The notes below the pieces were generated by a model, which saw only the letters and a list, made by a program, of their open reading frames with translations, was not told where the DNA came from and did no database searches. This document shows, piece after piece, positions 1 to 64,000 of a DNA stretch of 64,000 bases; within the stretch, counting starts at the first letter, position 1; every line of letters starts with the position of its first letter. The stretch is from Bacillota bacterium (GTDB lineage Bacteria > Bacillota > Dethiobacteria > DTU022 > PWGO01): assembly GCA_012518215.1 (NCBI GenBank), contig JAAYSV010000049.1, positions 125,025 to 189,024 of the forward strand, in the 5' to 3' direction. Position numbers and translations under genes: made by a program.

Positions 1-460
1 AGCGCCCCCCGTAATTTATGGCCATGTTGAAGATCATCCCCGTATTGGCCGCAGTTCTGTCCAGCGTTTCATGAATGGCTCGCTGTGCTCTGTCAGGAAA
101 GCCTTCCAGGCATCCCGTGATCTTGAATTTGATATTTTTCTCCATGAGCAAGCCGATATCCCGGTTCAGAAAGCGGTGAGGAAGTTCCATAAGAAATTCG
201 ACTTCCCTGTCCGGCCTCTTCCAGTTTTCCGTGGAGAAGGCATAAACGGTGAAAAAGTTGATCTTGAACTCGCAGACCACTTCCAGCAAATCCCGTAACA
301 CATCTGCCCCCTTACGATGCCCTTCCACACGGGGCAGCCCACGTTCCCGGGCCCAACGTCCGTTACCATCCATGATGATGGCGATATGTTGAGGGATTTC
401 ATCCCACCGTATCTTTTCAAAGAGTTTCTTTTCGTGCTCTCTGGTACTATCCTTTCCCAT
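1..460 (-). CDS. uppS: Isoprenyl transferase (undecaprenyl diphosphate synthase), partial at window edge
   Basis: The N-terminal ~153 residues read without a stop to the left edge. UppS condenses isopentenyl diphosphate onto farnesyl diphosphate to make the C55 lipid carrier for cell-wall synthesis. The family hallmark MDGNGRWA (catalytic Asp) lies near residue 30, followed by the HRKGA segment and a VYAFSTENWKRP stretch typical of cis-prenyltransferases. ATG at 460 is preceded by AAAGGG at a good distance. A strong terminator separates it from the upstream ferredoxin gene, so it may have its own promoter, although it is co-oriented with the frr cluster as in many Firmicutes. The C-terminus is outside the window. 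Confidence 0.93.
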   Translation of the reverse strand, partial: MGKDSTREHEKKLFEKIRWDEIPQHIAIIMDGNGRWARERGLPRVEGHRKGADVLRDLLEVVCEFKINFFTVYAFSTENWKRPDREVEFLMELPHRFLNRDIGLLMEKNIKFKITGCLEGFPDRAQRAIHETLDRTAANTGMIFNMAINYGGR

Positions 461-512
461 AAGCATTTACCCTTTCATCATTGGAGGCTTCAGAATATTA
501 TCCCCGGATATT

Positions 513-542
513 GAAAAATAGCCCCCTCTGGCCAGAGGGGGC
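513..542 (-). terminator. Intrinsic terminator after the ferredoxin gene
   Basis: A perfect 22-nt palindrome at 521-542 (11-bp stem, GCCCCCTCTGG and its complement) is followed on the minus strand by TATTTTTC. It lies between the ferredoxin stop (559) and the uppS start (460). Confidence 0.85.
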
Positions 543-558
543 TCCCGCTATAAATCTC

Positions 559-741
559 TTATTCCTCCACAATCGCCTCATTGGGGCATTCATCCATACA
601 TGCGCCGCATTCGTCACAGGTTTCAGGATCTATAACATAAAAATCATCGCCTTCTTGGATCGAATCTGACGGGCAGACATCGGCGCACAGTCCGCAAGCA
701 GTACACTCATCCGGTATGATACGAAAAGCCACATTTTTCAC
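559..741 (-). CDS. 2[4Fe-4S] ferredoxin
   Basis: Small bacterial-type ferredoxin with two CxxCxxCxxxCP motifs (CTACGLCADVCP and CDECGACMDECP), each binding one [4Fe-4S] cluster; a low-potential electron carrier in the cytoplasm. Two GTG starts are possible. GTG at 741 overlaps the upstream stop as GTGA (translational coupling). GTG at 732 gives the family-typical N-terminus MAFRI and has AAGGGGGTG at normal spacing, so 732 is an attractive alternative. It sits at the end of the rpsB-tsf-pyrH-frr run just before a strong terminator. Function in this context is not known. Confidence 0.93.
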   Translation of the reverse strand: MKNVAFRIIPDECTACGLCADVCPSDSIQEGDDFYVIDPETCDECGACMDECPNEAIVEE

Positions 742-944
742 CCCCTTTTACCAGTGTCCATTGTTATCACCAATTCTACCAATTTGTCATCGATAAGACG
801 CTGCCTTGCAACCCTGTAATTTACACCGGAATCATCTTTTTTGCCAGGTGGCAACGTTTTGATTATTCTAACCTTGAACCCCGACCGGGCAAGTTCTTCC
901 CTGGCCATCTCCAGGGGAAAAGCAATAACTTGCGGCATTTTCAT
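738..944 (-). CDS. Small PASTA-like single-domain protein
   Basis: 68 residues. The pattern MPQVIAFPLEMAREELARSGF followed by two beta-strand-like stretches ending in VELVITM resembles a single PASTA module, the fold used by penicillin-binding proteins and PrkC-type kinases to sense cell wall. There is no signal peptide or membrane segment, so a cytoplasmic location is inferred. It lies 13 nt after frr and its stop overlaps the first possible start of the ferredoxin gene, which suggests co-expression. No clear Shine-Dalgarno is seen. The PASTA assignment is from pattern only. Confidence 0.65.
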   Translation of the reverse strand: MKMPQVIAFPLEMAREELARSGFKVRIIKTLPPGKKDDSGVNYRVARQRLIDDKLVELVITMDTGKRG

Positions 945-957
945 TTTTCAGGTTATT

Positions 958-1512
958 TCAAACCTCCATTATTTCTTTTTCTTTTTCCTCCAGAAGGCCG
1001 TCTATCATTTTTATATAATCATCTGTCATTTCCTGGGTCTTCTCCTGTGAAGTATAGAACTGATCCTCGGATAACTGCCCATCCTTCTGTGCAGCCTTGA
1101 GCTTCTCGTTGGCCTCACGGCGAAGGTTGCGGATAGCGATTCTTCCCTCTTCGCCTTTCTTGCGTACAAATTTCACCAGTTCAAGACGCCGTTCCTCCGT
1201 AAGCTGGGGGATCGCAAGACGGATCAAATTTCCGTCATTGTTCGGCGTAAGCCCCAGGTCAGATTTGAGGATCGCCTTCTCCACTTCCTTTATTGCCCCC
1301 TTGTCCCAGGGTTGGATAACGATAAGTCTCGGTTCCGGTACTGTTATCCCGGCCAGCTGATTCAAAGGAGTCATCGTACCGTAATAGTCAACCTCCAGGC
1401 CCTCGACCAGGGCAGGGGAAGCTCGTCCAGCACGGAGGGTCAACAATTCTCGTTTCATGTTGGACACAGATTTTTTCATGCGTTCCTCTATTTCTACGTA
1501 GATTTCATCCAT
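958..1512 (-). CDS. frr: Ribosome recycling factor
   Basis: 184 residues, the usual length. RRF splits post-termination ribosomes together with EF-G. The sequence shows the RAGRASPALVEGLEVDYYG region, the PWDKGAIKEVEKAI segment and the DGNLIRLAIPQLTEERR motif of the family. ATG at 1512 is preceded by GGAGG. It lies 27 nt downstream of pyrH in the conserved rpsB-tsf-pyrH-frr order. Confidence 0.97.
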   Translation of the reverse strand: MDEIYVEIEERMKKSVSNMKRELLTLRAGRASPALVEGLEVDYYGTMTPLNQLAGITVPEPRLIVIQPWDKGAIKEVEKAILKSDLGLTPNNDGNLIRLAIPQLTEERRLELVKFVRKKGEEGRIAIRNLRREANEKLKAAQKDGQLSEDQFYTSQEKTQEMTDDYIKMIDGLLEEKEKEIMEV

Positions 1513-1539
1513 ACAAGGACTATCCTCCTTCCTGAACAG

Positions 1540-2948
<1,409 letters not shown>

Positions 2949-3048
2949 TTCAATGTTTACCCCCATATAAAGTTTTGTTTCCATTACATGTTTTTCAGGC
3001 AGGTCGAGTGTGGCCCCGGTTTTTCGGACCACCCCCGCGATGGCAAAA

Positions 3049-4143
3049 TCATTTCTCTTCTTCAGCCATGTCGTCCCCTGTTTTTTGATTTTCTGCTTTA
3101 TCTTCTTCCGGCAGCGCCCCGGCCACCGTTTCGTCCTTCGGCACCTCTTCGGGAGCATCGTCCTTCACCGTTGCTGCCGCGGCCCCGTCCTGCGATTTTT
3201 CTTCCAACGGGAGGTTCTCATCTTTTTCAGGAACTTCGTTTTCCCCGGGCTTTACCGGGGCTCCCTCTTCCGTCAGAGTCGCATCCCCTGCATCTGCAGA
3301 TCTGGCGGCCGTCTCTCCCGATTCAACTTCTTCCGGAACCGATTCTTCTTCTGCCGCTCCCTCTTCCTTGCTCATCATATCTTCCAACTGTTCATCGAAG
3401 AAGACCGGTTTTTCTTCATCCGGATCATCACCTTCTTCAACTTCTTCATGAAGAGATTCCCATATCTGCCGCCCCTCCAGAACAGCATTGGCGATGATGG
3501 AGGAAATCAATTTTATCGCTCTTATGGCATCATCATTCCCCGGAATTATATGGTCTATCTCATCCGGATCACAGTTGGTATCAACGATAGCAATGATCGG
3601 AATCCCCAGGCGGCGGGCTTCCGCCACGGCAATCCTTTCTTTCCTGGAATCAACTATATATACCGCATCGGGTAAGCCATCCATGTCCCTGATGCCACCA
3701 AGGTATTTCAACAACTTTTCTTTTTCCCTTTGCAGAAATATAACTTCTTTCTTGGTCAGAAGTTCGAAATGACCGTCCTCTTCCATTTGTTCCAGTTCAT
3801 TCAACCGGTTGATTCGCGTACTGATGGTCTTGTAGTTTGTCAGCATACCGCCGAGCCATCTTTGATTTACATAAAACATACCGCATCGTTCAGCCTCAAC
3901 CCGGATGGATTCCTGAGCCTGTTTCTTTGTACCGACAAAGAGAATTTTTCCTCCTTCGGCAACCATATCGCGTACTATACGGTAGGTTTGATCCAACATC
4001 CTGATTGTTTTTTGCAGATCGATAATGTAGATGCCGTTCCGATCGGTAAAGATATACTTCTTCATTTTGGGGTTCCATCTGCGGGTCTGGTGTCCAAAGT
4101 GAACACCCGATTCCAGAAGCTGTTTCATGGTTACTACGGCCAT
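3049..4143 (-). CDS. rpsB: 30S ribosomal protein S2 with a long acidic C-terminal tail
   Basis: 364 residues from ATG 4143 (AGGGAG upstream). Residues 1 to ~226 are a complete S2: [20 protein letters not shown], the [11 protein letters not shown] motif, [12 protein letters not shown] and [14 protein letters not shown]. After VLEGRQ there is an extra tail of about 138 residues dominated by Glu, Asp, Ala, Pro and Lys with no aromatic residues after the first part, so probably disordered. Most S2 proteins end near residue 230-260. The reading frame of the tail is open and ends in acidic repeats (MAEEEK), so it is a real extension and not a fused neighbour. Confidence 0.95.
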
Positions 4144-4271
4144 GGATAATTGATCTCCCTTCAAATTGGTTTTTACCTCCGCCCCCTCATTTTCCGGCCC
4201 TACCATTTTTGCATGCAAAATTGGCACCGAGGCCTGAATTGGCAGGCGTGTGTAATAAAAACAACATCGGT

Positions 4272-4300
4272 AGTATAGCACAGTTTATTTCAAATAGCAA
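4272..4300 (-). promoter_or_regulatory. Sigma-A promoter of the rpsB operon
   Basis: Minus strand: -35 TTGCTA (4295-4300), 17-bp spacer, -10 TATACT (4272-4277) with an extended TGC before it. The predicted start near 4265 leaves a ~120-nt leader to rpsB that contains a small GCCTG/CAGGC hairpin. A binding site for S2 autoregulation is possible but not shown. The rest of the 4144-4555 gap holds only this leader and the codY terminator. Confidence 0.7.
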
Positions 4301-4481
4301 GAATATGTTACCATCGCCGGAGCCTGTTGCCGACGATCATTCCCCTGCCCGGGAACGCCCCAATATCAACATGATTCTCCACTCATTCGATCCGGTTGAA
4401 AGGAGCATCAATGAAGGAATTGATAACGTCATGAACCCGACGCATATTATTGACAGGACCGACCGAAAAACAGAAATCTTT

Positions 4482-4510
4482 AAAAAAAAAGAGTAATTGA
4501 TGAATTACTC
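4482..4510 (-). terminator. Intrinsic terminator of the xerC-hslVU-codY operon
   Basis: Perfect 8-bp stem GAGTAATT (4491-4498) and AATTACTC (4503-4510) with a 4-nt loop, followed on the minus strand by nine T (4482-4490). It lies directly downstream of codY. Confidence 0.9.
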
Positions 4511-4555
4511 TTTTAATGGTCCTGACTACGAATTATTTCTTTTAACAGCATCGAT

Positions 4556-5353
4556 CTATATAGCTTTCCCATCTTTCCCCAGGAGATGATCCAGCAGAAA
4601 AGGATTGAGCACCTTGATGTATGTGCCTTTCATACCAAGTGAGCGTGATTCGATTACACCGGCGCTTTCAAACTTGCGAAGCGCATTCACGATCACCGAA
4701 CGTGTGATCCCGAGTTGATCGGCTATCTTGCTCGCTACCAGAAGGCCTTCCTCGCCTCCAAGTTCCTCAAAAATATGCTCCACTGCCTCCAGTTCCGAGT
4801 AAGACAGGGTAGCAACTGCCAGCTGAACCACGGCTTTGTTGCGTGCTTCTTCCTCGATCTTCTCCGCTTTGGAACGAAGAATCTGCATCCCCACCACGGT
4901 TGCTCCCGTTTCGGCCAGAATCAGATCATCAGCAGCAAACATCTCGCTGAAACGCGCCAGTATCAGCGTTCCCAGGCGTCTTCCGCCACCGATGATCGGT
5001 ATGATCGTCGTGATCTTGTCTTCATAGTGGCAAACTTCCTCGTCGGCAAAGACGCAATCATCCGATTTCTGCCTCAGGTTGACCCTTGATTCCTCGCTCT
5101 TCAGCAAGAATTCATTGTAACTTTCAGGAAACAACCCATTCTCGATCACCTGATCCATCATGATATCACATTCAAAATCCCCTACCAGAGAATACCCCAG
5201 TATCAATCCATTGTGGTCTGCAATGTAGACATTGCAATCAATTACTTTTTTCAAAGCATCGGCCACCTCGGTAAAATCAACATGCTGACCAGCTGTTTTC
5301 TGCAAAATCTTGTTGATCCCCCTGGTCTTTTCTAGCAATGGAGAAGTAAACAT
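4556..5353 (-). CDS. codY: GTP-sensing global transcriptional repressor CodY
   Basis: 265 residues. CodY binds GTP and branched-chain amino acids through its N-terminal GAF domain (residues 1 to ~155) and represses stationary-phase, amino-acid and virulence genes. The C-terminal winged helix carries the nearly invariant segment [20 protein letters not shown], followed by [20 protein letters not shown]. It is the last gene after xerC-hslV-hslU, the same order as codV-codW-codX-codY of Bacillus subtilis. The citramalate synthase and pantothenate operons in this window are plausible targets, but no site was verified. Confidence 0.97.
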
Positions 5354-5381
5354 GATAGATCCCTTCTTTCTTCTTTTTTAT

Positions 5382-6794
5382 TTATAGAATATATTTGCTT
5401 AAATCTCTATCTTTTACAATATTTTTTAATTTATTCATGACGTAATCCCTATCTATCAAGATTTCCGCTCCTTTGCGTTCCGGAGCTTCAAATGAGATCT
5501 CGTCAAGAAGCTTCTCCATGATGGTGTGCAAACGTCTGGCACCGATATCTTCCGTGTCGCTATTTACCTGGTTGGCAATTTCCGATATTTCTTCTATAGC
5601 CTCATCCGCAATTTTCAAAGATATACCCTCGGTTTCCAGAAGGGCCGTGTATTGCTTGATAAGTGCATTTTGCGGTTCGGTAAGAATGCGTACAAAATCC
5701 TCGGAAGTAAGGCTCTTGAGTTCCACCCGGATCGGAAACCTCCCTTGCAGTTCAGGGATAAGATCTGATGGCTTGGCCACATTGAAAGCGCCGGCAGCAA
5801 TGAACAGAATATGGTCGGTTTTTACCGGGCCGTACTTGGTCACCACCGTGGACCCCTCCACGATGGGCAATATATCCCTCTGCACCCCCTCCCGGGAAAC
5901 ATCCGGACCTGTTCCCCCGTATTCTTTGCTGGCAATTTTGTCGATTTCATCAAAAAAGATTATTCCCACCTGTTCTGCTTTCTCAATCGCTTCGCTGATC
6001 ACCGCATCCATATCGATCATTTTTTGCGCTTCCTCGGCCTGGATAATTTGCCGGGCTTCACTTACCGATACCTTTCTCTTCTTTTTCCTGGTCGGCAATA
6101 TCCCGCCAAATATATCCTGCAGGTTGATTCCCATTTCATCCATGCCGTAGCCCGAAAATACCTCGATCATCTGCGGGCGCTGATCATCAACCTCGATCTC
6201 GACAATATCTTCCTCCAACTCCCCCCTTTTCAGTTTCTCCTTGTAGATCAACTGTTCTTCCCTTGCAGCCCGAAGTCTGGTTTGAAAGTTTACATCCTCG
6301 GTCTCTGTTTCAGAAGTGGCTGAACCGGAAAACAAAAAAGAAAGAGGATTTGCAGATTTTGCCTTTCTCTTCGGAAGTGGAACCAGAATTTCAAGCAATC
6401 TCTCTTCCGCGCTGGCTGCTGCTTTGTCCTCCACCTGTTTCGTTTTTTCCTGTTGCACGATACGAATAGATGTTTCCACCAGATCACGAATCATCGATTC
6501 CACATCACGCCCCACATACCCTACCTCGGTGAACTTGGTAGCCTCCACCTTGACAAAAGGAGCATTCACCAATCTGGAAAGCCTGCGCGCAATCTCGGTC
6601 TTGCCAACACCGGTGGGCCCGATCATGATGATATTCTTGGGTGTCACCTCATCCTGCAAGTTTGAAGGCAGCTTCTGACGTCGATAGCGATTGCGGAGAG
6701 CCACGGCAACACACCTTTTTGCTTCCGCCTGGCCAATTATATATTTATCCAGTTCCCTTACTATTTCCCTGGGTGTAAGTTCATTTTTGAACAA
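5382..6794 (-). CDS. hslU: ATP-dependent protease ATPase subunit HslU (ClpY)
   Basis: 470 residues. AAA+ unfoldase that feeds substrates to the HslV peptidase. Seen: N-terminal [16 protein letters not shown], Walker [10 protein letters not shown] near residue 60, the pore motif GYVG ([16 protein letters not shown]), an inserted I-domain with a Lys/Arg-rich patch, Walker [12 protein letters not shown], and the sensor region [16 protein letters not shown]. It is 43 nt after hslV and 28 nt before codY. Confidence 0.97.
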
Positions 6795-6837
6795 GCGTTA
6801 ACACACCTCCACGCAATAATACTTGAAACGATACCCC

Positions 6838-7371
6838 TCAGGGTAGCTCCTCCACGGCAATTCTATCATTGGTGAACACACAAATTTCAGCTGCTATCTG
6901 AAGGGATTCCCGTACAATATCGGCCGGAACCAGGTCAGTATGTTTGACCAATGCCCGTGCCGCTGCCGTTGCATAGGAAGCCCCCGAGCCCACGGCAGCT
7001 ATATTGTCGTCCGGTTCGATTACCTCCCCGGTACCTGATATGATCACCAGGTCTTCACAACTGGCGGCAACCAGAAGTGCTTCCAGTTTTCGCAAGATCT
7101 TGTCCGTACGCCATTCCTTGGCCAGTTCAACAGCCGCCCTCTTGATATTCCCGTTGTATTTTTCAAGCTTGCTTTCAAATTTATCAAAAAGAGCAAATGC
7201 GTCGGCCACCGTCCCTGCAAAACCAGCCAGTATCTTTCCCTCGTAAAGCCTCCTCACCTTGTGAGCATTTTTCTTGATGATAGTGCTATTGCCAAAGGTA
7301 ACCTGGCCATCGCCTCCAATGGCAACATGATTCCCTTTTTTTACTGCTATGATCGTCGTCGCTTTGAACAA
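6838..7371 (-). CDS. hslV: ATP-dependent protease peptidase subunit HslV (ClpQ), probable TTG start
   Basis: 177 residues if started at TTG 7371. This start is preceded by GAGGAAAGGA at 6-nt spacing and gives [13 protein letters not shown], matching relatives where processing exposes the catalytic N-terminal Thr of TTIIAV. GTG at 7407 would add 12 residues, overlap xerC by 8 nt and lacks a ribosome-binding site. GGDGQVTFG and the [10 protein letters not shown] and AVGSGASYA segments are family features. Proteasome-beta-like Thr protease in the cytoplasm, paired with HslU. Confidence 0.95.
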
Positions 7372-7399
7372 TGCCGATCCTTTCCTCTCAATCACTGTT

Positions 7400-8311
7400 T
7401 CAAGCACGTGGGTGAGCCATGCCGTAAACCTCTTTCAACCTCTCCCTGGTAACATGCGTGTATATCTGGGTGGTGGAAACGTTGACATGGCCGAGCAACT
7501 CCTGCACCGCCCTCAGATCCGCCCCCCGTTCCAGCAGATGGGTGGCAAAAGAGTGACGCAACGTGTGGGGGCTGATGCCCTCCTTGCTGCTGGCTTGTCC
7601 GATATATTTATCAAATATATAACGGACCCCCCTGTCAGACAAAGGTTTTCCAAAACGGTTCAAAAACAGTGTTCTTTCTTTTCTCCCCGCGCCGGATCTG
7701 TATTCATCATTTCTGCCAAGAAGCTCTTCCCGCGCGTGAGTCATATACGTCATGCAAGCATCGATTGCTTTTCTGCCCACCGGCAGGATCCGTTCCCTTG
7801 ATCCTTTACCGACCACCCTGATCAACCGTTGATCCACGGATATGGAATCCACCGTAGTATTCACCAGTTCGCCAACTCTCATACCGGTGCCGTAAATAAG
7901 CTCCAGTATAGCCCGATCCCTGCATCCCAGCACGGTATCTCGATCCGGAAGTGACAGTAGCACATCCACTTCATGGTAGTACAGAAAATTGGGCAGATTG
8001 CGAGGCAATCTGGGTGTCATCACAGTAGCCCAGTATCCCTCCTCAACGATTCCCTCCTTGAGGAGGTATTTGAAGAAAGAGCGAACTGCTGACAGCTTCC
8101 GGGCGATGGTCTTCCTTTCATAATCACGATCCATCAAACTTGCCAAAAACTTCCGCAACACCCATTTCTGGTTAGCCTCGTCCTGGCCACACTCTTTTTC
8201 GACAAAGTTCAGAAACTGCTTCAAGTCAGTCCGGTAACTTCTGATTGTAAGTGGCGAGTAGTTTTTTTCATTACCCAGATAACTCAGATATTCTTCCAGA
8301 TCGTTGTACAT
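7400..8311 (-). CDS. xerC: Tyrosine recombinase XerC
   Basis: 303 residues from ATG 8311 (GAGGGAAGGAT immediately upstream). Site-specific recombinase that resolves chromosome dimers at dif with XerD. N-terminal SAM-like domain (residues 1 to ~85), then the catalytic domain with TGMRVGEL (Arg), [11 protein letters not shown] (His-x-x-Arg), [16 protein letters not shown] (His and the nucleophile Tyr). An in-frame ATG at 8356 lies upstream of the predicted promoter, so 8311 is preferred. First gene of the codY operon. Confidence 0.95.
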
Positions 8312-8331
8312 ATCCTTCCCTCGCCGCAAAT

Positions 8332-8360
8332 ATATTAGCATATTTTGAAAAGACATGCAA
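8332..8360 (-). promoter_or_regulatory. Promoter of the xerC-hslVU-codY operon
   Basis: Minus strand: -35 TTGCAT (8355-8360), 17-bp spacer, extended -10 TGC-TAATAT (8332-8337). The transcription start would fall about 14 nt before the xerC ATG, leaving room for the ribosome-binding site only. Confidence 0.65.
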
Positions 8361-8534
8361 GCATACCTAGGTAAATATTAATAAACATTCATAACATTCA
8401 CTGTTGAAAAATTGTTGATGGGCAGCGGCAATATCGCGGAAAATACCGGCCACCGGATCTCGACATCCTGCCGGGTTGTTTTCATTACCCGAGCGCCTCA
8501 CGGCCATAGCCTAGGGGGAAGATGTTTCCAATAT

Positions 8535-10616
8535 CTATAATTTATTTTCCCTCGCGGCCTTCTCCGGACATTCAGGGTTCCCGCAAGCGATGATCTTCCG
8601 GTTACGATCCTTTTCGATCATGAAATAACCGCAGTCGGGGCACTTTTCCGGCAACGGTTTTTTCCAGAGGGAAAATGTACACTTTGGATAATTGCTGCAG
8701 CCGTAGAAAATGCGCCCCTTGCGTGTCCGTTTCTCCAGCATTTCCCCGCCGCATGCCGGGCATTTGACCCCCAGTTCCGTCTTTATATTCCGCGTATAAC
8801 GACATTCCGGAAAGCCGGAACAGGCCAGAAAACGTCCAAAACGCCCGGTACGGTAAACAAGGGGTTTTTCACACTGGGGGCATTGCTGGCCGCTATATTC
8901 GGGTTCCATCTCCACCTTCTGCATCTGCTCCCCGGCCACCTTCAGACGATTGGAAAACGGCCCGTAAAATTCCTCCAGAACCTGGATGCTGTTCAACTTC
9001 CCTTCCTCGATATCATCCAGCTTATCCTCCAGCCTGGCGGTAAATTCAACATCTATGATCTCCGGAAAAAATTCCTTCAACAGGTCCACGATGATCGTAC
9101 CCAGTTCCGTGGGCTTGAAAACCTTTTTTTCCAGACTTACATAACCACGGCTGCGGATTGTCTCGATGATTGGCGAATAGGTACTGGGGCGCCCTATTCC
9201 TTTGACTTCCAGTGTTCTTACCAATGACGCCTCGTTGTACCTCGGCGGGGGCGCGGTAAAATGCTGCTCCGGTAAAAGGGATTTCAATTTCAGCTCTTCT
9301 CCTTCTGCAAGGGGCGGAAGCCAATTGTCTGCTTTTGAATCCTTCTCATCTTTACGGTAAACACTCAAATGCCCATCGAACACCACACGGATTCCGGTGG
9401 CGCGAAGGGAATAATCTCCCCCGATGATATCCACCTTGAGCGTGTCCACTACCGCCGCAGCCACCTGACTGGCCACAAATCGCGACCATATAAGCTTGTA
9501 GAGTCTCCACTGGTCCCTGTTCAGGAATGCTTTTACCTGTTCAGGTTCCCGGTATACATCCGATGGCCGTATCGCTTCGTGAGCCTCCTGGGCCCTTCTG
9601 GGGGATTTGAAAGCGTGTGGAGTCGGTGGAAGATACTGTGGACCAAGTTTTTCCCCGATGTATTCACGCACCCGTTTGCATGCCTCGTTGGAAATCCTGG
9701 TCGAGTCGGTACGTATATAGGTTACCAATCCGGTAGCCCTGCCATCACCCAACTTGATCCCCTCGTAAAGCTGCTGCGCCAGTTGCATGGTTTTCCTGGT
9801 ATTGAACCCCAGCTTCTGCGCCGCCACCTGCTGCAAACTGCTCGTTATGAATGGAGGCGCCGGCCGCCTGTTCACCTTTTTGGCCGTTACTTTCTCCACG
9901 ACAAAAGAACTGCCCTCCAGTTCCTTCACGATCCTGTCAGCCGTTTCCCTGTTGCCGATCTTGATTTTTTTGCCTTTAGCTTTGAGAAGCTGGGCACTGA
10001 AAGGTTGCCTGCTCTGGCCGGTCAGGACCGCTTCGACAGACCAGTATTCATCCGCTACAAAAGCTTCTATCTCCTTCTCGCGATCACAAATCAGCGCAAC
10101 GGCGACCGATTGCACCCTTCCCGCACTCAAGCCCTTCCTTACCTTTTGCCAGAGAAGTGGGCTGATCTGGTAGCCAACGAGGCGATCAAGTATCCTTCTG
10201 GCCTGCTGGGCTTCCACACGATTTTCATCGATAAGCTTGGGTTCCTTGAGAGCCTTTTTTATCGCTGCCCCCGTGATCTCGTTGAATTCTATTCTGATCA
10301 GATCACGATCATCAAGACCAAGCGCCCGACTGAGATGCCAGCAGATAGCCTCGCCTTCACGATCCGGGTCAGCAGCAAGCAACACCCTGTCCACCTTCTT
10401 CCCCGCAGATTTCAGTTTGTTCAGTATTTCACCGCGTCCGCGGATAGTGATATAAGTTGGTTTGAAATCCTTTTCAATATCGATACCCAATTTGCTCTTG
10501 GGAAGATCGATCAGATGGCCATTGGAAGCAAGAACCTGGTAACCGCTGCCCAGGAATCTCTTTATTGTATTGGCCTTGGTTGAAGATTCAACAATCAAAA
10601 GAGTCTTTTTAGCCAA
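8535..10616 (-). CDS. topA: DNA topoisomerase I
   Basis: 693 residues from TTG 10616, placed 8 nt after AGGAGG and giving MAKKTLLIVE. Type IA topoisomerase that relaxes negative supercoils. The N-terminal Toprim domain has LIVESSTKANTI (family consensus is closer to VESPAKAKTI) and DPDREGEAICWHL. The active Tyr is in VTYIRTDSTRIS near residue 300. The C-terminus carries three Cys4 zinc ribbons (CPQCEKPL..., CPACGGEM..., CPDCGYFM...). It is 77 nt downstream of dprA. Confidence 0.97.
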   Translation of the reverse strand: MAKKTLLIVESSTKANTIKRFLGSGYQVLASNGHLIDLPKSKLGIDIEKDFKPTYITIRGRGEILNKLKSAGKKVDRVLLAADPDREGEAICWHLSRALGLDDRDLIRIEFNEITGAAIKKALKEPKLIDENRVEAQQARRILDRLVGYQISPLLWQKVRKGLSAGRVQSVAVALICDREKEIEAFVADEYWSVEAVLTGQSRQPFSAQLLKAKGKKIKIGNRETADRIVKELEGSSFVVEKVTAKKVNRRPAPPFITSSLQQVAAQKLGFNTRKTMQLAQQLYEGIKLGDGRATGLVTYIRTDSTRISNEACKRVREYIGEKLGPQYLPPTPHAFKSPRRAQEAHEAIRPSDVYREPEQVKAFLNRDQWRLYKLIWSRFVASQVAAAVVDTLKVDIIGGDYSLRATGIRVVFDGHLSVYRKDEKDSKADNWLPPLAEGEELKLKSLLPEQHFTAPPPRYNEASLVRTLEVKGIGRPSTYSPIIETIRSRGYVSLEKKVFKPTELGTIIVDLLKEFFPEIIDVEFTARLEDKLDDIEEGKLNSIQVLEEFYGPFSNRLKVAGEQMQKVEMEPEYSGQQCPQCEKPLVYRTGRFGRFLACSGFPECRYTRNIKTELGVKCPACGGEMLEKRTRKGRIFYGCSNYPKCTFSLWKKPLPEKCPDCGYFMIEKDRNRKIIACGNPECPEKAARENKL

Positions 10617-10693
10617 ATATAGCAACCTCCTGTTAATTATTTATTTTACAAGCTACTTTTGTTATTAATAAATAATTTCCCGAACCAGCACTG

Positions 10694-11797
10694 TCAATGC
10701 ATCCGTACAAAATATTTTCCCGGTAGCTGATTCAAAAAACCCTTCAACTCCAGGTTCAACAATATACCGTTCAATCTGGACGAAGGGAGCCCGCTGAGGC
10801 GGACAATCTCATCGAAATGGATGGGCTGAAAGGGGATCAGTGTCAACATTTTTTCCTCCTCCGCATCGTCCAGTGTCATCTGCCTCACTCCACCCGTCGT
10901 TTCTTTTTTCTGGACAAGATGATCCAGCTCCTCAAGAATATCATCGACCGATTCAACCAGTTTGGCCCCCTGTTTTATCAGGCGATTGCACCCCCGGCTG
11001 TAGGGGCTGTTTATATTACCGGGTACGGCAAAAACTTCCCGCCCCTGCTCCAGTGCAAAATCAGCCGTTATCAATGCGCCGCTTCTTTCCATCGCCTCCA
11101 CCACGACCACACCCAGGGAGATGCCGCTGATGATCCGGTTTCTCTGGGGAAAATTCCGGGGTAAAGGAGTCGTGCCTGGAGGGAATTCGCTGATCACGGC
11201 CCCCCGGCGGCTGATATCAGCCTTCAAGCGGCGATTGCGAGCGGGGTAGCATACATCCACCCCCGAACCTAGCACCGCGATTGTCCTTCCCCCCACATCG
11301 AGCGCACCTCGGTGCGACCATGTATCGATACCCATGGCCATACCGCTGACGACAGCTATTCCCATGGCGGCCAATTCGCCGGACAATTTCAGGGCGACCT
11401 CCCGTCCATAAAGGGTTGATTTGCGGCTACCGACCATGGCCACCCTCGCTTCCCCTTCCCCGAGCTCGCCGTCCACATAGATAACAGGTGGCGGCGAATG
11501 AATCTCCTTGAGCAGCAGCGGATAGCGGGGATCATCCATGGACAGTACAACGATACCACTGTTCTCGATCTTCTTCCATTCCTCTTCAACGCTGATTTCA
11601 GCACGATCGGCTACAAATTTTGCCGCCAACTTGCCCCAACCGGGAATATTCCTCAATGCTCCTGGCGGCGCACGCCAGGCTTCTTCCGGGTCGGGAAAAT
11701 ACTCCCTCAATGCTTCAATGCTCTTCGGCCCCAGACAGGGGATCATGTTCAGGGCGTGAAGATAAGGCAATTTGACCATTATGCGCTTCCCATCCAT
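10694..11797 (-). CDS. dprA: DNA-processing protein DprA (Smf)
   Basis: 367 residues. DprA protects incoming single-stranded DNA and loads RecA during transformation; it is also present in non-competent species. An N-terminal helix-hairpin-helix-like region (NMIPCLGPKSIEAL) is followed by the Rossmann-like DNA-binding core with MVGSRKSTLYGRE, VVSGMAMGIDTWSHRGAL and AVLGSGVDVCYP. The C-terminal winged-helix-like segment (FDEIVRLSGLPSSRLNGILL) is DML1-like. Starts at ATG 11797 or ATG 11779 are both possible. It precedes topA, a common Firmicutes order. Confidence 0.95.
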   Translation of the reverse strand: MDGKRIMVKLPYLHALNMIPCLGPKSIEALREYFPDPEEAWRAPPGALRNIPGWGKLAAKFVADRAEISVEEEWKKIENSGIVVLSMDDPRYPLLLKEIHSPPPVIYVDGELGEGEARVAMVGSRKSTLYGREVALKLSGELAAMGIAVVSGMAMGIDTWSHRGALDVGGRTIAVLGSGVDVCYPARNRRLKADISRRGAVISEFPPGTTPLPRNFPQRNRIISGISLGVVVVEAMERSGALITADFALEQGREVFAVPGNINSPYSRGCNRLIKQGAKLVESVDDILEELDHLVQKKETTGGVRQMTLDDAEEEKMLTLIPFQPIHFDEIVRLSGLPSSRLNGILLNLELKGFLNQLPGKYFVRMH

Positions 11798-11841
11798 TTT
11801 CCCATGTTATGACAATTGGCAATATATACATATCATAAAAT

Positions 11842-11880
11842 AAAAATAGAGGACAGGCAACTTTTCATCTGTACCTCTAT
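11842..11880 (-). terminator. Terminator of the panBCD operon, possibly bidirectional
   Basis: A ~10-bp imperfect stem (TAGAGGACAG at 11847-11856 against CTGTACCTCTA at 11869-11879, one bulged base) is followed on the minus strand by TTTTTATTTT and on the plus strand by TTTTT. It lies between panD and dprA. Confidence 0.8.
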
Positions 11881-12044
11881 TTTTGCATATCTATCTTCTA
11901 TCATCAATGGTCGGGGGAAGCCGCACCACCTTCTCCCCGCGGCGGCACATAAAAATAAAGAGTAAATCGTGAAGATCTTTCACAACATCGGCCGGCCCGA
12001 ACCACCGATGAACGTATGTCCCCCGGGCATCGAAAAGGGGAACT

Positions 12045-12431
12045 CTAAAACGCTGTCTCTGTGAAAGGCCTCTCTTCCCGAACACCCTGGATGCGATTCT
12101 TCTCGTTGACAAATATCACCCGTGGTTTGAACCCTTCCAGTTCCTTCTCGCTGAAAACCCCGTAACCTATGATGATGACCTTGTCGCCGGGATCAACCAG
12201 GCGGGCTGCGGCGCCATTCAGGCAGATGTCCCCGTCCCCGCGGGGGCCAGCAATAACATAAGTCTCCAACCGGGCACCGTTGCTGCAGTTCAATACATGG
12301 ACCTTTTCATAGGCCAGAAGATCAGCCGCCTCCATGAGAGCAGAGTCAATAGTTATGCTTCCCATGTAGTTTAGATTGGCCTCCGTCACCGTGGCCATAT
12401 GAATTTTGGATTTGCACATGAACCTCAACAA
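12045..12431 (-). CDS. panD: Aspartate 1-decarboxylase, pyruvoyl-dependent, TTG start
   Basis: 128 residues. It converts L-aspartate to beta-alanine for pantothenate. The proenzyme self-cleaves at the Gly-Ser bond in NYMGSITID (near residue 24-25), leaving a pyruvoyl group. TTG at 12431 sits 5 nt after GGAGGTG and yields MLRFM, matching the canonical MLRxM N-terminus; the alternative ATG at 12419 is too far from it. The start is 2 nt after the panC stop, so translation is likely coupled. Confidence 0.96.
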
Positions 12432-12433
12432 GG

Positions 12434-13279
12434 TTACACCTCCACCAAGATATTATCGATCAATCTTGTCTCCCCGAACTTCACAGCCAGGGCCAACAAG
12501 GCAGACGTCTCTATTTCTTCCAGCGGTTGAAGGGTTTCGCTGTCAACAACCTCGATATATTGAATATTCGCCCGGGGTTCTTTACCGATGGAATCGACCA
12601 TGAAATCCCGCACCACCCGTGCATCCTTCTCCCCCGACAACACCATATCGCGTGCCTTTTTCAAGGTACGGTAAAGGATGGCAGCCGCTTTTCTTTCGCC
12701 AGGCTCGAGGTAAGCATTGCGAGAACTCATGGCCAGGCCATCATCTTCCCTGATCGTGGGACAGACCACTATCTCCAGATTCATGTTCAGATCGGCCACC
12801 ATCTTGCGTATGATCAACGCCTGCTGTGCATCTTTCTGCCCGAAAAAAGCTTTGTCCGGAGTAACGAGGTTGAACAACTTGGTAACAACCGTGGTAACCC
12901 CTCGAAAATGGCCGGGCCTGGAACCGCCGCAGAGCGGCTCTGAAATGCCTTCCGTATTCACATAGGTAAGATACCCCCGGGGGTACATGGATTTTACCTC
13001 CGGGTAAAAGATAAGGTCGCACCCGGCCTCCTCCGCCTTCTTTCGATCCTGCTCCAGGTCACGCGGGTATTCTTCGTAATCTTCACCCACCCCGAACTGT
13101 AAAGGATTGACAAAGATGCTCAGTACCACATATTCGGTCTGCCGGACCGCCTCCCTCAGCAGTGAGAGATGGCCTTCATGCAAGAAGCCCATGGTCGGCA
13201 CGAAGCCCACACTCTTGCCGTCGCGCCTGGCCCCGGCTATTTCACTTTTCAAAGTTTTGAAATCTCTGATCACCTGCAT
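12434..13279 (-). CDS. panC: Pantoate-beta-alanine ligase
   Basis: 281 residues. It makes pantothenate from pantoate and beta-alanine with ATP. The HIGH-family nucleotidyltransferase motif appears as [11 protein letters not shown]; further motifs are [10 protein letters not shown], the [15 protein letters not shown] segment, [12 protein letters not shown] and the KMSKS-like AMSSRN. It lies 27 nt after panB. Confidence 0.97.
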
Positions 13280-13306
13280 ATCATTTCCTCAAATGTCCCT
13301 GCCGGA

Positions 13307-14164
13307 TCACTTCAGCCGGTCCAGAGTTCTGGCCAGCTTCTCGAACACTTCTTCGGACATGCCAAAACGGTGTTCATCCGCCGGGAAGGTACCATTCTTT
13401 ACCTCTTCAATATAGCTCTTGACTCCCTTTTCCATTTCCTCGCGTGCCCGGGCGTATTGCTTGACAAATTTCGGCCTTTTCCCCGTGTACAGCCCCATAA
13501 CGTCGTGATAGACCAGGACTTGACCGTCACAATGTTCCCCTGCCCCGATGCCAATCGTGGGTATAGAAAGCTGCTCCGTGATCAGGCGCGCCAACAGCCA
13601 GGGAACACATTCAAGCACGATACCAAAAGCACCGGCTTCCTCGAGCATCCTGGCATCGTTGACCATCTTCAAAGCAGTCTGCATATCCTTGCCCTGTACC
13701 TTGAACCCGCCCATCTGACCGACCGATTGGGGCGTCAGACCCAGATGCCCGATAACGGGTATCCCGGCACCGGTAATCCCTTTTACCGCTTCAATAATTT
13801 CCTCCCCGCCTTCCAACTTGACCGCGTCAGCACCACTTTCCTGTATGGCTCTGGCAGCATTGGACATCGCCTGCTCCCTGCCGATCTGGTAAGTCATGAA
13901 AGGCATATCGATGATTACCATGGCCCTCTTTGCTCCGCGGACCACTGCACGGGCATGATGGATCATTTCATCCAAAGTTACTGCCAGCGTATCCTTGTAT
14001 CCTAGCACCACCATACCCAGGGAATCTCCCACCAGGATGGTGTCCACCCCGGCTTCGTCAACCAGCTCGGAAGTGGGGTAATCGTAAGCGGTGAGCATGG
14101 TAATTTTCTCTTTGGCCTTCTTCTTCTCTTTCAGATCGATGATGGTAATCTTGCCTTCGGGCAT
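13307..14164 (-). CDS. panB: 3-methyl-2-oxobutanoate hydroxymethyltransferase
   Basis: 285 residues. It transfers a hydroxymethyl group from methylene-tetrahydrofolate to ketoisovalerate, giving ketopantoate. TIM-barrel enzyme with MLTAYDYPTSELVDEAG, the metal-binding ILVGDSLGMV, GADAVKLEGG and GHLGLTPQSV motifs. Second gene of the operon, 38 nt after the DUF2520 dehydrogenase gene. Confidence 0.97.
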   Translation of the reverse strand: MPEGKITIIDLKEKKKAKEKITMLTAYDYPTSELVDEAGVDTILVGDSLGMVVLGYKDTLAVTLDEMIHHARAVVRGAKRAMVIIDMPFMTYQIGREQAMSNAARAIQESGADAVKLEGGEEIIEAVKGITGAGIPVIGHLGLTPQSVGQMGGFKVQGKDMQTALKMVNDARMLEEAGAFGIVLECVPWLLARLITEQLSIPTIGIGAGEHCDGQVLVYHDVMGLYTGKRPKFVKQYARAREEMEKGVKSYIEEVKNGTFPADEHRFGMSEEVFEKLARTLDRLK

Positions 14165-14202
14165 TGCGGAAAACCTCCTTGTAATAGCATTATTTCTTGA
14201 AT

Positions 14203-15072
14203 CTATGATAAAGCCCCGATTATGTTTTTCTTGCCTTCCCCTGACAGCGTGCCTTTGTCCTCGGCTACTTCGGCCGTGAAACGGCCAAGCAGGCGGTATA
14301 TTTCCATGACCTGGGGCATAACCTCCTTCATCTTTTCTATATGGCGGCCGATCGTCGAGGCATCGCCGCGATCGATAGGCCCGGTAAGTGCCCGGGGAAC
14401 GCCCACCTTCTTCATGTTGGCAAGTGTCCCTTCAATCAAGGGCATCATGGCAGGTAAAGCTTTCTGGCGATCTACCCCTGCAATTTCCATCATCTTCAGC
14501 CCCAGATCGATCAGGGCCACGAAATAATTGCAGACTACACAGGCGGAAGCATGATAAAGAGGCTTCATTTCCGTGGGAATCGTCAGTGCCACCCCCTCGA
14601 ACGCGGCAACCAATTCTTCTCCCACTTCAAGAGCCCGTTCATCACCTTCCAGGGTAAAATATGATCCGGGCAAATTTTGAAAACCCGTCTCCGAGCTGGG
14701 GAATGTCTGCAAGGGATGCATGGAAAGGATATCGGCTCCTGCTTTTTTCGCCGGTTCAAGGAGCGTGGAATCGTGAGCCCCACTCGTATGCAAGACTACT
14801 TGTCCATCCCGGAAACCACCGTTCCGGGCAATTTCCCTGCAGATTTCCCCGATAACCCGATCGGGGGTGGTGATAAAGACTATATCCGCTCGCCTGGAGA
14901 CCTCCTCCGGATCCATGGAATGATCCACGCCCAATTTCTCCGAAGCACGACGGGCAGAATCCTCGGTACGACAACAGATCCCGTTCAGTTTGAAGCCCTT
15001 TTCTTTCAGAGCCATGGCCAGCGCCACTCCCACGTTGCCGGCCCCGACAATACCAATGTTCATGTCTTCCAT
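14203..15072 (-). CDS. Rossmann-fold plus DUF2520 dehydrogenase, candidate ketopantoate reductase
   Basis: About 289 residues. The N-terminus MNIGIVGAGNVGVALAMAL is a dinucleotide-binding motif, followed by ADIVFITTPD. The C-terminal half (from about residue 135) fits the DUF2520 helical domain, related to 6-phosphogluconate-dehydrogenase-like folds. Starts at GTG 15081, ATG 15072 and ATG 15063 are all in frame; 15072 fits the AGGAGGAGG site best. As first gene before panB-panC-panD, and with no PanE in the window, it is a reasonable candidate for the missing ketopantoate reductase step. That role is inference. Confidence 0.8.
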   Translation of the reverse strand: MEDMNIGIVGAGNVGVALAMALKEKGFKLNGICCRTEDSARRASEKLGVDHSMDPEEVSRRADIVFITTPDRVIGEICREIARNGGFRDGQVVLHTSGAHDSTLLEPAKKAGADILSMHPLQTFPSSETGFQNLPGSYFTLEGDERALEVGEELVAAFEGVALTIPTEMKPLYHASACVVCNYFVALIDLGLKMMEIAGVDRQKALPAMMPLIEGTLANMKKVGVPRALTGPIDRGDASTIGRHIEKMKEVMPQVMEIYRLLGRFTAEVAEDKGTLSGEGKKNIIGALS

Positions 15073-15109
15073 TCCTGCCACTACCTCCTCCTTGGCTCGG
15101 ATAAATTGA

Positions 15110-15137
15110 AAATACCTTACCGCAACGCGATAAGGTA
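15110..15137 (-). promoter_or_regulatory. Leader hairpin upstream of the pan operon, possible attenuator
   Basis: An 11-bp stem (TACCTTACCGC at 15113-15123 against GCGATAAGGTA at 15127-15137, one wobble pair) lies between the predicted promoter and the first gene. On the minus strand it is followed by TTTTCAATTT, a weak U tract. It may be an attenuator or a protein/ligand-responsive leader. Confidence 0.45.
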
Positions 15138-15248
15138 CTCACAGGCAAACGACGATGAAGCACCTCCGTCCCGGTCCCAGTTTGGCTCCAAGCAGAGATT
15201 CCGTATCATTTTTACACGGTGTAGCGCCCGAAAGCTGCCACCCAAAAT

Positions 15249-15277
15249 ATATTAACCCAAATAAGATTTATCGTCAA
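15249..15277 (-). promoter_or_regulatory. Promoter of the pantothenate operon
   Basis: Minus strand: -35 TTGACG (15272-15277), 17-bp spacer, -10 TAATAT (15249-15254). The predicted leader to the first gene is about 170 nt and includes the hairpin at 15110-15137. Confidence 0.7.
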
Positions 15278-15356
15278 GATATTTTTAATTTTGTGTCTTC
15301 TCCAACAATTTGAACAGACTGTAATCGCCAAAACGTGACAAAATAATAGCCATTTT

Positions 15357-16352
15357 TTATCCGGGCCAATCGGGGGATAGGCATAGCTTTTCAAGGAGAA
15401 TCACAGCGTTTTCAACATCATGCCGATCCACCATCTCCGAAGCAGTATGCACGTAACGGCAAGGAATGGAGACAACCCCTGCCGGCACTCCCTCACGGCT
15501 CAGGTGTATTGCCCCCGCATCGGTACCTCCCTTTTCCAGAACCTCAAGCTGGTAGGGTATCCCGTTTTTTTCCGCAGTTTCGACCATCAAGCGGCGGACG
15601 AGGGGATGGCTTATCAGTGAAGAATCCTTGACCTTCACAGCCGGTCCCTTTCCGAGAGCTACATCCATCAAAGGAGCTTCCGGTGTATCCCCGACCATGG
15701 TGACATCCACAGCAATGCCATAGCTCGGGTCGACACTGAACGATGAACTTCTTGCCCCCCGCAATCCAACTTCCTCCTGGGTGGTAAAAACAAAGACCAG
15801 TTCCCGGGGGACCTTTGCCGGCAGGCGCCGCAGAACCTCGATCATTATTGCACAGCCAACCCGATCATCCATCGCTTTGGCCATGTAACGCCCCCCCAGG
15901 TCAACAAAACGATGATCGAATACAGCCATATCTCCAACGGATACCCTGGCCCTCGCTTCTTCATCATTTGTTGCACCTATATCAAGGTAGAGTTTGGGCC
16001 AATCGAGTTCATTCAATTTCTTGATCTTTTCATGGTGGACGGTCCCCTTCACACCCCGTTCAAACATGAAACGTTGACCAACAAGTTGGGCAGGCTTTAT
16101 ACCGCCCACGCCGGCGATTCTAAGAAACCCCTTCGCATCTATGTGGGTAACGATAATGCCGATCTCATCCATGTGTGCAGCCAGCATCAGGCGTCCCCCA
16201 CGCCCTTTCCTGGTAACAGCCAGGTTGCCCAGCGGATCGACGGCGATCTCCACGGGAAGATCTTTGATCTCTTCCACGATGGCTTTGCGAACGTGAGACT
16301 CCATCCCCGAAGGACCGAAGATTTCCGTAAGTTTTGCGATCAATTTATCCAT
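15357..16352 (-). CDS. M42 family metallo-aminopeptidase (first of three in transcript-distal order)
   Basis: 331 residues from ATG 16352. M42 enzymes are cytosolic two-zinc (or cobalt) aminopeptidases, often tetrahedral, that trim short peptides. Ligands visible: His in AAHMDEIG, bridging Asp in KAMDDRVGCA, catalytic Glu pair in TTQEEVGLRG, Asp in AVDVTMVGD, His in YVHTASE. Last gene of a three-paralogue run; the gap to the next paralogue is 22 nt. Confidence 0.93.
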   Translation of the reverse strand: MDKLIAKLTEIFGPSGMESHVRKAIVEEIKDLPVEIAVDPLGNLAVTRKGRGGRLMLAAHMDEIGIIVTHIDAKGFLRIAGVGGIKPAQLVGQRFMFERGVKGTVHHEKIKKLNELDWPKLYLDIGATNDEEARARVSVGDMAVFDHRFVDLGGRYMAKAMDDRVGCAIMIEVLRRLPAKVPRELVFVFTTQEEVGLRGARSSSFSVDPSYGIAVDVTMVGDTPEAPLMDVALGKGPAVKVKDSSLISHPLVRRLMVETAEKNGIPYQLEVLEKGGTDAGAIHLSREGVPAGVVSIPCRYVHTASEMVDRHDVENAVILLEKLCLSPDWPG

Positions 16353-16374
16353 AGTCTGGCAAACATCCTTTCCC

Positions 16375-17406
16375 CTAGGTATTGTACCAAGCGGCGGCAG
16401 AATCCAGAAATGCACGAGCCAGGTCCGCGGTAGAGCGATAATCGCCCCCGTTCAAAATGGAAGAAGGCGCATGAATGTAGCGGCAGGGAACCGATATAAC
16501 CGCGGTTTTTACCCCCCCACGGCCGGTTGAGATGGAACCGGCATCGGTTCCGCCGCCGGTAAAACGGCGCAGCTGATAGGGTATTTTCTTTTCTTCCGCC
16601 AGTTTGATCATCCCCTCCAGCAACCCACGCTCAACGATCACCGACCCATCCATGAAACTTATCGCCGTACCCCCGCCCAGCGAAGTCAGATGCCTGTGTT
16701 CCTTGATTTCGGGCAGATCCACAGCGGCAGTACTTTCCAGCACCAGGGCCAGGTCCGGTTCAAGGGTATAGGAAGCCACCGCCGCCCCCCTCAATCCCAC
16801 TTCCTCCTGAACAGTGAATGCCGCCATGAAAGGAGGCGTATCCTTGCACCTGAGAAGTTCCAGAAGGATCGAACAACCAGCCCGATCATCAAACGCTTTG
16901 CCCATGTAACAATCTTCTCCCAGGCGCACGCAAGATGTATCAAAAGAAACATAATCGCCAATTTTAACTGCTTTTTCAGCCTCTTCCCTGTTAACGGCGC
17001 CGATATCGATAAACAATTGTTCCACTTCCAGTGTTTTTTTGCGTTCTTCCGGCTTCTGAAGATGAATGGCCTTGGCTCCGATCACCCCCGGCAATTTGTC
17101 CCGCCCGACGATCACGGGCTTGGAAACCAGGACACGATCATCGATGCCACCAACCTTCTTGAAGCGAAGATGACCCGTTTTTTCTATCGAGCTGACCATG
17201 AGGCCGACCTCATCCATGTGTGCGGAGAGCATGATCCGGGGCGCACGCGTAAGCCGGCGGCGGGATCCCTTCCGGACCAGAAGGTTGCCCATCGCATCAG
17301 TCTGCAAGGTGATCCCCCTGCGGGGAAGGGCTTCGCGGATGAAGCGCCTTACCTCCCCCTCGTCCCCGGAAACACCGGGTATATTGGAGAGTTTTTCCAG
17401 ATACAT
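16375..17406 (-). CDS. M42 family metallo-aminopeptidase (middle paralogue)
   Basis: 343 residues from ATG 17406 (9 nt after GGAGG; ATG 17412 is too close). Same fold and ligands as its neighbours: SAHMDEVG, KAFDDRAGCS, TVQEEVGLRG, RYIHAPSS. At the fourth ligand position the sequence reads LVLESTAAVD, so Glu replaces the Asp seen in the flanking copies, as in some family members. Probably in one transcript with the other two. Confidence 0.92.
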   Translation of the reverse strand: MYLEKLSNIPGVSGDEGEVRRFIREALPRRGITLQTDAMGNLLVRKGSRRRLTRAPRIMLSAHMDEVGLMVSSIEKTGHLRFKKVGGIDDRVLVSKPVIVGRDKLPGVIGAKAIHLQKPEERKKTLEVEQLFIDIGAVNREEAEKAVKIGDYVSFDTSCVRLGEDCYMGKAFDDRAGCSILLELLRCKDTPPFMAAFTVQEEVGLRGAAVASYTLEPDLALVLESTAAVDLPEIKEHRHLTSLGGGTAISFMDGSVIVERGLLEGMIKLAEEKKIPYQLRRFTGGGTDAGSISTGRGGVKTAVISVPCRYIHAPSSILNGGDYRSTADLARAFLDSAAAWYNT

Positions 17407-17524
17407 GATCATTTACCTCCGAAAATACCGCTGGCAAGTTTCAAACCCGCATGCGCAAAACAACATGGCTGCAATCCGGGATGCCCTGCCATCGGCGAAA
17501 TTACCCGTGTAACATAAATGGGCC

Positions 17525-18604
17525 TCAATCATAATTTTTGATCGCGTTCACAAAATCATCGTCTATCTTCAGCATCAGATAGGCTATCAGGCGCCCCGCC
17601 TGAACGATATCCCGGGCATGAACAAGCTCAACCGAGGTGTGCATGTATCTCAAAGGAACAGAAATCAGTGCAGAAGGTACACCCTCCCGTGCGAGCTGTA
17701 TTGAACGTGCATCGGTAGGCGTGGGGCCCGGGGTAGGATCCAGATTGACCGCAATACCCTGTTCTTCAGCCACCTTCTGTATTTCTTCCGCCAACAGGGG
17801 ATGAACGTTGGGCCCCACAGCGATGGCCGGGCCCTTTCCCAGTTCGAAAGTATCCTCGTCACTGACACCGGGCATATCCCCATGGCAGACATCGACTGCC
17901 ACCCCGATATCCGGATTTACAGAGTAAGCGGAAGTAACTGCTCCGCGGGTACCAACTTCTTCCTGGGCTGTGCCTACAAAATACACATCCGCGCCATGTT
18001 TCAACTTCCCCAGAATGGAAGCGGAATGAATGATTGTCGCTACACCGGCCCGGTTATCAAGCGCCTTTCCGGACATGTAGTGCGAATCCTTCATGGGTGT
18101 AAAACGTCTGTAAATCGTGATTATATCTCCGGTAGAAACGAGGTCTGCAGTTATTCCGGCAGGAAGCCCCACATCGATGAACATCTTCTCCACTTTGACC
18201 GCCTTCCTCGCATCACCGGGTTTGATCACATGCGGAGGCAAGGTTCCGATCACACCGCGCAAAGGTTCCTTTCCGTGCACCGTCACGGACTGCCCCCAGA
18301 GAGTGCGCGGATCAAATCCACCGACAGTGGTAAATCGGATGAACCCGCATTTATCAACTCCGGTCACCATCAGGCCGATTTCATCTATATGGGCAGCAAT
18401 GAACACCGCATGGCGCCGCCGGGAATCTGCCGCCCCCCTCTTGAAGGCGATGATGTTGCCGAAGGCATCTTTTTCGAGACGGTCAACATGGGGCCGTATG
18501 TATCTTTCCATCACGGAGGCAGCTTCATTTTCAGCACCCGAAACACCTGAAGCCTCGGACAATGCCCCGAGCATCTCCTGCAAATCCAAACTTTCATTCC
18601 CCAT
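17525..18604 (-). CDS. M42 family metallo-aminopeptidase (promoter-proximal paralogue)
   Basis: About 359 residues from ATG 18604 (GGGGTGA upstream; GTG 18616 also in frame). Motifs: AAHIDEIG, KALDNRAGVA (DNR instead of DDR), TAQEEVGTRG, AVDVCHGD, RYMHTSVE. All metal ligands and the catalytic Glu are present. It begins about 20 nt after the upstream UROD/MetE-like gene. Divergence among the three copies suggests old duplication with different peptide preference rather than a recent expansion. Confidence 0.92.
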   Translation of the reverse strand: MGNESLDLQEMLGALSEASGVSGAENEAASVMERYIRPHVDRLEKDAFGNIIAFKRGAADSRRRHAVFIAAHIDEIGLMVTGVDKCGFIRFTTVGGFDPRTLWGQSVTVHGKEPLRGVIGTLPPHVIKPGDARKAVKVEKMFIDVGLPAGITADLVSTGDIITIYRRFTPMKDSHYMSGKALDNRAGVATIIHSASILGKLKHGADVYFVGTAQEEVGTRGAVTSAYSVNPDIGVAVDVCHGDMPGVSDEDTFELGKGPAIAVGPNVHPLLAEEIQKVAEEQGIAVNLDPTPGPTPTDARSIQLAREGVPSALISVPLRYMHTSVELVHARDIVQAGRLIAYLMLKIDDDFVNAIKNYD

Positions 18605-18624
18605 GTTTACCATCACCCCAGTTA

Positions 18625-19707
18625 TTATGAATTCCCCAAAGATGATGGATCATCCATCACCATTTTTTCCAGCTGGGCCAACACCCGGTAGACCCTTTCC
18701 GCCTGTTCTTCCGAAAGGGTGCCCGCACCGCAGGAAGGGGTCAGCAACAATTGTTTTTGCAGTTTTTCCCTATCCACCCCATGGGAAACAAGTATTTCAA
18801 TTTTATTTTGCAGATTCGTGTACAGGGAATCGGCATCCTCGCCATCAATCTTTTCAGAAGTCGGAACGATTCCCCAGGCCAGCCCGCCTCCACGATCCAG
18901 GTATGCGGATAGTTCCCCCGCATAGACGAGAAGTGATGGAAAATAATCGTAGGCATCAAAGCTGATCAGATCAAAAGGCAATTCCAGCATCAAGGACCAA
19001 TCTGCCCCGGCGCAGCAGTGGATGCCTGCCACCCCCCCGTCCCCCTTGATACCATTGATAACCTCTCTCAAGCTGCCCTGTATATCTTCCCTTCCCAGGG
19101 CAACATAACCGGAAGTGCCGTAACCGTAAACCCCCGGATCATCGATAAACAGAAGCACCGGCCGGCTGAAACGGCTCAGCTGCTTGACTTGCCAGCGAGC
19201 ATGAAAAGTCAGGGTTTTGACCAGCAGCTCCCGCAGCTGATCATTGTAAAAAGCCGGGCTGCCTCCCTGATCCGTAACCTGCAAACCCACCGTGACCGGA
19301 CTGCTCAACTGCCCCTTGACCATTCCCGTCCGGGGCAGATCCCAGTCCTCGTTCAGAAAACGAAAGAAACCTTCCGCCGCCCCCCTTGCAAAAGCAAAGG
19401 GACTTTCTTCGCCGAGCAATTGTTCTTCCCCGATCCCGACCAGCATCTCGTAATAGCGCAGGACACGCTCATCCCAGCGGTGGTTGTCTTCCTCGAAAAA
19501 AGGAGTCCGGGTCAGCCCGGGCTTCAATGAGACCAACCCCGCGTCCATGAGCGGGGTCAGATACTGCAATATCAGCCCCTCGGCGGGGTCCCTTCGCGGC
19601 AATTGAGGCCAGTGCGGTATATGGTGCAGATTCTTCCTGATGATCTTTATGGCCCCGTCTGCAGAAAGGTGTGGCATACTTCCGATTCCCGTTGCTCTAT
19701 GGTACAC
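18625..19707 (-). CDS. UROD/MetE-like superfamily protein
   Basis: About 360 residues if started at GTG 19707, which follows AAAGGGG and gives VYHRATGIGSMPH. In-frame starts up to 19815 exist, but that extra sequence has no family look. The barrel-type sequence with GIHCCAGADW and TPSCGAGTL resembles the zinc-binding C-terminal half of cobalamin-independent methionine synthase and uroporphyrinogen-decarboxylase-like methyltransferases. Substrate unknown. It lies between citramalate synthase and the M42 genes on the same strand. Confidence 0.75.
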   Translation of the reverse strand: MYHRATGIGSMPHLSADGAIKIIRKNLHHIPHWPQLPRRDPAEGLILQYLTPLMDAGLVSLKPGLTRTPFFEEDNHRWDERVLRYYEMLVGIGEEQLLGEESPFAFARGAAEGFFRFLNEDWDLPRTGMVKGQLSSPVTVGLQVTDQGGSPAFYNDQLRELLVKTLTFHARWQVKQLSRFSRPVLLFIDDPGVYGYGTSGYVALGREDIQGSLREVINGIKGDGGVAGIHCCAGADWSLMLELPFDLISFDAYDYFPSLLVYAGELSAYLDRGGGLAWGIVPTSEKIDGEDADSLYTNLQNKIEILVSHGVDREKLQKQLLLTPSCGAGTLSEEQAERVYRVLAQLEKMVMDDPSSLGNS

Positions 19708-19840
19708 TTTTTTGATCGGCCCCTTTCTTTCCCGGAAACATTGCCAGTTCAATACAAGAAATTCATTTCGTGTTGCCATCCGGCAAAACTTCCGCCGACA
19801 TCCGGTTCGGGACAAAACCGGGGTAAACAGTTGAACAGGA

Positions 19841-21466
19841 TCAATCCTTTTTGAGCAGGGTCAACAGCTTGCGATCTTCCAGTATTGAAGGCATCTTCTT
19901 GTGAAGCAATCCGTACTCCAGGCTATCAACAAGGGCTGTCCAGCTGGCCTCGATGATATTGGTTGAAACTCCGACAGTGCTCCATGTTTTTTCATCATCC
20001 TTCGATTCAAGAAGAACCCTCACCTTGGCACCGGTTCCATCCTGCTCCTCCAGGACACGCACCTTGTAGTCAACCAACTTCATTTTTTTGAGCGAGGGGT
20101 AAACTTCTTCCAGTGCCTTGCGCAATGCATTGTCCAGGGCGTTTACCGGGCCATTGCCATCGGCTGCCGTATGAATTTCCCGGTCACCCACGACCACCTT
20201 GATGGTCGCCTCACATTGCGATTCGCCATCGCCGTGTTTTTCCACGATTACCCGGAACCCCTCCAGCCGGAAAAGACTCCGATAGGCGTTCATCACCTTC
20301 CAGACCATGAGTTCGAAAGAACCTTCCGCGATTTCAAACTGGTATCCCTCGTACTCCATCTTTTTCAAAGTCTCCACGATCCTCTTTGTTTCCGGATTTT
20401 CCTTCAGAAGCTTGATATTATTTTGTCTAACCTTGTAGAGTATATTGCCCTTTCCGGAAAGTTCCGAAACAAGAATTCGCCTGCGGTTTCCTATGGATTC
20501 AGGTTTTACGTGTTCATATGTGTCCGGGGTAATATTCACGGCATCCACATGGACTCCTGCCTTGTGTGTGAAAGCATTCCTTCCCACATAAGGTTGCTGC
20601 TCCGCCGGCACGATATTGCAGAGCTCGGCAATGTAATGGGAATAATCCGTGAGCTTCTTCAACCTGCTCTTGGAAAGGACGGGCAGCTTGAGTTTGAATT
20701 GCAAGGTTGGTATTATGGTGCACAGGTTGGCGTTGCCGCATCTCTCGCCGTAACCGTTTATTGTACCATGTACATGTCTGACTCCCTCACGTACGGCTAT
20801 GACGCTATTGGCAACAGCCATGCCACCGTCATCATGCGCATGGATACCGATCGTTACCGGGGTCGCCTTCTTTACTTCCCTGAGGATGCTCTTGACTTCC
20901 CAGGGCATTACTCCCCCGTTGGTGTCGCAAAGAACAATAACATCGGCACCGCCGTCCCCGGCTGCCTTGATCGTTTCCAGAGCATATCCGGCGTTGTTCT
21001 TGTAACCATCAAAAAAATGTTCGGCATCAAAGATCACATGTTTGCCATGATCCTTCAGGTAACGTATGGTATCGGAGATCATGGCTGTATTTTCTTCAAG
21101 GCTGGCCTTCAGGACATCGGTGACGTGAAAGTCCCAACACTTCCCGAATATCGTCACCACCTCGGTCCCCGACTCGATCAAGGCCTGTACATTTTTATCC
21201 GCATCCACGGCTATCCCCGGCCTCCTGGTAGAACCGAAAGCACATATACGGGCATGTTGCAACTTGACTTCCTTGATACGCCTGAAAAACTCCATATCCT
21301 TGGGATTGGAACCCGGCCATCCCCCTTCGATATAGTCCAACCCCAGCTCGTCCAGTTTTCTGGCAATCTTCAGCTTGTCATTCACAGACAGGGAGATTCC
21401 TTCTCTCTGTGTCCCGTCCCGCAAAGTGGTGTCATACAATTCGACCTTGTTCTTCAACGCGGCCAT
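19841..21466 (-). CDS. cimA: (R)-citramalate synthase
   Basis: 541 residues from ATG 21466 (GGAGAGGGG upstream). It condenses pyruvate and acetyl-CoA to citramalate, the threonine-independent route to 2-oxobutanoate and isoleucine. HMGL-like barrel with ELYDTTLRDGTQREG, the IHAHDDGGMAVANS metal site and GTINGYGERCGNANL; the C-terminal LeuA-type dimer/regulatory domain occupies roughly residues 400-535. Length and the EGGWPGSNPKD segment fit the CimA/LeuA2 type rather than 2-isopropylmalate synthase. Confidence 0.9.
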   Translation of the reverse strand: MAALKNKVELYDTTLRDGTQREGISLSVNDKLKIARKLDELGLDYIEGGWPGSNPKDMEFFRRIKEVKLQHARICAFGSTRRPGIAVDADKNVQALIESGTEVVTIFGKCWDFHVTDVLKASLEENTAMISDTIRYLKDHGKHVIFDAEHFFDGYKNNAGYALETIKAAGDGGADVIVLCDTNGGVMPWEVKSILREVKKATPVTIGIHAHDDGGMAVANSVIAVREGVRHVHGTINGYGERCGNANLCTIIPTLQFKLKLPVLSKSRLKKLTDYSHYIAELCNIVPAEQQPYVGRNAFTHKAGVHVDAVNITPDTYEHVKPESIGNRRRILVSELSGKGNILYKVRQNNIKLLKENPETKRIVETLKKMEYEGYQFEIAEGSFELMVWKVMNAYRSLFRLEGFRVIVEKHGDGESQCEATIKVVVGDREIHTAADGNGPVNALDNALRKALEEVYPSLKKMKLVDYKVRVLEEQDGTGAKVRVLLESKDDEKTWSTVGVSTNIIEASWTALVDSLEYGLLHKKMPSILEDRKLLTLLKKD

Positions 21467-21590
21467 GGTTCGATCCCCTCTCCTTTGAAACTGATTCACG
21501 CGCAGCTACAGCCAGATGAATTGTTCCGGTTGATACACCCTGAACCCCTTGCTGCTGCGACAAATTTTCTTTGTGATACATATAGACAGT

Positions 21591-21619
21591 AGTATAGCGT
21601 ACCGCCAGTTTTCAGACAA
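21591..21619 (-). promoter_or_regulatory. Promoter of the cimA operon
   Basis: Minus strand: -35 TTGTCT (21614-21619), 17-bp spacer, -10 TATACT (21591-21596). It lies just after the DUF362 gene and leaves a ~120-nt leader to cimA. Confidence 0.65.
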
Positions 21620-21638
21620 GTTCTTGCAACGCAAAGAG

Positions 21639-22904
21639 TCAGATCCTGTCGATTCCGGAAGATGGCGTTTTTCTCCTTTTCAAACTGACCGCCCCTTCCG
21701 GGCATATCTCCAGACAACAATAACAGCGCAGGCAGGCATCGTACATGATCGACGCCCTCCTTCGTTTCTTGCCGTTTTCCACCTCACTCATGAACATGGC
21801 CTCCACGGGGCAGTACTCCAGGCAGCGGCCACAACCGGTACACTTCTCATTTATGCAGGGCCACGGTCTCCTTCCCTCCTGTATATTCCTGATCCAGGCC
21901 GGAGCATAACGCAACAGAAAAGACCAGCCCTTCCCCGCGGCCCCCCTGTCAAAATCGAGGTGCCGCAACTCCTCGAAAGGCCCCAGGACATTGATATCAG
22001 CCAAATTGCCCCCGATCATCTGTCGTCTGATAGCCGCATCCAGCGTGGATACTTCAGCAGGAACAAAACCCACCAGTTGCGCACTCACGGCATCCAGGGC
22101 AACGGCATCCGTCGAGGCAAGTATCGCCCCGACCGGTTCGGGCCGCCCGTGGCGAGGGCCCAGCCCCTCCATGGCCACCACCGCATCGACAATCGATATG
22201 GCCGGCCGCGTGGCCAGGTAAAGATCGAGTAGAAAATTTGCAAAATCATCTACCATGGGATAGCGCAGATGATAAAGCTTCTTCTGCCTTCCGCCTATAA
22301 AACCATAGCAATTCTTCACGGCGGCAGTTAAACCGGTCAGGGTGTGGGTTTTCAGTTTGGCCACGTTGATGACCATATCCATCTCCATTGCCGCAGCCGA
22401 CAACTTGATGAACCTGCAAAGCCGGGCGCCTGGAACTTCCACCTCGATATTCTCTTCCAATTCCAGCAGGGAGGCACCCGTCTCCCTGACCACATCCATG
22501 ATACCACTGATCTCGGCCACCCTCATGAGAGGCCCCTCCATGGGGCTGTCGCCCACGAAGGCGGTCCCGCCCACTTCCTGCACCGCCTTCACCACCGCTC
22601 TGACCACCGCGGGGTGCGTGGTTACAACCCTTTCCGCCGGTTCCGGAGCAAGCATATTGGGCTTGATCAGAACTCGTGCGTCCCTGGCAAGGGCCGCCCC
22701 CAGGCCTCCGCAATCTTCAAGAACCTTGCGCACGGCCCGTTCAACCGTTTCTTGCTCGTAACTGCGGCAGGGGAAGATACTGACAGTTTGCGCGGACAAT
22801 TTCAACACTCCATTTTCACTACCGGCGTTCTCTTTCAGTTCTTGCGGATAGCAAGATAACTCATCCTGCGTTCTGCATCGCCATTCTCCACCATTATAAC
22901 GCAT
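21639..22904 (-). CDS. DUF362 protein with C-terminal 2[4Fe-4S] ferredoxin domain
   Basis: 421 residues from the most upstream start; GTG 22808 or TTG 22799 behind GGAG are alternatives and would remove ~33 low-complexity residues. The DUF362 region (about residues 40-320) contains VLIKPNMLAPEP, FVGDSP, NVAKLKTHTLTGLTAAVKNCYG and DAVVAMEGLGP. The C-terminus has two cluster motifs, CTGCGRCLEYCP and CLRCYCCLEICP. Such proteins are common in anaerobes and act as cytoplasmic iron-sulfur redox proteins of unknown substrate. Confidence 0.9.
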   Translation of the reverse strand: MRYNGGEWRCRTQDELSCYPQELKENAGSENGVLKLSAQTVSIFPCRSYEQETVERAVRKVLEDCGGLGAALARDARVLIKPNMLAPEPAERVVTTHPAVVRAVVKAVQEVGGTAFVGDSPMEGPLMRVAEISGIMDVVRETGASLLELEENIEVEVPGARLCRFIKLSAAAMEMDMVINVAKLKTHTLTGLTAAVKNCYGFIGGRQKKLYHLRYPMVDDFANFLLDLYLATRPAISIVDAVVAMEGLGPRHGRPEPVGAILASTDAVALDAVSAQLVGFVPAEVSTLDAAIRRQMIGGNLADINVLGPFEELRHLDFDRGAAGKGWSFLLRYAPAWIRNIQEGRRPWPCINEKCTGCGRCLEYCPVEAMFMSEVENGKKRRRASIMYDACLRCYCCLEICPEGAVSLKRRKTPSSGIDRI

Positions 22905-23407
22905 AAAAAAATATTTTTGAGAATACTTGAAATAAAGCTTTACATTTCATAAAACCAGGTTTATACTGACAATAGTGTTACTTTTCTGATTATCGTGTTA
23001 CATGGGGATACCGGGAACTTGTTCGTTCCTGTTACCGGGCCCCGAAAGGAGAGAGGCCCATTTCACAGCCAATCTTGACCACTTGCCGCAGTAACGGCGC
23101 GGCATCCAGGGTCTATTTCTAACCTCATAACATAGCTCTTGCCCGGAAAGAACCGTCAAGTAAAACTGCTCATTTTCTCTCCGGGCCATTTTTTTCCCCG
23201 TTCTTCCGCAAAAGTTGGACATTTCATTGGAATTCCACGGAATATGATTGTAAAATAACAGGAGGGCTCATGGAGATGCTATATTTGAAAAATGTATTAC
23301 TCTATTCTTGTCGATATATCATATGAGATAATTCTTCAAGATTGATCGATCATAAAAAGTCCATGACGGGGAGCCACCTCCCTTGCAATGGAACGAGGTG
23401 TAAAATC
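22905..23407. other. Intergenic region between divergent genes
   Basis: About 500 bases between the DUF362 gene (minus) and the hydroxyacid dehydrogenase gene (plus). It holds promoters for both directions, a TGGAATTCCA palindrome near 23228-23237 and one short plus-strand reading frame with a strong ribosome-binding site (listed separately). No RNA gene was recognised. Confidence 0.5.
23270..23326 (+). CDS. Possible 18-residue leader peptide
   Basis: ATG at 23270 is preceded by AGGAGGG at 4-nt spacing. The short frame encodes a hydrophobic peptide (MEMLYLKNVLLYSCRYII) and stops 81 nt before the hydroxyacid dehydrogenase start. No hairpin with a U tract follows, so attenuation is not supported. 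It may be chance. Confidence 0.25.
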   Translation: MEMLYLKNVLLYSCRYII

Positions 23408-24367
23408 TTGAACAAGATAGTGGTGCTTGACGGTTATACCTTGAACCCCGGTGATCTATCCTGGGATGAATGGAAACAGTTCGGTGAAATAACCGTGTAT
23501 GACCGCACTCCAGAGGACCTTGTCCTGAAAAGAATAGATGATGCCGGGATCATCCTGACCAACAAAACCGTACTGACCGGGGAAATATTTGATCGGGCAC
23601 CCCATATCAGGTATGTAGGCGTGCTGGCGACCGGCTACAACGTGGTAGATATTGCCGCCGCCAGAGAAAAAGGGATCACGGTGACCAATATACCCGCTTA
23701 CGGAACGGCCGCCGTGGCGCAGATGACCTTCGCACTGCTCCTGGAGATGTGCCATCATGTCGGGGCACATAGTGAAGCGGTAAAAAAAGGAGCCTGGACA
23801 GATTCTGCCGATTTCTGCTTCTGGAATTATCCACTCATCGAGCTGGCAGGGAAAAACCTGGGCATCATCGGATTCGGCCGCATCGGGCAGGCGGTGGGCA
23901 AGATCGCCCGGGCCATGGGCATGAACGTCCTGGTCCATGACCCCCATCCGGAAAAAATACCGGAGAGCGGAAGCTTGAAATATGTGAAGCTTGGACAGCT
24001 GTTCGCCGATGCGGACATTATCTCCCTGCACTGCCCCCTGCAAGACAGTACTGAAGGCATGATCAACAGAAAGACCATCGCCATGATGAAAGACGGCGTG
24101 ATGATCATCAACACCGCGCGGGGCCCCCTGATCAACGAGGAAGATCTGGCAACTGCGCTTGACAGCAAAAAAGTTGCCGGGGCTGCGCTTGATGTCCTCT
24201 CCCGGGAGCCACCCGGAAATGACAATCCCCTGCTATCGGCAAAAAACTGTATCATCACCCCGCATATTTCGTGGGCACCGAAGGAATCCAGAGAGCGCTT
24301 GATGGACATCGCCATGAATAATGTAAAACAGTTTCTGGCCGGGAAAACGGTAAATGACGTGACCTGA
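23408..24367 (+). CDS. D-isomer-specific 2-hydroxyacid dehydrogenase (glycerate/hydroxypyruvate type), TTG start
   Basis: 319 residues from TTG 23408, 7 nt after GAGGTG. NAD(P)-dependent reduction of a 2-oxoacid such as hydroxypyruvate is the family reaction. Visible: the substrate loop VGVLATGYNVVD, the NAD motif LGIIGFGRIGQAVG, the Arg in INTARGPLINEEDL, the Glu in DVLSREPP and the catalytic His in ITPHISWAP. Closest in pattern to glycerate dehydrogenases; exact substrate is not decided by sequence. A single gene flanked by converging and diverging neighbours. Confidence 0.9.
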   Translation: MNKIVVLDGYTLNPGDLSWDEWKQFGEITVYDRTPEDLVLKRIDDAGIILTNKTVLTGEIFDRAPHIRYVGVLATGYNVVDIAAAREKGITVTNIPAYGTAAVAQMTFALLLEMCHHVGAHSEAVKKGAWTDSADFCFWNYPLIELAGKNLGIIGFGRIGQAVGKIARAMGMNVLVHDPHPEKIPESGSLKYVKLGQLFADADIISLHCPLQDSTEGMINRKTIAMMKDGVMIINTARGPLINEEDLATALDSKKVAGAALDVLSREPPGNDNPLLSAKNCIITPHISWAPKESRERLMDIAMNNVKQFLAGKTVNDVT

Positions 24368-24415
24368 TTTCCATGTGGCGCCCTCTCTCCCCCGGTACAG
24401 AAAGCTGAATTCCTC

Positions 24416-24985
24416 CTACCTGTAAAGAATGACCAGTTCTGAATGCCGCAATGTGTTGGCAGGCAGTGCTTCATTGGAAGAAGTGAGCCCGTAAACTGAT
24501 GCCATTATCTTGGCATTTTTGGGCACTTCTATCGTGACCTCGTAGATCTTGAGTGTCACCTGAGAAAGATTTACCTGTTTCATAACTGTACACCCCGGAG
24601 ACACGCTGCCACAAAAATCCTTGTAAACTATTTTTGGGCATTTATCCTTGTTGTAGAACTTGATCTCGTAGTTGATGGCCTTCCCCGAATTGTTTTCAAC
24701 AAACACATTGACAAATTTCTGCGCCGTAGAATACCAATACAAAGGGCCGGTAGAATAGATCTGCTGTTTGCCCGGAATGCAGATTACCTGGCCAGGGTAG
24801 AGCACATTCGGGTTGTGAATCTGGGGATTGGCATCGATAAGATCGGCCAGAGGGACACCAAAGCGGTTCGAAAGCAGGTAGAGCGTATCCCCCTTGATGA
24901 CCGTGTACAATTGCCCCGAACATGTGGCAGGTGGCGGCGGAATACCCTTGACCCCAACTTTCCCCTTGTCATCTTCTTTTTTCAT
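24416..24985 (-). CDS. LysM-domain protein
   Basis: 189 residues from ATG 24985 (GGAAGGTG upstream). Residues ~25-72 form one LysM module (YTVIKGDTLYLLSNRFGVPL ... NVLYPGQVICIP), which binds N-acetylglucosamine in peptidoglycan. The C-terminal ~110 residues contain two cysteines (KDKCPK, FKDFCGSV-like region) and a beta-rich pattern I do not recognise. No signal peptide is visible, which is typical of spore-associated LysM proteins; a spore-coat role is inference. Confidence 0.85.
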   Translation of the reverse strand: MKKEDDKGKVGVKGIPPPPATCSGQLYTVIKGDTLYLLSNRFGVPLADLIDANPQIHNPNVLYPGQVICIPGKQQIYSTGPLYWYSTAQKFVNVFVENNSGKAINYEIKFYNKDKCPKIVYKDFCGSVSPGCTVMKQVNLSQVTLKIYEVTIEVPKNAKIMASVYGLTSSNEALPANTLRHSELVILYR

Positions 24986-25018
24986 CTTCCACACCTTCCT
25001 TTTATTTAATTTCAATTC

Positions 25019-25047
25019 ATTATATGGCAGCTCGTAGACTGTGTGAA
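25019..25047 (-). promoter_or_regulatory. Promoter of the LysM gene
   Basis: Minus strand: -35 TTCACA (25042-25047), 17-bp spacer, perfect -10 TATAAT (25019-25024), ~34 nt before the start codon. Confidence 0.6.
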
Positions 25048-25407
25048 AACAAACAATCATGGATGGGAAGGCATTTGTTTCCGCTCATACTGGCATAACA
25101 ACTGCTTTGAATGGAAAATAAATATTACTGCCCCCGCATCCTGATTTCCAAACCTGTCATTTGGCCGTGGGAATGCTGCGGTTGGGGCTTTTACATGCGG
25201 ATCTGGCAATCAGCCACGCACGGGCCGTGGGGAAAAAGGCCCGGAAACAAAACCCCCGGTATGATCCTCAACATATCCGGGAATCTTTACCGATGTGGAT
25301 GGTATCCGAGTCCTACAACTGTTTTTTAAAATTGGTGCCGGGGGTACATTCCTGCCATCGTCCCATTATTCACCCTGCAATAGCTCCGGTTCAACCGAAA
25401 ACGAAAG
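25048..25407. other. Intergenic stretch without a recognised gene
   Basis: About 360 bases between the LysM promoter and the end of the SbcC-like gene. Plus-strand open frames (for example from TTG 25161) have no ribosome-binding site and no family resemblance. No terminator hairpin was found. Confidence 0.4.
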
Positions 25408-28400
25408 TCAGGAGAAAGGTCCCCTGTTTATCTTGATGGGGGTGCCCCATCGTTTGAAGGTTTCGGCATGTGAAAGAATGATAAACTGGCGTTTATCCTT
25501 CTGGCGATGCAATATTTCGCGGATTTTTTGCAGACGCCCGGCATCGGTGCCAGTAAAAGGGTCATCAAGGATGAGGGGCAACCTTATATTCTCGGCCAGA
25601 AGATCCGCCAGTGCGAAGCGCAACGACAGATAAAGCTGATCCCGGGCCCCCTTGCTCAACTGTGCCACACTGCATTCACGGCCATCCTCGAGAACACCGA
25701 TGTTGAAGCCCTCATCCATACTGATCTTTCTGTTGGCCCTTCCCGTAATATCGAAGCAATATTCCGAAGCCTGATTCTCGAGACGCTCCTTGTGAGTGGA
25801 ACGATAATCATCTATCGCCCCTTTCAATTCCTTGTAAGCAAGCGTCAGCGCATCGGCGTTCATTTCCATCTTTTCTTTTTCCATTGTCATTTCCCCGAGT
25901 TCAAGTTCCGCGGCGGCAATATTGAGGGGCTTTTCTCCTTCAAGTGAGGCCTGCTGCCTGAAAAGGTCGTTGCGCTTTTCCTCCAGCCCGCTTTTCTTTT
26001 CCCCTAACTTGGCGATCTCCGCCTCCAGTTTCTCCCGGGCATCGGTCACATATTTAAGATCATCGACCCGATCGGTCCCCGGCAGGCCCGGGTTCTGTTC
26101 AATGAAGCTCTGCCAATCCCTCAACAATGCAATGGCTTGATCCTGAGCCCGATTGTAAACGCCCTGTAGATCCGAAACCCCCTCTGCATCATTTCTGTCC
26201 AGAATTGTTTTCAGTTTGATATCGGCATCACTTTTCTCACGTGAAAGCTGTTGCCACTCCTTCCAGCGTGACAGGGCCACGGCGGTGTCGCCTTCGTAAG
26301 CCTCCAGAATTCCCGGCAACAATTCAAGCAAATCCGCTTTTTTTTCTTGCAAAACCGCCAGGTTGTTTTTCTCCTCCTCCAGCCTTTCCCCTTGCCCTTC
26401 AACCATGTTCTTTTTCTCTTCAATCTCTGCCATCAGTCGGGACAGCTCCGCCGCCTCTTCAGCCTGCTCCGCCCACCAGGTATCGGCAAGGTCCTGCAAC
26501 CGTCCGGTCATGTTGGCAGCCTTCTGTACCGCTGTATCACCAAACTTCATACCCAGAAAACGTGCTGTTTCCTTCCATTCCCCGGAAACTTCATCTGACC
26601 GTAGATCGGCAGCCTCCGCTTCTTCCGGGCTGCATCCAAGTTTCTGTTCTGCAAAAAGATATGATTTTTCCAACAAGGTTTGTTTCTGATCAAGTAGATT
26701 CTGCCATCGGGCATAAGCTACGGGGATATCTTCCGGATTGGCCGCAAATACAGCCATTTTATGCTCATAGTCTCTCATTTCCTCCGCCGCTTTTTCAGCT
26801 TTTTTCCGCAATCCATCCATTTCATCTTCCGATGGCAATTCCCCGGCCAGCGCCGCCAGGCGTTGCCGTTCATATTCGCTGCGCTGCAGGCGCTCGGCAA
26901 GCCTTCCCAGTTCCGCATCCCCCCATGCAGCATACGGCCCAAGCTTGCGGTCATAGTCGGCCAGTTCGGCCATGAGCATCTGCATTTCCCCCGCAGCATG
27001 GATACCCTTGCCTTTCCTGCGCCAGCCGGCTATCCGGCGATAAACGAGGCCACCCAACCAGTAACCGACCCCCCCGGCGATGATCGCCGCCACGGCCATA
27101 AGAAAGATGTTGCCCATTCCGACGATCACGCCAGCCGCGGCTGCAAGGACCAATGCCCCGCACAACCCGGGAAGCAGGGATGGCGGTGCTGCCACCTCCC
27201 CCCCCGCCCCGGTTTCCAGTTCTCGTTTTCTTTTCAGTGTCCCCAGCTTTCCCTCCACGAGGGCGGCAGCGTCTTCCGGAAGCCCCTTCAAATCGGCATA
27301 TTGTTCCTCGTACCCCGACCTGGCTTCCAGGTAATCATCTACCGTGGCAAGCTCCCGCTGTGTCTTTTCTGCCGTATCCTTCAGCCGCGTGTATTGTTGA
27401 TTGTATGCCCGGACCATCTCCAGTTCATCCCGTGACGCTTCTTCAAAGGGTGCAAATTCGTCCCCAAGCTGTCGGTCGATGTCATTGATTTTTCCAAGCA
27501 CCGCTTTGAAATCATCCCACTGTTGCCGGCAATTTTCGGCGAGGCTTTTCAGATGTTTCAGTTTCTCCACCGGATCGGTGCCCAGCAGTTCACGGGCCGC
27601 AAAATTACCATATGCTTCCATCTGTTCTTGCAGTGATCTTCTCCCTTCATTCAGGGATTCTTCAATTTCTCTTATCTTCTCCTCCACCTCGCGCAGCCGC
27701 CTTTCATTGTTATCCAGCTCGACGAGACGGTCGCCCGTCTCCGGAGGAACGTCAACAAATGCGGGAAAATCACGCCCATACTTCAGCTGCCACCGTGTTA
27801 TCTCTTCTTGAAGTTTCTCCGCGTCCTCACTGTCCCGCTGCAGCTTGTCACGTTCCCGGGTGGCATGGCGGTATTTTTCGGCCCGGAAATTCCAACCGGA
27901 CCAGGCCTCGTTGGCTTTTTTCCTGTCTTCAAGTTCCTTTCCCGTCTGCTGAAGCTCCTCCTGTGTTTTCGACAACTGCTCCCGCACGGCCAGAAAGGAA
28001 TCTGCCTTCTGCCGCCCGTCTTCAATCTGCCGTTCCAGATCCTCGATTCTTTCAGCAAGGAGTTCCAGCTTCCTGTCCTTGCTCTGATTTCTCGCCGTGA
28101 TCCCGCGTTCGTTGGGTCCCGTGTATTTGGTCAGCGATTTCAGGTTTTCGACAAGATTCTCCAACGCTCGGTTGAATGAAGTCCCCTTCCCGCCGGCAAG
28201 CAGGCCCTGAAGTTCGGAACTGATGTTCTCCGGTTCCGGCAACGGCTGCCCGACACAGAAAGTATCCCCGAAAAGTTCAACGCTGTTCAAACCCAACAGT
28301 TCCAGCAACTTTTTTTCATACTCCTCCAATTTTTTTATGGCTTCCGGATTGTGTTCTCCTTCAACGAGCAATTTTCCGCCATCAGCTCCCAGGGATCGGA

Positions 28401-28725
28401 GTTCCACACGATGCGTATCAAAATCCCTCTTGACAAGATAATCTTCTTCCCCGACGGAAAAATACACTTCGCCCAGGCATCTTCGGGGATTATCCCAGTT
28501 GCGTAAACGTTCAAGGGTAAAAGGCGAGGTACTCCTGCTGCGGTGGCTCAGTCCAAACAATGTGGTGATCAGGCCCGCTACCATGGTGGTCTTGCCCGTT
28601 TCATTTTCCGCCACGTAATAATTTATCCCCGGCGAGAAATCAAACTCCGTCCTCTCCGGATAGCAGCCAAACCCTTCAAGAACGAGACGGTTGAACGTTA
28701 CGTTGTGGTCATGCTTTCCGGTCAT
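25408..28725 (-). CDS. SbcC/YhaN-like SMC-type ATPase with a central membrane hairpin
   Basis: 1105 residues. The N-terminal ATPase half has a Walker A variant AENETGKTT (residues 39-47; the usual first Gly is Ala). The C-terminal half has the signature AQLSKGARDQLYLSL, Walker B LPLILDDPF and the H-loop ILSHA. Long coiled coils (about 220-500 and 600-1000) flank two hydrophobic segments at residues ~517-537 and ~539-562, followed by a basic stretch. This is where SbcC/Rad50 proteins carry a zinc hook. It resembles YhaN of Bacillus subtilis. Its start overlaps the SbcD-like stop as ATGA, so the two subunits are likely translated together and form a DNA-end-processing complex. Confidence 0.88.
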   Translation of the reverse strand: MTGKHDHNVTFNRLVLEGFGCYPERTEFDFSPGINYYVAENETGKTTMVAGLITTLFGLSHRSRSTSPFTLERLRNWDNPRRCLGEVYFSVGEEDYLVKRDFDTHRVELRSLGADGGKLLVEGEHNPEAIKKLEEYEKKLLELLGLNSVELFGDTFCVGQPLPEPENISSELQGLLAGGKGTSFNRALENLVENLKSLTKYTGPNERGITARNQSKDRKLELLAERIEDLERQIEDGRQKADSFLAVREQLSKTQEELQQTGKELEDRKKANEAWSGWNFRAEKYRHATRERDKLQRDSEDAEKLQEEITRWQLKYGRDFPAFVDVPPETGDRLVELDNNERRLREVEEKIREIEESLNEGRRSLQEQMEAYGNFAARELLGTDPVEKLKHLKSLAENCRQQWDDFKAVLGKINDIDRQLGDEFAPFEEASRDELEMVRAYNQQYTRLKDTAEKTQRELATVDDYLEARSGYEEQYADLKGLPEDAAALVEGKLGTLKRKRELETGAGGEVAAPPSLLPGLCGALVLAAAAGVIVGMGNIFLMAVAAIIAGGVGYWLGGLVYRRIAGWRRKGKGIHAAGEMQMLMAELADYDRKLGPYAAWGDAELGRLAERLQRSEYERQRLAALAGELPSEDEMDGLRKKAEKAAEEMRDYEHKMAVFAANPEDIPVAYARWQNLLDQKQTLLEKSYLFAEQKLGCSPEEAEAADLRSDEVSGEWKETARFLGMKFGDTAVQKAANMTGRLQDLADTWWAEQAEEAAELSRLMAEIEEKKNMVEGQGERLEEEKNNLAVLQEKKADLLELLPGILEAYEGDTAVALSRWKEWQQLSREKSDADIKLKTILDRNDAEGVSDLQGVYNRAQDQAIALLRDWQSFIEQNPGLPGTDRVDDLKYVTDAREKLEAEIAKLGEKKSGLEEKRNDLFRQQASLEGEKPLNIAAAELELGEMTMEKEKMEMNADALTLAYKELKGAIDDYRSTHKERLENQASEYCFDITGRANRKISMDEGFNIGVLEDGRECSVAQLSKGARDQLYLSLRFALADLLAENIRLPLILDDPFTGTDAGRLQKIREILHRQKDKRQFIILSHAETFKRWGTPIKINRGPFS

Positions 28726-29852
28726 ACCTGATCCACCCCCTGCAGCGCGGCCAGTCCCTTGCGCATGGCCTGTCCCAGCAGTTTCCGCTCCTGCTCGTTT
28801 TCCGCTGTTGCCTGCTTCTTCCGGAGCCGTCGCACGAAATTCCCTCTCACCGTGGGTTCCTGTGCAAGACTCTCGAGGAAGGTATCCGAGAAATATTCGG
28901 TCTCATTTTTTATTTCGATATAAAAGAAATAAGGTTCCAGTGCATCCAGTAACTGTTCTTCCCCGAAATGGAAGGGTGGCGTACCTTTGAATGTCAACTG
29001 CACCATGGCTTCGGGATCGGCAAAACTTTTGCAGGTTTCAAGCAGATCGTCCGCCCCCTCCAGACCGGAAAGTTCCAAATTGCGAATCTGATGCCGGCGT
29101 ATATCAAGTTCTGCCTTCTCAATTTTTATACGGCCCCCGCTGTATTCGGCGACGACAAGGCCGCCGGTTCCCGGGTCGTTGAAACTCTTGAACTCGGCCG
29201 CTCCCGGATAAACCGCCATCCCCTTCCCCACTGTTTTCTCGGTATAGCGGTGTATGTGCCCTAGGGCAATATAGTCGTAACCGGCCTCTTTCAGCAGCCC
29301 GGATTTGAGAGGAAGGCTTCTGTCGGCGACCCCTTCCCAATCCAGCGAACCGTGAAAAGCCCCGATATGAAGCCCGGGCAAGTCTTTCCGGGGAAACTTT
29401 TCGATGGAAGAAACAATTGTGAGCCCGCCCGTAAAGGCCAGAGCATAAACATGCAACCCGGTACCGTTCACTTCGACGGAAACTGACAGTTCAGGCATGG
29501 GATTCACCACGAGCTCACCCGGCCAATTGGCGCCATGCTGCCGGTAAACCGAATCCCGGTAGGTAATCTCATCGTGATTCCCCGGTACGGTAATGACACG
29601 GAGCCCCGCTGTGGTCAGGCGCCCCAGATTATCAAGAACCTGGCGGACGAGGGATTCATCGGGGCGGTAATCCTCAAATAAATCACCGACGATGAACACG
29701 GCATGAATATCGTTACCGGGGGAAAGTGCAAAATCAACCGCTTTCGCTAGCAGTTGATTGCGTTCCCGCAGACGGACTTTCTTTTTTTCGCCGCCCAAAT
29801 AAGATGGAGCCCAGCCCAGATGCAGGTCAGCCAGATGCAAGATGCGCAACAT
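28722..29852 (-). CDS. SbcD/YhaO-like metallophosphoesterase (DNA repair exonuclease)
   Basis: 376 residues; ATG 29852 behind AGAGGTG. Calcineurin-like dimetal phosphoesterase with DLHLG near the N-terminus, VGDLFEDYRPDE, PGNHDEITYRD, and GHIHRY. Family members are 3'-5' exonucleases and endonucleases partnered with an SMC-type ATPase. Overlap of 4 nt with the SbcC-like gene supports an obligate pair. The C-terminal ~100 residues are divergent and may be the ATPase-binding part. Confidence 0.92.
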   Translation of the reverse strand: MLRILHLADLHLGWAPSYLGGEKKKVRLRERNQLLAKAVDFALSPGNDIHAVFIVGDLFEDYRPDESLVRQVLDNLGRLTTAGLRVITVPGNHDEITYRDSVYRQHGANWPGELVVNPMPELSVSVEVNGTGLHVYALAFTGGLTIVSSIEKFPRKDLPGLHIGAFHGSLDWEGVADRSLPLKSGLLKEAGYDYIALGHIHRYTEKTVGKGMAVYPGAAEFKSFNDPGTGGLVVAEYSGGRIKIEKAELDIRRHQIRNLELSGLEGADDLLETCKSFADPEAMVQLTFKGTPPFHFGEEQLLDALEPYFFYIEIKNETEYFSDTFLESLAQEPTVRGNFVRRLRKKQATAENEQERKLLGQAMRKGLAALQGVDQV

Positions 29853-30170
29853 GATTCACCTCTGGTAATGATTGGATTCTCCATTCATGATATACGAGCC
29901 GGAAAGTTCTGGCAACCTTTTTGCACCCGATCGATACCCCGGAAATCGGCGGCAGTATTGCGCCCACACCCTCACCCATTATCATCTTGAACCACTTTCA
30001 AATCCTTGCCTTGCAGGATATCGATATATCTTTACAGAATCATTACTTGTTACCATAATTGACCTTCCGTGCTGTATGATCCGCCAAGCCTGATCAGACA
30101 AGTTTCATTTCCGAGGTCCGCAGGCAAAGGCCCCAAAATGATTTCAAGAAAGGAATACAGGTGAACCCGG
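29853..30170. other. Divergent intergenic region
   Basis: 318 bases between the SbcD-like gene (minus) and the acetyltransferase gene (plus). It must contain both promoters, but no convincing -35/-10 pair was identified and no structured RNA was seen. Confidence 0.4.
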
Positions 30171-30794
30171 ATGACCGAAGAGAAAATATTTGAAAGGTTG
30201 CACAGCGGGGAACTCTACCCCACCGATGATGACAGACTGATGAAAGTTCAGCTTGCCTGCCTCGAACGATTGTACGAATTCAACATGACCAGGCCATCGG
30301 AACTGAAAAAAAGGGAGAAAATGCTGAAAGAATTGTTTGCCGAAATCGGGGAAAGCTGCTATATCGAACCTCCGCTTCATGCCAACTGGGGCGGAAAACA
30401 TGTCCATTTCGGCCATCATATCTATGCCAATTTCAACCTTACCCTGGTGGACGACACGCATATCCATGTCGGTGACTATACCATGTTCGGGCCAAATGTC
30501 ATCGTTGCCACGGCGGGACACCCGCTCCTGCCGGAGTTGCGGGAGCAACTGTACCAGTTCAACATGCCCATACATATAGGCAGGAATTGCTGGATCGGGG
30601 CCGGCGCCATCATCATGCCGGGTGTTTCCATTGGTGATAACACCGTCATCGGTGCGGGGAGCGTCGTTACGAAAGATATCCCGGCCAACGTCATCGCCGT
30701 CGGCAACCCTTGCAAGGTCATGCGCGAAATAGGCGAGAAGGACAAAAAATATTATTACAGGGACAGGATGATTGGCGAACCGGGCCGCGATTGA
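30171..30794 (+). CDS. Maltose/galactoside O-acetyltransferase family (left-handed beta-helix)
   Basis: 207 residues; ATG after AGGTGAACCCGG. N-terminal MTEEKIFERLHSGELYPTDD matches the mac domain of the LacA/Maa family, then hexapeptide repeats (HIHVGDYTMFGPNVIV, GRNCWIGAGAIIMPGVSIG). The catalytic His is in TAGHPLLPE. It transfers acetyl from acetyl-CoA to a sugar hydroxyl; the natural acceptor is not known. Stand-alone gene. Confidence 0.92.
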   Translation: MTEEKIFERLHSGELYPTDDDRLMKVQLACLERLYEFNMTRPSELKKREKMLKELFAEIGESCYIEPPLHANWGGKHVHFGHHIYANFNLTLVDDTHIHVGDYTMFGPNVIVATAGHPLLPELREQLYQFNMPIHIGRNCWIGAGAIIMPGVSIGDNTVIGAGSVVTKDIPANVIAVGNPCKVMREIGEKDKKYYYRDRMIGEPGRD

Positions 30795-30931
30795 AACACT
30801 CCCGCTTTCGCCCGAAATCATGTCTTCATGTTGCATGCCCGCCAAAAATATGTTGGCATGTGCATATAATGTCAGCGAACTATGTGCAAGGGGTTTCCTC
30901 CGTCATTCCGTCCCCATGCCGTGGCAATGTC

Positions 30932-30968
30932 AAAAAAAAAAGAAGCCGATCAGAAACAATCGGCCTCT
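30932..30968 (-). terminator. Terminator downstream of tRNA-Leu
   Basis: Stem GCCGAT (with flanking AG/CT pairs) around a TGTTTCTG-type loop at 30942-30968, followed on the minus strand by ten T (30932-30941). Confidence 0.88.
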
Positions 30969-30982
30969 TCAGGTATTATCAA

Positions 30983-31069
30983 TGGTGCGAGCGAAGGGAT
31001 TTGAACCCCCACGGGCTTGCGCCCACTAGGTCCTGAACCTAGCGCGTCTGCCGATTCCGCCACGCTCGC
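30983..31069 (-). tRNA. tRNA-Leu (anticodon CAG)
   Basis: 87-nt type II tRNA with encoded CCA. The acceptor stem GCGAGCG pairs with CGCTCGC followed by discriminator A and CCA. The anticodon stem CTAGG/CCTAG encloses TTCAGGA, giving anticodon CAG (31033-31035) for CUG codons. The long variable arm GGGC-GCAA-GCCC is typical of tRNA-Leu; the T arm has GGTTCAAATCC. Confidence 0.97.
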
Positions 31070-31116
31070 AGAATAGATCACTTTTTGTCGTCCTGCCACG
31101 TTACCGGCTACCTATC

Positions 31117-31145
31117 ATTATACCCATAAACAAAGTGAAAGGCAA
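31117..31145 (-). promoter_or_regulatory. Promoter of tRNA-Leu
   Basis: Minus strand: -35 TTGCCT (31140-31145), 17-bp spacer, perfect -10 TATAAT (31117-31122), about 40 nt before the mature 5' end. Confidence 0.75.
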
Positions 31146-31258
31146 GCAGCAGCCCACCCCGGTTGCCGGCAATCTTTGGAAACCAAAGCCCATGCGAATG
31201 GGCATACCTCGAACGAACAATACCCCGGCGATGCAGAACCCCCGGCTGCAAGATCAAA

Positions 31259-32233
31259 CTACACCCCAAAAAATTCCCGGGACAGTCTCTGGCGTCTCTC
31301 CGCCTCCGACTGTTTTTCAACATGCAGGTTCAAGGGGGATATGATCTTCAGGGCCTTTTCCAGCACGGTGAATTTGAGGGGAAATTGTATATTATCCCGG
31401 GTCTCCCCATCGACCTGGACGAGCATGGTGTCATCGTCGCAGTTGATCACGGCTTCCTTGACCCTCGTTTTGTGAAATCCCTTGATGCCGGTATGCGCCT
31501 TGAAGAAAGCCAGCAGCCCCATGCTGATCATCCTGAATTTATCGATATCCTCGACCAGCTGAAAATCCAGGAACCCGTCATCGACTATGGCCTGGGGAGC
31601 GATACATAGCTGCCCGCCGTAGAACTTCCCGTTGGCGACCACGATAAGTATTGTTTCCCGCGTTATGATCTGACCGTTGTCCAGCTGGAACGTAACTACA
31701 CGCGGCTTGATGTAAAGGTGCTGCAAGCAGGCGGAAACATAGGCCGGATAGCCCTCCAGCCAGTAATTGTCATCGGTGGCCGTCTTTGATACGGCAGCAT
31801 CATAACCCATCCCCACCGAATTGAGGAAGATCTTGTCGTTGACCATCCCCAGATCCATCTCCAGCACCGGCCATTCAAAAAGGCCTTTCAGGGATTGCAT
31901 GGGGTTGTGGGGTACGGCCACGGAACGGCGAAACCCATTGGCTGTCCCGGCCCCGATAACACCAAAGATATTCTTTTCCCGGTCGATGCCGTTGGCCACT
32001 TCCTGAAGTGTCCCGTCCCCGCCGACCGCAACGATCAACTCGGCTCCATCCCGGCTGGCACGTTCGGCCATCTTCCGTCCATCTCCGCCATCCCCGGTAA
32101 AATACACCTCGTGTGCGATCCTGTTTTTTTCAAGATAGGATCCGATCTTCTTCCACGTTTTGGCACCCCGCCCTTTTCCCGCATAGGGATTGACCACAAA
32201 GGCAGTATTGTAAGGAAAACTGGTCGGTTTCAT
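31259..32233 (-). CDS. Diacylglycerol kinase/YegS-like lipid kinase
   Basis: 324 residues. N-terminal FVVNPYAGKGRGAKTW and the nucleotide-binding loop VAVGGDGTLQEVANG, then GAGTANGFRRS, mark the DAGK catalytic domain (residues ~8-140). The C-terminal beta-sandwich includes SVGMGYDAAVS and VDGE near the end. Family members phosphorylate membrane diacylglycerol or related lipids (DgkB/YegS type); substrate here is inferred. No close operon partner. Confidence 0.92.
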   Translation of the reverse strand: MKPTSFPYNTAFVVNPYAGKGRGAKTWKKIGSYLEKNRIAHEVYFTGDGGDGRKMAERASRDGAELIVAVGGDGTLQEVANGIDREKNIFGVIGAGTANGFRRSVAVPHNPMQSLKGLFEWPVLEMDLGMVNDKIFLNSVGMGYDAAVSKTATDDNYWLEGYPAYVSACLQHLYIKPRVVTFQLDNGQIITRETILIVVANGKFYGGQLCIAPQAIVDDGFLDFQLVEDIDKFRMISMGLLAFFKAHTGIKGFHKTRVKEAVINCDDDTMLVQVDGETRDNIQFPLKFTVLEKALKIISPLNLHVEKQSEAERRQRLSREFFGV

Positions 32234-32332
32234 CCCTCTCTCTCCTTAACCCAGATAATGACATGCTGCGCTATCAGTCTATTATTTTATATTCGCCAAC
32301 TTTCCTTTTTTACCCTTCAATCTTTCTTTTCC

Positions 32333-33112
32333 TTAATCATTTTCGGATGGTTTCCCGGACGCAGCGGTCCCTGTCAACCGCCCCAGCAGATGTTTGAATT
32401 CCATCGGCAGCGGGAAAGCAATCAGAGACCCTTGCTGCGCCGCTATTTCCGGCAGTGACCGCAGGAGACGCACAAACATCCCCCCGTCCTGGTGTGCCAG
32501 GATGGCAGCTGCCTCGGCCAACCTCTCTGCCGCCTGTTTCTCGCCCTCGGCCTGGATAACGATGGCGCGCCGTTCTCTCTCTGCCGCCGCCTGCCTGGAG
32601 ATAGCCTTCTGGAGGCCTTCGGGAATCACCACGTCCTTGATCTCCACCGATGTGACTTTGATCCCCCAGGGATCGGTAGCTTCGTCAAGGATCTTCTGAA
32701 TCAGCTGGTTCAATTTGTCCCTCTCCGCCAGCAGGCCATCGAGTTCCGCCTGGCCGGCAACACTCCTGAGCGTGGTCTGCGCCATCTGCGAGGTGGCAAA
32801 CATGTAATCCTCCACGTTGACCACCGCGCGGTTCGGATCGACCACACGATAGTAGACAACCGCATTGACGCTGACAGTAACGTTGTCACGGGTTATCACG
32901 TCCTGTGTGGGAACATCGAGAGTGATGGTCCGCAGTGAAATGCGCACCGCCTTGTCCAGCAGGGGGATGATAAAGATTACCCCCGGCCCTTTGGCCGCGA
33001 TCAGATGGCCGAGGCGGAAAACCACCATCCTCTCGTACTCCTTCACCACCTTCAGTGAAGAAGCAATAAAAGCAATCAGAATCGCTACTACAACAACCCA
33101 GAATGTCTCCAT
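32333..33112 (-). CDS. Slipin/stomatin-like SPFH protein
   Basis: 259 residues. A single N-terminal membrane helix (about residues 4-19) is followed by the SPFH domain (VVFRLGHLIAAKGPGVIFII, TQDVITRDNVTVSVNAVVYY, TSVEIKDVVIPEGLQKAI). A C-terminal coiled coil rich in Ala/Glu (AAAERERRAIVIQAEGEKQA) drives oligomers. Such proteins organise membrane microdomains with NfeD partners. The start codon overlaps the NfeD stop by one base (TGATG), so translation is coupled. Confidence 0.95.
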   Translation of the reverse strand: METFWVVVVAILIAFIASSLKVVKEYERMVVFRLGHLIAAKGPGVIFIIPLLDKAVRISLRTITLDVPTQDVITRDNVTVSVNAVVYYRVVDPNRAVVNVEDYMFATSQMAQTTLRSVAGQAELDGLLAERDKLNQLIQKILDEATDPWGIKVTSVEIKDVVIPEGLQKAISRQAAAERERRAIVIQAEGEKQAAERLAEAAAILAHQDGGMFVRLLRSLPEIAAQQGSLIAFPLPMEFKHLLGRLTGTAASGKPSEND

Positions 33113-34494
33113 CAGAAAATACCTCCTTCATTTTCATCCATGGCTTTCACCAGGAGCAACAACCCTTCCTGGTTGACAACCTGAACCTCCCTGCCAACTT
33201 CCACAACCCCTTTTTCCAGATTCCTGGCCTTCCATATCTCGCCCTGGAAACTGACCAGCCCTCCGGGTGAAAGTTCCTCCACGACCACAGCCTTCTCCGG
33301 CATGTGAAAAAATCTGGGTTCCTTTTTGCGCCGCCTCCACGATCCGATCACGGCCTGGACAACGATGAGCAGCAGGATGCCGACACCGACGACAACACCG
33401 ATGACCGTGGCCCGAAAAGCGTGGTACCAGTCCGGTGCCATCAATGGCTCGATGGGCAGCAATATCGAACCGAAAAGCAAACTGATGATGCCTCCTATAC
33501 CCAGAATCCCGAAACCCGGTGTAAATATCTCTGCAATGATCAGGGCCACCCCCACTACCAGCAATATTATTCCCGTGGTGCTGATATCGAAAAGCCCCAT
33601 TCCGTAAATACCCATCACCAGGATTATACCACCGAGTACCTCCGGGACGAAGGTGCCGGGCATATTCAACCCCAGATAGATTCCGGCCAGGCCCAGCATC
33701 AGCAGAAGAAATGCTACCTGCGGATTGCTCAATGTGTTCTGGAGCCTTTCGCCGATATTCATGCGCACATCCACAAGACGGGCACCGGCCGTCTGCATGA
33801 TCAGCGCCTCCCCCTCCTTCTCCACCTCGTAACCATCGAGTTCCAGCAGAAGTTCATTCAGGTTCGCCGCCGTAATATCGGACACCCCCAGCTCCATGGC
33901 ATCCTCGTAATTCAGAACCAGGTTCTCGGTAATGAATTTTTCCGCGATCTCCTCCGGGCGCCCGGTTTCCTTGGCCATGCTGCGAATATGACCGGCCAGG
34001 AAACGTTCTGTCTTCTCCTCCGCAGGGGCGGTGCCCCCTTCGGGGGAAAGAGTGATGGGCTGTGCCGCCCCGACGGTGGTACCCGGGGCCATGGCCGCCA
34101 CATCAGCACTGATGAGGATGAATGCACCCGCCGAAGCCGCTATTGCCCCCGAGGGGGCCACGAAGACGACCACCGGCAGATACGTACCCCTGAATATTCT
34201 ATTTATATCCAGGGTCGCATCGACCAGCCCCCCGGGGGTATTCATCATCACGATAACAGCTTGCGCACCGGCCTCCTCGGCCTTCAGTACATGGCGCTCC
34301 AGAAATCCGGCGGTGCCGACCGTGATCATATCCTCAATCGGGATGACATAGACCACGTTCCTGCCGTCAGCAGAAACCTCACTTGCCGGCAGCAAAAACA
34401 TGACCAGCAGGGCCGCTCCAAGTAAAATAAAGACCAAACCTCTTTTAATAATCACCGGCCTGCCCCTTTCATCTGCTACAATCGGATTCGCCAA
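33112..34494 (-). CDS. NfeD family protein with ClpP-class membrane serine protease domain
   Basis: 460 residues. An N-terminal signal/anchor helix (about 18-37) leads to a protease domain with MMNTPGGLVDATLDI and the nucleophile Ser in APSGAIAASAGAFI, as in the NfeD1b/PH1510 type that cleaves near the C-terminus of its stomatin partner. Four hydrophobic helices follow (about 250-385), then the soluble OB-fold NfeD domain at the C-terminus (GLVSFQGEIWKAR). Directly coupled to the slipin gene. Confidence 0.94.
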   Translation of the reverse strand: MANPIVADERGRPVIIKRGLVFILLGAALLVMFLLPASEVSADGRNVVYVIPIEDMITVGTAGFLERHVLKAEEAGAQAVIVMMNTPGGLVDATLDINRIFRGTYLPVVVFVAPSGAIAASAGAFILISADVAAMAPGTTVGAAQPITLSPEGGTAPAEEKTERFLAGHIRSMAKETGRPEEIAEKFITENLVLNYEDAMELGVSDITAANLNELLLELDGYEVEKEGEALIMQTAGARLVDVRMNIGERLQNTLSNPQVAFLLLMLGLAGIYLGLNMPGTFVPEVLGGIILVMGIYGMGLFDISTTGIILLVVGVALIIAEIFTPGFGILGIGGIISLLFGSILLPIEPLMAPDWYHAFRATVIGVVVGVGILLLIVVQAVIGSWRRRKKEPRFFHMPEKAVVVEELSPGGLVSFQGEIWKARNLEKGVVEVGREVQVVNQEGLLLLVKAMDENEGGIF

Positions 34495-34864
34495 TTACTT
34501 TATTATAATATAATATTATCCTCCTGGCTGTAAAACAAATACGACATGATCAAAATCGGGGCAAGCCGGGAATGCATATGAAAGATCACGAAGGAAAAAA
34601 TGTTAATGCATTCCGGGCGGGAAACAGCCCGCCGAGAGGCAAAGGGATAAACAAAAGACCAGAGAATGGCTGCAATGCCCGCCCCACCGCATACAATAAC
34701 CTTTCGTCTGTATAGAATATGGTTTAGGCTTCAAGCAGCATATTTCAGAATATATCATCCTAACGAAGACAAAAATATGAGAAAGTGTTATCATATAAAT
34801 ATAACCAACTTATTTATATATATTTTTAAGGAAAAATCTGCTGGCAGCAATGGGGTAACAAAAA
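34495..34864. other. AT-rich intergenic region upstream of the Rrf2 gene
   Basis: 370 bases between nfeD (minus) and the Rrf2 gene (plus). The last 80 bases are very AT-rich (TATAAATATAACC...TTATTTATATATA) and probably hold the Rrf2 promoter and an autoregulatory site; no unambiguous -35 box was found. Confidence 0.45.
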
Positions 34865-35263
34865 ATGACCGTGATCACCAAGAAAACCGAATATGCCATC
34901 ATCTCCCTGATGGAGTTGGCCATGCTCGATGAGGGAAAAACGATGACGACTAGAAGTATCGCCGAACGACAGGAAATACCGGTAAACCTTGTTACCCAGA
35001 TTCTGGCCGAACTCCACAGGGCAGGATTGACCGGAAGTGTCCGCGGTGCCGGCGGTGGAATCTTCCTGAAAAGAGATCCATCCACGATCAACCTGCGCGA
35101 AGTTGCCGAACTGATCGACGGGCCGCTGAGTATTACCCGTTGCACAACTCCGGAAAACCAATGTAAAAATATAAAAAGCTGTGATCTCCGAAAAATCTGG
35201 TTGGAATCACAGCAGGCATTGCTGAATGTACTGGAGCAGACGACCATAAAGGACCTTCTCTGA
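34865..35263 (+). CDS. Rrf2-family transcriptional regulator with a cysteine cluster
   Basis: 132 residues. Winged helix-turn-helix at the N-terminus (KKTEYAIISLMELAMLDE, TTRSIAERQEIPVNLVTQIL, wing GSVRGAGGGIFLKRDP). The dimerisation region has CTTPENQC-KNIKS-C, a C-x6-C-x5-C spacing close to the [2Fe-2S]-binding cysteines of IscR and other Rrf2 sensors, so redox or Fe-S sensing is plausible. No isc/suf genes adjoin it. A weak GGGG site precedes ATG 34865. Target genes unknown; the tandem repeats begin right after its stop. Confidence 0.88.
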   Translation: MTVITKKTEYAIISLMELAMLDEGKTMTTRSIAERQEIPVNLVTQILAELHRAGLTGSVRGAGGGIFLKRDPSTINLREVAELIDGPLSITRCTTPENQCKNIKSCDLRKIWLESQQALLNVLEQTTIKDLL

Positions 35264-35264
35264 T

Positions 35265-35630
35265 TTTTTTAAAAAAACCGATCCCCCACCCCCATTTTCA
35301 TGATGTCATGATCGTTTTTGCTTCGGCAGGTGAGAGAACGGTTTTTATGACCGGCTCCCCACCAACATTTTCATGAAGGCCGTACCGTTTTTGCTTGCAA
35401 GCGGAAAACCGGTTTTTAAAACCGATCCCCCGCCCCCATTTTCATGGAGAAGAATTTTTTCCTGTTTCGGCAGGCGGGAGAACGGATTTTATGTTCCAGC
35501 TCCCCACCGACATTTTCTAGAGACAGTACCGTTTCATGCTTGGGAGGAAAACGGTTTCAAGGCCGTTTCCCCACCCCATTTTCATGATGTCATGATCGTT
35601 TTCTGCTTCGTCAGTTGGGGGCTGGAAGAT
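35265..35630. repeat. Degenerate ~71-bp tandem repeat, about 4.5 copies
   Basis: The anchor CATTTTCATG (or CATTTTCTAG) recurs at 35293, 35366, 35437, 35511 and 35577, spaced 73, 71, 74 and 66 bp. After each anchor comes CGTTTTTGCTT-like sequence, a Gly/Arg-codon-like purine stretch, ACGGTTTTT, ACCG and a C-rich run CCCCACC. Units 1 and 3, and units 2 and 4, resemble each other more closely, so a ~145-bp higher-order unit is possible. Each unit can fold into an imperfect hairpin (CCGTTTTTGCTT with AAGCGGAAAACCGG). No coding potential. Confidence 0.85.
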
Positions 35631-35642
35631 TATTTACAGGAT

Positions 35643-36164
35643 TCAACCCCGCATCATTTCTTTCATCTTTCTTGATTTGCGGATTCTCTGCACTATCTCG
35701 GGCGCCATCTCTCCTTTTTCCATCATCTCATCAAGTAACTCCGTCACCTTATCTTCACCGTGCCTCTTTCCTATCGCATCAAAAACAGCTTCGGCAATCT
35801 TCTCCACGGCCTCTCCCTCTTTCAGGGGGCCTTTCTCATATTCCCTGATTTTCTCGCCCAGCTGCTCCCGTTCTTCTTTCTGCAACAAACGGAAAGCCAT
35901 CTCTTCCAGTTTCTTTTTGACGGAAAGTCCTGTTCTGCTGCCCCTGGCAATATCCCCGATGCAGTACTTTGCGTAGGCACACCATTCGGCACACCCCAGA
36001 TCGAACTTCCTGTTGATGACCATTTTTCCACATTTCTTGCAACGAAGTCGCACATCCGTTTTCCAGAATTCTATGCTCTCTCCGCACTGTGGACAGGTCT
36101 CCGTGGAGATGTCATCATAAGACCAGTACCTCATATCCTGTCCCGGGCATTTGGAACTTAACAT
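35643..36164 (-). CDS. Zinc-ribbon protein of unknown function
   Basis: 173 residues from ATG 36164 (AAGGAG upstream). Two Cys pairs CPQCGES and CKKCGKM near residues 25-48 form a rubredoxin-like zinc ribbon, and a further cysteine group (LGCAEWCAYAKYCIGDIA) follows. The C-terminal ~90 residues are helical and Glu/Lys-rich, with a HGEDKVTELLDEMM segment. I know of no assigned function; related proteins occur in anaerobes. The gene ends at the tandem-repeat array. Confidence 0.8.
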   Translation of the reverse strand: MLSSKCPGQDMRYWSYDDISTETCPQCGESIEFWKTDVRLRCKKCGKMVINRKFDLGCAEWCAYAKYCIGDIARGSRTGLSVKKKLEEMAFRLLQKEEREQLGEKIREYEKGPLKEGEAVEKIAEAVFDAIGKRHGEDKVTELLDEMMEKGEMAPEIVQRIRKSRKMKEMMRG

Positions 36165-36317
36165 TATGATCACACTCCTTTCAATAAAATCGATAAAATA
36201 TATTACTAATTAACTTAGTTATATTATAAAACTGCTTTTAACATTTGTCAACAGGTTCTGGAAAATTTTTTGGAATATCTTTAAAAATATCTAAAATATC
36301 TCTCTACATATTTTCAA

Positions 36318-36776
36318 TCACTGCTTGTAGCCAATCCATCTCGAAATATCACGCTCGTAATTTACTATTTCTTCGGGGTCAAAAAATATTTTCAATTCTC
36401 GCCTGGCACTCTCTGCCCCGTCTGAAGCATGAACAATATTGTTGCTCATGAACAGCGCCAGATCACCGCGGATGGTGCCCGGTAACGCCTCGAGGGGATC
36501 GGTGGCTCCCAGCATCTTCCTGATCTCGGCGATGGCATTTCTGCCCTCCCAGGCCATGGCCAGCACCGGCCCCGATGTAATAAAGGCAACCAGTTCACCA
36601 TAAAATTTTTTCTCCCGGTGTTCCTCGTAGTGACGGGATGCCCGTTCCTCGTCCATCCATAACATCTTTGACCCTACCAGTTTGAGGCCTTTTCTTTCCA
36701 ACCTGGAGATCACCTCGCCGATCAACCCCCGTTGAACACCATCGGGCTTGACCAGCACCAGAGAAGTTTCCACCAT
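36318..36776 (-). CDS. ndk: Nucleoside diphosphate kinase
   Basis: 152 residues. It equilibrates nucleoside tri- and diphosphates through a phospho-His. Seen: LVLVKPDGVQRGLIGEVISR, the ATDPLEALPGTIRGD segment and the active-site NNIVHASDGAESA. ATG 36776 is preceded by AAAGGGG. It lies 84 nt after speE and may be co-transcribed with it. Confidence 0.97.
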   Translation of the reverse strand: MVETSLVLVKPDGVQRGLIGEVISRLERKGLKLVGSKMLWMDEERASRHYEEHREKKFYGELVAFITSGPVLAMAWEGRNAIAEIRKMLGATDPLEALPGTIRGDLALFMSNNIVHASDGAESARRELKIFFDPEEIVNYERDISRWIGYKQ

Positions 36777-36859
36777 CTTTCCAACCCCTTTCTCCCCCCG
36801 ATCCAGGAGGCAACATATTGCAGCAACAATGATTGTTGGATTCTATTATTGACATGATT

Positions 36860-37774
36860 TCAATAAATGATAAGCGGCTTCTGATCTTCGATAATCGTAC
36901 TATCCTCGGCCAGAGCCCTTCGTATATCCCTGGGAATGGAAAACATGTGAACGTGTGTCCGCCCATCATAAAATTTCAGATCCGTGATGCCGAGACGACC
37001 GAGCCCGGAGTCAACTTCCTCCGGTGATATCTTCAGGGGATCATCTTTCCGGGAAGCAATATTGAAGCCCCAGGGGCTGTCAAATGAGGGAACATAAGCC
37101 TGGTAGGAACGAACGATTTCAAAACAGGTTTGAAGTGTATTCCTGATCGCCGCGTGTGCCTCTATATACTGAAGGCTGAAGGAACCCGACTGCATGGCAA
37201 GAAGCCCTCCCGGGGCAAGCTTCCGTACGAGTATACCGTAAAATTCGCGGGTAAACAGAAGATAAGAAGGCCCGTCATCCACCGGCTCGGTCAGATCGCT
37301 GATGATCAGATCAAACTGGCGATCTGTCTCTGCCAGATAGCGGCGGGCATCCATATGTAACAATTCCACCTTTTCCTCATCAAAGGCACCCTTGTGCCAT
37401 GAAGGAAGATGTTTTCGGCAGAGGTCAACCACTTCACGGTCCAGGTCAACCATGGTGATCCTTTCCACCATGGGATATTTCAGGACTTCCCGGATCACGG
37501 CACCTTCCCCGCCCCCGATGATGAGAACCCTGCGCGGCGCGGGATGCAGGATCATGGCCGGATGGACCAATGCTTCGTGATAGATATACTCATCCATCTC
37601 CGTGGATTGTATCTTCCCATCAAGAATCAAGCACCGTCCAAAATTGAAGGTATCCACGATTTCAATCTTTTGAAATTCGGTATTGCCGCAATAAACCTCG
37701 TTTTTTATGGCAACCATGAAAGCCTGATATGGGTTGTCATAATCTATATGCCAACCGCATTCCGGCCTGGTCAA
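36860..37774 (-). CDS. speE: Spermidine synthase (polyamine aminopropyltransferase)
   Basis: 304 residues. It transfers the aminopropyl group of decarboxylated S-adenosylmethionine to putrescine or another amine. N-terminal beta-domain (FGRCLILDGKIQSTEMDEYIYHE) then a Rossmann methyltransferase-like domain with LIIGGGEGAVIREVLKY, MVDLDREVV, and the catalytic Asp in IISDLTEP. It is 60 nt downstream of speD, and the two form the standard polyamine module. Confidence 0.96.
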   Translation of the reverse strand: MTRPECGWHIDYDNPYQAFMVAIKNEVYCGNTEFQKIEIVDTFNFGRCLILDGKIQSTEMDEYIYHEALVHPAMILHPAPRRVLIIGGGEGAVIREVLKYPMVERITMVDLDREVVDLCRKHLPSWHKGAFDEEKVELLHMDARRYLAETDRQFDLIISDLTEPVDDGPSYLLFTREFYGILVRKLAPGGLLAMQSGSFSLQYIEAHAAIRNTLQTCFEIVRSYQAYVPSFDSPWGFNIASRKDDPLKISPEEVDSGLGRLGITDLKFYDGRTHVHMFSIPRDIRRALAEDSTIIEDQKPLIIY

Positions 37775-37834
37775 TGGTTATAACCCCCTCATGATTGTTA
37801 TATAACGGCCATAACTGACCGTTCAGGCAACCAA

Positions 37835-38218
37835 TCAAAGATTGGCCACGGATTTGTGTTCCACCTTGCGATCAAAGATGCCGCGCTTTATCTCCCTGGC
37901 CATCATATTTTCAGCTTCTAGCTTCTGTTTGAGGTACTCGCAGGAAACCCAGGGATCCACGGCCTGCCCGCAGGTAAAAACATCAACAGCGGCATAACCA
38001 AGTTCGGGCCAGGTATGAATCGTCAAATGTGATTCTGATATCACCACTACGCCACTCAATCCCTGTGGCAGATACTGGTGAAAGGCCACTTCACGAACTT
38101 CAGCGCCGGCAACCTTGGCAGCTGAAACCATCTCTTGCTCAATAAATTCCCGATCATCAAGCAGTTCCGTGGGACATCCATAGAACTCGGCTAACACATG
38201 ACGGCCCAAAGCGTTCAT
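37835..38218 (-). CDS. speD: S-adenosylmethionine decarboxylase proenzyme
   Basis: 127 residues from ATG 38218, directly after AAGGAGGTATAAAG. Small prokaryotic AdoMetDC. It self-cleaves before the Ser of [12 protein letters not shown] to form the pyruvoyl cofactor; the conserved Cys is in DVFTCGQ. It supplies decarboxylated AdoMet to SpeE. Confidence 0.96.
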
Positions 38219-38269
38219 CTTTATACCTCCTTGCAACAATGATTATAGCAGGGCAAAACGACAAATTAA

Positions 38270-38297
38270 ATTGTAACAAAATACATGGAAATGTCAA
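38270..38297 (-). promoter_or_regulatory. Promoter of speD-speE
   Basis: Minus strand: perfect -35 TTGACA (38292-38297), 16-bp spacer, -10 TACAAT (38270-38275), about 50 nt before speD. Confidence 0.65.
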
Positions 38298-38382
38298 TTA
38301 AATTTGAAATTATCATCGGGCTGGCCAGGAAGTTTCCTTGCTCTTCGTGGAGGCTCCCATCGTTGCAATGCGCCTGCCATGT

Positions 38383-39606
38383 TCAATTATCGACATCGGG
38401 CTCGTCATCGGGCTCACCCGGAATAATTTCCAGCCCGACAACATGACGCAAGATGCGGATAGCATCACGTATATTCACGTGCCTGTCTCCATCCAGATCA
38501 CCGGCATACAGCTGGGATGGGCTTAAATTGACCAGTTTCACGGTATGACGAAGCAGTAGAATGGCATCGTACACATCAATCTCTCCGTCCCTGTTCAGAT
38601 CCCCCCGTTTGACTTGCAGCCCGACGACCACTCCGCAGGCACCCGTTGCCTTATCACCGTCAACGGCCACGCGGACAAACGTCTCCCCCGGGCCTGCAGC
38701 CTTGACTCGCCCCTTCTCATCAACCGCCGCGATCTCGGGATGGTCCGAACTCCAGGCAAGTTCCCGGTAGAAAGCATTGGAGGGATATACAGTGGCCTTC
38801 AGATCGATAGCTTCGCCTTCGGAAAGATAGAATATATCTCCTTCAATGGAGACGTTTTTTATCATCACTGCAGTGGGCAGATCCAGTGCCATACCAATGC
38901 CGTTGGCCATGGCTTCCACCAATTTATTGCGGAATGATGGGCTTTGCAACAGGATGGCGTCGCCCTCGTTATCGATGAAACCATTCTCCACCAACAAAGC
39001 CGGCATCACCGTCTCCCGCAGGACATGGAAATCTGCCCTTTTCATCCCGCGGTTTATACTTCCGGCCTCCCGCCAGACCTTGCTGACAGAGGAATGAATA
39101 ACCTGGCGGATCTCTTCCTCTCTAGCCGAGGCGCCGCCTTTATAGATGTAATCCTCGTAACCCCGTACTTTACCCTTGTTCTCTCCCACCGGAGAGGCAT
39201 TGGAATGCAATGAAAAATAAAAATCTGCTCCCCAGGCATTGGCCATCGCTGTTCGGTCTGCCAGGGAAACATACACATCATCCCTCCGGGTCAGCATGAT
39301 CTCGCATTCAAAAATACTTCTCAGCCTCTCCTCCAGTGCCAGTGCCAGGATTAGATTGATCTCCTTCTCCTTCATCTCCATGTGGCCGACCGCCCCGAAA
39401 TCCCGGCCCCCATGTCCCGGATCGAGAACAATTTTTTTGATGGTGGCTGCCGCCAGTACCTGATCGGCGGGCAGACCAACCTCCAACGCGGCCCCATCCC
39501 CAACATCGGCCATCTCTTCGGCAAAGCAAGGAAAGGGAATGAGGGCAGCCATGATAAAAAAGAAAAAAAATGCTATGTATGAAGGTATCCTGCTCTGCAA
39601 GTTCAT
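38383..39606 (-). CDS. Secreted N-acetylmuramoyl-L-alanine amidase with Ig-like and dockerin modules
   Basis: 407 residues from ATG 39606 (GGAAGGAG upstream). Signal peptide with a Phe-rich core (FFFFFIMAALIPFPCFA). Amidase_3 domain about residues 55-235: IVLDPGHGGRDFGAVG (zinc His and Glu downstream), FSLHSNAS, and LLVENGFIDN with the catalytic Glu. A Big_2-type Ig domain follows (ATVYPSNAFYRELAWSSDHP). The C-terminal dockerin has two calcium loops, GDLNRDGEIDVYDAILLLRH and GDLDGDRHVNIRDAIRILRH. It cleaves the amide bond between MurNAc and the stem peptide; the dockerin implies docking to a cohesin partner not seen here. Confidence 0.93.
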   Translation of the reverse strand: MNLQSRIPSYIAFFFFFIMAALIPFPCFAEEMADVGDGAALEVGLPADQVLAAATIKKIVLDPGHGGRDFGAVGHMEMKEKEINLILALALEERLRSIFECEIMLTRRDDVYVSLADRTAMANAWGADFYFSLHSNASPVGENKGKVRGYEDYIYKGGASAREEEIRQVIHSSVSKVWREAGSINRGMKRADFHVLRETVMPALLVENGFIDNEGDAILLQSPSFRNKLVEAMANGIGMALDLPTAVMIKNVSIEGDIFYLSEGEAIDLKATVYPSNAFYRELAWSSDHPEIAAVDEKGRVKAAGPGETFVRVAVDGDKATGACGVVVGLQVKRGDLNRDGEIDVYDAILLLRHTVKLVNLSPSQLYAGDLDGDRHVNIRDAIRILRHVVGLEIIPGEPDDEPDVDN

Positions 39607-39686
39607 CTCCGTGTCTCCTTCCTGGGCTCTGTTTCTGCGATTAGCCACATAAAGTCGGCACCTTGAGGAGATTGAATTCTGTCATC

Positions 39687-40445
39687 TCAGCTGTTCTGGC
39701 AATCCACAAGCGTCAACACTACCCCGATGATGCCCCCATCCATATCTCTCCAGGGTGAAAAATAAAGATGGAAGTCAGCCATCCGGCCATCCTTCATTCT
39801 TGCACATGTCTTCACTGCCGCCAACAGTTTCCCTCCGAGAGCCTCCCCGAAGGCTTTCTCAAATTCATTTTCCTCTATATGGGGAAAACTTTGTCTGAAA
39901 ATTTCCGGGGCCAGGTCCGGTTCCCATCCAAAGGCACGTTCAGCACGGTCATTGCTGCTCTTGATCTTGCCTTCCCGGTCAAGGGAAATCACTGCTATCG
40001 GAAGCGCATTGATGACCCCATCGGCATTTTCACTCCGCTTGCGCAGGGCTTCCTCCTTGAAACCTCTCTCCGTGATATCCAGGCCAATCAAGAATACGCT
40101 GTCAATCCGATCGTCGGTGTATTTATCGATATTGTAAGACCAGAGTACAAGTCGGCTCTCTCCCTGTTTCGTGAGCATGGTGCTTTCATGGTAAAAAGGG
40201 AAATCGGTCACCTGCAGATTTTCCAGGAAAGCCTTGAAGAGTTCCAGTTCATCCACATTCAAAAATATTTCCCCAAAATTCTTTCCAACCATCTCCGATG
40301 CCGGATAACCTGAAATCCGTTCACATTGTTGATTGATGAACATGATCTTGCCCTGACGATCGAGGATAACAATTATACCGGCAAAATCATGGATGATCGA
40401 ACTGTACAACTCCTGCTGATTCCGGGGGAAACCAGGTTTGGACAT
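39687..40445 (-). CDS. Double-PAS-domain protein without an output domain
   Basis: 252 residues from ATG 40445 (GGGAG upstream). First PAS about residues 15-130 (GIIVILDRQGKIMFINQQCE, GLDITERGFKEEAL). Second PAS about 140-250 (ALPIAVISLDREGKIKSSND, LVDCQNS end). No kinase, GGDEF, EAL or DNA-binding domain remains, and the stop is clean, so it is either a complete stand-alone sensor or a truncated one. It is next to the HD-GYP gene on the same strand, 162 nt downstream; a role as a partner of that enzyme is only a guess. Confidence 0.85.
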   Translation of the reverse strand: MSKPGFPRNQQELYSSIIHDFAGIIVILDRQGKIMFINQQCERISGYPASEMVGKNFGEIFLNVDELELFKAFLENLQVTDFPFYHESTMLTKQGESRLVLWSYNIDKYTDDRIDSVFLIGLDITERGFKEEALRKRSENADGVINALPIAVISLDREGKIKSSNDRAERAFGWEPDLAPEIFRQSFPHIEENEFEKAFGEALGGKLLAAVKTCARMKDGRMADFHLYFSPWRDMDGGIIGVVLTLVDCQNS

Positions 40446-40606
40446 GCAAACATCTCCCTTGTATTGATTTGCCTCATGCCGCATCATTCCCACGCCGGCC
40501 CGGGCCCGAGAAGATCATTCTATCTTCATGTAATGTCAGTACTTCCAACCTGTTTCAAGGCATGCCCTGATGGGCGGCGCTATTTTCCACTACTTTCTTG
40601 GTTCTC

Positions 40607-41689
40607 TCACTCCCTGTTCACCACACCGCGGACCACCACATCCAGCTTCTGGGTCAGGTCTATTTCATAGGGATTGGGATGAGGGTGTTTCTCCCCCTCG
40701 TAGAGCACTCTCACCACCGGACGGTAAGGGTAACCTTCTCTGTTGGCGATGACCAGACCGCTTTCACCCGTGCTGAGTTTGACATGGGTTCCCGTCGGAT
40801 AAGCTGCGATAAACGAGAAGAACGCGGTCAGCATATCATGATTGTATTTGGTGCCACCTTCCACGGACAGAATATTCAAGGCTTCATCCGGCCGGTAATA
40901 TTTACGGTAGGGGCGCTGCGAGGTCAGAGCGTCGTATGTATCGGCAATGGCTGCAATCTGAGCCAACCAGTGGATATTTTCCTTTTTCAACCCCCGCGGA
41001 TATCCTTGCCCTTCCAGGCGCTCATGGTGCTGATAAATTATCTTTGCCGCACTGTCAGAATAGAGCGAACTTTTCTTGAAAAGCTCGTAACCGTACTGGG
41101 GATGTTTCTTGATCAGCGCATACTCCTCCCTGGTCAGTGGCCCCTGTTTTCTCAAAATCCTCTCCGGAACCTTAACATAGCCCAGATCATGGAGCAGAAA
41201 ACCGATGGTATTCCTTTTGATAAGACTCAGGGGGTAATTGAGTTTCATGGCCAGGATCAAGGAAAGCAGGGTCACGGTTAGGCTGTGGTCAAATGTGTAA
41301 CTGTCCGCCGACCTGATATCTGCCAGGCTGATGATAAGATTCTCGTTGTCCAGCAATTCTTCAATCAAAATGTTTATACCCTCGGATATCTTGTCTTCAA
41401 TGATACAGAATTTCCGCGCCGAGGTTCTCCCCCTCGATTCCTGCATCATCTCCTTGATCAGCGCCCGAACTTCCAATCTCGTTCTTTCCGCGATGATATC
41501 TTCCTCATTGACACCCTCCAGGCGCTCATCTTTCACATAAATCTGGCCGATTCCCAGCTGCTGCAGGTATTTTATGTAGTGTGTTTTCATCACTGTTCCG
41601 GCGTTCAGGAGTTTCTGCCCCGAAGACCCGTAGATAGCGCGAGCCACGACCATGCCCGAACGAACTTTGGTCAAATGTACCAGACGCAC
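40607..41689 (-). CDS. HD-GYP domain protein, probable cyclic-di-GMP phosphodiesterase
   Basis: 360 residues. An N-terminal region (about 1-130) carries a DUF3391-like head (VHLTKVRSGMVVARAIYGSSG). The HD-GYP domain follows: HDLGYVKVP (canonical HDxGKxxIP, here Tyr for Lys), KKHPQYGYELF, the HHERLEGQGYPRGL motif (canonical DGxGYP, here Glu-Gly) and IADTYDALTSQRPYR. The metal-binding His-Asp residues are intact, so hydrolysis of c-di-GMP is likely despite the substitutions. The ~50-residue C-terminal extension is unassigned. Confidence 0.9.
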   Translation of the reverse strand: MRLVHLTKVRSGMVVARAIYGSSGQKLLNAGTVMKTHYIKYLQQLGIGQIYVKDERLEGVNEEDIIAERTRLEVRALIKEMMQESRGRTSARKFCIIEDKISEGINILIEELLDNENLIISLADIRSADSYTFDHSLTVTLLSLILAMKLNYPLSLIKRNTIGFLLHDLGYVKVPERILRKQGPLTREEYALIKKHPQYGYELFKKSSLYSDSAAKIIYQHHERLEGQGYPRGLKKENIHWLAQIAAIADTYDALTSQRPYRKYYRPDEALNILSVEGGTKYNHDMLTAFFSFIAAYPTGTHVKLSTGESGLVIANREGYPYRPVVRVLYEGEKHPHPNPYEIDLTQKLDVVVRGVVNRE

Positions 41690-42115
41690 AGGTGATCAAT
41701 CCCCCCTCGATTTCCCGGAAAATTTTCAACCTGCCCTGTAACCATTCAAATCAAGCCACATCCATATCCAATGAATTACAGACAAAACACAGTTTACCTT
41801 CAAACAATGTTTGATTGACCTGAAATAAAAAAGAAAAGCCTGTATTCATTATTTATGATAATATTAAATTATCATAAAATGTTAGTCAAATGTAAGTTTA
41901 TGCCTGCCCTGGCCGGTGCACTTCAATCTGTTGAAAGGCCTGGAGCATTTGTACACGGATATCCGGCAGTGATGAAAATTCCCGAACCCGCAGCCGGCTC
42001 GGGGATTTCATCTCCAGGCTTCACTCGCCGTGCAGTTGACAGGGCCTGCTAACAGATGGGTAAAACACGAAAGGATACGAAGGGATCCTGCGCAACAATT
42101 TATGGGGGGATTGCG
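41690..42115. other. Divergent intergenic region with an 11-bp inverted repeat
   Basis: 426 bases between the HD-GYP gene (minus) and the 5'-nucleotidase gene (plus). A perfect inverted repeat TTTATGATAAT (41852-41862) / ATTATCATAAA (41868-41878) with a 5-nt spacer lies in its AT-rich part. There is no U tract after it, so an operator is more likely than a terminator. Nothing else was recognised. Confidence 0.6.
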
Positions 42116-44149
42116 ATGTTTAAAAACAAGATATGGACTGTCCTGCTGGCCGTGGCCGTTCTTGTATGCCCGGTTTTGATCAAAACCGACAGCCCTCTCG
42201 GTGCCGAGGGTATTTCCGAAGAATTATTCTTTACTATCTTGCATACCAACGATGAACACTCTGCCCTTTTTCCCGCACCGGCAGTCGATTTCCACCCGCA
42301 AGAAGATAATACTGCACTGGGTGGAATCGCACGCCTGGCGAATATTATCAACCGGATCCGGGAAGAAAAAAAAGCCGACCGTGAACCGGTGCTACTCCTC
42401 AGCGGGGGCGACTTTACAGCGGGGACCGTTTACAACTGGCTAACTTTTGAAGGGTATGCGCCCGAACTCTCCCTCATGCAACAGATCGGGTACGACATGG
42501 TGACCATCGGGAACCACGAGTTCGATAACGGCCCCGAAGTGCTTGCCGATTATTTCAAAACCGCCGGTTATCCGGAAGCAGCAGAAAAAACCTCACTTGT
42601 CGCCACCAATATCATCATTCCCGACCATCACCCCCTCAACGGGGTTGGAATCAAAAAGACCGAGATCAAGAAACTCGATAACGGCCTGCGCCTGGGTTTC
42701 TTCAGCATCATCGGCGACGATGCCATCAATGTGATAGCCGACCGGGGCACCCTGACCTTCGAGGATCGGTTCGATTCAGCCCGTGAAGCGGTGGGCCTTC
42801 TCGAAGACAGGGTTGACATCATCGTGGCCCTCAATCATGCCGGCCTGGACGAAGACAGGGAGCTGGCCTCGACGGTTCCCGGTATCGATATAATCGTCGG
42901 CGGGCATAGCCATACACGGATGGAAGAACCTGAAATCGTCGGGGATACGATCATCGTTCAGGCCGGTGATCTTTTCAAATATCTGGGTGTTCTGGAGCTG
43001 GCCTACAACCCGGAGACGGGTAAAATTCGTCTTCGCAATGATGATTCTGCAAACCCCTATCTTCTCCCCGTGGATAGCAGCGTACCCCAGGACCCGACTA
43101 TCTCCGCCGCTTTGGAGGAATATACACAGCTGGCCGGAGAAATGCTGGGACGACTCACCGGTGGCAAGTTCAATGATATTTTCATGCCCGTGGCCATCTC
43201 GGATTTTCCACTGTCCAACAGGCCCGATGACGAAGAAAATCCGATGGGCAACCTGGTGACCGATGCCATGCGCCTCGTTACCGAACAAAAAACGGGGCGC
43301 AAAGTTGATTTTGCTACCCAGGGAAGCGGCATCATCCGCAACGCGATAAAACCGGGAACGATGGATTTTTCACGGGGGAAGATCTTGCTTTACGATCTCA
43401 TCGACACCGTCGCACTGGGCAGCGGCCCTGACGGGCGTCCGGGATTTCCTCTCGCCTCCGCTTATTTCACGGGGGAAGAACTGTTCCGGGTCATGGAAAT
43501 TTCGGCATTGGCCTCGGCCTTCTACGGGGACGATTATTTTCTCCAGGCCTCGGGATGGCGGCACACTTACGATCCGGGCCGTGCCATCCTGTTCATGATA
43601 CCCGGCCTCGACTTTCCATTTCCCTCCGCCCGTTCGGTCTTGAAGGCTGAAAGATATATTGGAGAGGGAAGGCAGACCACACAGGATCATGATTACCTGC
43701 CAATGGAACGTTACGACCAGGAACTGTACCATGCCGTAACCGACTACGTCCTTATCGCAACGGCAGTCCCCGAGGTAGCCCGGCTACTGCCACAGCTGGC
43801 GGTCGAGCCCAAGGATGCCTCCGGGAACATCGTCGACAACCCGGAGGATCTGATCGTGCGTGTCGATGGGGAGGAACTTAAATTGTGGCAGGCGGTTCTG
43901 GAATACATTGATGCCCAACCAATCGGCATGGAAGGACTTCCGGAAATTGATGATTACTACAAGGATGTCCACGACAGAATCGTTACTGTCTCCGAAACTA
44001 CCCTGCTGACCAAAATTTTACTCTTCTTGAATGCCCTGTATATATTCCTTCCGGCAGCATATTACGTGCTGGCTCTTCTTGTCATAGTTGTAACCGTCAT
44101 CATTATATGGCGGCGCAGAAGAAGGGTCTCGGACCGTGCCGTTGTGTAG
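42116..44149 (+). CDS. Membrane-anchored 5'-nucleotidase/UDP-sugar hydrolase family protein
   Basis: 677 residues from ATG 42116 (GGGGGG upstream). Signal peptide (about 1-30), then the calcineurin-like domain with ILHTNDEHSALF, LLSGGDFTAGT, GYDMVTIGNHEFDNG, NHAGLDED and VGGHSHTRM. The C-terminal 5'-nucleotidase domain includes NPMGNLVTDAMR. Near residue 630 a single transmembrane helix (LYIFLPAAYYVLALLVIVVT) is followed by WRRRRRVSDR, so it is anchored with the enzyme outside, not by an LPxTG sortase signal. It likely dephosphorylates extracellular nucleotides for salvage. Confidence 0.92.
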   Translation: MFKNKIWTVLLAVAVLVCPVLIKTDSPLGAEGISEELFFTILHTNDEHSALFPAPAVDFHPQEDNTALGGIARLANIINRIREEKKADREPVLLLSGGDFTAGTVYNWLTFEGYAPELSLMQQIGYDMVTIGNHEFDNGPEVLADYFKTAGYPEAAEKTSLVATNIIIPDHHPLNGVGIKKTEIKKLDNGLRLGFFSIIGDDAINVIADRGTLTFEDRFDSAREAVGLLEDRVDIIVALNHAGLDEDRELASTVPGIDIIVGGHSHTRMEEPEIVGDTIIVQAGDLFKYLGVLELAYNPETGKIRLRNDDSANPYLLPVDSSVPQDPTISAALEEYTQLAGEMLGRLTGGKFNDIFMPVAISDFPLSNRPDDEENPMGNLVTDAMRLVTEQKTGRKVDFATQGSGIIRNAIKPGTMDFSRGKILLYDLIDTVALGSGPDGRPGFPLASAYFTGEELFRVMEISALASAFYGDDYFLQASGWRHTYDPGRAILFMIPGLDFPFPSARSVLKAERYIGEGRQTTQDHDYLPMERYDQELYHAVTDYVLIATAVPEVARLLPQLAVEPKDASGNIVDNPEDLIVRVDGEELKLWQAVLEYIDAQPIGMEGLPEIDDYYKDVHDRIVTVSETTLLTKILLFLNALYIFLPAAYYVLALLVIVVTVIIIWRRRRRVSDRAVV

Positions 44150-44232
44150 AATGGCAATCTGGCCCCACTCTTCCCCCATGTTTCCGGTCGGATTGCCTTA
44201 TTTCGCAAAAAGAAAGAGAAGCTGTAACCTGG

Positions 44233-44835
44233 TCAACGTTTCAAGGTTTTCCACAGCAATTTCCCGATGGCGATCAGCAGTTCGGGAGGCATCTCCGTAT
44301 CCCCTCCCCCATCTTGCTGACCCGAAATATTTTCCTTTAACAAAAAAGAAGCCCTTCCATGGTTTCTGATATAACGTTCACGTGCGATCTCACCCGAACA
44401 GAATCGCCGTTCCACCGTCCTGCAATTGAACACACAGGGAAGATAATTCCCTCCGGTCAGGTGGATCCTGCTCTTGAAAACTCCTTTGTCGGGGTATTCC
44501 TCCACCTTCTGGACGGCGCAAATATTTACATAGCCTCCGGCCCCATCATTCTTGCCGATTACCTGTCTCAGTTTCAGAGGAACCATGACCAAGTCCTCGC
44601 TGATCGGTAGAGGAACCCCCTGGGATATACCCAGGTATTGGCCGTAATCCTTGCGCAAAGCCTCCAGATCGATGGAAAAGACCCTGGCCATTCTTCTGAT
44701 AACCCATCGCGTGGTGCGCCTGTCGGCAAAGTTTTCACCGTCAATGGTATAGATGCGGGTTGCATTGCCGCCTTCTTCATCATAATAGGGAACGATGGCG
44801 GCAATCCGTTCCCGGTATTTCTCGATCAATTTCAT
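44233..44835 (-). CDS. ComK-like protein (competence-regulator family, tentative)
   Basis: 200 residues from ATG 44835 (GAAGGAG at 8-nt spacing; GTG 44844 is too close). The pattern resembles ComK of Bacillus subtilis by eye: an N-terminal AAIVPYYDEEGGNATRIYTI stretch, a DGE plus basic helix, GVPLPISEDLVMVPL where ComK has PPIMVDPSNQIFLFP, and a later YLPCVFNCRTVERRFCSGEI where ComK has MELPISYNSFENQVYRTAWL. ComK is a minor-groove DNA-binding activator of competence genes. DprA is also present in the window. The assignment is pattern-based and should be treated as moderate. It converges on the 5'-nucleotidase gene. Confidence 0.6.
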   Translation of the reverse strand: MKLIEKYRERIAAIVPYYDEEGGNATRIYTIDGENFADRRTTRWVIRRMARVFSIDLEALRKDYGQYLGISQGVPLPISEDLVMVPLKLRQVIGKNDGAGGYVNICAVQKVEEYPDKGVFKSRIHLTGGNYLPCVFNCRTVERRFCSGEIARERYIRNHGRASFLLKENISGQQDGGGDTEMPPELLIAIGKLLWKTLKR

Positions 44836-45179
44836 CTTATTCACTCCTTCACTATCTGATATTTTACCCGAACATATGTTCGGGGTAAAGAAGATATTGT
44901 CTCAATCATGACATCCCCCTGTCAGCAAGTTTTCTATTATTTGGCAAGCGGTATATTCCTGTCATTTGCGTTCATAGGCTCCAACACCGCTGTCATTACG
45001 AACCGGGAAAATCCCTTTCCGCTTCCTCGCCTTCACCGGCTATGGCTGCCCTTCACTCCATGTCGCTGTCGCCAACAAATCCGTACGGGGAAAAGCAGGA
45101 ACCAGTTTATACCGGTACCAAAGTGTGAACGAGGAGGGGATTCTTCGGTCGCGACAAACTACAGCCGCTCTCTCAGAAT

Positions 45180-45551
45180 GACAGGTTGTACCTTTTCTTT
45201 CTCTGGCAGTAGGGTAAGGGGTGCTTGAGGAGGGGATTCTTCAGGAACTGAAGCTCTCTTTTGTGGGTATGCGAAAATATAAAACCCAGGAAATAGCTTC
45301 TACCCTGAGTAAGTGGTATTGATGTGGGCTTCCTCGGCCGCCTACGTTTTCTTTTTCTTTTTTTATATGTTAGCTTGGCGACTTGGCCGTTCATGGGCCA
45401 TAGCAAAAGAACGGTTCAGGGAGTTAGTGTGGTCAACCAGGGGATTCTTCGGTCGCCCCAAAAGCAGGGCTCCCTCAGAATGACAGGTAATACACTGTCA
45501 CATCACGTCGGCAGTCCCGTTTCGCTTCCTCGCCTTCACCGGCTATGGCTG
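45180..45551. repeat. Near-identical ~372-bp direct repeat, copy 1
   Basis: Begins at GACAGGTTGTACCTTTTC and ends near GGCTATGG. It matches copy 2 (45794-46165) with about three substitutions that I could find by eye (GTGGGT/GAGGGT, GTTAGC/GTTGGC, GGTAAT/GGCAAT). The offset is 614 bp. Confidence 0.9.
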
Positions 45552-45793
45552 CCATTCACTCCATGTCGCTGTCGCCAACAAATCCGTACGGGGAAAAGCG
45601 GGAACCAGTTTATACCGGTACTAAAGTGTGACCGAGGAGGGGATTCTTCGGTCGCCCTTGAAAAACGGGGCTCCCTCCCCTCCCCTGTCATTCCGAGCAA
45701 GCGTTGTTTAACAGGAACACTAACATAAAGCTATAGAAAAAATGATGTAGAAACGGTAACACCGGGGTAAAAGAATAGCGCAGCGAGGAATCT

Positions 45794-46165
45794 GACAGGT
45801 TGTACCTTTTCTTTCTCTGGCAGTAGGGTAAGGGGTGCTTGAGGAGGGGATTCTTCAGGAACTGAAGCTCTCTTTTGAGGGTATGCGAAAATATAAAACC
45901 CAGGAAATAGCTTCTACCCTGAGTAAGTGGTATTGATGTGGGCTTCCTCGGCCGCCTACGTTTTCTTTTTCTTTTTTTATATGTTGGCTTGGCGACTTGG
46001 CCGTTCATGGGCCATAGCAAAAGAACGGTTCAGGGAGTTAGTGTGGTCAACCAGGGGATTCTTCGGTCGCCCCAAAAGCAGGGCTCCCTCAGAATGACAG
46101 GCAATACACTGTCACATCACGTCGGCAGTCCCGTTTCGCTTCCTCGCCTTCACCGGCTATGGTAA
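45794..46165. repeat. Near-identical ~372-bp direct repeat, copy 2
   Basis: Second copy of the unit at 45180-45551. The unit includes a long pyrimidine run (TTTTCTTTTTCTTTTTTTAT) and one module A. It carries no credible gene on either strand. Confidence 0.9.
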
Positions 46166-46461
46166 CCACTCACTCTATGTCGCTGACGCCAACATATCCG
46201 TACGGAAAAAAACAGAAGCCTAGGAACCAGTGTATAGCGATGGTAGGCTGTGTACGAGAAGGGGATTCTTCGGCCGCCTGCGGCTCCCTCCCCTCCCTTG
46301 TCATTCCGAGCAAGCATTGTTTAACAGGAACACTAACATGAAGCTACAGAGATAAATATGATATAGAAATGGTAACACCAGAGTGAAAAAATAGCGCAGC
46401 GCGGAATCTCGGGTAATAACAGGCGTTACTGATGCCTTTTTCCTTTAAACAACCAAGAATC

Positions 46462-47319
46462 TCAACCGGCCAACCCGGTATCATGAATCAGGCATTCTTT
46501 CAGTGCATCCCTCCAGCAAGGAATACTTTTGACGCCCATCATGTAGGGCAGGATGGCACTTCTGATCACATTGTTCGGAGGGAGGGATTGCCGTTTTCCA
46601 GTCGTCTCATGAAGAAGCCCTGTATCCAGTCCACCTGCCTCCAGCACGGCAGCGGCAAACTGGTAGCGTGATGCATAACCGGTACTGCCGACATGATATG
46701 TTCCATAGTTGTCGGTCCCAATCAGAAAATTTACAATTTCAGAAACATGGATGGACCAGGTCGGATTGGTAAACCTCCCCGGGCTCACATAGATCTGTTC
46801 GCCCCGGGCTGCCATTCTCCATATCGGGGTTAAAATATTTTCCCGGGCAGATTCGTTGTGGCCAAAAAGAGGGGGAACCCTCAGTATGTAATACTCTTCC
46901 AGATTGTTCCTTATGTAATGTTCCCCCCAATATTTGGTCCAACCGTATGCACAGTTTGGTTTGGGAAAGTCAAATTCGTAATACCCTTCCCTTTTGGTGC
47001 CGCTGAAGACCAGATCGGTACTTATGTACACCAATCTTGCACCGTTCCGTGCTGCAGCCATTGCAACATTACGCGTCCCAAGCGCATTCACCTTGAAGGC
47101 CTCCCGTGGGTTCTCCTCACAAAACTTCTCATCCCTGTATCCGGCAAGGTGGATAATTACCTGCGGCTTCATATCCCCGATAATTTCCGCCACCTTCTCC
47201 TGCGAAGTGACCGGAAAATCGAATCGCCCCCCCAACCCCCGGCAGTTGTTGTTGGCAGAAAGCACCTTCATCATCTCGGATCCCAGAAAACCACTACTCC
47301 CCGTTACCAGAACTTCCAA
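46462..47319 (-). CDS. RmlD-like NAD(P)-dependent sugar-nucleotide reductase/epimerase, TTG start
   Basis: 285 residues from TTG 47319, 6 nt after GGAGGG, giving MEVLVTGSSGFLGSE. Extended short-chain dehydrogenase fold. The Rossmann motif GSSGFLG, IIHLAGYRDEKFCEENP, the catalytic Ser in LVYISTDLVFSG and YGWTKYWGEHY (YxxxK) match dTDP-4-dehydrorhamnose reductases. Upstream in-frame starts at 47394 lack a ribosome-binding site. No other rhamnose genes are adjacent, so the substrate is uncertain. Confidence 0.88.
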   Translation of the reverse strand: MEVLVTGSSGFLGSEMMKVLSANNNCRGLGGRFDFPVTSQEKVAEIIGDMKPQVIIHLAGYRDEKFCEENPREAFKVNALGTRNVAMAAARNGARLVYISTDLVFSGTKREGYYEFDFPKPNCAYGWTKYWGEHYIRNNLEEYYILRVPPLFGHNESARENILTPIWRMAARGEQIYVSPGRFTNPTWSIHVSEIVNFLIGTDNYGTYHVGSTGYASRYQFAAAVLEAGGLDTGLLHETTGKRQSLPPNNVIRSAILPYMMGVKSIPCWRDALKECLIHDTGLAG

Positions 47320-47485
47320 CTTCCGCCCTCCTTCCTCACCTGACAAAAAAACATTGTTTGATCCCTGGAGGGAAATTAAACATATGTTGTTCATTCTGTT
47401 TTGATGCCGCCCAATCCTTCAGGCAGGCCATTCCTTTTGCTGGTCGGCCTGCCTTTCTATTCCTTCAAACACTGTCCGGGACATT

Positions 47486-48247
47486 TCATGATATCTTTTT
47501 TGTATGGATGAAAGCATCCGTGAACCCTGCATGGCGTGCCCTATCGAGGCACCGCTGTGCATTTTCAAGGTAAGCGTAAGCACCGACCTGGACCGTGTAA
47601 AGCTGACCATCCCCCGCAGACTTGCTTTCCACCGCGCCGCCACCATTCACGTTTCGGGGCTGCTGCGGTCCGGCTGTATCTGCTTTCTTTCCTTCAGTTA
47701 TCGTGGCTATTCCCGTCAGATATTCACGGATACCTGCCACCACCCCGCCGGCCAGGGCTTCGACAAAGGGCGGCTCCCTCCACAGACGCGCCTCCCTTTC
47801 GCAATCGATGAACAAAGACTCGATCAACACCGCCGATGTCCTGTTGTGCCTTAACACATAGAAAGCCGAATGTTTCCGCCCCCGATCACGAATTTCCCAT
47901 CTTGAAAGAACAGCCATCACATTCTCGTGGAGAGCATCGCGCAGCTTGACTGAAGGATCCCTGGCCCCCAGCCCCTGGTAGATGTATGACTCGAATCCAT
48001 GGCCCCCGCCGGCATTGACATGCAACGAAACAAAAAGGTCGGCCTCGGCACGGCTGCAGATCGACACCCTGTCTTTCAAGGAAACGAAGATGTCACTTTC
48101 CCTGGTCAGCAAAACCTTGGCTCCCTCCAATTTCTCGGCCACTCTCAGCGCCAGTTTCAAATTAAGGTCCTTCTCTCTCAGCCCGTTGGCCACCGCGCCG
48201 GGGTCGCGTCCCCCATGCCCGGGATCCAGTACTACTGTAGGTTTCAT
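47486..48247 (-). CDS. CwlD-like N-acetylmuramoyl-L-alanine amidase with a C-terminal SPOR-like segment
   Basis: 253 residues. Amidase_3 domain (residues 1 to ~175): VLDPGHGGRDPGAVANGLRE, SLHVNAGGGHGFESYIY, AVLIESLFIDCERE with the catalytic Glu. It lacks a signal peptide. The last ~40 residues (QLYTVQVGAYAYLENAQRCL ...) look like a half SPOR peptidoglycan-binding motif. CwlD is the spore-cortex amidase; here it sits in a DUF1659-DUF2922-YvrJ cluster. Enzyme class is sure, spore role inferred. Confidence 0.92.
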   Translation of the reverse strand: MKPTVVLDPGHGGRDPGAVANGLREKDLNLKLALRVAEKLEGAKVLLTRESDIFVSLKDRVSICSRAEADLFVSLHVNAGGGHGFESYIYQGLGARDPSVKLRDALHENVMAVLSRWEIRDRGRKHSAFYVLRHNRTSAVLIESLFIDCEREARLWREPPFVEALAGGVVAGIREYLTGIATITEGKKADTAGPQQPRNVNGGGAVESKSAGDGQLYTVQVGAYAYLENAQRCLDRARHAGFTDAFIHTKKIS

Positions 48248-48332
48248 TTTCTTCCTCCTGTCTACTTGTATTTGATGCCCGGCAACACCCTGCCAGTATC
48301 ATTTGTTGTCTGCGCGGAACATTGCCGCGCGC

Positions 48333-48476
48333 TCACAATTGCGAACGTATCGCCTCGGATAAAGATCTGATACTTTCGGTCAACGTTTCCAGTTTCCCTT
48401 CCAACCGCACGAGCAGATAGATACTTATGGCTACGGGAAAACCTACATTGCCGATCAATACCAGTACGTCCTCCAT
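48333..48476 (-). CDS. YvrJ-family small membrane protein
   Basis: 47 residues from ATG 48476, 7 nt after GGGGAG. The sequence starts MEDVLVLIGNVGFPVAISIY and continues with LLVRLEGKLETLTESIRSLS, a membrane helix followed by a short amphipathic helix as in the YvrJ family. Function unknown; the family is often next to DUF1659 and DUF2922 genes, as here. Confidence 0.85.
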   Translation of the reverse strand: MEDVLVLIGNVGFPVAISIYLLVRLEGKLETLTESIRSLSEAIRSQL

Positions 48477-48622
48477 TCATTTTCTCCCCTTTCCTCTTTG
48501 TTTCTGTCTGAAAACAACAACGATGATTGGCCTCCCATCTTTTTTGAAGCCCGGGGAAAGTGCCCCGTTGGAAGCCTCTGAATCGGCAACCCGGTAACAC
48601 TTTCCCCCGGGCAATGGCATGA

Positions 48623-48841
48623 TTAGAACTCGACAAGCGTTTCAACTTGACGGTCCACTATCTGCGCCCTTACCTTGCTGATAATATCGCCCCCGGTGGT
48701 ATTGAAAATATTGGCATCCAACACCTCATCCATGGCCGCCGAAACCTCGGCAGCTTCCAGATCTGTCTGGGGGTCAGCAACAGACAGAGTCGTGTTCCGA
48801 CCCTGGGCATTGCGAAAAACCATCTGCAGCGTTCTGCTCAA
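48623..48841 (-). CDS. DUF2922 family protein, TTG start
   Basis: 72 residues from TTG 48841, 8 nt after AGGAGG. Pattern LSRTLQMVFRNAQGRNTTLS, a DPQTDLEAAEV segment, and a final VDRQVETLVEF match the DUF2922 family, found beside DUF1659 in Firmicutes. No known function. Confidence 0.85.
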   Translation of the reverse strand: MSRTLQMVFRNAQGRNTTLSVADPQTDLEAAEVSAAMDEVLDANIFNTTGGDIISKVRAQIVDRQVETLVEF

Positions 48842-48907
48842 CCTGCACACCTCCTTCCTCCCTCGGGGAAATTCTACGGTCTTCCTCCACAGAGGAAAAA
48901 CCTGCTA

Positions 48908-49132
48908 CTACTCCTCGAACAACTTGCTCTCATCAACACGAATCACCTTGTCCAGGTCATGTATCTGCAGAGCAGAGAAGTTCTGCGCAACGTTGTAAAT
49001 ATCTTCGTTGTCAGCATCGGTCTTGACATTCGAGTAGGTGCGGGTTCTCAAGATAGGTTTTCCGCCATCGTCATACCCGTGGATCAAAACCATCTGCAGG
49101 CGAGTTGATGCCAATTCGGTATTAACCGCCAT
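48908..49132 (-). CDS. DUF1659 family protein
   Basis: 74 residues. AVNTELASTRLQMVLIHGYD, TRTYSNVKTDADNEDIYNVA and a C-terminal VIRVDESKLFEE match the DUF1659 family. First gene of the DUF1659-DUF2922-YvrJ-CwlD run; AAAGGAGG precedes ATG 49132. No known function. Confidence 0.85.
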   Translation of the reverse strand: MAVNTELASTRLQMVLIHGYDDGGKPILRTRTYSNVKTDADNEDIYNVAQNFSALQIHDLDKVIRVDESKLFEE

Positions 49133-49370
49133 TTCTTCACCTCCTTTCAGGGGTCATAAGGTGCACCTTCATCCATGGACACCCACATCTTAGCCCCGCC
49201 CACCGATGACAGCAAAAGACCGCTCCCTGCGATCCAGGTGGCCACTGGCCAACGGCTATCTTGCAAGCAAGCAAGAGCCATCATTTTTTGCTGTAGAAAA
49301 ACTGAAAGTCGGCATTCCATTGAAGGTAAATACCAATGTTTCGCGGAATGCTTCTCGCCGCAATTTATCG

Positions 49371-49402
49371 TAAAAAAATAGCCGGGAATCGGAGATCCCG
49401 GC
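49371..49402 (-). terminator. Terminator after the SleB-like gene
   Basis: Stem GCCGGGA...TCCCGGC at 49381-49402 followed on the minus strand by TATTTTTTT (49373-49380). Confidence 0.88.
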
Positions 49403-49452
49403 ATTTCATGAGGATTTTTTATTTGGAGGTTTTTACAAGAAAATGCCCGTTT

Positions 49453-50055
49453 CTAGATGGCAAAATTGTGGCGCCCGATCTTTTTGATCACCTTGCGGGT
49501 AAAGATCCATTCTGATGTCGCCCGATGCGGATTGTAGTAGTAAAGAGCCCCGCCGGTAGGATCGACACCTTTCACAGCCTCTTCCACTGCCCGGTAAGAA
49601 GTCTCGTCCGGTTCCAGCCAGAACTGCCCGTCTTTCACCGCTGTGAAAGCTTTCGGTTGAAAGATTATCCCCACTATATCATCGGGGAAATCTTTGCTCT
49701 TCAAGCGGTTAAGAACCACAGCTGCTATGGCTACCTGACCATCGAAGCTCTCTCCGCGGGCCTCGCTGTAAACTGTTCGGGCCAACAGAACGCGTTCTTC
49801 TTGATCCAGTATGTAAACTGCATTTCCCAATTCGATTTCCTCCCGAGTTTCCTCCGGAGGAACCGTTTTGCCGATAGCGCTCTCTCCCTCCAATAGCACC
49901 CCTACATCTTCCCCCATCTTCAAGTCGACCGGAGATGCATACAGATAAATAAGGGGTAAAAAGGGGGCAATGGAAAGCGTCATCAGAGCAATCATTTTAT
50001 GCAGAAACCCATGCAAAAAAAAACGCTTTTTACAGCTCACCGAATCTTCCTGCAT
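49453..50055 (-). CDS. SleB/CwlJ-type cell-wall hydrolase
   Basis: 200 residues. N-terminal hydrophobic helix (about 20-40) acts as signal/anchor, then a Hydrolase_2 domain (about 90-200): LLARTVYSEARGESFDGQVA with the catalytic Glu, AAVVLNRLKSKDFPD, and the C-terminal ALYYYNPHRATSEWIF. SleB-type enzymes are spore-cortex lytic transglycosylases; vegetative paralogues exist, so a germination role is likely but not certain. Confidence 0.9.
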   Translation of the reverse strand: MQEDSVSCKKRFFLHGFLHKMIALMTLSIAPFLPLIYLYASPVDLKMGEDVGVLLEGESAIGKTVPPEETREEIELGNAVYILDQEERVLLARTVYSEARGESFDGQVAIAAVVLNRLKSKDFPDDIVGIIFQPKAFTAVKDGQFWLEPDETSYRAVEEAVKGVDPTGGALYYYNPHRATSEWIFTRKVIKKIGRHNFAI

Positions 50056-50242
50056 TGTTTCTTCTACTCCCTTTTTTTATTTCTCCGGTCATGGAGATTA
50101 TTTTAACCACTTTTTTTTTATTTATAAATTTATTATTGGTATATTTTGGTTAATTTTGGCCCTGGCAGGCAGTATCGGCGGCCCTGTTTCCACCGTATTT
50201 CCATTTCTGGTTTTTTTATCAGTCATTCAGGGCTGTGGGGAT

Positions 50243-50720
50243 CTGGGGTACGGAAAAAGACAAAAGCAGGAACCAGTTTATGGCAATGGCAAGGTGTGTA
50301 CGAGGAGGGGATTCTTCGGTCGCGGCAAACTACAGCCGCTCTCTCAGAATGACAGGTTGTACCTTTTCTTTCTCTGGCAGTAGGGTAAGGGGTGCTTGAG
50401 TAGGGGATTCTTCGGTCGCCCCAAAAGCAGGGCTCCCTCAGAATGGCAGTACTGGAAAAACAGTCGTGCGGAATGACACAATAGCGGGAAAGGAGTGCGG
50501 CGACCTCCCCCCCTGTCATTCCGAGCAAGCGGTCTTTAACAAAAACACCAACATGAAGCTATGGAGAATAATGATGTAGAAACGGTAACACCGGAGTGAA
50601 AGAATAGCGCCGCGAGGAATCTGACAGGTTGTACACCCCCCTTCCTCGGTAGTCAGGTAAGTGGTCTATACGTGGGGGTTCTTCGGTCGCCTGCGGTCCC
50701 CTGAGGAATGACAGTATAAT
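50243..50720. repeat. Interspersed repeat modules (second locus)
   Basis: The 50056-50733 gap has no gene. It contains module A twice (GGGGATTCTTCGGTCGC near 50309 and 50405, with CTCAGAATG), part of the duplicated unit (GTTGTACCTTTTCTTTCTCTG near 50355) and module B (CTGTCATTCCGAGCAAGCGG near 50514 to GAGGAATCTGACAGG near 50620), then GGGTTCTTCGGTCGCCTGCGG near 50679. These match the 45-46 kb locus. Confidence 0.85.
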
Positions 50721-50733
50721 TGAGGGCGGTTTT

Positions 50734-51027
50734 TTATTTCTTTTTCTTTCTGAACAGGGAAAGCCCGCCGAACCCGCTGATAATGGCGATATAAAATCCA
50801 AAATCATACCACCAACCGGTATTGATCGCTTCATAGACCCTGATATCCCGATTGAACAAAGAGATAATCAAGGAAACAGGGGCGATCCAACCATGCCAGA
50901 CCCCCCAAAAAAATCCCGCCGGTTTCATAACACTGCTGCTCCCATCCCCGGGTATGCAGCCCCCGCATACCAGGAAAATCAGGATCAATGCGGCAACGAA
51001 CGAAAACACGCCTATTTTCCTGCCCAT
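50734..51027 (-). CDS. Small membrane protein of unknown function
   Basis: 97 residues. An N-terminal hydrophobic segment (about 6-22) ends in LVCGGC, possibly a lipoprotein or simple anchor. The motif FFWGVWHGWIAPVSLIISLF is a second hydrophobic segment, followed by INTGWWYDFGFYIAIISGFG, a third, and the basic tail RKKKK. I recognise a widespread small family with this GxWHGxIAP pattern but not its function. Confidence 0.75.
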   Translation of the reverse strand: MGRKIGVFSFVAALILIFLVCGGCIPGDGSSSVMKPAGFFWGVWHGWIAPVSLIISLFNRDIRVYEAINTGWWYDFGFYIAIISGFGGLSLFRKKKK

Positions 51028-51318
51028 CCTCTTTTCCCTCCCTGTTCCGCTTATGTCCCTAGTATAAAATTATTGATCGTCATGGTCAACCTGGTCGGTC
51101 AAGGAAGGTTGGAAGTCAGGCTACCCATGTTCAAACCGGAAACGCCGCGGCCCCTGCCAAAAAGCAGAACAATCAGTAGACAGGGTTCGGGATATTGAGT
51201 ATAATTCGCTTTGAAATAGATTTGAATCCCATAAATTCAAATCCGCCATCAATCAGGGAGATATTCAGCAAATGGTTCCCCGGAATAAACCTGGAAAACG
51301 AAAAGTGGCTGGTAAGTT

Positions 51319-52377
51319 ATGAAAATTGGCGCCAGAACAATCAAAACGGGCCTGGCAGTTGCCCTTACCTTTTTTCTGACAAACCTTCTGGAGTCCAAAC
51401 TCGGTACCCCGCAATATGATATATCGGGGATAGCGGCCATTACTGCCGTGATCGGCATGCAGCCCTCCATCAGAGGCACCCTTGATACTTTCAAAAACAG
51501 GATCATCGCCACCATCATCGGTACCCTGATGGCTTTTCTGATCGGCCTGTCCCTGGGTATGAATCCCCTGTGGATCGGCCTGGGCAGTATCATCATCGTT
51601 CTGGTCTGCTTGAAACTGGGGCTGCATGGTAGTATCCGTTTCGCCCTGGTTACATTATGTGCCATCGGCGCTTATGATGATTTTCTGGTCGAAGGTGCAC
51701 TCTATCGGGTTCTGGGCATGTTTATTGGTATCATCATCTCCACTGCTCTGAATATCTTTATCATGCCCCCGGATTACACCGATAGCTTGAAAGACAAAAT
51801 CGGTATTTTGAGTGAGAAATTCGGAAAGTTGTACCGCACCGCTATCGAGGACCTGTTGCACGAGGAAAAAACAGAAAAAGAAATGATCAAAAGAAAGAGG
51901 CAGATCATCAGGGATGAACTGGATGAAACCCGGGAATTGTACAACCTTCTCAACGAGGATATTTCCTCCAGGGACAAGCCCGCCCTGCAAGGGTTCAAAC
52001 GATCCATAAACGCCATCCAATCAAACCTGGATCGGCTGATGGCCATACACAGAAGTATCGTCTTCATGCCGGACAGTGAGGCTTACCTGGGGATCAGGAA
52101 GGAATTGTACGAATACCTGGATGACCTGTTAACACTGCATCGCAAAATATATGACCGGATCATATCAGGCGGGGAATTCTGTTATCCGGAAAATAATGAT
52201 TTCACTGCCTCTTCTGAAAACTTGAGAAAAAATATCGTCTGGTTGATAAAAGAAACCGATGATGAAGCAGTTTTTGAATTTTACAATATTTTTTTTGAAG
52301 GCATGCGCATCCATGAAAAGTTGAATCAGCTGCTGGAAGAATTCGATCTGCCGGGAGAAACCGTACGGGCATCATGA
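51319..52377 (+). CDS. Aromatic-acid-exporter-like membrane protein (ArAE_1/DUF939 type)
   Basis: 352 residues. Four to six hydrophobic helices in the first ~150 residues (LAVALTFFLTNLLESKLG, GIAAITAVIGMQPSIRG, IIATIIGTLMAFLIGLSLGM, VLGMFIGIIISTALNIFIM), then a long cytoplasmic helical domain (about 155-340). Family proteins are half-length relatives of the AaeB/FUSC exporters. The substrate is unknown. The Shine-Dalgarno at ATG 51319 is weak, so the exact start is uncertain. Confidence 0.85.
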   Translation: MKIGARTIKTGLAVALTFFLTNLLESKLGTPQYDISGIAAITAVIGMQPSIRGTLDTFKNRIIATIIGTLMAFLIGLSLGMNPLWIGLGSIIIVLVCLKLGLHGSIRFALVTLCAIGAYDDFLVEGALYRVLGMFIGIIISTALNIFIMPPDYTDSLKDKIGILSEKFGKLYRTAIEDLLHEEKTEKEMIKRKRQIIRDELDETRELYNLLNEDISSRDKPALQGFKRSINAIQSNLDRLMAIHRSIVFMPDSEAYLGIRKELYEYLDDLLTLHRKIYDRIISGGEFCYPENNDFTASSENLRKNIVWLIKETDDEAVFEFYNIFFEGMRIHEKLNQLLEEFDLPGETVRAS

Positions 52378-52677
52378 TCAATCAGGTATGATCAAAAAGT
52401 TGGGAGGAATTCACCCGGGTCTTCCCGTTTATTGCATTTGTAGAAACCCATGCACTTGATGCTTGAAATCAACAAGCCTTCTTCTCTCTCCCACACGAAA
52501 AACTCCCGTAGCCACGAATATTACTACGATCCTTTTATTCTGCATGGCAAACCCCGTTTATTGATTTGCCATCCATCAATTCGTAAATAGCAACACAAAG
52601 TTAAAAACAATTTGATATCATGCAAACTTGAATATTTAAAGATAGATAATGGCAAGATTATATTGGAGGTGATCATC
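52378..52677. other. Intergenic region upstream of the CotF-like gene
   Basis: About 300 bases, AT-rich toward the CotF gene. A promoter for that gene is expected here, but I did not find a convincing sigma-A box; a sporulation sigma factor would explain that. No RNA gene seen. Confidence 0.4.
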
Positions 52678-53148
52678 TTGGCACTACAATTAACTGCCAA
52701 AGAAAAAATGTTACTGGAAGATCAGAAAGCACATGAAGAACTGTGTATCCAGAAATACCAGAATTACTCAATGCAGGCCAGTGATCCGGAGTTGAGACAG
52801 CTCTTTGCCTCTCTGGAGCAGAAGGAACAGGAACATCTCAATTCCATCAACCAGATACTGGCCGGTCAGATCCCCGATCTCCAGCAGAGCCAATCGCCCG
52901 GACAACAGATGCCACCCGCCCAGCAGGAGGCAATGCAGGGAGCGATGTCCAGTCAGAAAGACAGTGCCCTGTGCACAGATATGCTGTCCACGGAAAAATA
53001 TGTTTCCGGAACCTACGACACCACGATCTTTGAATGTACCGACACCAATGTTCGCCAGGTATTGAACCATATCCAGAAAGAAGAACAGGAGCATGGAGAA
53101 CAGATCTACAACTACATGCACAGTAGAGGGATGTACAATCCCCGGTGA
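52678..53148 (+). CDS. CotF-like spore coat protein, TTG start
   Basis: 156 residues from TTG 52678 (TTGGAGGTGATC upstream). Ferritin-like helical pattern with an N-terminal helix pair (TAKEKMLLEDQKAHEELCIQ, ASDPELRQLFASLEQKEQEH), a Gln/Pro-rich linker (SPGQQMPPAQQEAMQGAM) and a second helix pair ending in IQKEEQEHGEQIYNYM. This matches the CotF family of coat proteins. Monocistronic with its own terminator. Confidence 0.88.
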   Translation: MALQLTAKEKMLLEDQKAHEELCIQKYQNYSMQASDPELRQLFASLEQKEQEHLNSINQILAGQIPDLQQSQSPGQQMPPAQQEAMQGAMSSQKDSALCTDMLSTEKYVSGTYDTTIFECTDTNVRQVLNHIQKEEQEHGEQIYNYMHSRGMYNPR

Positions 53149-53216
53149 GAATATTTTCCCGGATCCGGTCTTGAAGAAGTTTCCGGGCAGGAACAGCAAC
53201 ACTATTTCCCATCACG

Positions 53217-53256
53217 AAATGCTCTCATCCACACTATTTCGGGTGAGAGCATTTTT
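53217..53256 (+). terminator. Terminator of the CotF-like gene
   Basis: Stem ATGCTCTCA (53219-53227) with TGAGAGCAT (53244-53252), extended by CC/GG, followed by TTTTT on the plus strand. Confidence 0.85.
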
Positions 53257-53338
53257 ATCCCCAACGGCAAGACAACCCGAGGCTGCCGAAACAGGTGAAA
53301 CCACCGCACTGCGGCCGCCACCAGGTCCAGGCATTTGT

Positions 53339-54667
53339 TCAGTTCAGCATCTTTTTTATTCTCCTGAAAACAAAAGAAAACCCTCTTCTTGTAAACGTGA
53401 ACGGCCAGACAAGCATACGATTCCATTTCATCTTCCGTTTCCGGTCTTTGATCATGGCTGAAACTTCATGCCGATCTTCCAGAAGATAAAATGATCTGGC
53501 TTTCCTCAATCTTGTTTCAATATTGTTTTGCGTCCTGAGATCCGGAAATTGATAATCATGATCGTTGAAATTCTGTTCATCATAGGGCCACATCCACCCG
53601 CTATTCTTGCAAAAATTCAAGCCAGTATAAAACTTTGTCTTATGCCTGCAGTCAACAGTCTGCCCCTCCATGATCCTTCTCACGGGCAACCGTTCCATTT
53701 CGATAACACCATCCCCGGACGCATCACTTATCAGTTGGTCGCCTCTCTCCGTGCGTGTGATCACCACCGAGTAGCCTCGCCAGAGGTCATCCCCGGTTAT
53801 CCCCCAGGGGTCGCCCACCACCAGATCGCTGCATATATTCATCTGGTCATAGCAGAGGATACAACGGTAGGATTCATAAATCATTTTCAAGTCATGGCGT
53901 CTCTGCTTGTTCAGTTTGTACACCCCGCGGTCTGTATATACACCGACATTGCCGGGCCAATTCCCCACTGTTTTATCTCTAAAACGGAAACCGATGATCG
54001 GTTCGTCTTCACCACATCTTGACTGTTCGATCAGGTCATCGATCATGTACCCGCTATTCTGTCCGGCACAGACCAGCCCGATTGTGTACAGGGGCAGTTT
54101 CAGATGCGAGTGGTTCTTCCTGATTTTCAAGATGCTCTCCGCCTGGCATCCCAGAACAACCGCCGCCATATCTTTGCCATGAGCTTGCCCCAGAACCGTT
54201 TCAATTACCGGGGATTGCGCATAGTAGGAACCGGATCCGGCGATGATCTCCGCTCTGGATGTGGCAAAGAATGCCTCCGGCCTCCGGGCCTCGCTGTTGA
54301 AGCGGTTGACCACCGCGCCATCGATGGTACCTTTATCCAATAGATAGCATAACAGGGCCGTGACCACCCCCCCGCTCTGAGATGACTGCCTGATATTCTT
54401 GTCCACCGCATACCCCATGTACCCACCCAAGCATTCACCATGAAATGGATCGATCCCTTCGGCAACAGGAAGCTCCTCCCTGCCATTGCTGGGGCATATA
54501 TCAACGCAGACACCGCAGTTCCGGCAACGGTGGTCATCAACAACAGCACACAGGTATCCGGAAGCATTCTCTTTCATCGAGATCGCATCGGTGGGGCAGA
54601 TGGCTGCGCAGGCACCGCAGGCTGTACAGAGCGCCTGTTCAACAATAAAACTGATATTTTGCTTCAT
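53339..54667 (-). CDS. F420-hydrogenase/dehydrogenase beta-subunit-like Fe-S protein
   Basis: 442 residues. N-terminal ferredoxin domain with CTACGACAAICP and CRNCGVCVDICP, then an FrhB-like N-terminal domain (about 75-160, with SQSGGVVTALLCYLL) and C-terminal domain (about 175-330, with Cys-rich RCILCYDQMNICSDLVVGDPWG). Relatives act in F420 reactions or as reductases in polysaccharide pyruvylation clusters of bacteria that lack F420. Directly followed upstream by the pyruvyltransferase gene 23 nt away, supporting the second role. Confidence 0.88.
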   Translation of the reverse strand: MKQNISFIVEQALCTACGACAAICPTDAISMKENASGYLCAVVDDHRCRNCGVCVDICPSNGREELPVAEGIDPFHGECLGGYMGYAVDKNIRQSSQSGGVVTALLCYLLDKGTIDGAVVNRFNSEARRPEAFFATSRAEIIAGSGSYYAQSPVIETVLGQAHGKDMAAVVLGCQAESILKIRKNHSHLKLPLYTIGLVCAGQNSGYMIDDLIEQSRCGEDEPIIGFRFRDKTVGNWPGNVGVYTDRGVYKLNKQRRHDLKMIYESYRCILCYDQMNICSDLVVGDPWGITGDDLWRGYSVVITRTERGDQLISDASGDGVIEMERLPVRRIMEGQTVDCRHKTKFYTGLNFCKNSGWMWPYDEQNFNDHDYQFPDLRTQNNIETRLRKARSFYLLEDRHEVSAMIKDRKRKMKWNRMLVWPFTFTRRGFSFVFRRIKKMLN

Positions 54668-54690
54668 TTCTATTCCCCTGAAATAAGGAT

Positions 54691-55887
54691 TTATTTCTGA
54701 AACATGATTCCGCCAATTTTCATCAATTGATCGTGGATTCCCCGCTGCCTGGATCTGATTGTTTCACGTTCTGCGGGAGCTGCTTCCCAGAATTCTTTGA
54801 ACAAGTTCAGAAGTTTTTGAGAACTGCAATCATGATTGGAGATCAACCACCGATCCTGCCCATACAGACGCAGCAATTCTTCATACTTGTAATGCCACCC
54901 CAAAACCAATGTTGGCACACCGCATGACAATCCCGCCACACAGGAATGATAGCGGCTGGCAACCAGCACTTCGCTACCGGCAATCAGCGATTTGATTTCC
55001 GTACTGCACATCTCCTTTACATCCGGAACAACGACATTCGCGGGACTGTCCACCAGGCGACAGATTTCGGCAGCCATGTCGATGTCATTGCATTGCTGGC
55101 TTTCCGGGTATTCATTTGGAATCAGATAGACTTTTTTCTGCAGGACATCAACCATGTAATTGATCAATCTGACCATACAATCAATGTAAGGTTCTTTCGC
55201 TCTCCACTGCCTCTCGATCTGAAAACTGACCGATATGCCGATATATTTATCATCTTCGGCAACGGGGACGGGGCAGGACATCAGATTGGCAAGATCGGGG
55301 GAAACCGGGATATCTTTCTTGATCCCGGCACGATCTACCATCTGCCCGCGGCTCTCCACTTCCCGGGCAATGATGACATCAAAAATCCATCTGGCGGCAA
55401 ATCGAGCCTGCAAACGGTTGGAGCGGGATTCAATCGGGCCGTAACTGGCCGGGCATTTCACGGTCCTGGTTCCATACATTCTGGCAATGAAACTTACTGA
55501 AAATCTGCCTATGACACCTTTTATCGCTTTCAGCAGCCCGGTTTTTCCGGTGTCCAGATTGTCACAAAAACAGATACCCAATAAATCAGCAACCACATCA
55601 GCTGTGCGGATATCTTCCAGAAAGCGTAGTCTTGCTTCATCGTGCGGCTTGAAACCCATTTTATATTTGAATGCATCGATCAGGATGCGCGGCGTGTTGG
55701 AGAGATAGGGGATCTGATGGATGGTAAAGTTCATATCCCGCGTGGCTGTTTCCCTGAGCTTTGTAAACTGATAGTAGATAATTTCCGCTTTGTCATCGAT
55801 CTTGTGGATCAGTTGTTCCACCCCATGTAACAATGAGGGGCCACCAAAATTATCCCCGGCTATTACTCCACATAGCAAGACTTTCAT
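54691..55887 (-). CDS. Polysaccharide pyruvyl transferase family protein
   Basis: 398 residues. N-terminal VLLCGVIAGDNFGGPSLLHG and C-terminal SEVLVASRYHSCVAGLSCGV plus TLVLGWHYKYEELL are typical of the WcaK/CsaB family, which transfers pyruvate from phosphoenolpyruvate to glycans (or acts as a related glycan-modifying transferase). It is the first gene of a pair with the F420-hydrogenase-beta-like protein. Target glycan unknown. Confidence 0.88.
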   Translation of the reverse strand: MKVLLCGVIAGDNFGGPSLLHGVEQLIHKIDDKAEIIYYQFTKLRETATRDMNFTIHQIPYLSNTPRILIDAFKYKMGFKPHDEARLRFLEDIRTADVVADLLGICFCDNLDTGKTGLLKAIKGVIGRFSVSFIARMYGTRTVKCPASYGPIESRSNRLQARFAARWIFDVIIAREVESRGQMVDRAGIKKDIPVSPDLANLMSCPVPVAEDDKYIGISVSFQIERQWRAKEPYIDCMVRLINYMVDVLQKKVYLIPNEYPESQQCNDIDMAAEICRLVDSPANVVVPDVKEMCSTEIKSLIAGSEVLVASRYHSCVAGLSCGVPTLVLGWHYKYEELLRLYGQDRWLISNHDCSSQKLLNLFKEFWEAAPAERETIRSRQRGIHDQLMKIGGIMFQK

Positions 55888-56339
55888 GGGACCAGTATTG
55901 CCTCCTTCATCTCAACAATACTATTGTATTATCTTCCTTAGTACAGAATATCTTATACCACCTGGCGCCAGCTAGGCAATACTGCACTTGACTTCCATTG
56001 CAATAATGCCGTAACATATGTTAAAAATATACAATCTTTATACATGACCATATATGTTCGGTTCAGCATTTCTTTCTTATTCAAACACGAATTTTCAGGC
56101 GCGAAGGATTAAAAAAACTTGTTCAAATTATCCATCTCTTGAATGAAAATTCCGATTGAATCAACGAACAAGTTCCTATGTAGATGAAAGAACAATGTAG
56201 GAGGCCTTTCTTCTTTTTTGTTGTTTATTTTTTTTGGCCGCAAAAATATTGTATTATTTAAAATATCAACCATTGTTACCCTGTATCTTGGGAATATTCC
56301 CCCCCACCCGAGCAGAAGAACCTAAATTCACGGCGTAAA
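55888..56339. other. AT-rich intergenic region
   Basis: About 450 bases between the pyruvyltransferase and GtrA genes, both minus. It holds the pyruvyltransferase promoter region and a distant inverted repeat AACTTGTTC (56119-56127) / GAACAAGTT (near 56166-56174). A pyrimidine-rich stretch follows near 56200-56235. No gene or known RNA recognised. Confidence 0.4.
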
Positions 56340-56825
56340 CTAACCGCAATGCCGCTTCTTCAGTTTTTCCATCTCCTTCTGGCCTAGGATATTGGTGTTC
56401 ATCGTCTTCCTGTAAACCACGAAACGGCAAAAAAGGTATTCCGTGGTCAGGTTGACCAACATGGTGCCCAGCAGGACAACATATTCATTCCAGCCCAGTT
56501 TGGTCAGGGCATCACCCCACCATGTTGACAGCGGGGTGAAAACCAAATAAAACCCGGCCACCTTGAGCATGGCTATCGGCACATTTGCCGCAGATTTGAA
56601 GGTGAAATGACGGTTCAGGGTAAAATTGTAGAGTACCGAAAGAACAAGAGCAACAAGATAACTGGGCCAGTAAACCAGGCGGACAACGCTGAAGAGTATC
56701 GTAAATGTTGTGAATTCAATGATTCCCGCAGAAGCAGAAAAAAGTGTGAATTTGATGATCTGGATTACATTCTGCCTGGCACTTAGCTTGACCGGCAATT
56801 CATCTTTCATCGATTGTTCTTTCAT
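56340..56825 (-). CDS. GtrA-family membrane protein
   Basis: 161 residues from ATG 56825. Four hydrophobic helices: FTLFSASAGIIEFTTFTILF, YLVALVLSVLYNFTLNRHF, VAGFYLVFTPLSTWWGDAL, YVVLLGTMLVNLTTEYLFCR. GtrA proteins are thought to flip undecaprenyl-phosphate-linked sugars or to assist glycan modification. The reading frame overlaps the nitroreductase end if the upstream start 56876 is used, but that start lacks support. It may be co-transcribed with the nitroreductase. Confidence 0.88.
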   Translation of the reverse strand: MKEQSMKDELPVKLSARQNVIQIIKFTLFSASAGIIEFTTFTILFSVVRLVYWPSYLVALVLSVLYNFTLNRHFTFKSAANVPIAMLKVAGFYLVFTPLSTWWGDALTKLGWNEYVVLLGTMLVNLTTEYLFCRFVVYRKTMNTNILGQKEMEKLKKRHCG

Positions 56826-56854
56826 GATCGAGTTGAACCTTTCTCCGTTGAATT

Positions 56855-57391
56855 TCAATAAAGCGGTGCCCCCCACTTTTCTTTGAAGACGATCTCTTCC
56901 AGTTTCTTGCGGGGCCGCGCCGGGGGTTCACGATCGCCAACACCTAGTGGGGTCATGGCCACCACCTTGTAGGGTAGGGGAACACTGCAAACAGCACGCG
57001 CCTTTTCTTCATCGAACCAGGCCACCCAGCAGGTACCCAACCCTTGCGCATGAGCGGCCAGCATCAACTGCTGCATGGCAATCCCCGCGTCAAGCAGGTA
57101 GTATTCCTTCCCGTCTATCTGTCCCGAAGCCGCGGGATCGGCACACAGGACAATGACTACCGGGGCTTCAGCGATGGCCCTCACTGCCGGGTTACTATCG
57201 TGAAGGGATTCTGACAGTGCCTTTTTTTTAACCTCATCACGCACGACGATGAAACGCCAACACTGCATATTCTTCCAGGAGGGAGCCACCCGGGCGGCAT
57301 CAAGAACAAGGCCCAGTATCTCCTCCTTTACCTCGTCTTTACGGAAACGGCGTATGCTGCGTCTACTTTGCAACGCTTTTAGGACATCCAT
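56855..57391 (-). CDS. Nitroreductase family protein
   Basis: 178 residues; GAGGAGG precedes ATG 57391. FMN-dependent oxidoreductase fold with the N-terminal LQSRRSIRRFRKDEVKEE, DAARVAPSWKNMQCWRFIVV and the C-terminal VVAMTPLGVGDREPPARPRK. Homodimeric, NAD(P)H-using; natural substrate not predictable. Confidence 0.92.
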   Translation of the reverse strand: MDVLKALQSRRSIRRFRKDEVKEEILGLVLDAARVAPSWKNMQCWRFIVVRDEVKKKALSESLHDSNPAVRAIAEAPVVIVLCADPAASGQIDGKEYYLLDAGIAMQQLMLAAHAQGLGTCWVAWFDEEKARAVCSVPLPYKVVAMTPLGVGDREPPARPRKKLEEIVFKEKWGAPLY

Positions 57392-57579
57392 GGAAAATCC
57401 TCCTCATGATTCAGGGCCTGTATCCCCTGTTATTTATCTATCAATTATAACATACTTGCCAAATCGGAGACTGCCCGGGGCATCGCCGATAGGTTGCCAA
57501 TAAAAGATCTCGTATTCTGATTCCTGATTTTTGTCTTTTCCAATATCTCATATGCGGCGTAGGCAATAGCGAAATAAAA

Positions 57580-58020
57580 GAGTATAGTACTGTCATTTCG
57601 AGTGAGCGGCTGTTTTTCTACTCCCTGTCAGATTCCACGCTGCGCTATTCTTGCCAGCCAGGGGCAGGCGTTCTTTCAAGCATTATATAACAGCGTAACG
57701 CCTGCGTAGTGCAAAAGACCGCTTGCTCTGAATGACAGCGTAAAAGCCCTGACGGCTGGAGTAAAGTATTGCGACATCAACACCGCATTCATCAAGCACA
57801 ACGCCTCCCCCTTGCCCGAGATTCCACGCTGCGCTATGCTTACCGGCAAAGGCCGGTGTTCCTGCATTTCTTTACCCCAAAAGCATAACGATTGTATACC
57901 AAGGAAAAACCGCTTGCTCTGAATGACAACATTAAAGCATGCTTCCAGCCTAATGGAGAAAAACCGCCCTACCTGTCATTCTGAGGGAGCCGCAGGCGGC
58001 CGAAGAATCCCATAGTTGAT
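57580..58020. repeat. Interspersed repeat modules (third locus)
   Basis: No gene in 57392-58165. Module-like sequences occur in the inverted sense: ATTCCACGCTGCGCTA at 57636 and 57830, CGCTTGCTCTGAATGACA at 57721 and 57911, and CTGTCATTCTGAGGGAGCCG with GGCCGAAGAATCCC at 57973-58010. An 18-base repeat GCGATAGGTTGCCAATAA occurs near 57484 and 58027, flanking the whole block and suggesting a duplicated boundary. Confidence 0.75.
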
Positions 58021-58165
58021 TATAGGCGATAGGTTGCCAATAAAAGGTCTCGTGTTATTCGTGCACAGGTGCTATAATTCAAGTAAGAACATTTGTACTC
58101 AAAACTACAATTATTCTACTGTTGAAAATTTTTAAAACTGCCATGTGAAAGGGGGAAGCGAACAG

Positions 58166-61100
58166 ATGAAGAGAGCGCACCAAAGATTCAAAGCAGTTTT
58201 GCTGCTTTGTATGTTTCTACTCTTGCCTTCCCCTGGTGTAATAGCAGAAGGAACCGAGCATGCCAGGATCATATTGAATGATACGGCGTACATAAGTCCC
58301 GAGATAGCCGCATCAGTTGTCAATGAACCGGGCAAGCCCGTGGAGGCATTGATTCTCCTGAAAGAACAGGCCGATACGCATGGCACTGCCAAAATGGCCA
58401 GGAACCTCATGGAAAGAACTTTGCGCATTCCTGCCGACCGGCAGCAGATCAAATCTTTCTGCCGCAAGGCCGTGGTGAGATCATTGCAGGATGTTGCCGA
58501 AAGCACTCAAGGGCCACTGCTCGGCCACCTGAATCTGGAAAAATTACTGGGCCGTGTCATAAACCTGAAAAGTTTTTACATCGTCAACATGATCTACATC
58601 GAGGCGCACCCTGCGGTGATAGTGGCCCTCTCCAAAAATCCTGCCGTCAAATCCATACTGCCGAACACATCCTTTGAATTGCAGGAATCGGAAATTGCCG
58701 GGAAGGCCATCCCCGCGGAAGAGATTGCGCCATCAGCCCAAACCGTCGAATGGAACATCAGAAGAATCAGGGCTGACGAGGTCTGGGAACAATTCGAGGT
58801 GACCGGTGAAGGCGTTGTCGTGGGCGTCATCGATTCCGGCGCTTACTGGCAGCACCCGGCTCTCAAAACAAAATATCGCGGTTACAATCCAGACAATCCC
58901 TCCAAGCCCGATAACGAATACAACTGGTATGATGCGGTATACGGTACCTCCGCCCCAAACGATTGCTTGAATTCTTCACATGGCACGCATGTTACCGGGA
59001 TAATCGTTGCCTCGACGGCAACAAATATATACGGGGCAGCCCCGGGAGCCCGCTGGATAGCCGCCAATGCCTTCAAAACCGACGGAAGTTCCAGCCCATT
59101 ATATTGTATCGATGCCGCTCAGTACATGCTGGCTCCTAGAAGCGAGGGAGGTCTACCCGATCCGAGCATGGCTCCGGATATTCTCAACTGTTCGTGGGGC
59201 ATGGTTCCCGATGGCGAGCAAACACTTGATGAATGGTTCAGGCCCATGGTGCTGAATTTACGTTCGGCGGGCATCCTGCCCGTATTTGCCGCAGGAAATG
59301 CCAAAAACCCACCCGCAAGGGCCTCCTCCATTCATTCACCGGCGATGTACCCTGAAAGCCTCTCCGTCGCCGCTGTCAACAACCAGAATGTGAGAGCAAG
59401 TTTTTCCAACCGGGGCCCGGCAATCCATTATCCGGGGGTAATCAAACCCGACATTTCCGCCCCCGGGGTGGGGATCTATTCCACATTCAAGAATGGCAAC
59501 TATGGATCAAAAGATGGAACATCCATGGCGACTCCACATATAGCAGGTACCGCAGCATTGATACTGTCTTACAGACCCACGCTTGCTGTAGATGAACTGG
59601 AGGATATGATCAGAGAAACGGCCATTCCTCTGACCGGCGGTGCCGACACCGATTCACCCAACCATGGCTACGGGTATGGCCTGGTCGATGCCTATGCAGC
59701 CATCAAAGCATTGGGCTGGATAAAAGACCCCAACCTTGAAGCTGCCATCCGTGAGGAATTGGGTATTCCGGAATCAAAGGATATAACCATTGAGGACCTG
59801 GAAGAGCTGTCAATGCTGATTGCTACCGGAAAAGGCATCAAAAACCTGGACGGCTTGCAATATGCCATCAATCTGGAGCAGATAGATCTTTCCGGTAATG
59901 AAATTACCGATATTGCACCGCTGGTAAGCAACAGCAACAGCGGGGGGCTTGGCCATGGTGATGAAGTTGACCTCCGTAACAATTACCTGGATCTGAGTGA
60001 AGGAAGCAGAGCCAGGGAAGATATTGACGCGCTGGAAGCCAACGGGGTTGACGTCATGTATGATCCGCAAAAACAGCCGATCCTTGGGAAGATGTCCCCC
60101 CCCGAGTGGGATGGACGCAAAATAAAGTGGAACAAAATCAACTTTGCCGATCACTACAGGTTGAAATTGTACAAAGACAATATCGAGGTTTTTTCAAAAA
60201 TCTTGAACAACGAATCTCCGGCTGAATATGATATGGCAGGAAAAATAGATGATTCCGGCCACGGGCATTATACCGCCACCATACAGGCCGGGGGAGATGG
60301 CAATCCGTGGATAACGGGCGAACCTTCGGACCATTCGGCCAAATTGAAGATCATCGCTGTGCCCGATGCAAACCTTGAAAATCTGCTGAAAATTATCACA
60401 GGAATCGATAAAGGCGGTATCAGCGACACCGACATGGCCGGACTGACACAGATCAATTACACCGACAAAAACAAAAAAATCAGCGACCTCACCGGTATTG
60501 AATATGCCGTAAATCTTGTTTACATCAAGCTGACCGATCAGAATATCGGCAATATCAGCCCGCTCGCCAGTCTGACCAACCTTCTCTATCTCAACCTTGA
60601 CAACAACAACATCTCCGACATTTTTCCGCTGGTTATAAACAGCGACGCGGGAGGGTTCAAAACAGGGGGCGACAAGCCGAAAATTTCCCTGAAAAACAAC
60701 TGCCTGTCACTAGATTCCAGCGGACAGACGATGAACTACATCAACCTGCTCGTTGAACGCGGCATAGAGGTCGATTACATTCCCCAGAGGAAAATAGCTG
60801 TTGACTCTGTCACCCTTGACCGCGAAACCCTGGAATTGATGCAGGGCGATACAGCGGTACTGCTTGCAACCATTCATCCCCAAAACGCCAGCAACAAAGA
60901 GGTTACCTGGTCCACCAAAAATTCTGCCGTGGCCAGAGTTGACCAATTCGGAAAGGTCGAGGCCATTGGCAGCGGCACGACGAAGATAACGGTTAAATCC
61001 GAGGATGGCGGTCATGAAGCAATTTGCACCGTGGATGTGAGTCCCGTGGCCAATAATGGCGATCCTTTGAAGGTCACTTTCCATGACCCTGCTGACAATG

Positions 61101-61873
61101 AAAGAGATGTCCCGATCAACAAGATAGTGACCGTCGTCTTCAACAAGGATATCAAGCAAGGCGGGAATTATGACGGGATCATGTTGAAGGAAATCAACCA
61201 ACCCGATCAGGCGATCGCGTTGACCAAAGAAATAGAAGGCCGGAAGATCTTCCTCACCCCTGTTGAAAAATTGAAGTATGGCAATACAATTTATGAACTA
61301 TCTTTCCCCGTCGGGGCTGTTGAAGATAGCACCGGGAAGAAAAACCCCGCTTTCGAGATTTCTTTCGAGACTCCGCGGTGGCCAATCCGGGTGGAAAGTG
61401 TCTCCCTGAACGCCTCACATCTGAAACTATTTTGCGGAGGCGCCACCGCCACCCTGGTCCCCATCGTAAAACCTGACCATGCCTCCGATTGGGAATGCCG
61501 GTGGGAGTCAAGCAATCCGGAAACGGCGACGGTGACCAGCGATCGCGCCAGAAACGGGATCATCACCCCCCTGGGTACCGGTTCGACATACATCACGGCC
61601 ATAATTTCCGATCAGGGGGATGAGCATAGAGCCACCTGTATCGTGGATGCAATCAAATTCGGGGATGTCAACGGTGATGGCAAGGTAGAGGTCGGCGATG
61701 CCATAATCCTTCTGCGACATATAGTGGGGCTGAACACCCTCACCGGCCCCTACGAACTGGCAGGGAAAGTAAACGGAGAACCGGAAATTTCCGTCAGCGA
61801 TGCTATCAGCGTCCTGCGCTACATCGTGCAGCTAATTTCGCAATTTCCGGCCGAGGTTGAAATGTGCAATTGA
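58166..61873 (+). CDS. Secreted subtilase (S8) with leucine-rich, Ig-like and dockerin modules
   Basis: 1235 residues from ATG 58166 (AAGGGGG upstream). Signal peptide ending near residue 27. A propeptide-like region precedes the catalytic domain (about 190-515) with Asp223 in VGVIDSGA, His272 in SSHGTHVTG, Asn378 in FAAGNA and Ser453 in GTSMATPHIAG. Two short leucine-rich repeat blocks follow (about 525-640 and 730-850, pattern LxxLxxLDLSGNEIT and NLLYLNLDNNNISDI), each with a WDGRKIKWNKI-like beta domain between them. Then come Big_2, Big_5-like and Big_2 domains, and a C-terminal dockerin whose first loop GDVNGDGKVEVGDAIILL is complete while the second (KVNGEPEISVSDAI) has lost acidic ligands. 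Confidence 0.94.
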   Translation: MKRAHQRFKAVLLLCMFLLLPSPGVIAEGTEHARIILNDTAYISPEIAASVVNEPGKPVEALILLKEQADTHGTAKMARNLMERTLRIPADRQQIKSFCRKAVVRSLQDVAESTQGPLLGHLNLEKLLGRVINLKSFYIVNMIYIEAHPAVIVALSKNPAVKSILPNTSFELQESEIAGKAIPAEEIAPSAQTVEWNIRRIRADEVWEQFEVTGEGVVVGVIDSGAYWQHPALKTKYRGYNPDNPSKPDNEYNWYDAVYGTSAPNDCLNSSHGTHVTGIIVASTATNIYGAAPGARWIAANAFKTDGSSSPLYCIDAAQYMLAPRSEGGLPDPSMAPDILNCSWGMVPDGEQTLDEWFRPMVLNLRSAGILPVFAAGNAKNPPARASSIHSPAMYPESLSVAAVNNQNVRASFSNRGPAIHYPGVIKPDISAPGVGIYSTFKNGNYGSKDGTSMATPHIAGTAALILSYRPTLAVDELEDMIRETAIPLTGGADTDSPNHGYGYGLVDAYAAIKALGWIKDPNLEAAIREELGIPESKDITIEDLEELSMLIATGKGIKNLDGLQYAINLEQIDLSGNEITDIAPLVSNSNSGGLGHGDEVDLRNNYLDLSEGSRAREDIDALEANGVDVMYDPQKQPILGKMSPPEWDGRKIKWNKINFADHYRLKLYKDNIEVFSKILNNESPAEYDMAGKIDDSGHGHYTATIQAGGDGNPWITGEPSDHSAKLKIIAVPDANLENLLKIITGIDKGGISDTDMAGLTQINYTDKNKKISDLTGIEYAVNLVYIKLTDQNIGNISPLASLTNLLYLNLDNNNISDIFPLVINSDAGGFKTGGDKPKISLKNNCLSLDSSGQTMNYINLLVERGIEVDYIPQRKIAVDSVTLDRETLELMQGDTAVLLATIHPQNASNKEVTWSTKNSAVARVDQFGKVEAIGSGTTKITVKSEDGGHEAICTVDVSPVANNGDPLKVTFHDPADNERDVPINKIVTVVFNKDIKQGGNYDGIMLKEINQPDQAIALTKEIEGRKIFLTPVEKLKYGNTIYELSFPVGAVEDSTGKKNPAFEISFETPRWPIRVESVSLNASHLKLFCGGATATLVPIVKPDHASDWECRWESSNPETATVTSDRARNGIITPLGTGSTYITAIISDQGDEHRATCIVDAIKFGDVNGDGKVEVGDAIILLRHIVGLNTLTGPYELAGKVNGEPEISVSDAISVLRYIVQLISQFPAEVEMCN

Positions 61874-62047
61874 TAGAAATTTGCAACCTCTCGCCTCATC
61901 TGCACCCCTTGCAAACACACGGCCCGAAAATTGCCCGTAACAGAAACTGAAATTTTTGCTACCCGGGTTCCATCATTGAAAAATTTGCCGATAAAAATGG
62001 TCCGCTTCGTTCCACAGGCCATCCGGTTCAACCGTCTCCCGCCAACA

Positions 62048-63526
62048 CTACCAATCAATGATGGCATACTTGCCCAGGATCCAGCAGTCTCCGCTGCCTC
62101 CCTCGTAGTTTATCTTGTACCAGAGATCATTATTCCCCGTCTGGATCTTCTCGATGATAATCCTGGTGCCAAAGTCCAGGCTGTCCTTGACCTGGCTGGC
62201 GGTCGAGGGTGCAGAACAGACATTGAGCGTTGATGGGGGTCTGTCGGTACGGTACCACTCATCAAGAAAGACAGCTCCCCGGGGTTGGGTAGTCAGCTCT
62301 ACATAATATCCGTGAGCCCACCCTTCATGGCCCGGTACTTTGAGCTTGTACCAGTTCTGGCCATTGGACAGGCGCACCATTCCCAGGATCGTAACTTCCG
62401 TACCATTTTCCAGGGTAGTCACCACATCATGGCCGGTCCCCGCGCCGCTGCGTACATTCAGGTGAGATCGAGCATCGACGTTGCAAACACGCCCACCATT
62501 GTATGTTTTCTGTAGCATATGGTACTGGCTATGGGGCAGCAACGACTCCATGATATTGGCGATCTTGACCCTCCACATCGGATCCGTGGCATATCTGGTG
62601 TTCATGCCGTCGAGGTTGGGCCCATGAAAATACTGTCCGCCTTCACTGAGGTAGGCACTGCGAATATATCCGCTGACGTAGATGATACAGTCCGGAACAC
62701 TGCGGAAAGTCCCTGCATAATTGTACGGGTCGGAATCATAGGCCTTGTAGCCGTAGATATTGTTCTTGTCCCTGGCAATCCTGGATGTACCCCAGGCACT
62801 TTCCAGCGCCGCATGAGCCATCAGATAAAGGGCGTTTACCCCCCATGTTTCCTGCGCCCTGATGAAGTCCGAACCCAGATATCTGAAGGGTGAATCAGCC
62901 CTCCTTGAGGCAGCCCTGTTCTGCAAAAAGGTAGCGGTTACCTGCGGGTCAGCGGGCACGTCAAGACGCATTATGGCATAGGGCAGCCGTTCCATATAGT
63001 AGAAACGGCCCTTGTTGATCAATCGGGAACCGTCTATCAGATAAAAAGTATAATCGTCTTTAACGATGTAATCCCCCACCGGCAAGCTATCAGGTGCAGC
63101 AATGATCGGTACCTCAGCCTTCGCGTAGTCAAGGCCGTAAAGATATCCGTTACTTTTTACCCGATGATCGGGCACATGAGCAGGCTCAGGATCAGGACCC
63201 GGCGGTGGAGGAGGAGGTGGATCAACTGGTAGCTCTTCGACAATCTGTACAACGTGCCGCAGTATGGTGATGACATCGTTAACATCAACCGCTCCATCCC
63301 GGTAAACATCGGCCAGCGCTCTTTGCTCTTCGTCCAGATCGGTTATACCCACGATACTTTGTAGCAGCAGGATAGCATCGCTAACATCGATGCTGCCGTC
63401 CCTGTTGACATCACCACAGGCATATTCGCCGGGTGCATCGGCCGACAAGGTTGCCAGCGGCAGGAACGCAAGACAGAATATTGACAATATGGCGAATGCA
63501 TTGCGGAAAACATGGAATGATTTCAA
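62048..63526 (-). CDS. Secreted glucosaminidase with N-terminal dockerin and SH3 domains
   Basis: 492 residues. Signal peptide (1 to ~29), dockerin at about 36-98 (GDVNRDGSIDVSDAILLLQS and a second loop ADVYRDGAVDVNDVITILRH), a Pro-rich linker (about 101-118), an unassigned region, then a glucosaminidase domain (about 215-335) with the catalytic Glu242 in HAALESAWGTSRIA, and two bacterial SH3 domains (about 345-412 and 418-490). It cleaves the glycan strand of peptidoglycan. The dockerin sits at the N-terminus, opposite to the amidase and the subtilase. Confidence 0.93.
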   Translation of the reverse strand: MKSFHVFRNAFAILSIFCLAFLPLATLSADAPGEYACGDVNRDGSIDVSDAILLLQSIVGITDLDEEQRALADVYRDGAVDVNDVITILRHVVQIVEELPVDPPPPPPPGPDPEPAHVPDHRVKSNGYLYGLDYAKAEVPIIAAPDSLPVGDYIVKDDYTFYLIDGSRLINKGRFYYMERLPYAIMRLDVPADPQVTATFLQNRAASRRADSPFRYLGSDFIRAQETWGVNALYLMAHAALESAWGTSRIARDKNNIYGYKAYDSDPYNYAGTFRSVPDCIIYVSGYIRSAYLSEGGQYFHGPNLDGMNTRYATDPMWRVKIANIMESLLPHSQYHMLQKTYNGGRVCNVDARSHLNVRSGAGTGHDVVTTLENGTEVTILGMVRLSNGQNWYKLKVPGHEGWAHGYYVELTTQPRGAVFLDEWYRTDRPPSTLNVCSAPSTASQVKDSLDFGTRIIIEKIQTGNNDLWYKINYEGGSGDCWILGKYAIIDW

Positions 63527-63730
63527 GAATATGTACCCCTTTCACCTGCAAGCCCTTTTTCTATTCAACTGCATCAAATTGGACAATTGGTTTACATAAT
63601 ACTACCGGTTCTATCTCAATTTCGACATTATTTTCATCAATCCTTTATTTTTCACGTCCGCTCTTTCTGCGTTATGAACTTAATATCATCTGCTTCAGTG
63701 TTCAGGAATGTAAAAAGGCCGGGGAAACGG

Positions 63731-64000
63731 TCAATTGTCATCTTGCGGCTCTTCCCCACCTGGTTCACCCTCGCCGTCTTCCGGCGGGGGCTCATCAATC
63801 GGCGGTTGGTCCGGGGATGGTTCATCGGCAGGATCATCCAGTGGTGGGTCATCGGCCGGCGGTGGTTCTTCACGTCCGTTGCCCGGATAATCCGTGTCAA
63901 GGCTTTCTTCCGTTTGTTCCGGTTCCTGGGGCTGGGGTTCAAATACCTCCACCGGATCGGGTTCACTTGGCGCAGGTCGGCGTCCCGGCAGGCGTATCTG
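63731..64000 (-). CDS. Partial secreted/surface protein C-terminus rich in Pro, Asp and Glu
   Basis: At least 89 residues, running off the right edge without a start. The tail is low-complexity acidic and proline-rich (EEPPPADDPPLDDPADEPSP and similar), like a spacer or wall-spanning region. It ends at 63731. No domain can be assigned from the visible part. It is co-oriented with the glucosaminidase gene. Confidence 0.6.
   Translation of the reverse strand, partial: QIRLPGRRPAPSEPDPVEVFEPQPQEPEQTEESLDTDYPGNGREEPPPADDPPLDDPADEPSPDQPPIDEPPPEDGEGEPGGEEPQDDN

Follow-up and report, generated by a model that had tools for sequence, protein, structure and literature searches.

An ATPase gene in the 64,000-nucleotide stretch of Bacillota DNA analysed here (the window) raises the question of what an SbcC-like protein does with a pair of hydrophobic helices at the place where hook-type SbcC carries its zinc hook, and of whether such a protein belongs to SbcC, to YhaN or to neither. 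The gene and its partner both lie on the minus strand, as do all of the features located below.

An SbcCD-like gene pair

The ATPase gene (25408 to 28725) starts with ATG and encodes a 1105 amino acid SbcC/Rad50-type ABC ATPase with a long coiled coil and a central hydrophobic hairpin. Its product matches the Pfam families AAA_23 at 38.1 bits (above the cut-off of 27), SMC_N at 34.6 bits (below the cut-off of 40) and AAA_27 (PF13514) at 22.8 bits (cut-off 22), the last over profile positions 3–69 of 206 only. The ABC head is divided by the long coiled coil, as is typical of SbcC/Rad50, into a Walker A part (AENETGKT, amino acids 39–46, 28588 to 28611) and a part that includes the ABC signature (LSKGARD, 1023–1029, 25639 to 25659) and the Walker B region (LPLILDDPF, 1049–1057, 25555 to 25581). 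N41, E42, G44 and K45 are invariant in the 18 rows of the ATPase alignment, in which L1023, S1024, G1026 and D1029 of the signature and L1049, P1050, D1054, D1055 and F1057 of the Walker B region are nearly so. The structure model, mostly confident in the head and coils, matches Rad50, SbcC and SMC heads with VIA Z scores of 22.0–27.1 among the 50 matches listed; this and the AAA_23 match bear out an earlier note on this DNA, which had called the protein SbcC-like. That note also remarked on the alanine that opens Walker A in place of the usual glycine. The alanine is there, but it is a habit of the clade and no oddity, since the first position is Ala in 24, Thr in two, Gly in two and Leu in one of the 29 clade proteins, window included.

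The nuclease gene (28722 to 29852) lies directly upstream and shares 4 bp with the ATPase gene as an ATGA start/stop overlap (28722 to 28725), as had been noticed before. It encodes a 376 amino acid SbcD/Mre11-type calcineurin-like nuclease that matches Metallophos at 48.9 bits and curated family TIGR00619 at 52.5 bits, below the latter's cut-off of 77.65. Its model (pLDDT 89.6) has a calcineurin-like fold with an Mre11 cap, and among its best 39 matches it aligns with Mre11/SbcD at Z scores of 22.6–26.6 over 276–327 residues, the next fold scoring 19.6. The motifs DLH (amino acids 9–11, 29820 to 29828) and GNHDE (91–95, 29568 to 29582) are invariant in all 17 rows of the nuclease alignment, as are G198, H199 and H201 of GHIH (198–201, 29250 to 29261). 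D9, H11, D57, N92, H93, H167, H199 and H201, which we take to be the Mre11 metal-site positions, are likewise invariant in 17/17 rows, and with the fold matches they support the SbcD-like identity proposed in the earlier note. The pairing is tight throughout the clade: a script that relies on sequence patterns rather than family searches, and that includes partial ATPase frames, places a nuclease gene directly upstream of the ATPase at 31 of the 33 loci, the window among them, and inspection of a script miss, L090, brings this to 32 of 33 (one further locus has too little upstream sequence). Like hook-type SbcCD and Mre11-Rad50, the pair combines an ABC head on a long coiled coil with a nuclease of the Mre11 type, and the nuclease gene precedes that of the ATPase.

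The hydrophobic segment at the coiled-coil apex

The difference from hook-type SbcC is at the centre of the chain. All nine complete SbcCs of the phylum that were selected for comparison by their match to TIGR00618 have a CPVC hook near the centre, whereas the window ATPase has there a two-helix hydrophobic hairpin (amino acids 511–562, 27040 to 27195) at the coiled-coil apex and no central CxxC, which rules out membership in hook SbcC. Its low score against TIGR00618 itself (18.2 bits, cut-off 478.5) says little, because that cut-off is reached by none of 119 genomes of the phylum, hook SbcCs included. The 19-residue Kyte-Doolittle mean is at least 1.6 over amino acids 511–562, with a maximum of 2.36, and the segment is centred at 0.49 of the chain; the hydrophobic helices that the earlier note placed at about residues 517–562, mid coiled coil, are thus found where hook-type SbcC has its hook. 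None of 5000 residue shuffles of the window ATPase matches its hydrophobicity over a 46-residue window, while the single 19-residue maximum is reached in 28 of 5000, so that it is the double helix, and not the single peak, that exceeds chance; chance hydrophobicity is ruled out for the former and stands as an explanation of the latter.

The segment is conserved in position. It is found at 0.47–0.51 of the chain in all 29 complete clade proteins (856–1220 amino acids, window included), in a count for which one hydrophobic segment at the centre suffices and which leaves out broken, partial or masked frames (among them L076, L079, L082, L084, L087 and L100), and three proteins beyond these 29 (L145, L148 and L149) have it as well. 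A CxxC is present in none of the 29, window ATPase included, within the central 16% of the chain. The segment is hairpin-sized, meaning two segments or one of at least 39 residues, in 26 of the 29; the other three (L072, L086 and L150) have, at the cut-off used, one shorter central segment only, which counts against a hairpin. In 21/21 rows at least one Lys or Arg lies among the 15 residues that precede the segment, and in 20/21 among the 15 that follow it, a count made without a background control in coiled coils that are charged in any case.

Two further observations also count against a membrane hairpin. The helices of the window protein are Ala/Gly-rich and predicted to insert only marginally (0.59 and 0.44 kcal/mol on an insertion scale). 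The AlphaFold model has pLDDT values below 50 at amino acids 508–540 and 550–571, and so contains at the hairpin neither confident membrane helices nor a confident soluble core, the outcome that the earlier note had set against its own proposal. The marginal energies, the model and the three proteins with a single shorter segment would all suit a stretch that is no transmembrane hairpin but a hinge in solution or a patch lying on the membrane surface. We nevertheless consider this quite improbable, given a stretch of only about 50 residues, its hairpin size in most of the clade, the basic residues that flank it on either side in almost every one of the 21 rows, and the still more hydrophobic central segments of YhaN group proteins (up to 2.81). 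The hairpin is probably located in the membrane; anchoring of the SbcCD-like pair there is well supported, and insertion of the helices as such is inferred.

The motif [GA]xxx[GA], of a kind that lets helices pack together, is abundant in the clade hairpins. Its share of pairs is 0.142 for 21 clade proteins and 0.059 for 156 membrane segments used as controls (p 5.5e-7), a comparison of whole hairpins with single helices in which the sequences are related, GC-rich and non-independent; the two other hairpin groups (8 proteins each) are not enriched, with shares of 0.036 and 0.037.

Relationship to YhaN/SbcE

The earlier note related the architecture to YhaN and called its function poorly described. 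The second point was overstated: B. subtilis YhaN is, we take it, the published repair and competence protein SbcE, so this kind of protein is less undescribed than was said. Krishnamurthy 2010 calls SbcE a repair and competence protein in its title, and its abstract reportedly describes a unique central transmembrane domain. For comparison with YhaN we used Listeria and Latilactobacillus loci that, from their gene order, are presumably yhaON. (The Latilactobacillus genes are annotated "DNA repair exonuclease" and "AAA family ATPase", and the Listeria stretch carries no annotation.) Like the window ATPase, both proteins have a two-helix hairpin in mid-chain, and as in the window an SbcD-like nuclease gene is directly upstream. 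They differ in that the window ATPase belongs to a separate clade of the head-domain tree, one branch of 23 rows with support 100/99 that leaves the Listeria and Latilactobacillus proteins outside (53 of 55 rows were used, with these two proteins, not B. subtilis YhaN itself, standing for Bacilli YhaN). The window ATPase scores 22.8 bits against AAA_27 over 67 of 206 positions versus 67.6 bits for the Latilactobacillus YhaN-type protein, opens Walker A with Ala where Bacilli YhaN has Gly, and has no yhaM-like gene beside its pair, the next gene downstream being a LysM gene. The separate clade and the lack of a yhaO-yhaN-yhaM order rule out membership in YhaN proper. Of the proposed relationship, kinship and the shared central hairpin hold, and a grouping with Bacilli YhaN in the head tree does not: the hairpin architecture is already known and common to YhaN/SbcE, and the window protein lies in a separate, well-supported branch of the wider family. 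Literature on membrane SbcC relatives contains no work on the window clade among the matches listed. Two clade rows, L069 and L071, are absent from the tree, since the pattern used did not recognise a Walker A that opens with Thr, as theirs does.

The superfamily also includes long YhaN proteins (AAA_27 above 170 bits, from a Microvirga plasmid and three further genomes); upstream of three of the four lies a gene for an SbcD-like nuclease. These differ from the window ATPase in having neither hairpin nor hook in all four complete proteins (1173–1192 amino acids). They are placed with the YhaN group at 94/91, a value that is not starred, and the branching order inside the group is unsettled. 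L064, on a long branch and of unsure place in the tree, is a further protein with neither hairpin nor hook.

Possible role and distribution

The reading that we favour, with moderate confidence, is that the pair is a membrane-anchored SbcCD-type DNA-end processor. Two ATPase and two nuclease copies would form an ATP-gated head that may bind and trim DNA ends or DNA hairpins, and two long coiled-coil arms would reach from it to an apex made of the two-helix hairpin, set in the cytoplasmic membrane, instead of a zinc hook; the two arms would dimerise through their hairpins. Head and nuclease would both be on the cytoplasmic side and would act on DNA ends close to the membrane, presumably, by analogy with SbcE, in repair and possibly in the processing of incoming DNA. 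PMC12748557 names B. subtilis SbcEF among "SMC-like" factors implicated in repair; the same source describes SbcEF as dispensable for viability under nick-induced conditions, which counts against this reading. B. pumilus yhaO/yhaN are listed under LexA/SOS in PMC3896406. SOS control of the window pair was rejected: GAACNNNNGTTC, with one mismatch allowed, occurs 29 times in the window, where chance predicts 25.6, and not once in the promoter region of the pair (29853 to 30170), where no LexA-like box is found. A promoter scan gave 5 matches against 4.6 expected, no better than chance.

In yeast the Rad50 hook can be replaced by the MukB SMC hinge with DNA repair intact, according to PMC6969161, which makes the Rad50 apex a dimerisation module. 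A membrane hairpin would be a third apex type, its mid-arm position kept in three protein groups, and the processing of DNA ends would thereby be bound to the membrane. We suggest tentatively, as a possibility short of even chances, that the hairpin is itself a dimerisation module, two hairpins forming a bundle of four helices within the membrane that does the work of the Rad50 zinc hook; SbcCD-type complexes would then be either free or membrane-rooted, the rooted form having taken over in organisms like this one. The [GA]xxx[GA] richness of the clade hairpins is offered in support of such packing.

A membrane-held nuclease might alternatively degrade phage or plasmid DNA on entry, as Lamassu and other Rad50-like systems do with foreign DNA. 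Linear DNA does enter at the membrane, and the ATPase matches PADLOC LmuB (43.9 bits, E 4.9e-12), but Rad50-like ATPases match one another in any case; the nuclease matches an NCBIfam anti-phage phosphoesterase only weakly (28.4 bits, cut-off 420) and matches nothing in PADLOC at E 0.01. Scores this weak led us to reject assignment to a known defence system. Eight neighbouring proteins were family-searched (HMGL-like/LeuA_dimer, DUF362, 2-hydroxyacid dehydrogenase, LysM, hexapeptide acetyltransferase, DAGK lipid kinase, SPFH and NfeD), and none is a defence or com gene. A mobile origin is also rejected, with 80% query coverage in 0 of 31 matching plasmid records (of 72,556) and 0 of 7 matching phage records (of 50,697), and an anti-invader role is on balance unlikely. 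About equally unlikely is an accessory role in DNA uptake, in which the pair would process incoming strands at the competence machine. The competence role named in the SbcE title would accord with it, and in the same genome ComEC scores 253 bits, above its cut-off, while a ComEA-like protein scores 102.9 bits, below its cut-off of 152.35; such matches are, however, common, being present in 12/14 and 11/14 control genomes (5 and 1 over the cut-off), and the searched neighbours speak against uptake as they do against defence.

The distribution of the clade bears on whether the DNA-end processor that we favour stands in for hook SbcC. Scanning contigs with the single protein found no relatives, and scanning with an alignment found 22 loci. 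Clade matches at E 1e-20 occur in 67 of 398 genomes, own genome included, of which 9 weaker than 1e-30 were dropped and 58 kept. Hook-type matches (149 of the 398 genomes, a score-based count in which CxxC was not checked match by match) occur in 11/58 genomes with the window clade versus 138/340 of the others (Fisher p 0.0018, kinship ignored). This depletion may reflect lineage only, because 7 of 21 families with the window clade also include a genome with a hook-type match and YhaN-type matches are not significantly depleted (18/62 versus 131/336, p 0.15). Six genomes counted as having both the window clade and a YhaN-type protein represent one gene found twice, since both matches are at the same places, and the cross-count of these two types is left aside. 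The window's own genome (96.91% complete) has no recognisable zinc-hook SbcC, and a protein on its contig C54 is, judging from its sequence, presumably an SMC. A membrane hairpin as a third apex type also suggests that SbcCD-like function need not be lacking where no SbcC can be recognised in a genome. The same genome has a second hairpin pair (G000:C46, L047), whose nuclease and ATPase genes also overlap by 4 bp and whose 775 amino acid ATPase has a central hydrophobic stretch (amino acids 330–383); it differs from the window pair in its shorter arms, in a nuclease only 22% identical, and in belonging to a clade of its own (8 rows, 100/100).

The nuclease and ATPase genes

The 1105-aa ABC ATPase gene (25408-28725, minus strand) lies 3' of an open reading frame for a 376-aa calcineurin-like nuclease (28722-29852, minus strand), and the two form a two-gene unit in which the nuclease comes first and the genes overlap by 4 bp (ATGA). 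The ATPase matches Pfam AAA_23, SMC_N (below its cut-off) and, barely, AAA_27; its nearest solved relatives by sequence are Rad50 heads, covering the C-terminal lobe, and those of the nuclease are Mre11 and SbcD. All NCBIfam matches of both proteins are below cut-off, the best approach being nuclease to TIGR00619 (52.5 of 77.65 bits), and no model there claims either protein. The nuclease structure model has a pLDDT of 89.6, and in VIA-align Mre11 and SbcD fill its first 39 rows (Z 22.6-26.6), followed by other calcineurin-like enzymes (Z 19.6 and lower). Residues D9, H11, D57, N92, H93, H167, H199 and H201, which from the Mre11 family we take to be the metal site, are invariant in 17 of 17 aligned rows. 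By VIA-align the ATPase belongs with the heads of Rad50, SbcC and SMC proteins, with Z between 22.0 and 27.1 among the 50 matches listed.

In a 60-genome set, 8 of the 59 genomes besides this one hold strong relatives, full-length or truncated by contig ends; the 22 named loci with such relatives are metagenome-assembled, with titles mostly of Bacillota, Firmicutes or Clostridia and one of Desulfovibrio. Across 398 genomes of the phylum, 58 have relatives at E <1e-30 (the genome of the present pair included) and 67 at E 1e-20. Of the 33 loci whose upstream sequence is long enough, 32 have a nuclease gene directly upstream (31 recognised by script and one more by eye). At the remaining locus (L085/L158) a purF-like gene is upstream and an apparent transposase gene nearby, both identified by eye.

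The hairpin at the coiled-coil apex

Two hydrophobic segments make up amino acids 511-562 of the ATPase; their centre lies at 0.49 of the chain, and basic residues flank them on both sides. No 46-residue stretch was equally hydrophobic in any of 5000 shuffles of the protein, and 28 of 5000 reached its 19-residue hydrophobic peak. All 29 complete proteins counted from its clade (856 to 1220 aa, this one among them) carry a hydrophobic segment whose centre falls at 0.47-0.51 of the chain, and none has a central CxxC; in 26 there are two such segments or a single one spanning 39 residues or more, and three (L072, L086 and L150) have a single shorter segment at the cut-off used. Arm length varies while the hairpin stays mid-chain, which is the behaviour expected of a coiled-coil apex. 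In contrast, nine of nine complete SbcC proteins of the same phylum chosen by TIGR00618 match (L125-L133) carry a central CPVC hook and lack the hairpin, and four of four long YhaN proteins have neither.

The earlier note's observation of an SbcC-like ATPase with a central hydrophobic hairpin, encoded next to an overlapping SbcD-like nuclease gene, is confirmed, and its proposal that the hairpin is a membrane element survives the structure model. The AlphaFold prediction for the ATPase (18 alignment rows; mean pLDDT 79.2, pTM 0.40) is mostly confident in head and coils and falls below pLDDT 50 at residues 508-540 and 550-571, so that it contains no confident soluble core there; nor does the model prove membrane helices.

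Hairpin clades and hook-type SbcC

In a head-domain tree of 53 proteins the hook SbcCs split off from all others (8 of 8, support 100/99). The hairpin proteins of the present clade form 23 rows (100/99), a clade of 775-aa hairpin proteins 8 rows (100/100), and the third hairpin-bearing set is a YhaN group including Listeria and Latilactobacillus proteins, which the four long, hairpin-less YhaN proteins join (94/91, not starred, internal order unresolved). The hairpin label takes two changes on this tree, so that a single origin followed by loss would be indistinguishable from two gains.

The 775-aa clade includes a second hairpin pair in the same genome (L047, contig C46, 5456-8871), in which a 775-aa ATPase with central hairpin and a 363-aa nuclease overlap by 4 bp; one family of the order has matching proteins of about this ATPase's length in many of its genomes, and eight such proteins were aligned. 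A TIGR00618 search of this genome recovered only an SMC-like protein and the ATPase studied here, both weakly, and a hook-alignment search gave no match at E 1e-40; no hook SbcC was recognised, though the assembly is 96.91% complete and one may have been missed. Among the 398 genomes (related ones not being independent) hook-type matches occur in 11 of 58 with the clade versus 138 of 340 without it (p 0.0018), and the 11 genomes with both indicate that the two are not mutually exclusive. YhaN-type matches are not significantly depleted in the same set (18/62 versus 131/336, p 0.15).

We also note hairpin ATPases elsewhere. On a 220-kb Latilactobacillus curvatus plasmid record (L123, 748-6360), four consecutive genes encode a YlbF-family protein, a DNA repair exonuclease, a hairpin-bearing YhaN-like ATPase and an HD-domain protein, an arrangement resembling the yhaONM order. 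A YhaN-like ATPase with central hairpin is also present on a 2.9-Mb Listeria record (L121) that is chromosome-sized yet filed as a plasmid in PLSDB. Even shorter ATPases with a central hairpin are encoded at 4150-6240 of L142/L159 (696 aa), where no nuclease pattern was seen in the L159 stretch, and at 3420-5459 of L124 (679 aa), whose incomplete gene table annotates no nuclease in the stretch.

A probable membrane-rooted SbcCD

On the simplest reading, the pair would be an SbcCD rooted in the membrane, its heads and nuclease cytoplasmic and its arms rising to a hairpin apex within the membrane. As in Mre11-Rad50, the heads would close on a DNA end when they bind ATP, and ATP binding would likewise gate the nuclease. 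The hairpin may in addition dimerise the arms, which an excess of Gly/Ala motifs in this clade weakly favours; the excess is missing in the two other hairpin groups, which argues against dimerisation as a rule for all of them.

The interpretation in the earlier note, a membrane-tethered DNA end processor, was largely right in its architecture, but proteins of this kind were already known. The present analysis contributes a separate clade, a precise position for the apex, evidence on the nuclease and a second pair. SbcE is the YhaN of B. subtilis. The published observations cited here come from Bacillus proteins and not from this clade: in a B. pumilus study the yhaONM cluster is transcribed more after hydrogen peroxide, and the table of peroxide-responsive genes places both yhaO and yhaN under LexA/SOS, with values of 8.76 and 8.73 in a column whose heading was not seen (PMC3896406), and a screen on replication-fork rescue at nicks gives SbcEF as not essential for viability (PMC12748557).

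The only tRNA gene found in the window, tRNA-Leu (CAG), is at 30983-31069 (minus strand), and two open reading frames overlapping it on the opposite strand are probably spurious. Family search identified an SPFH/Band-7 and NfeD membrane gene pair at 32333-34494, also on the minus strand.
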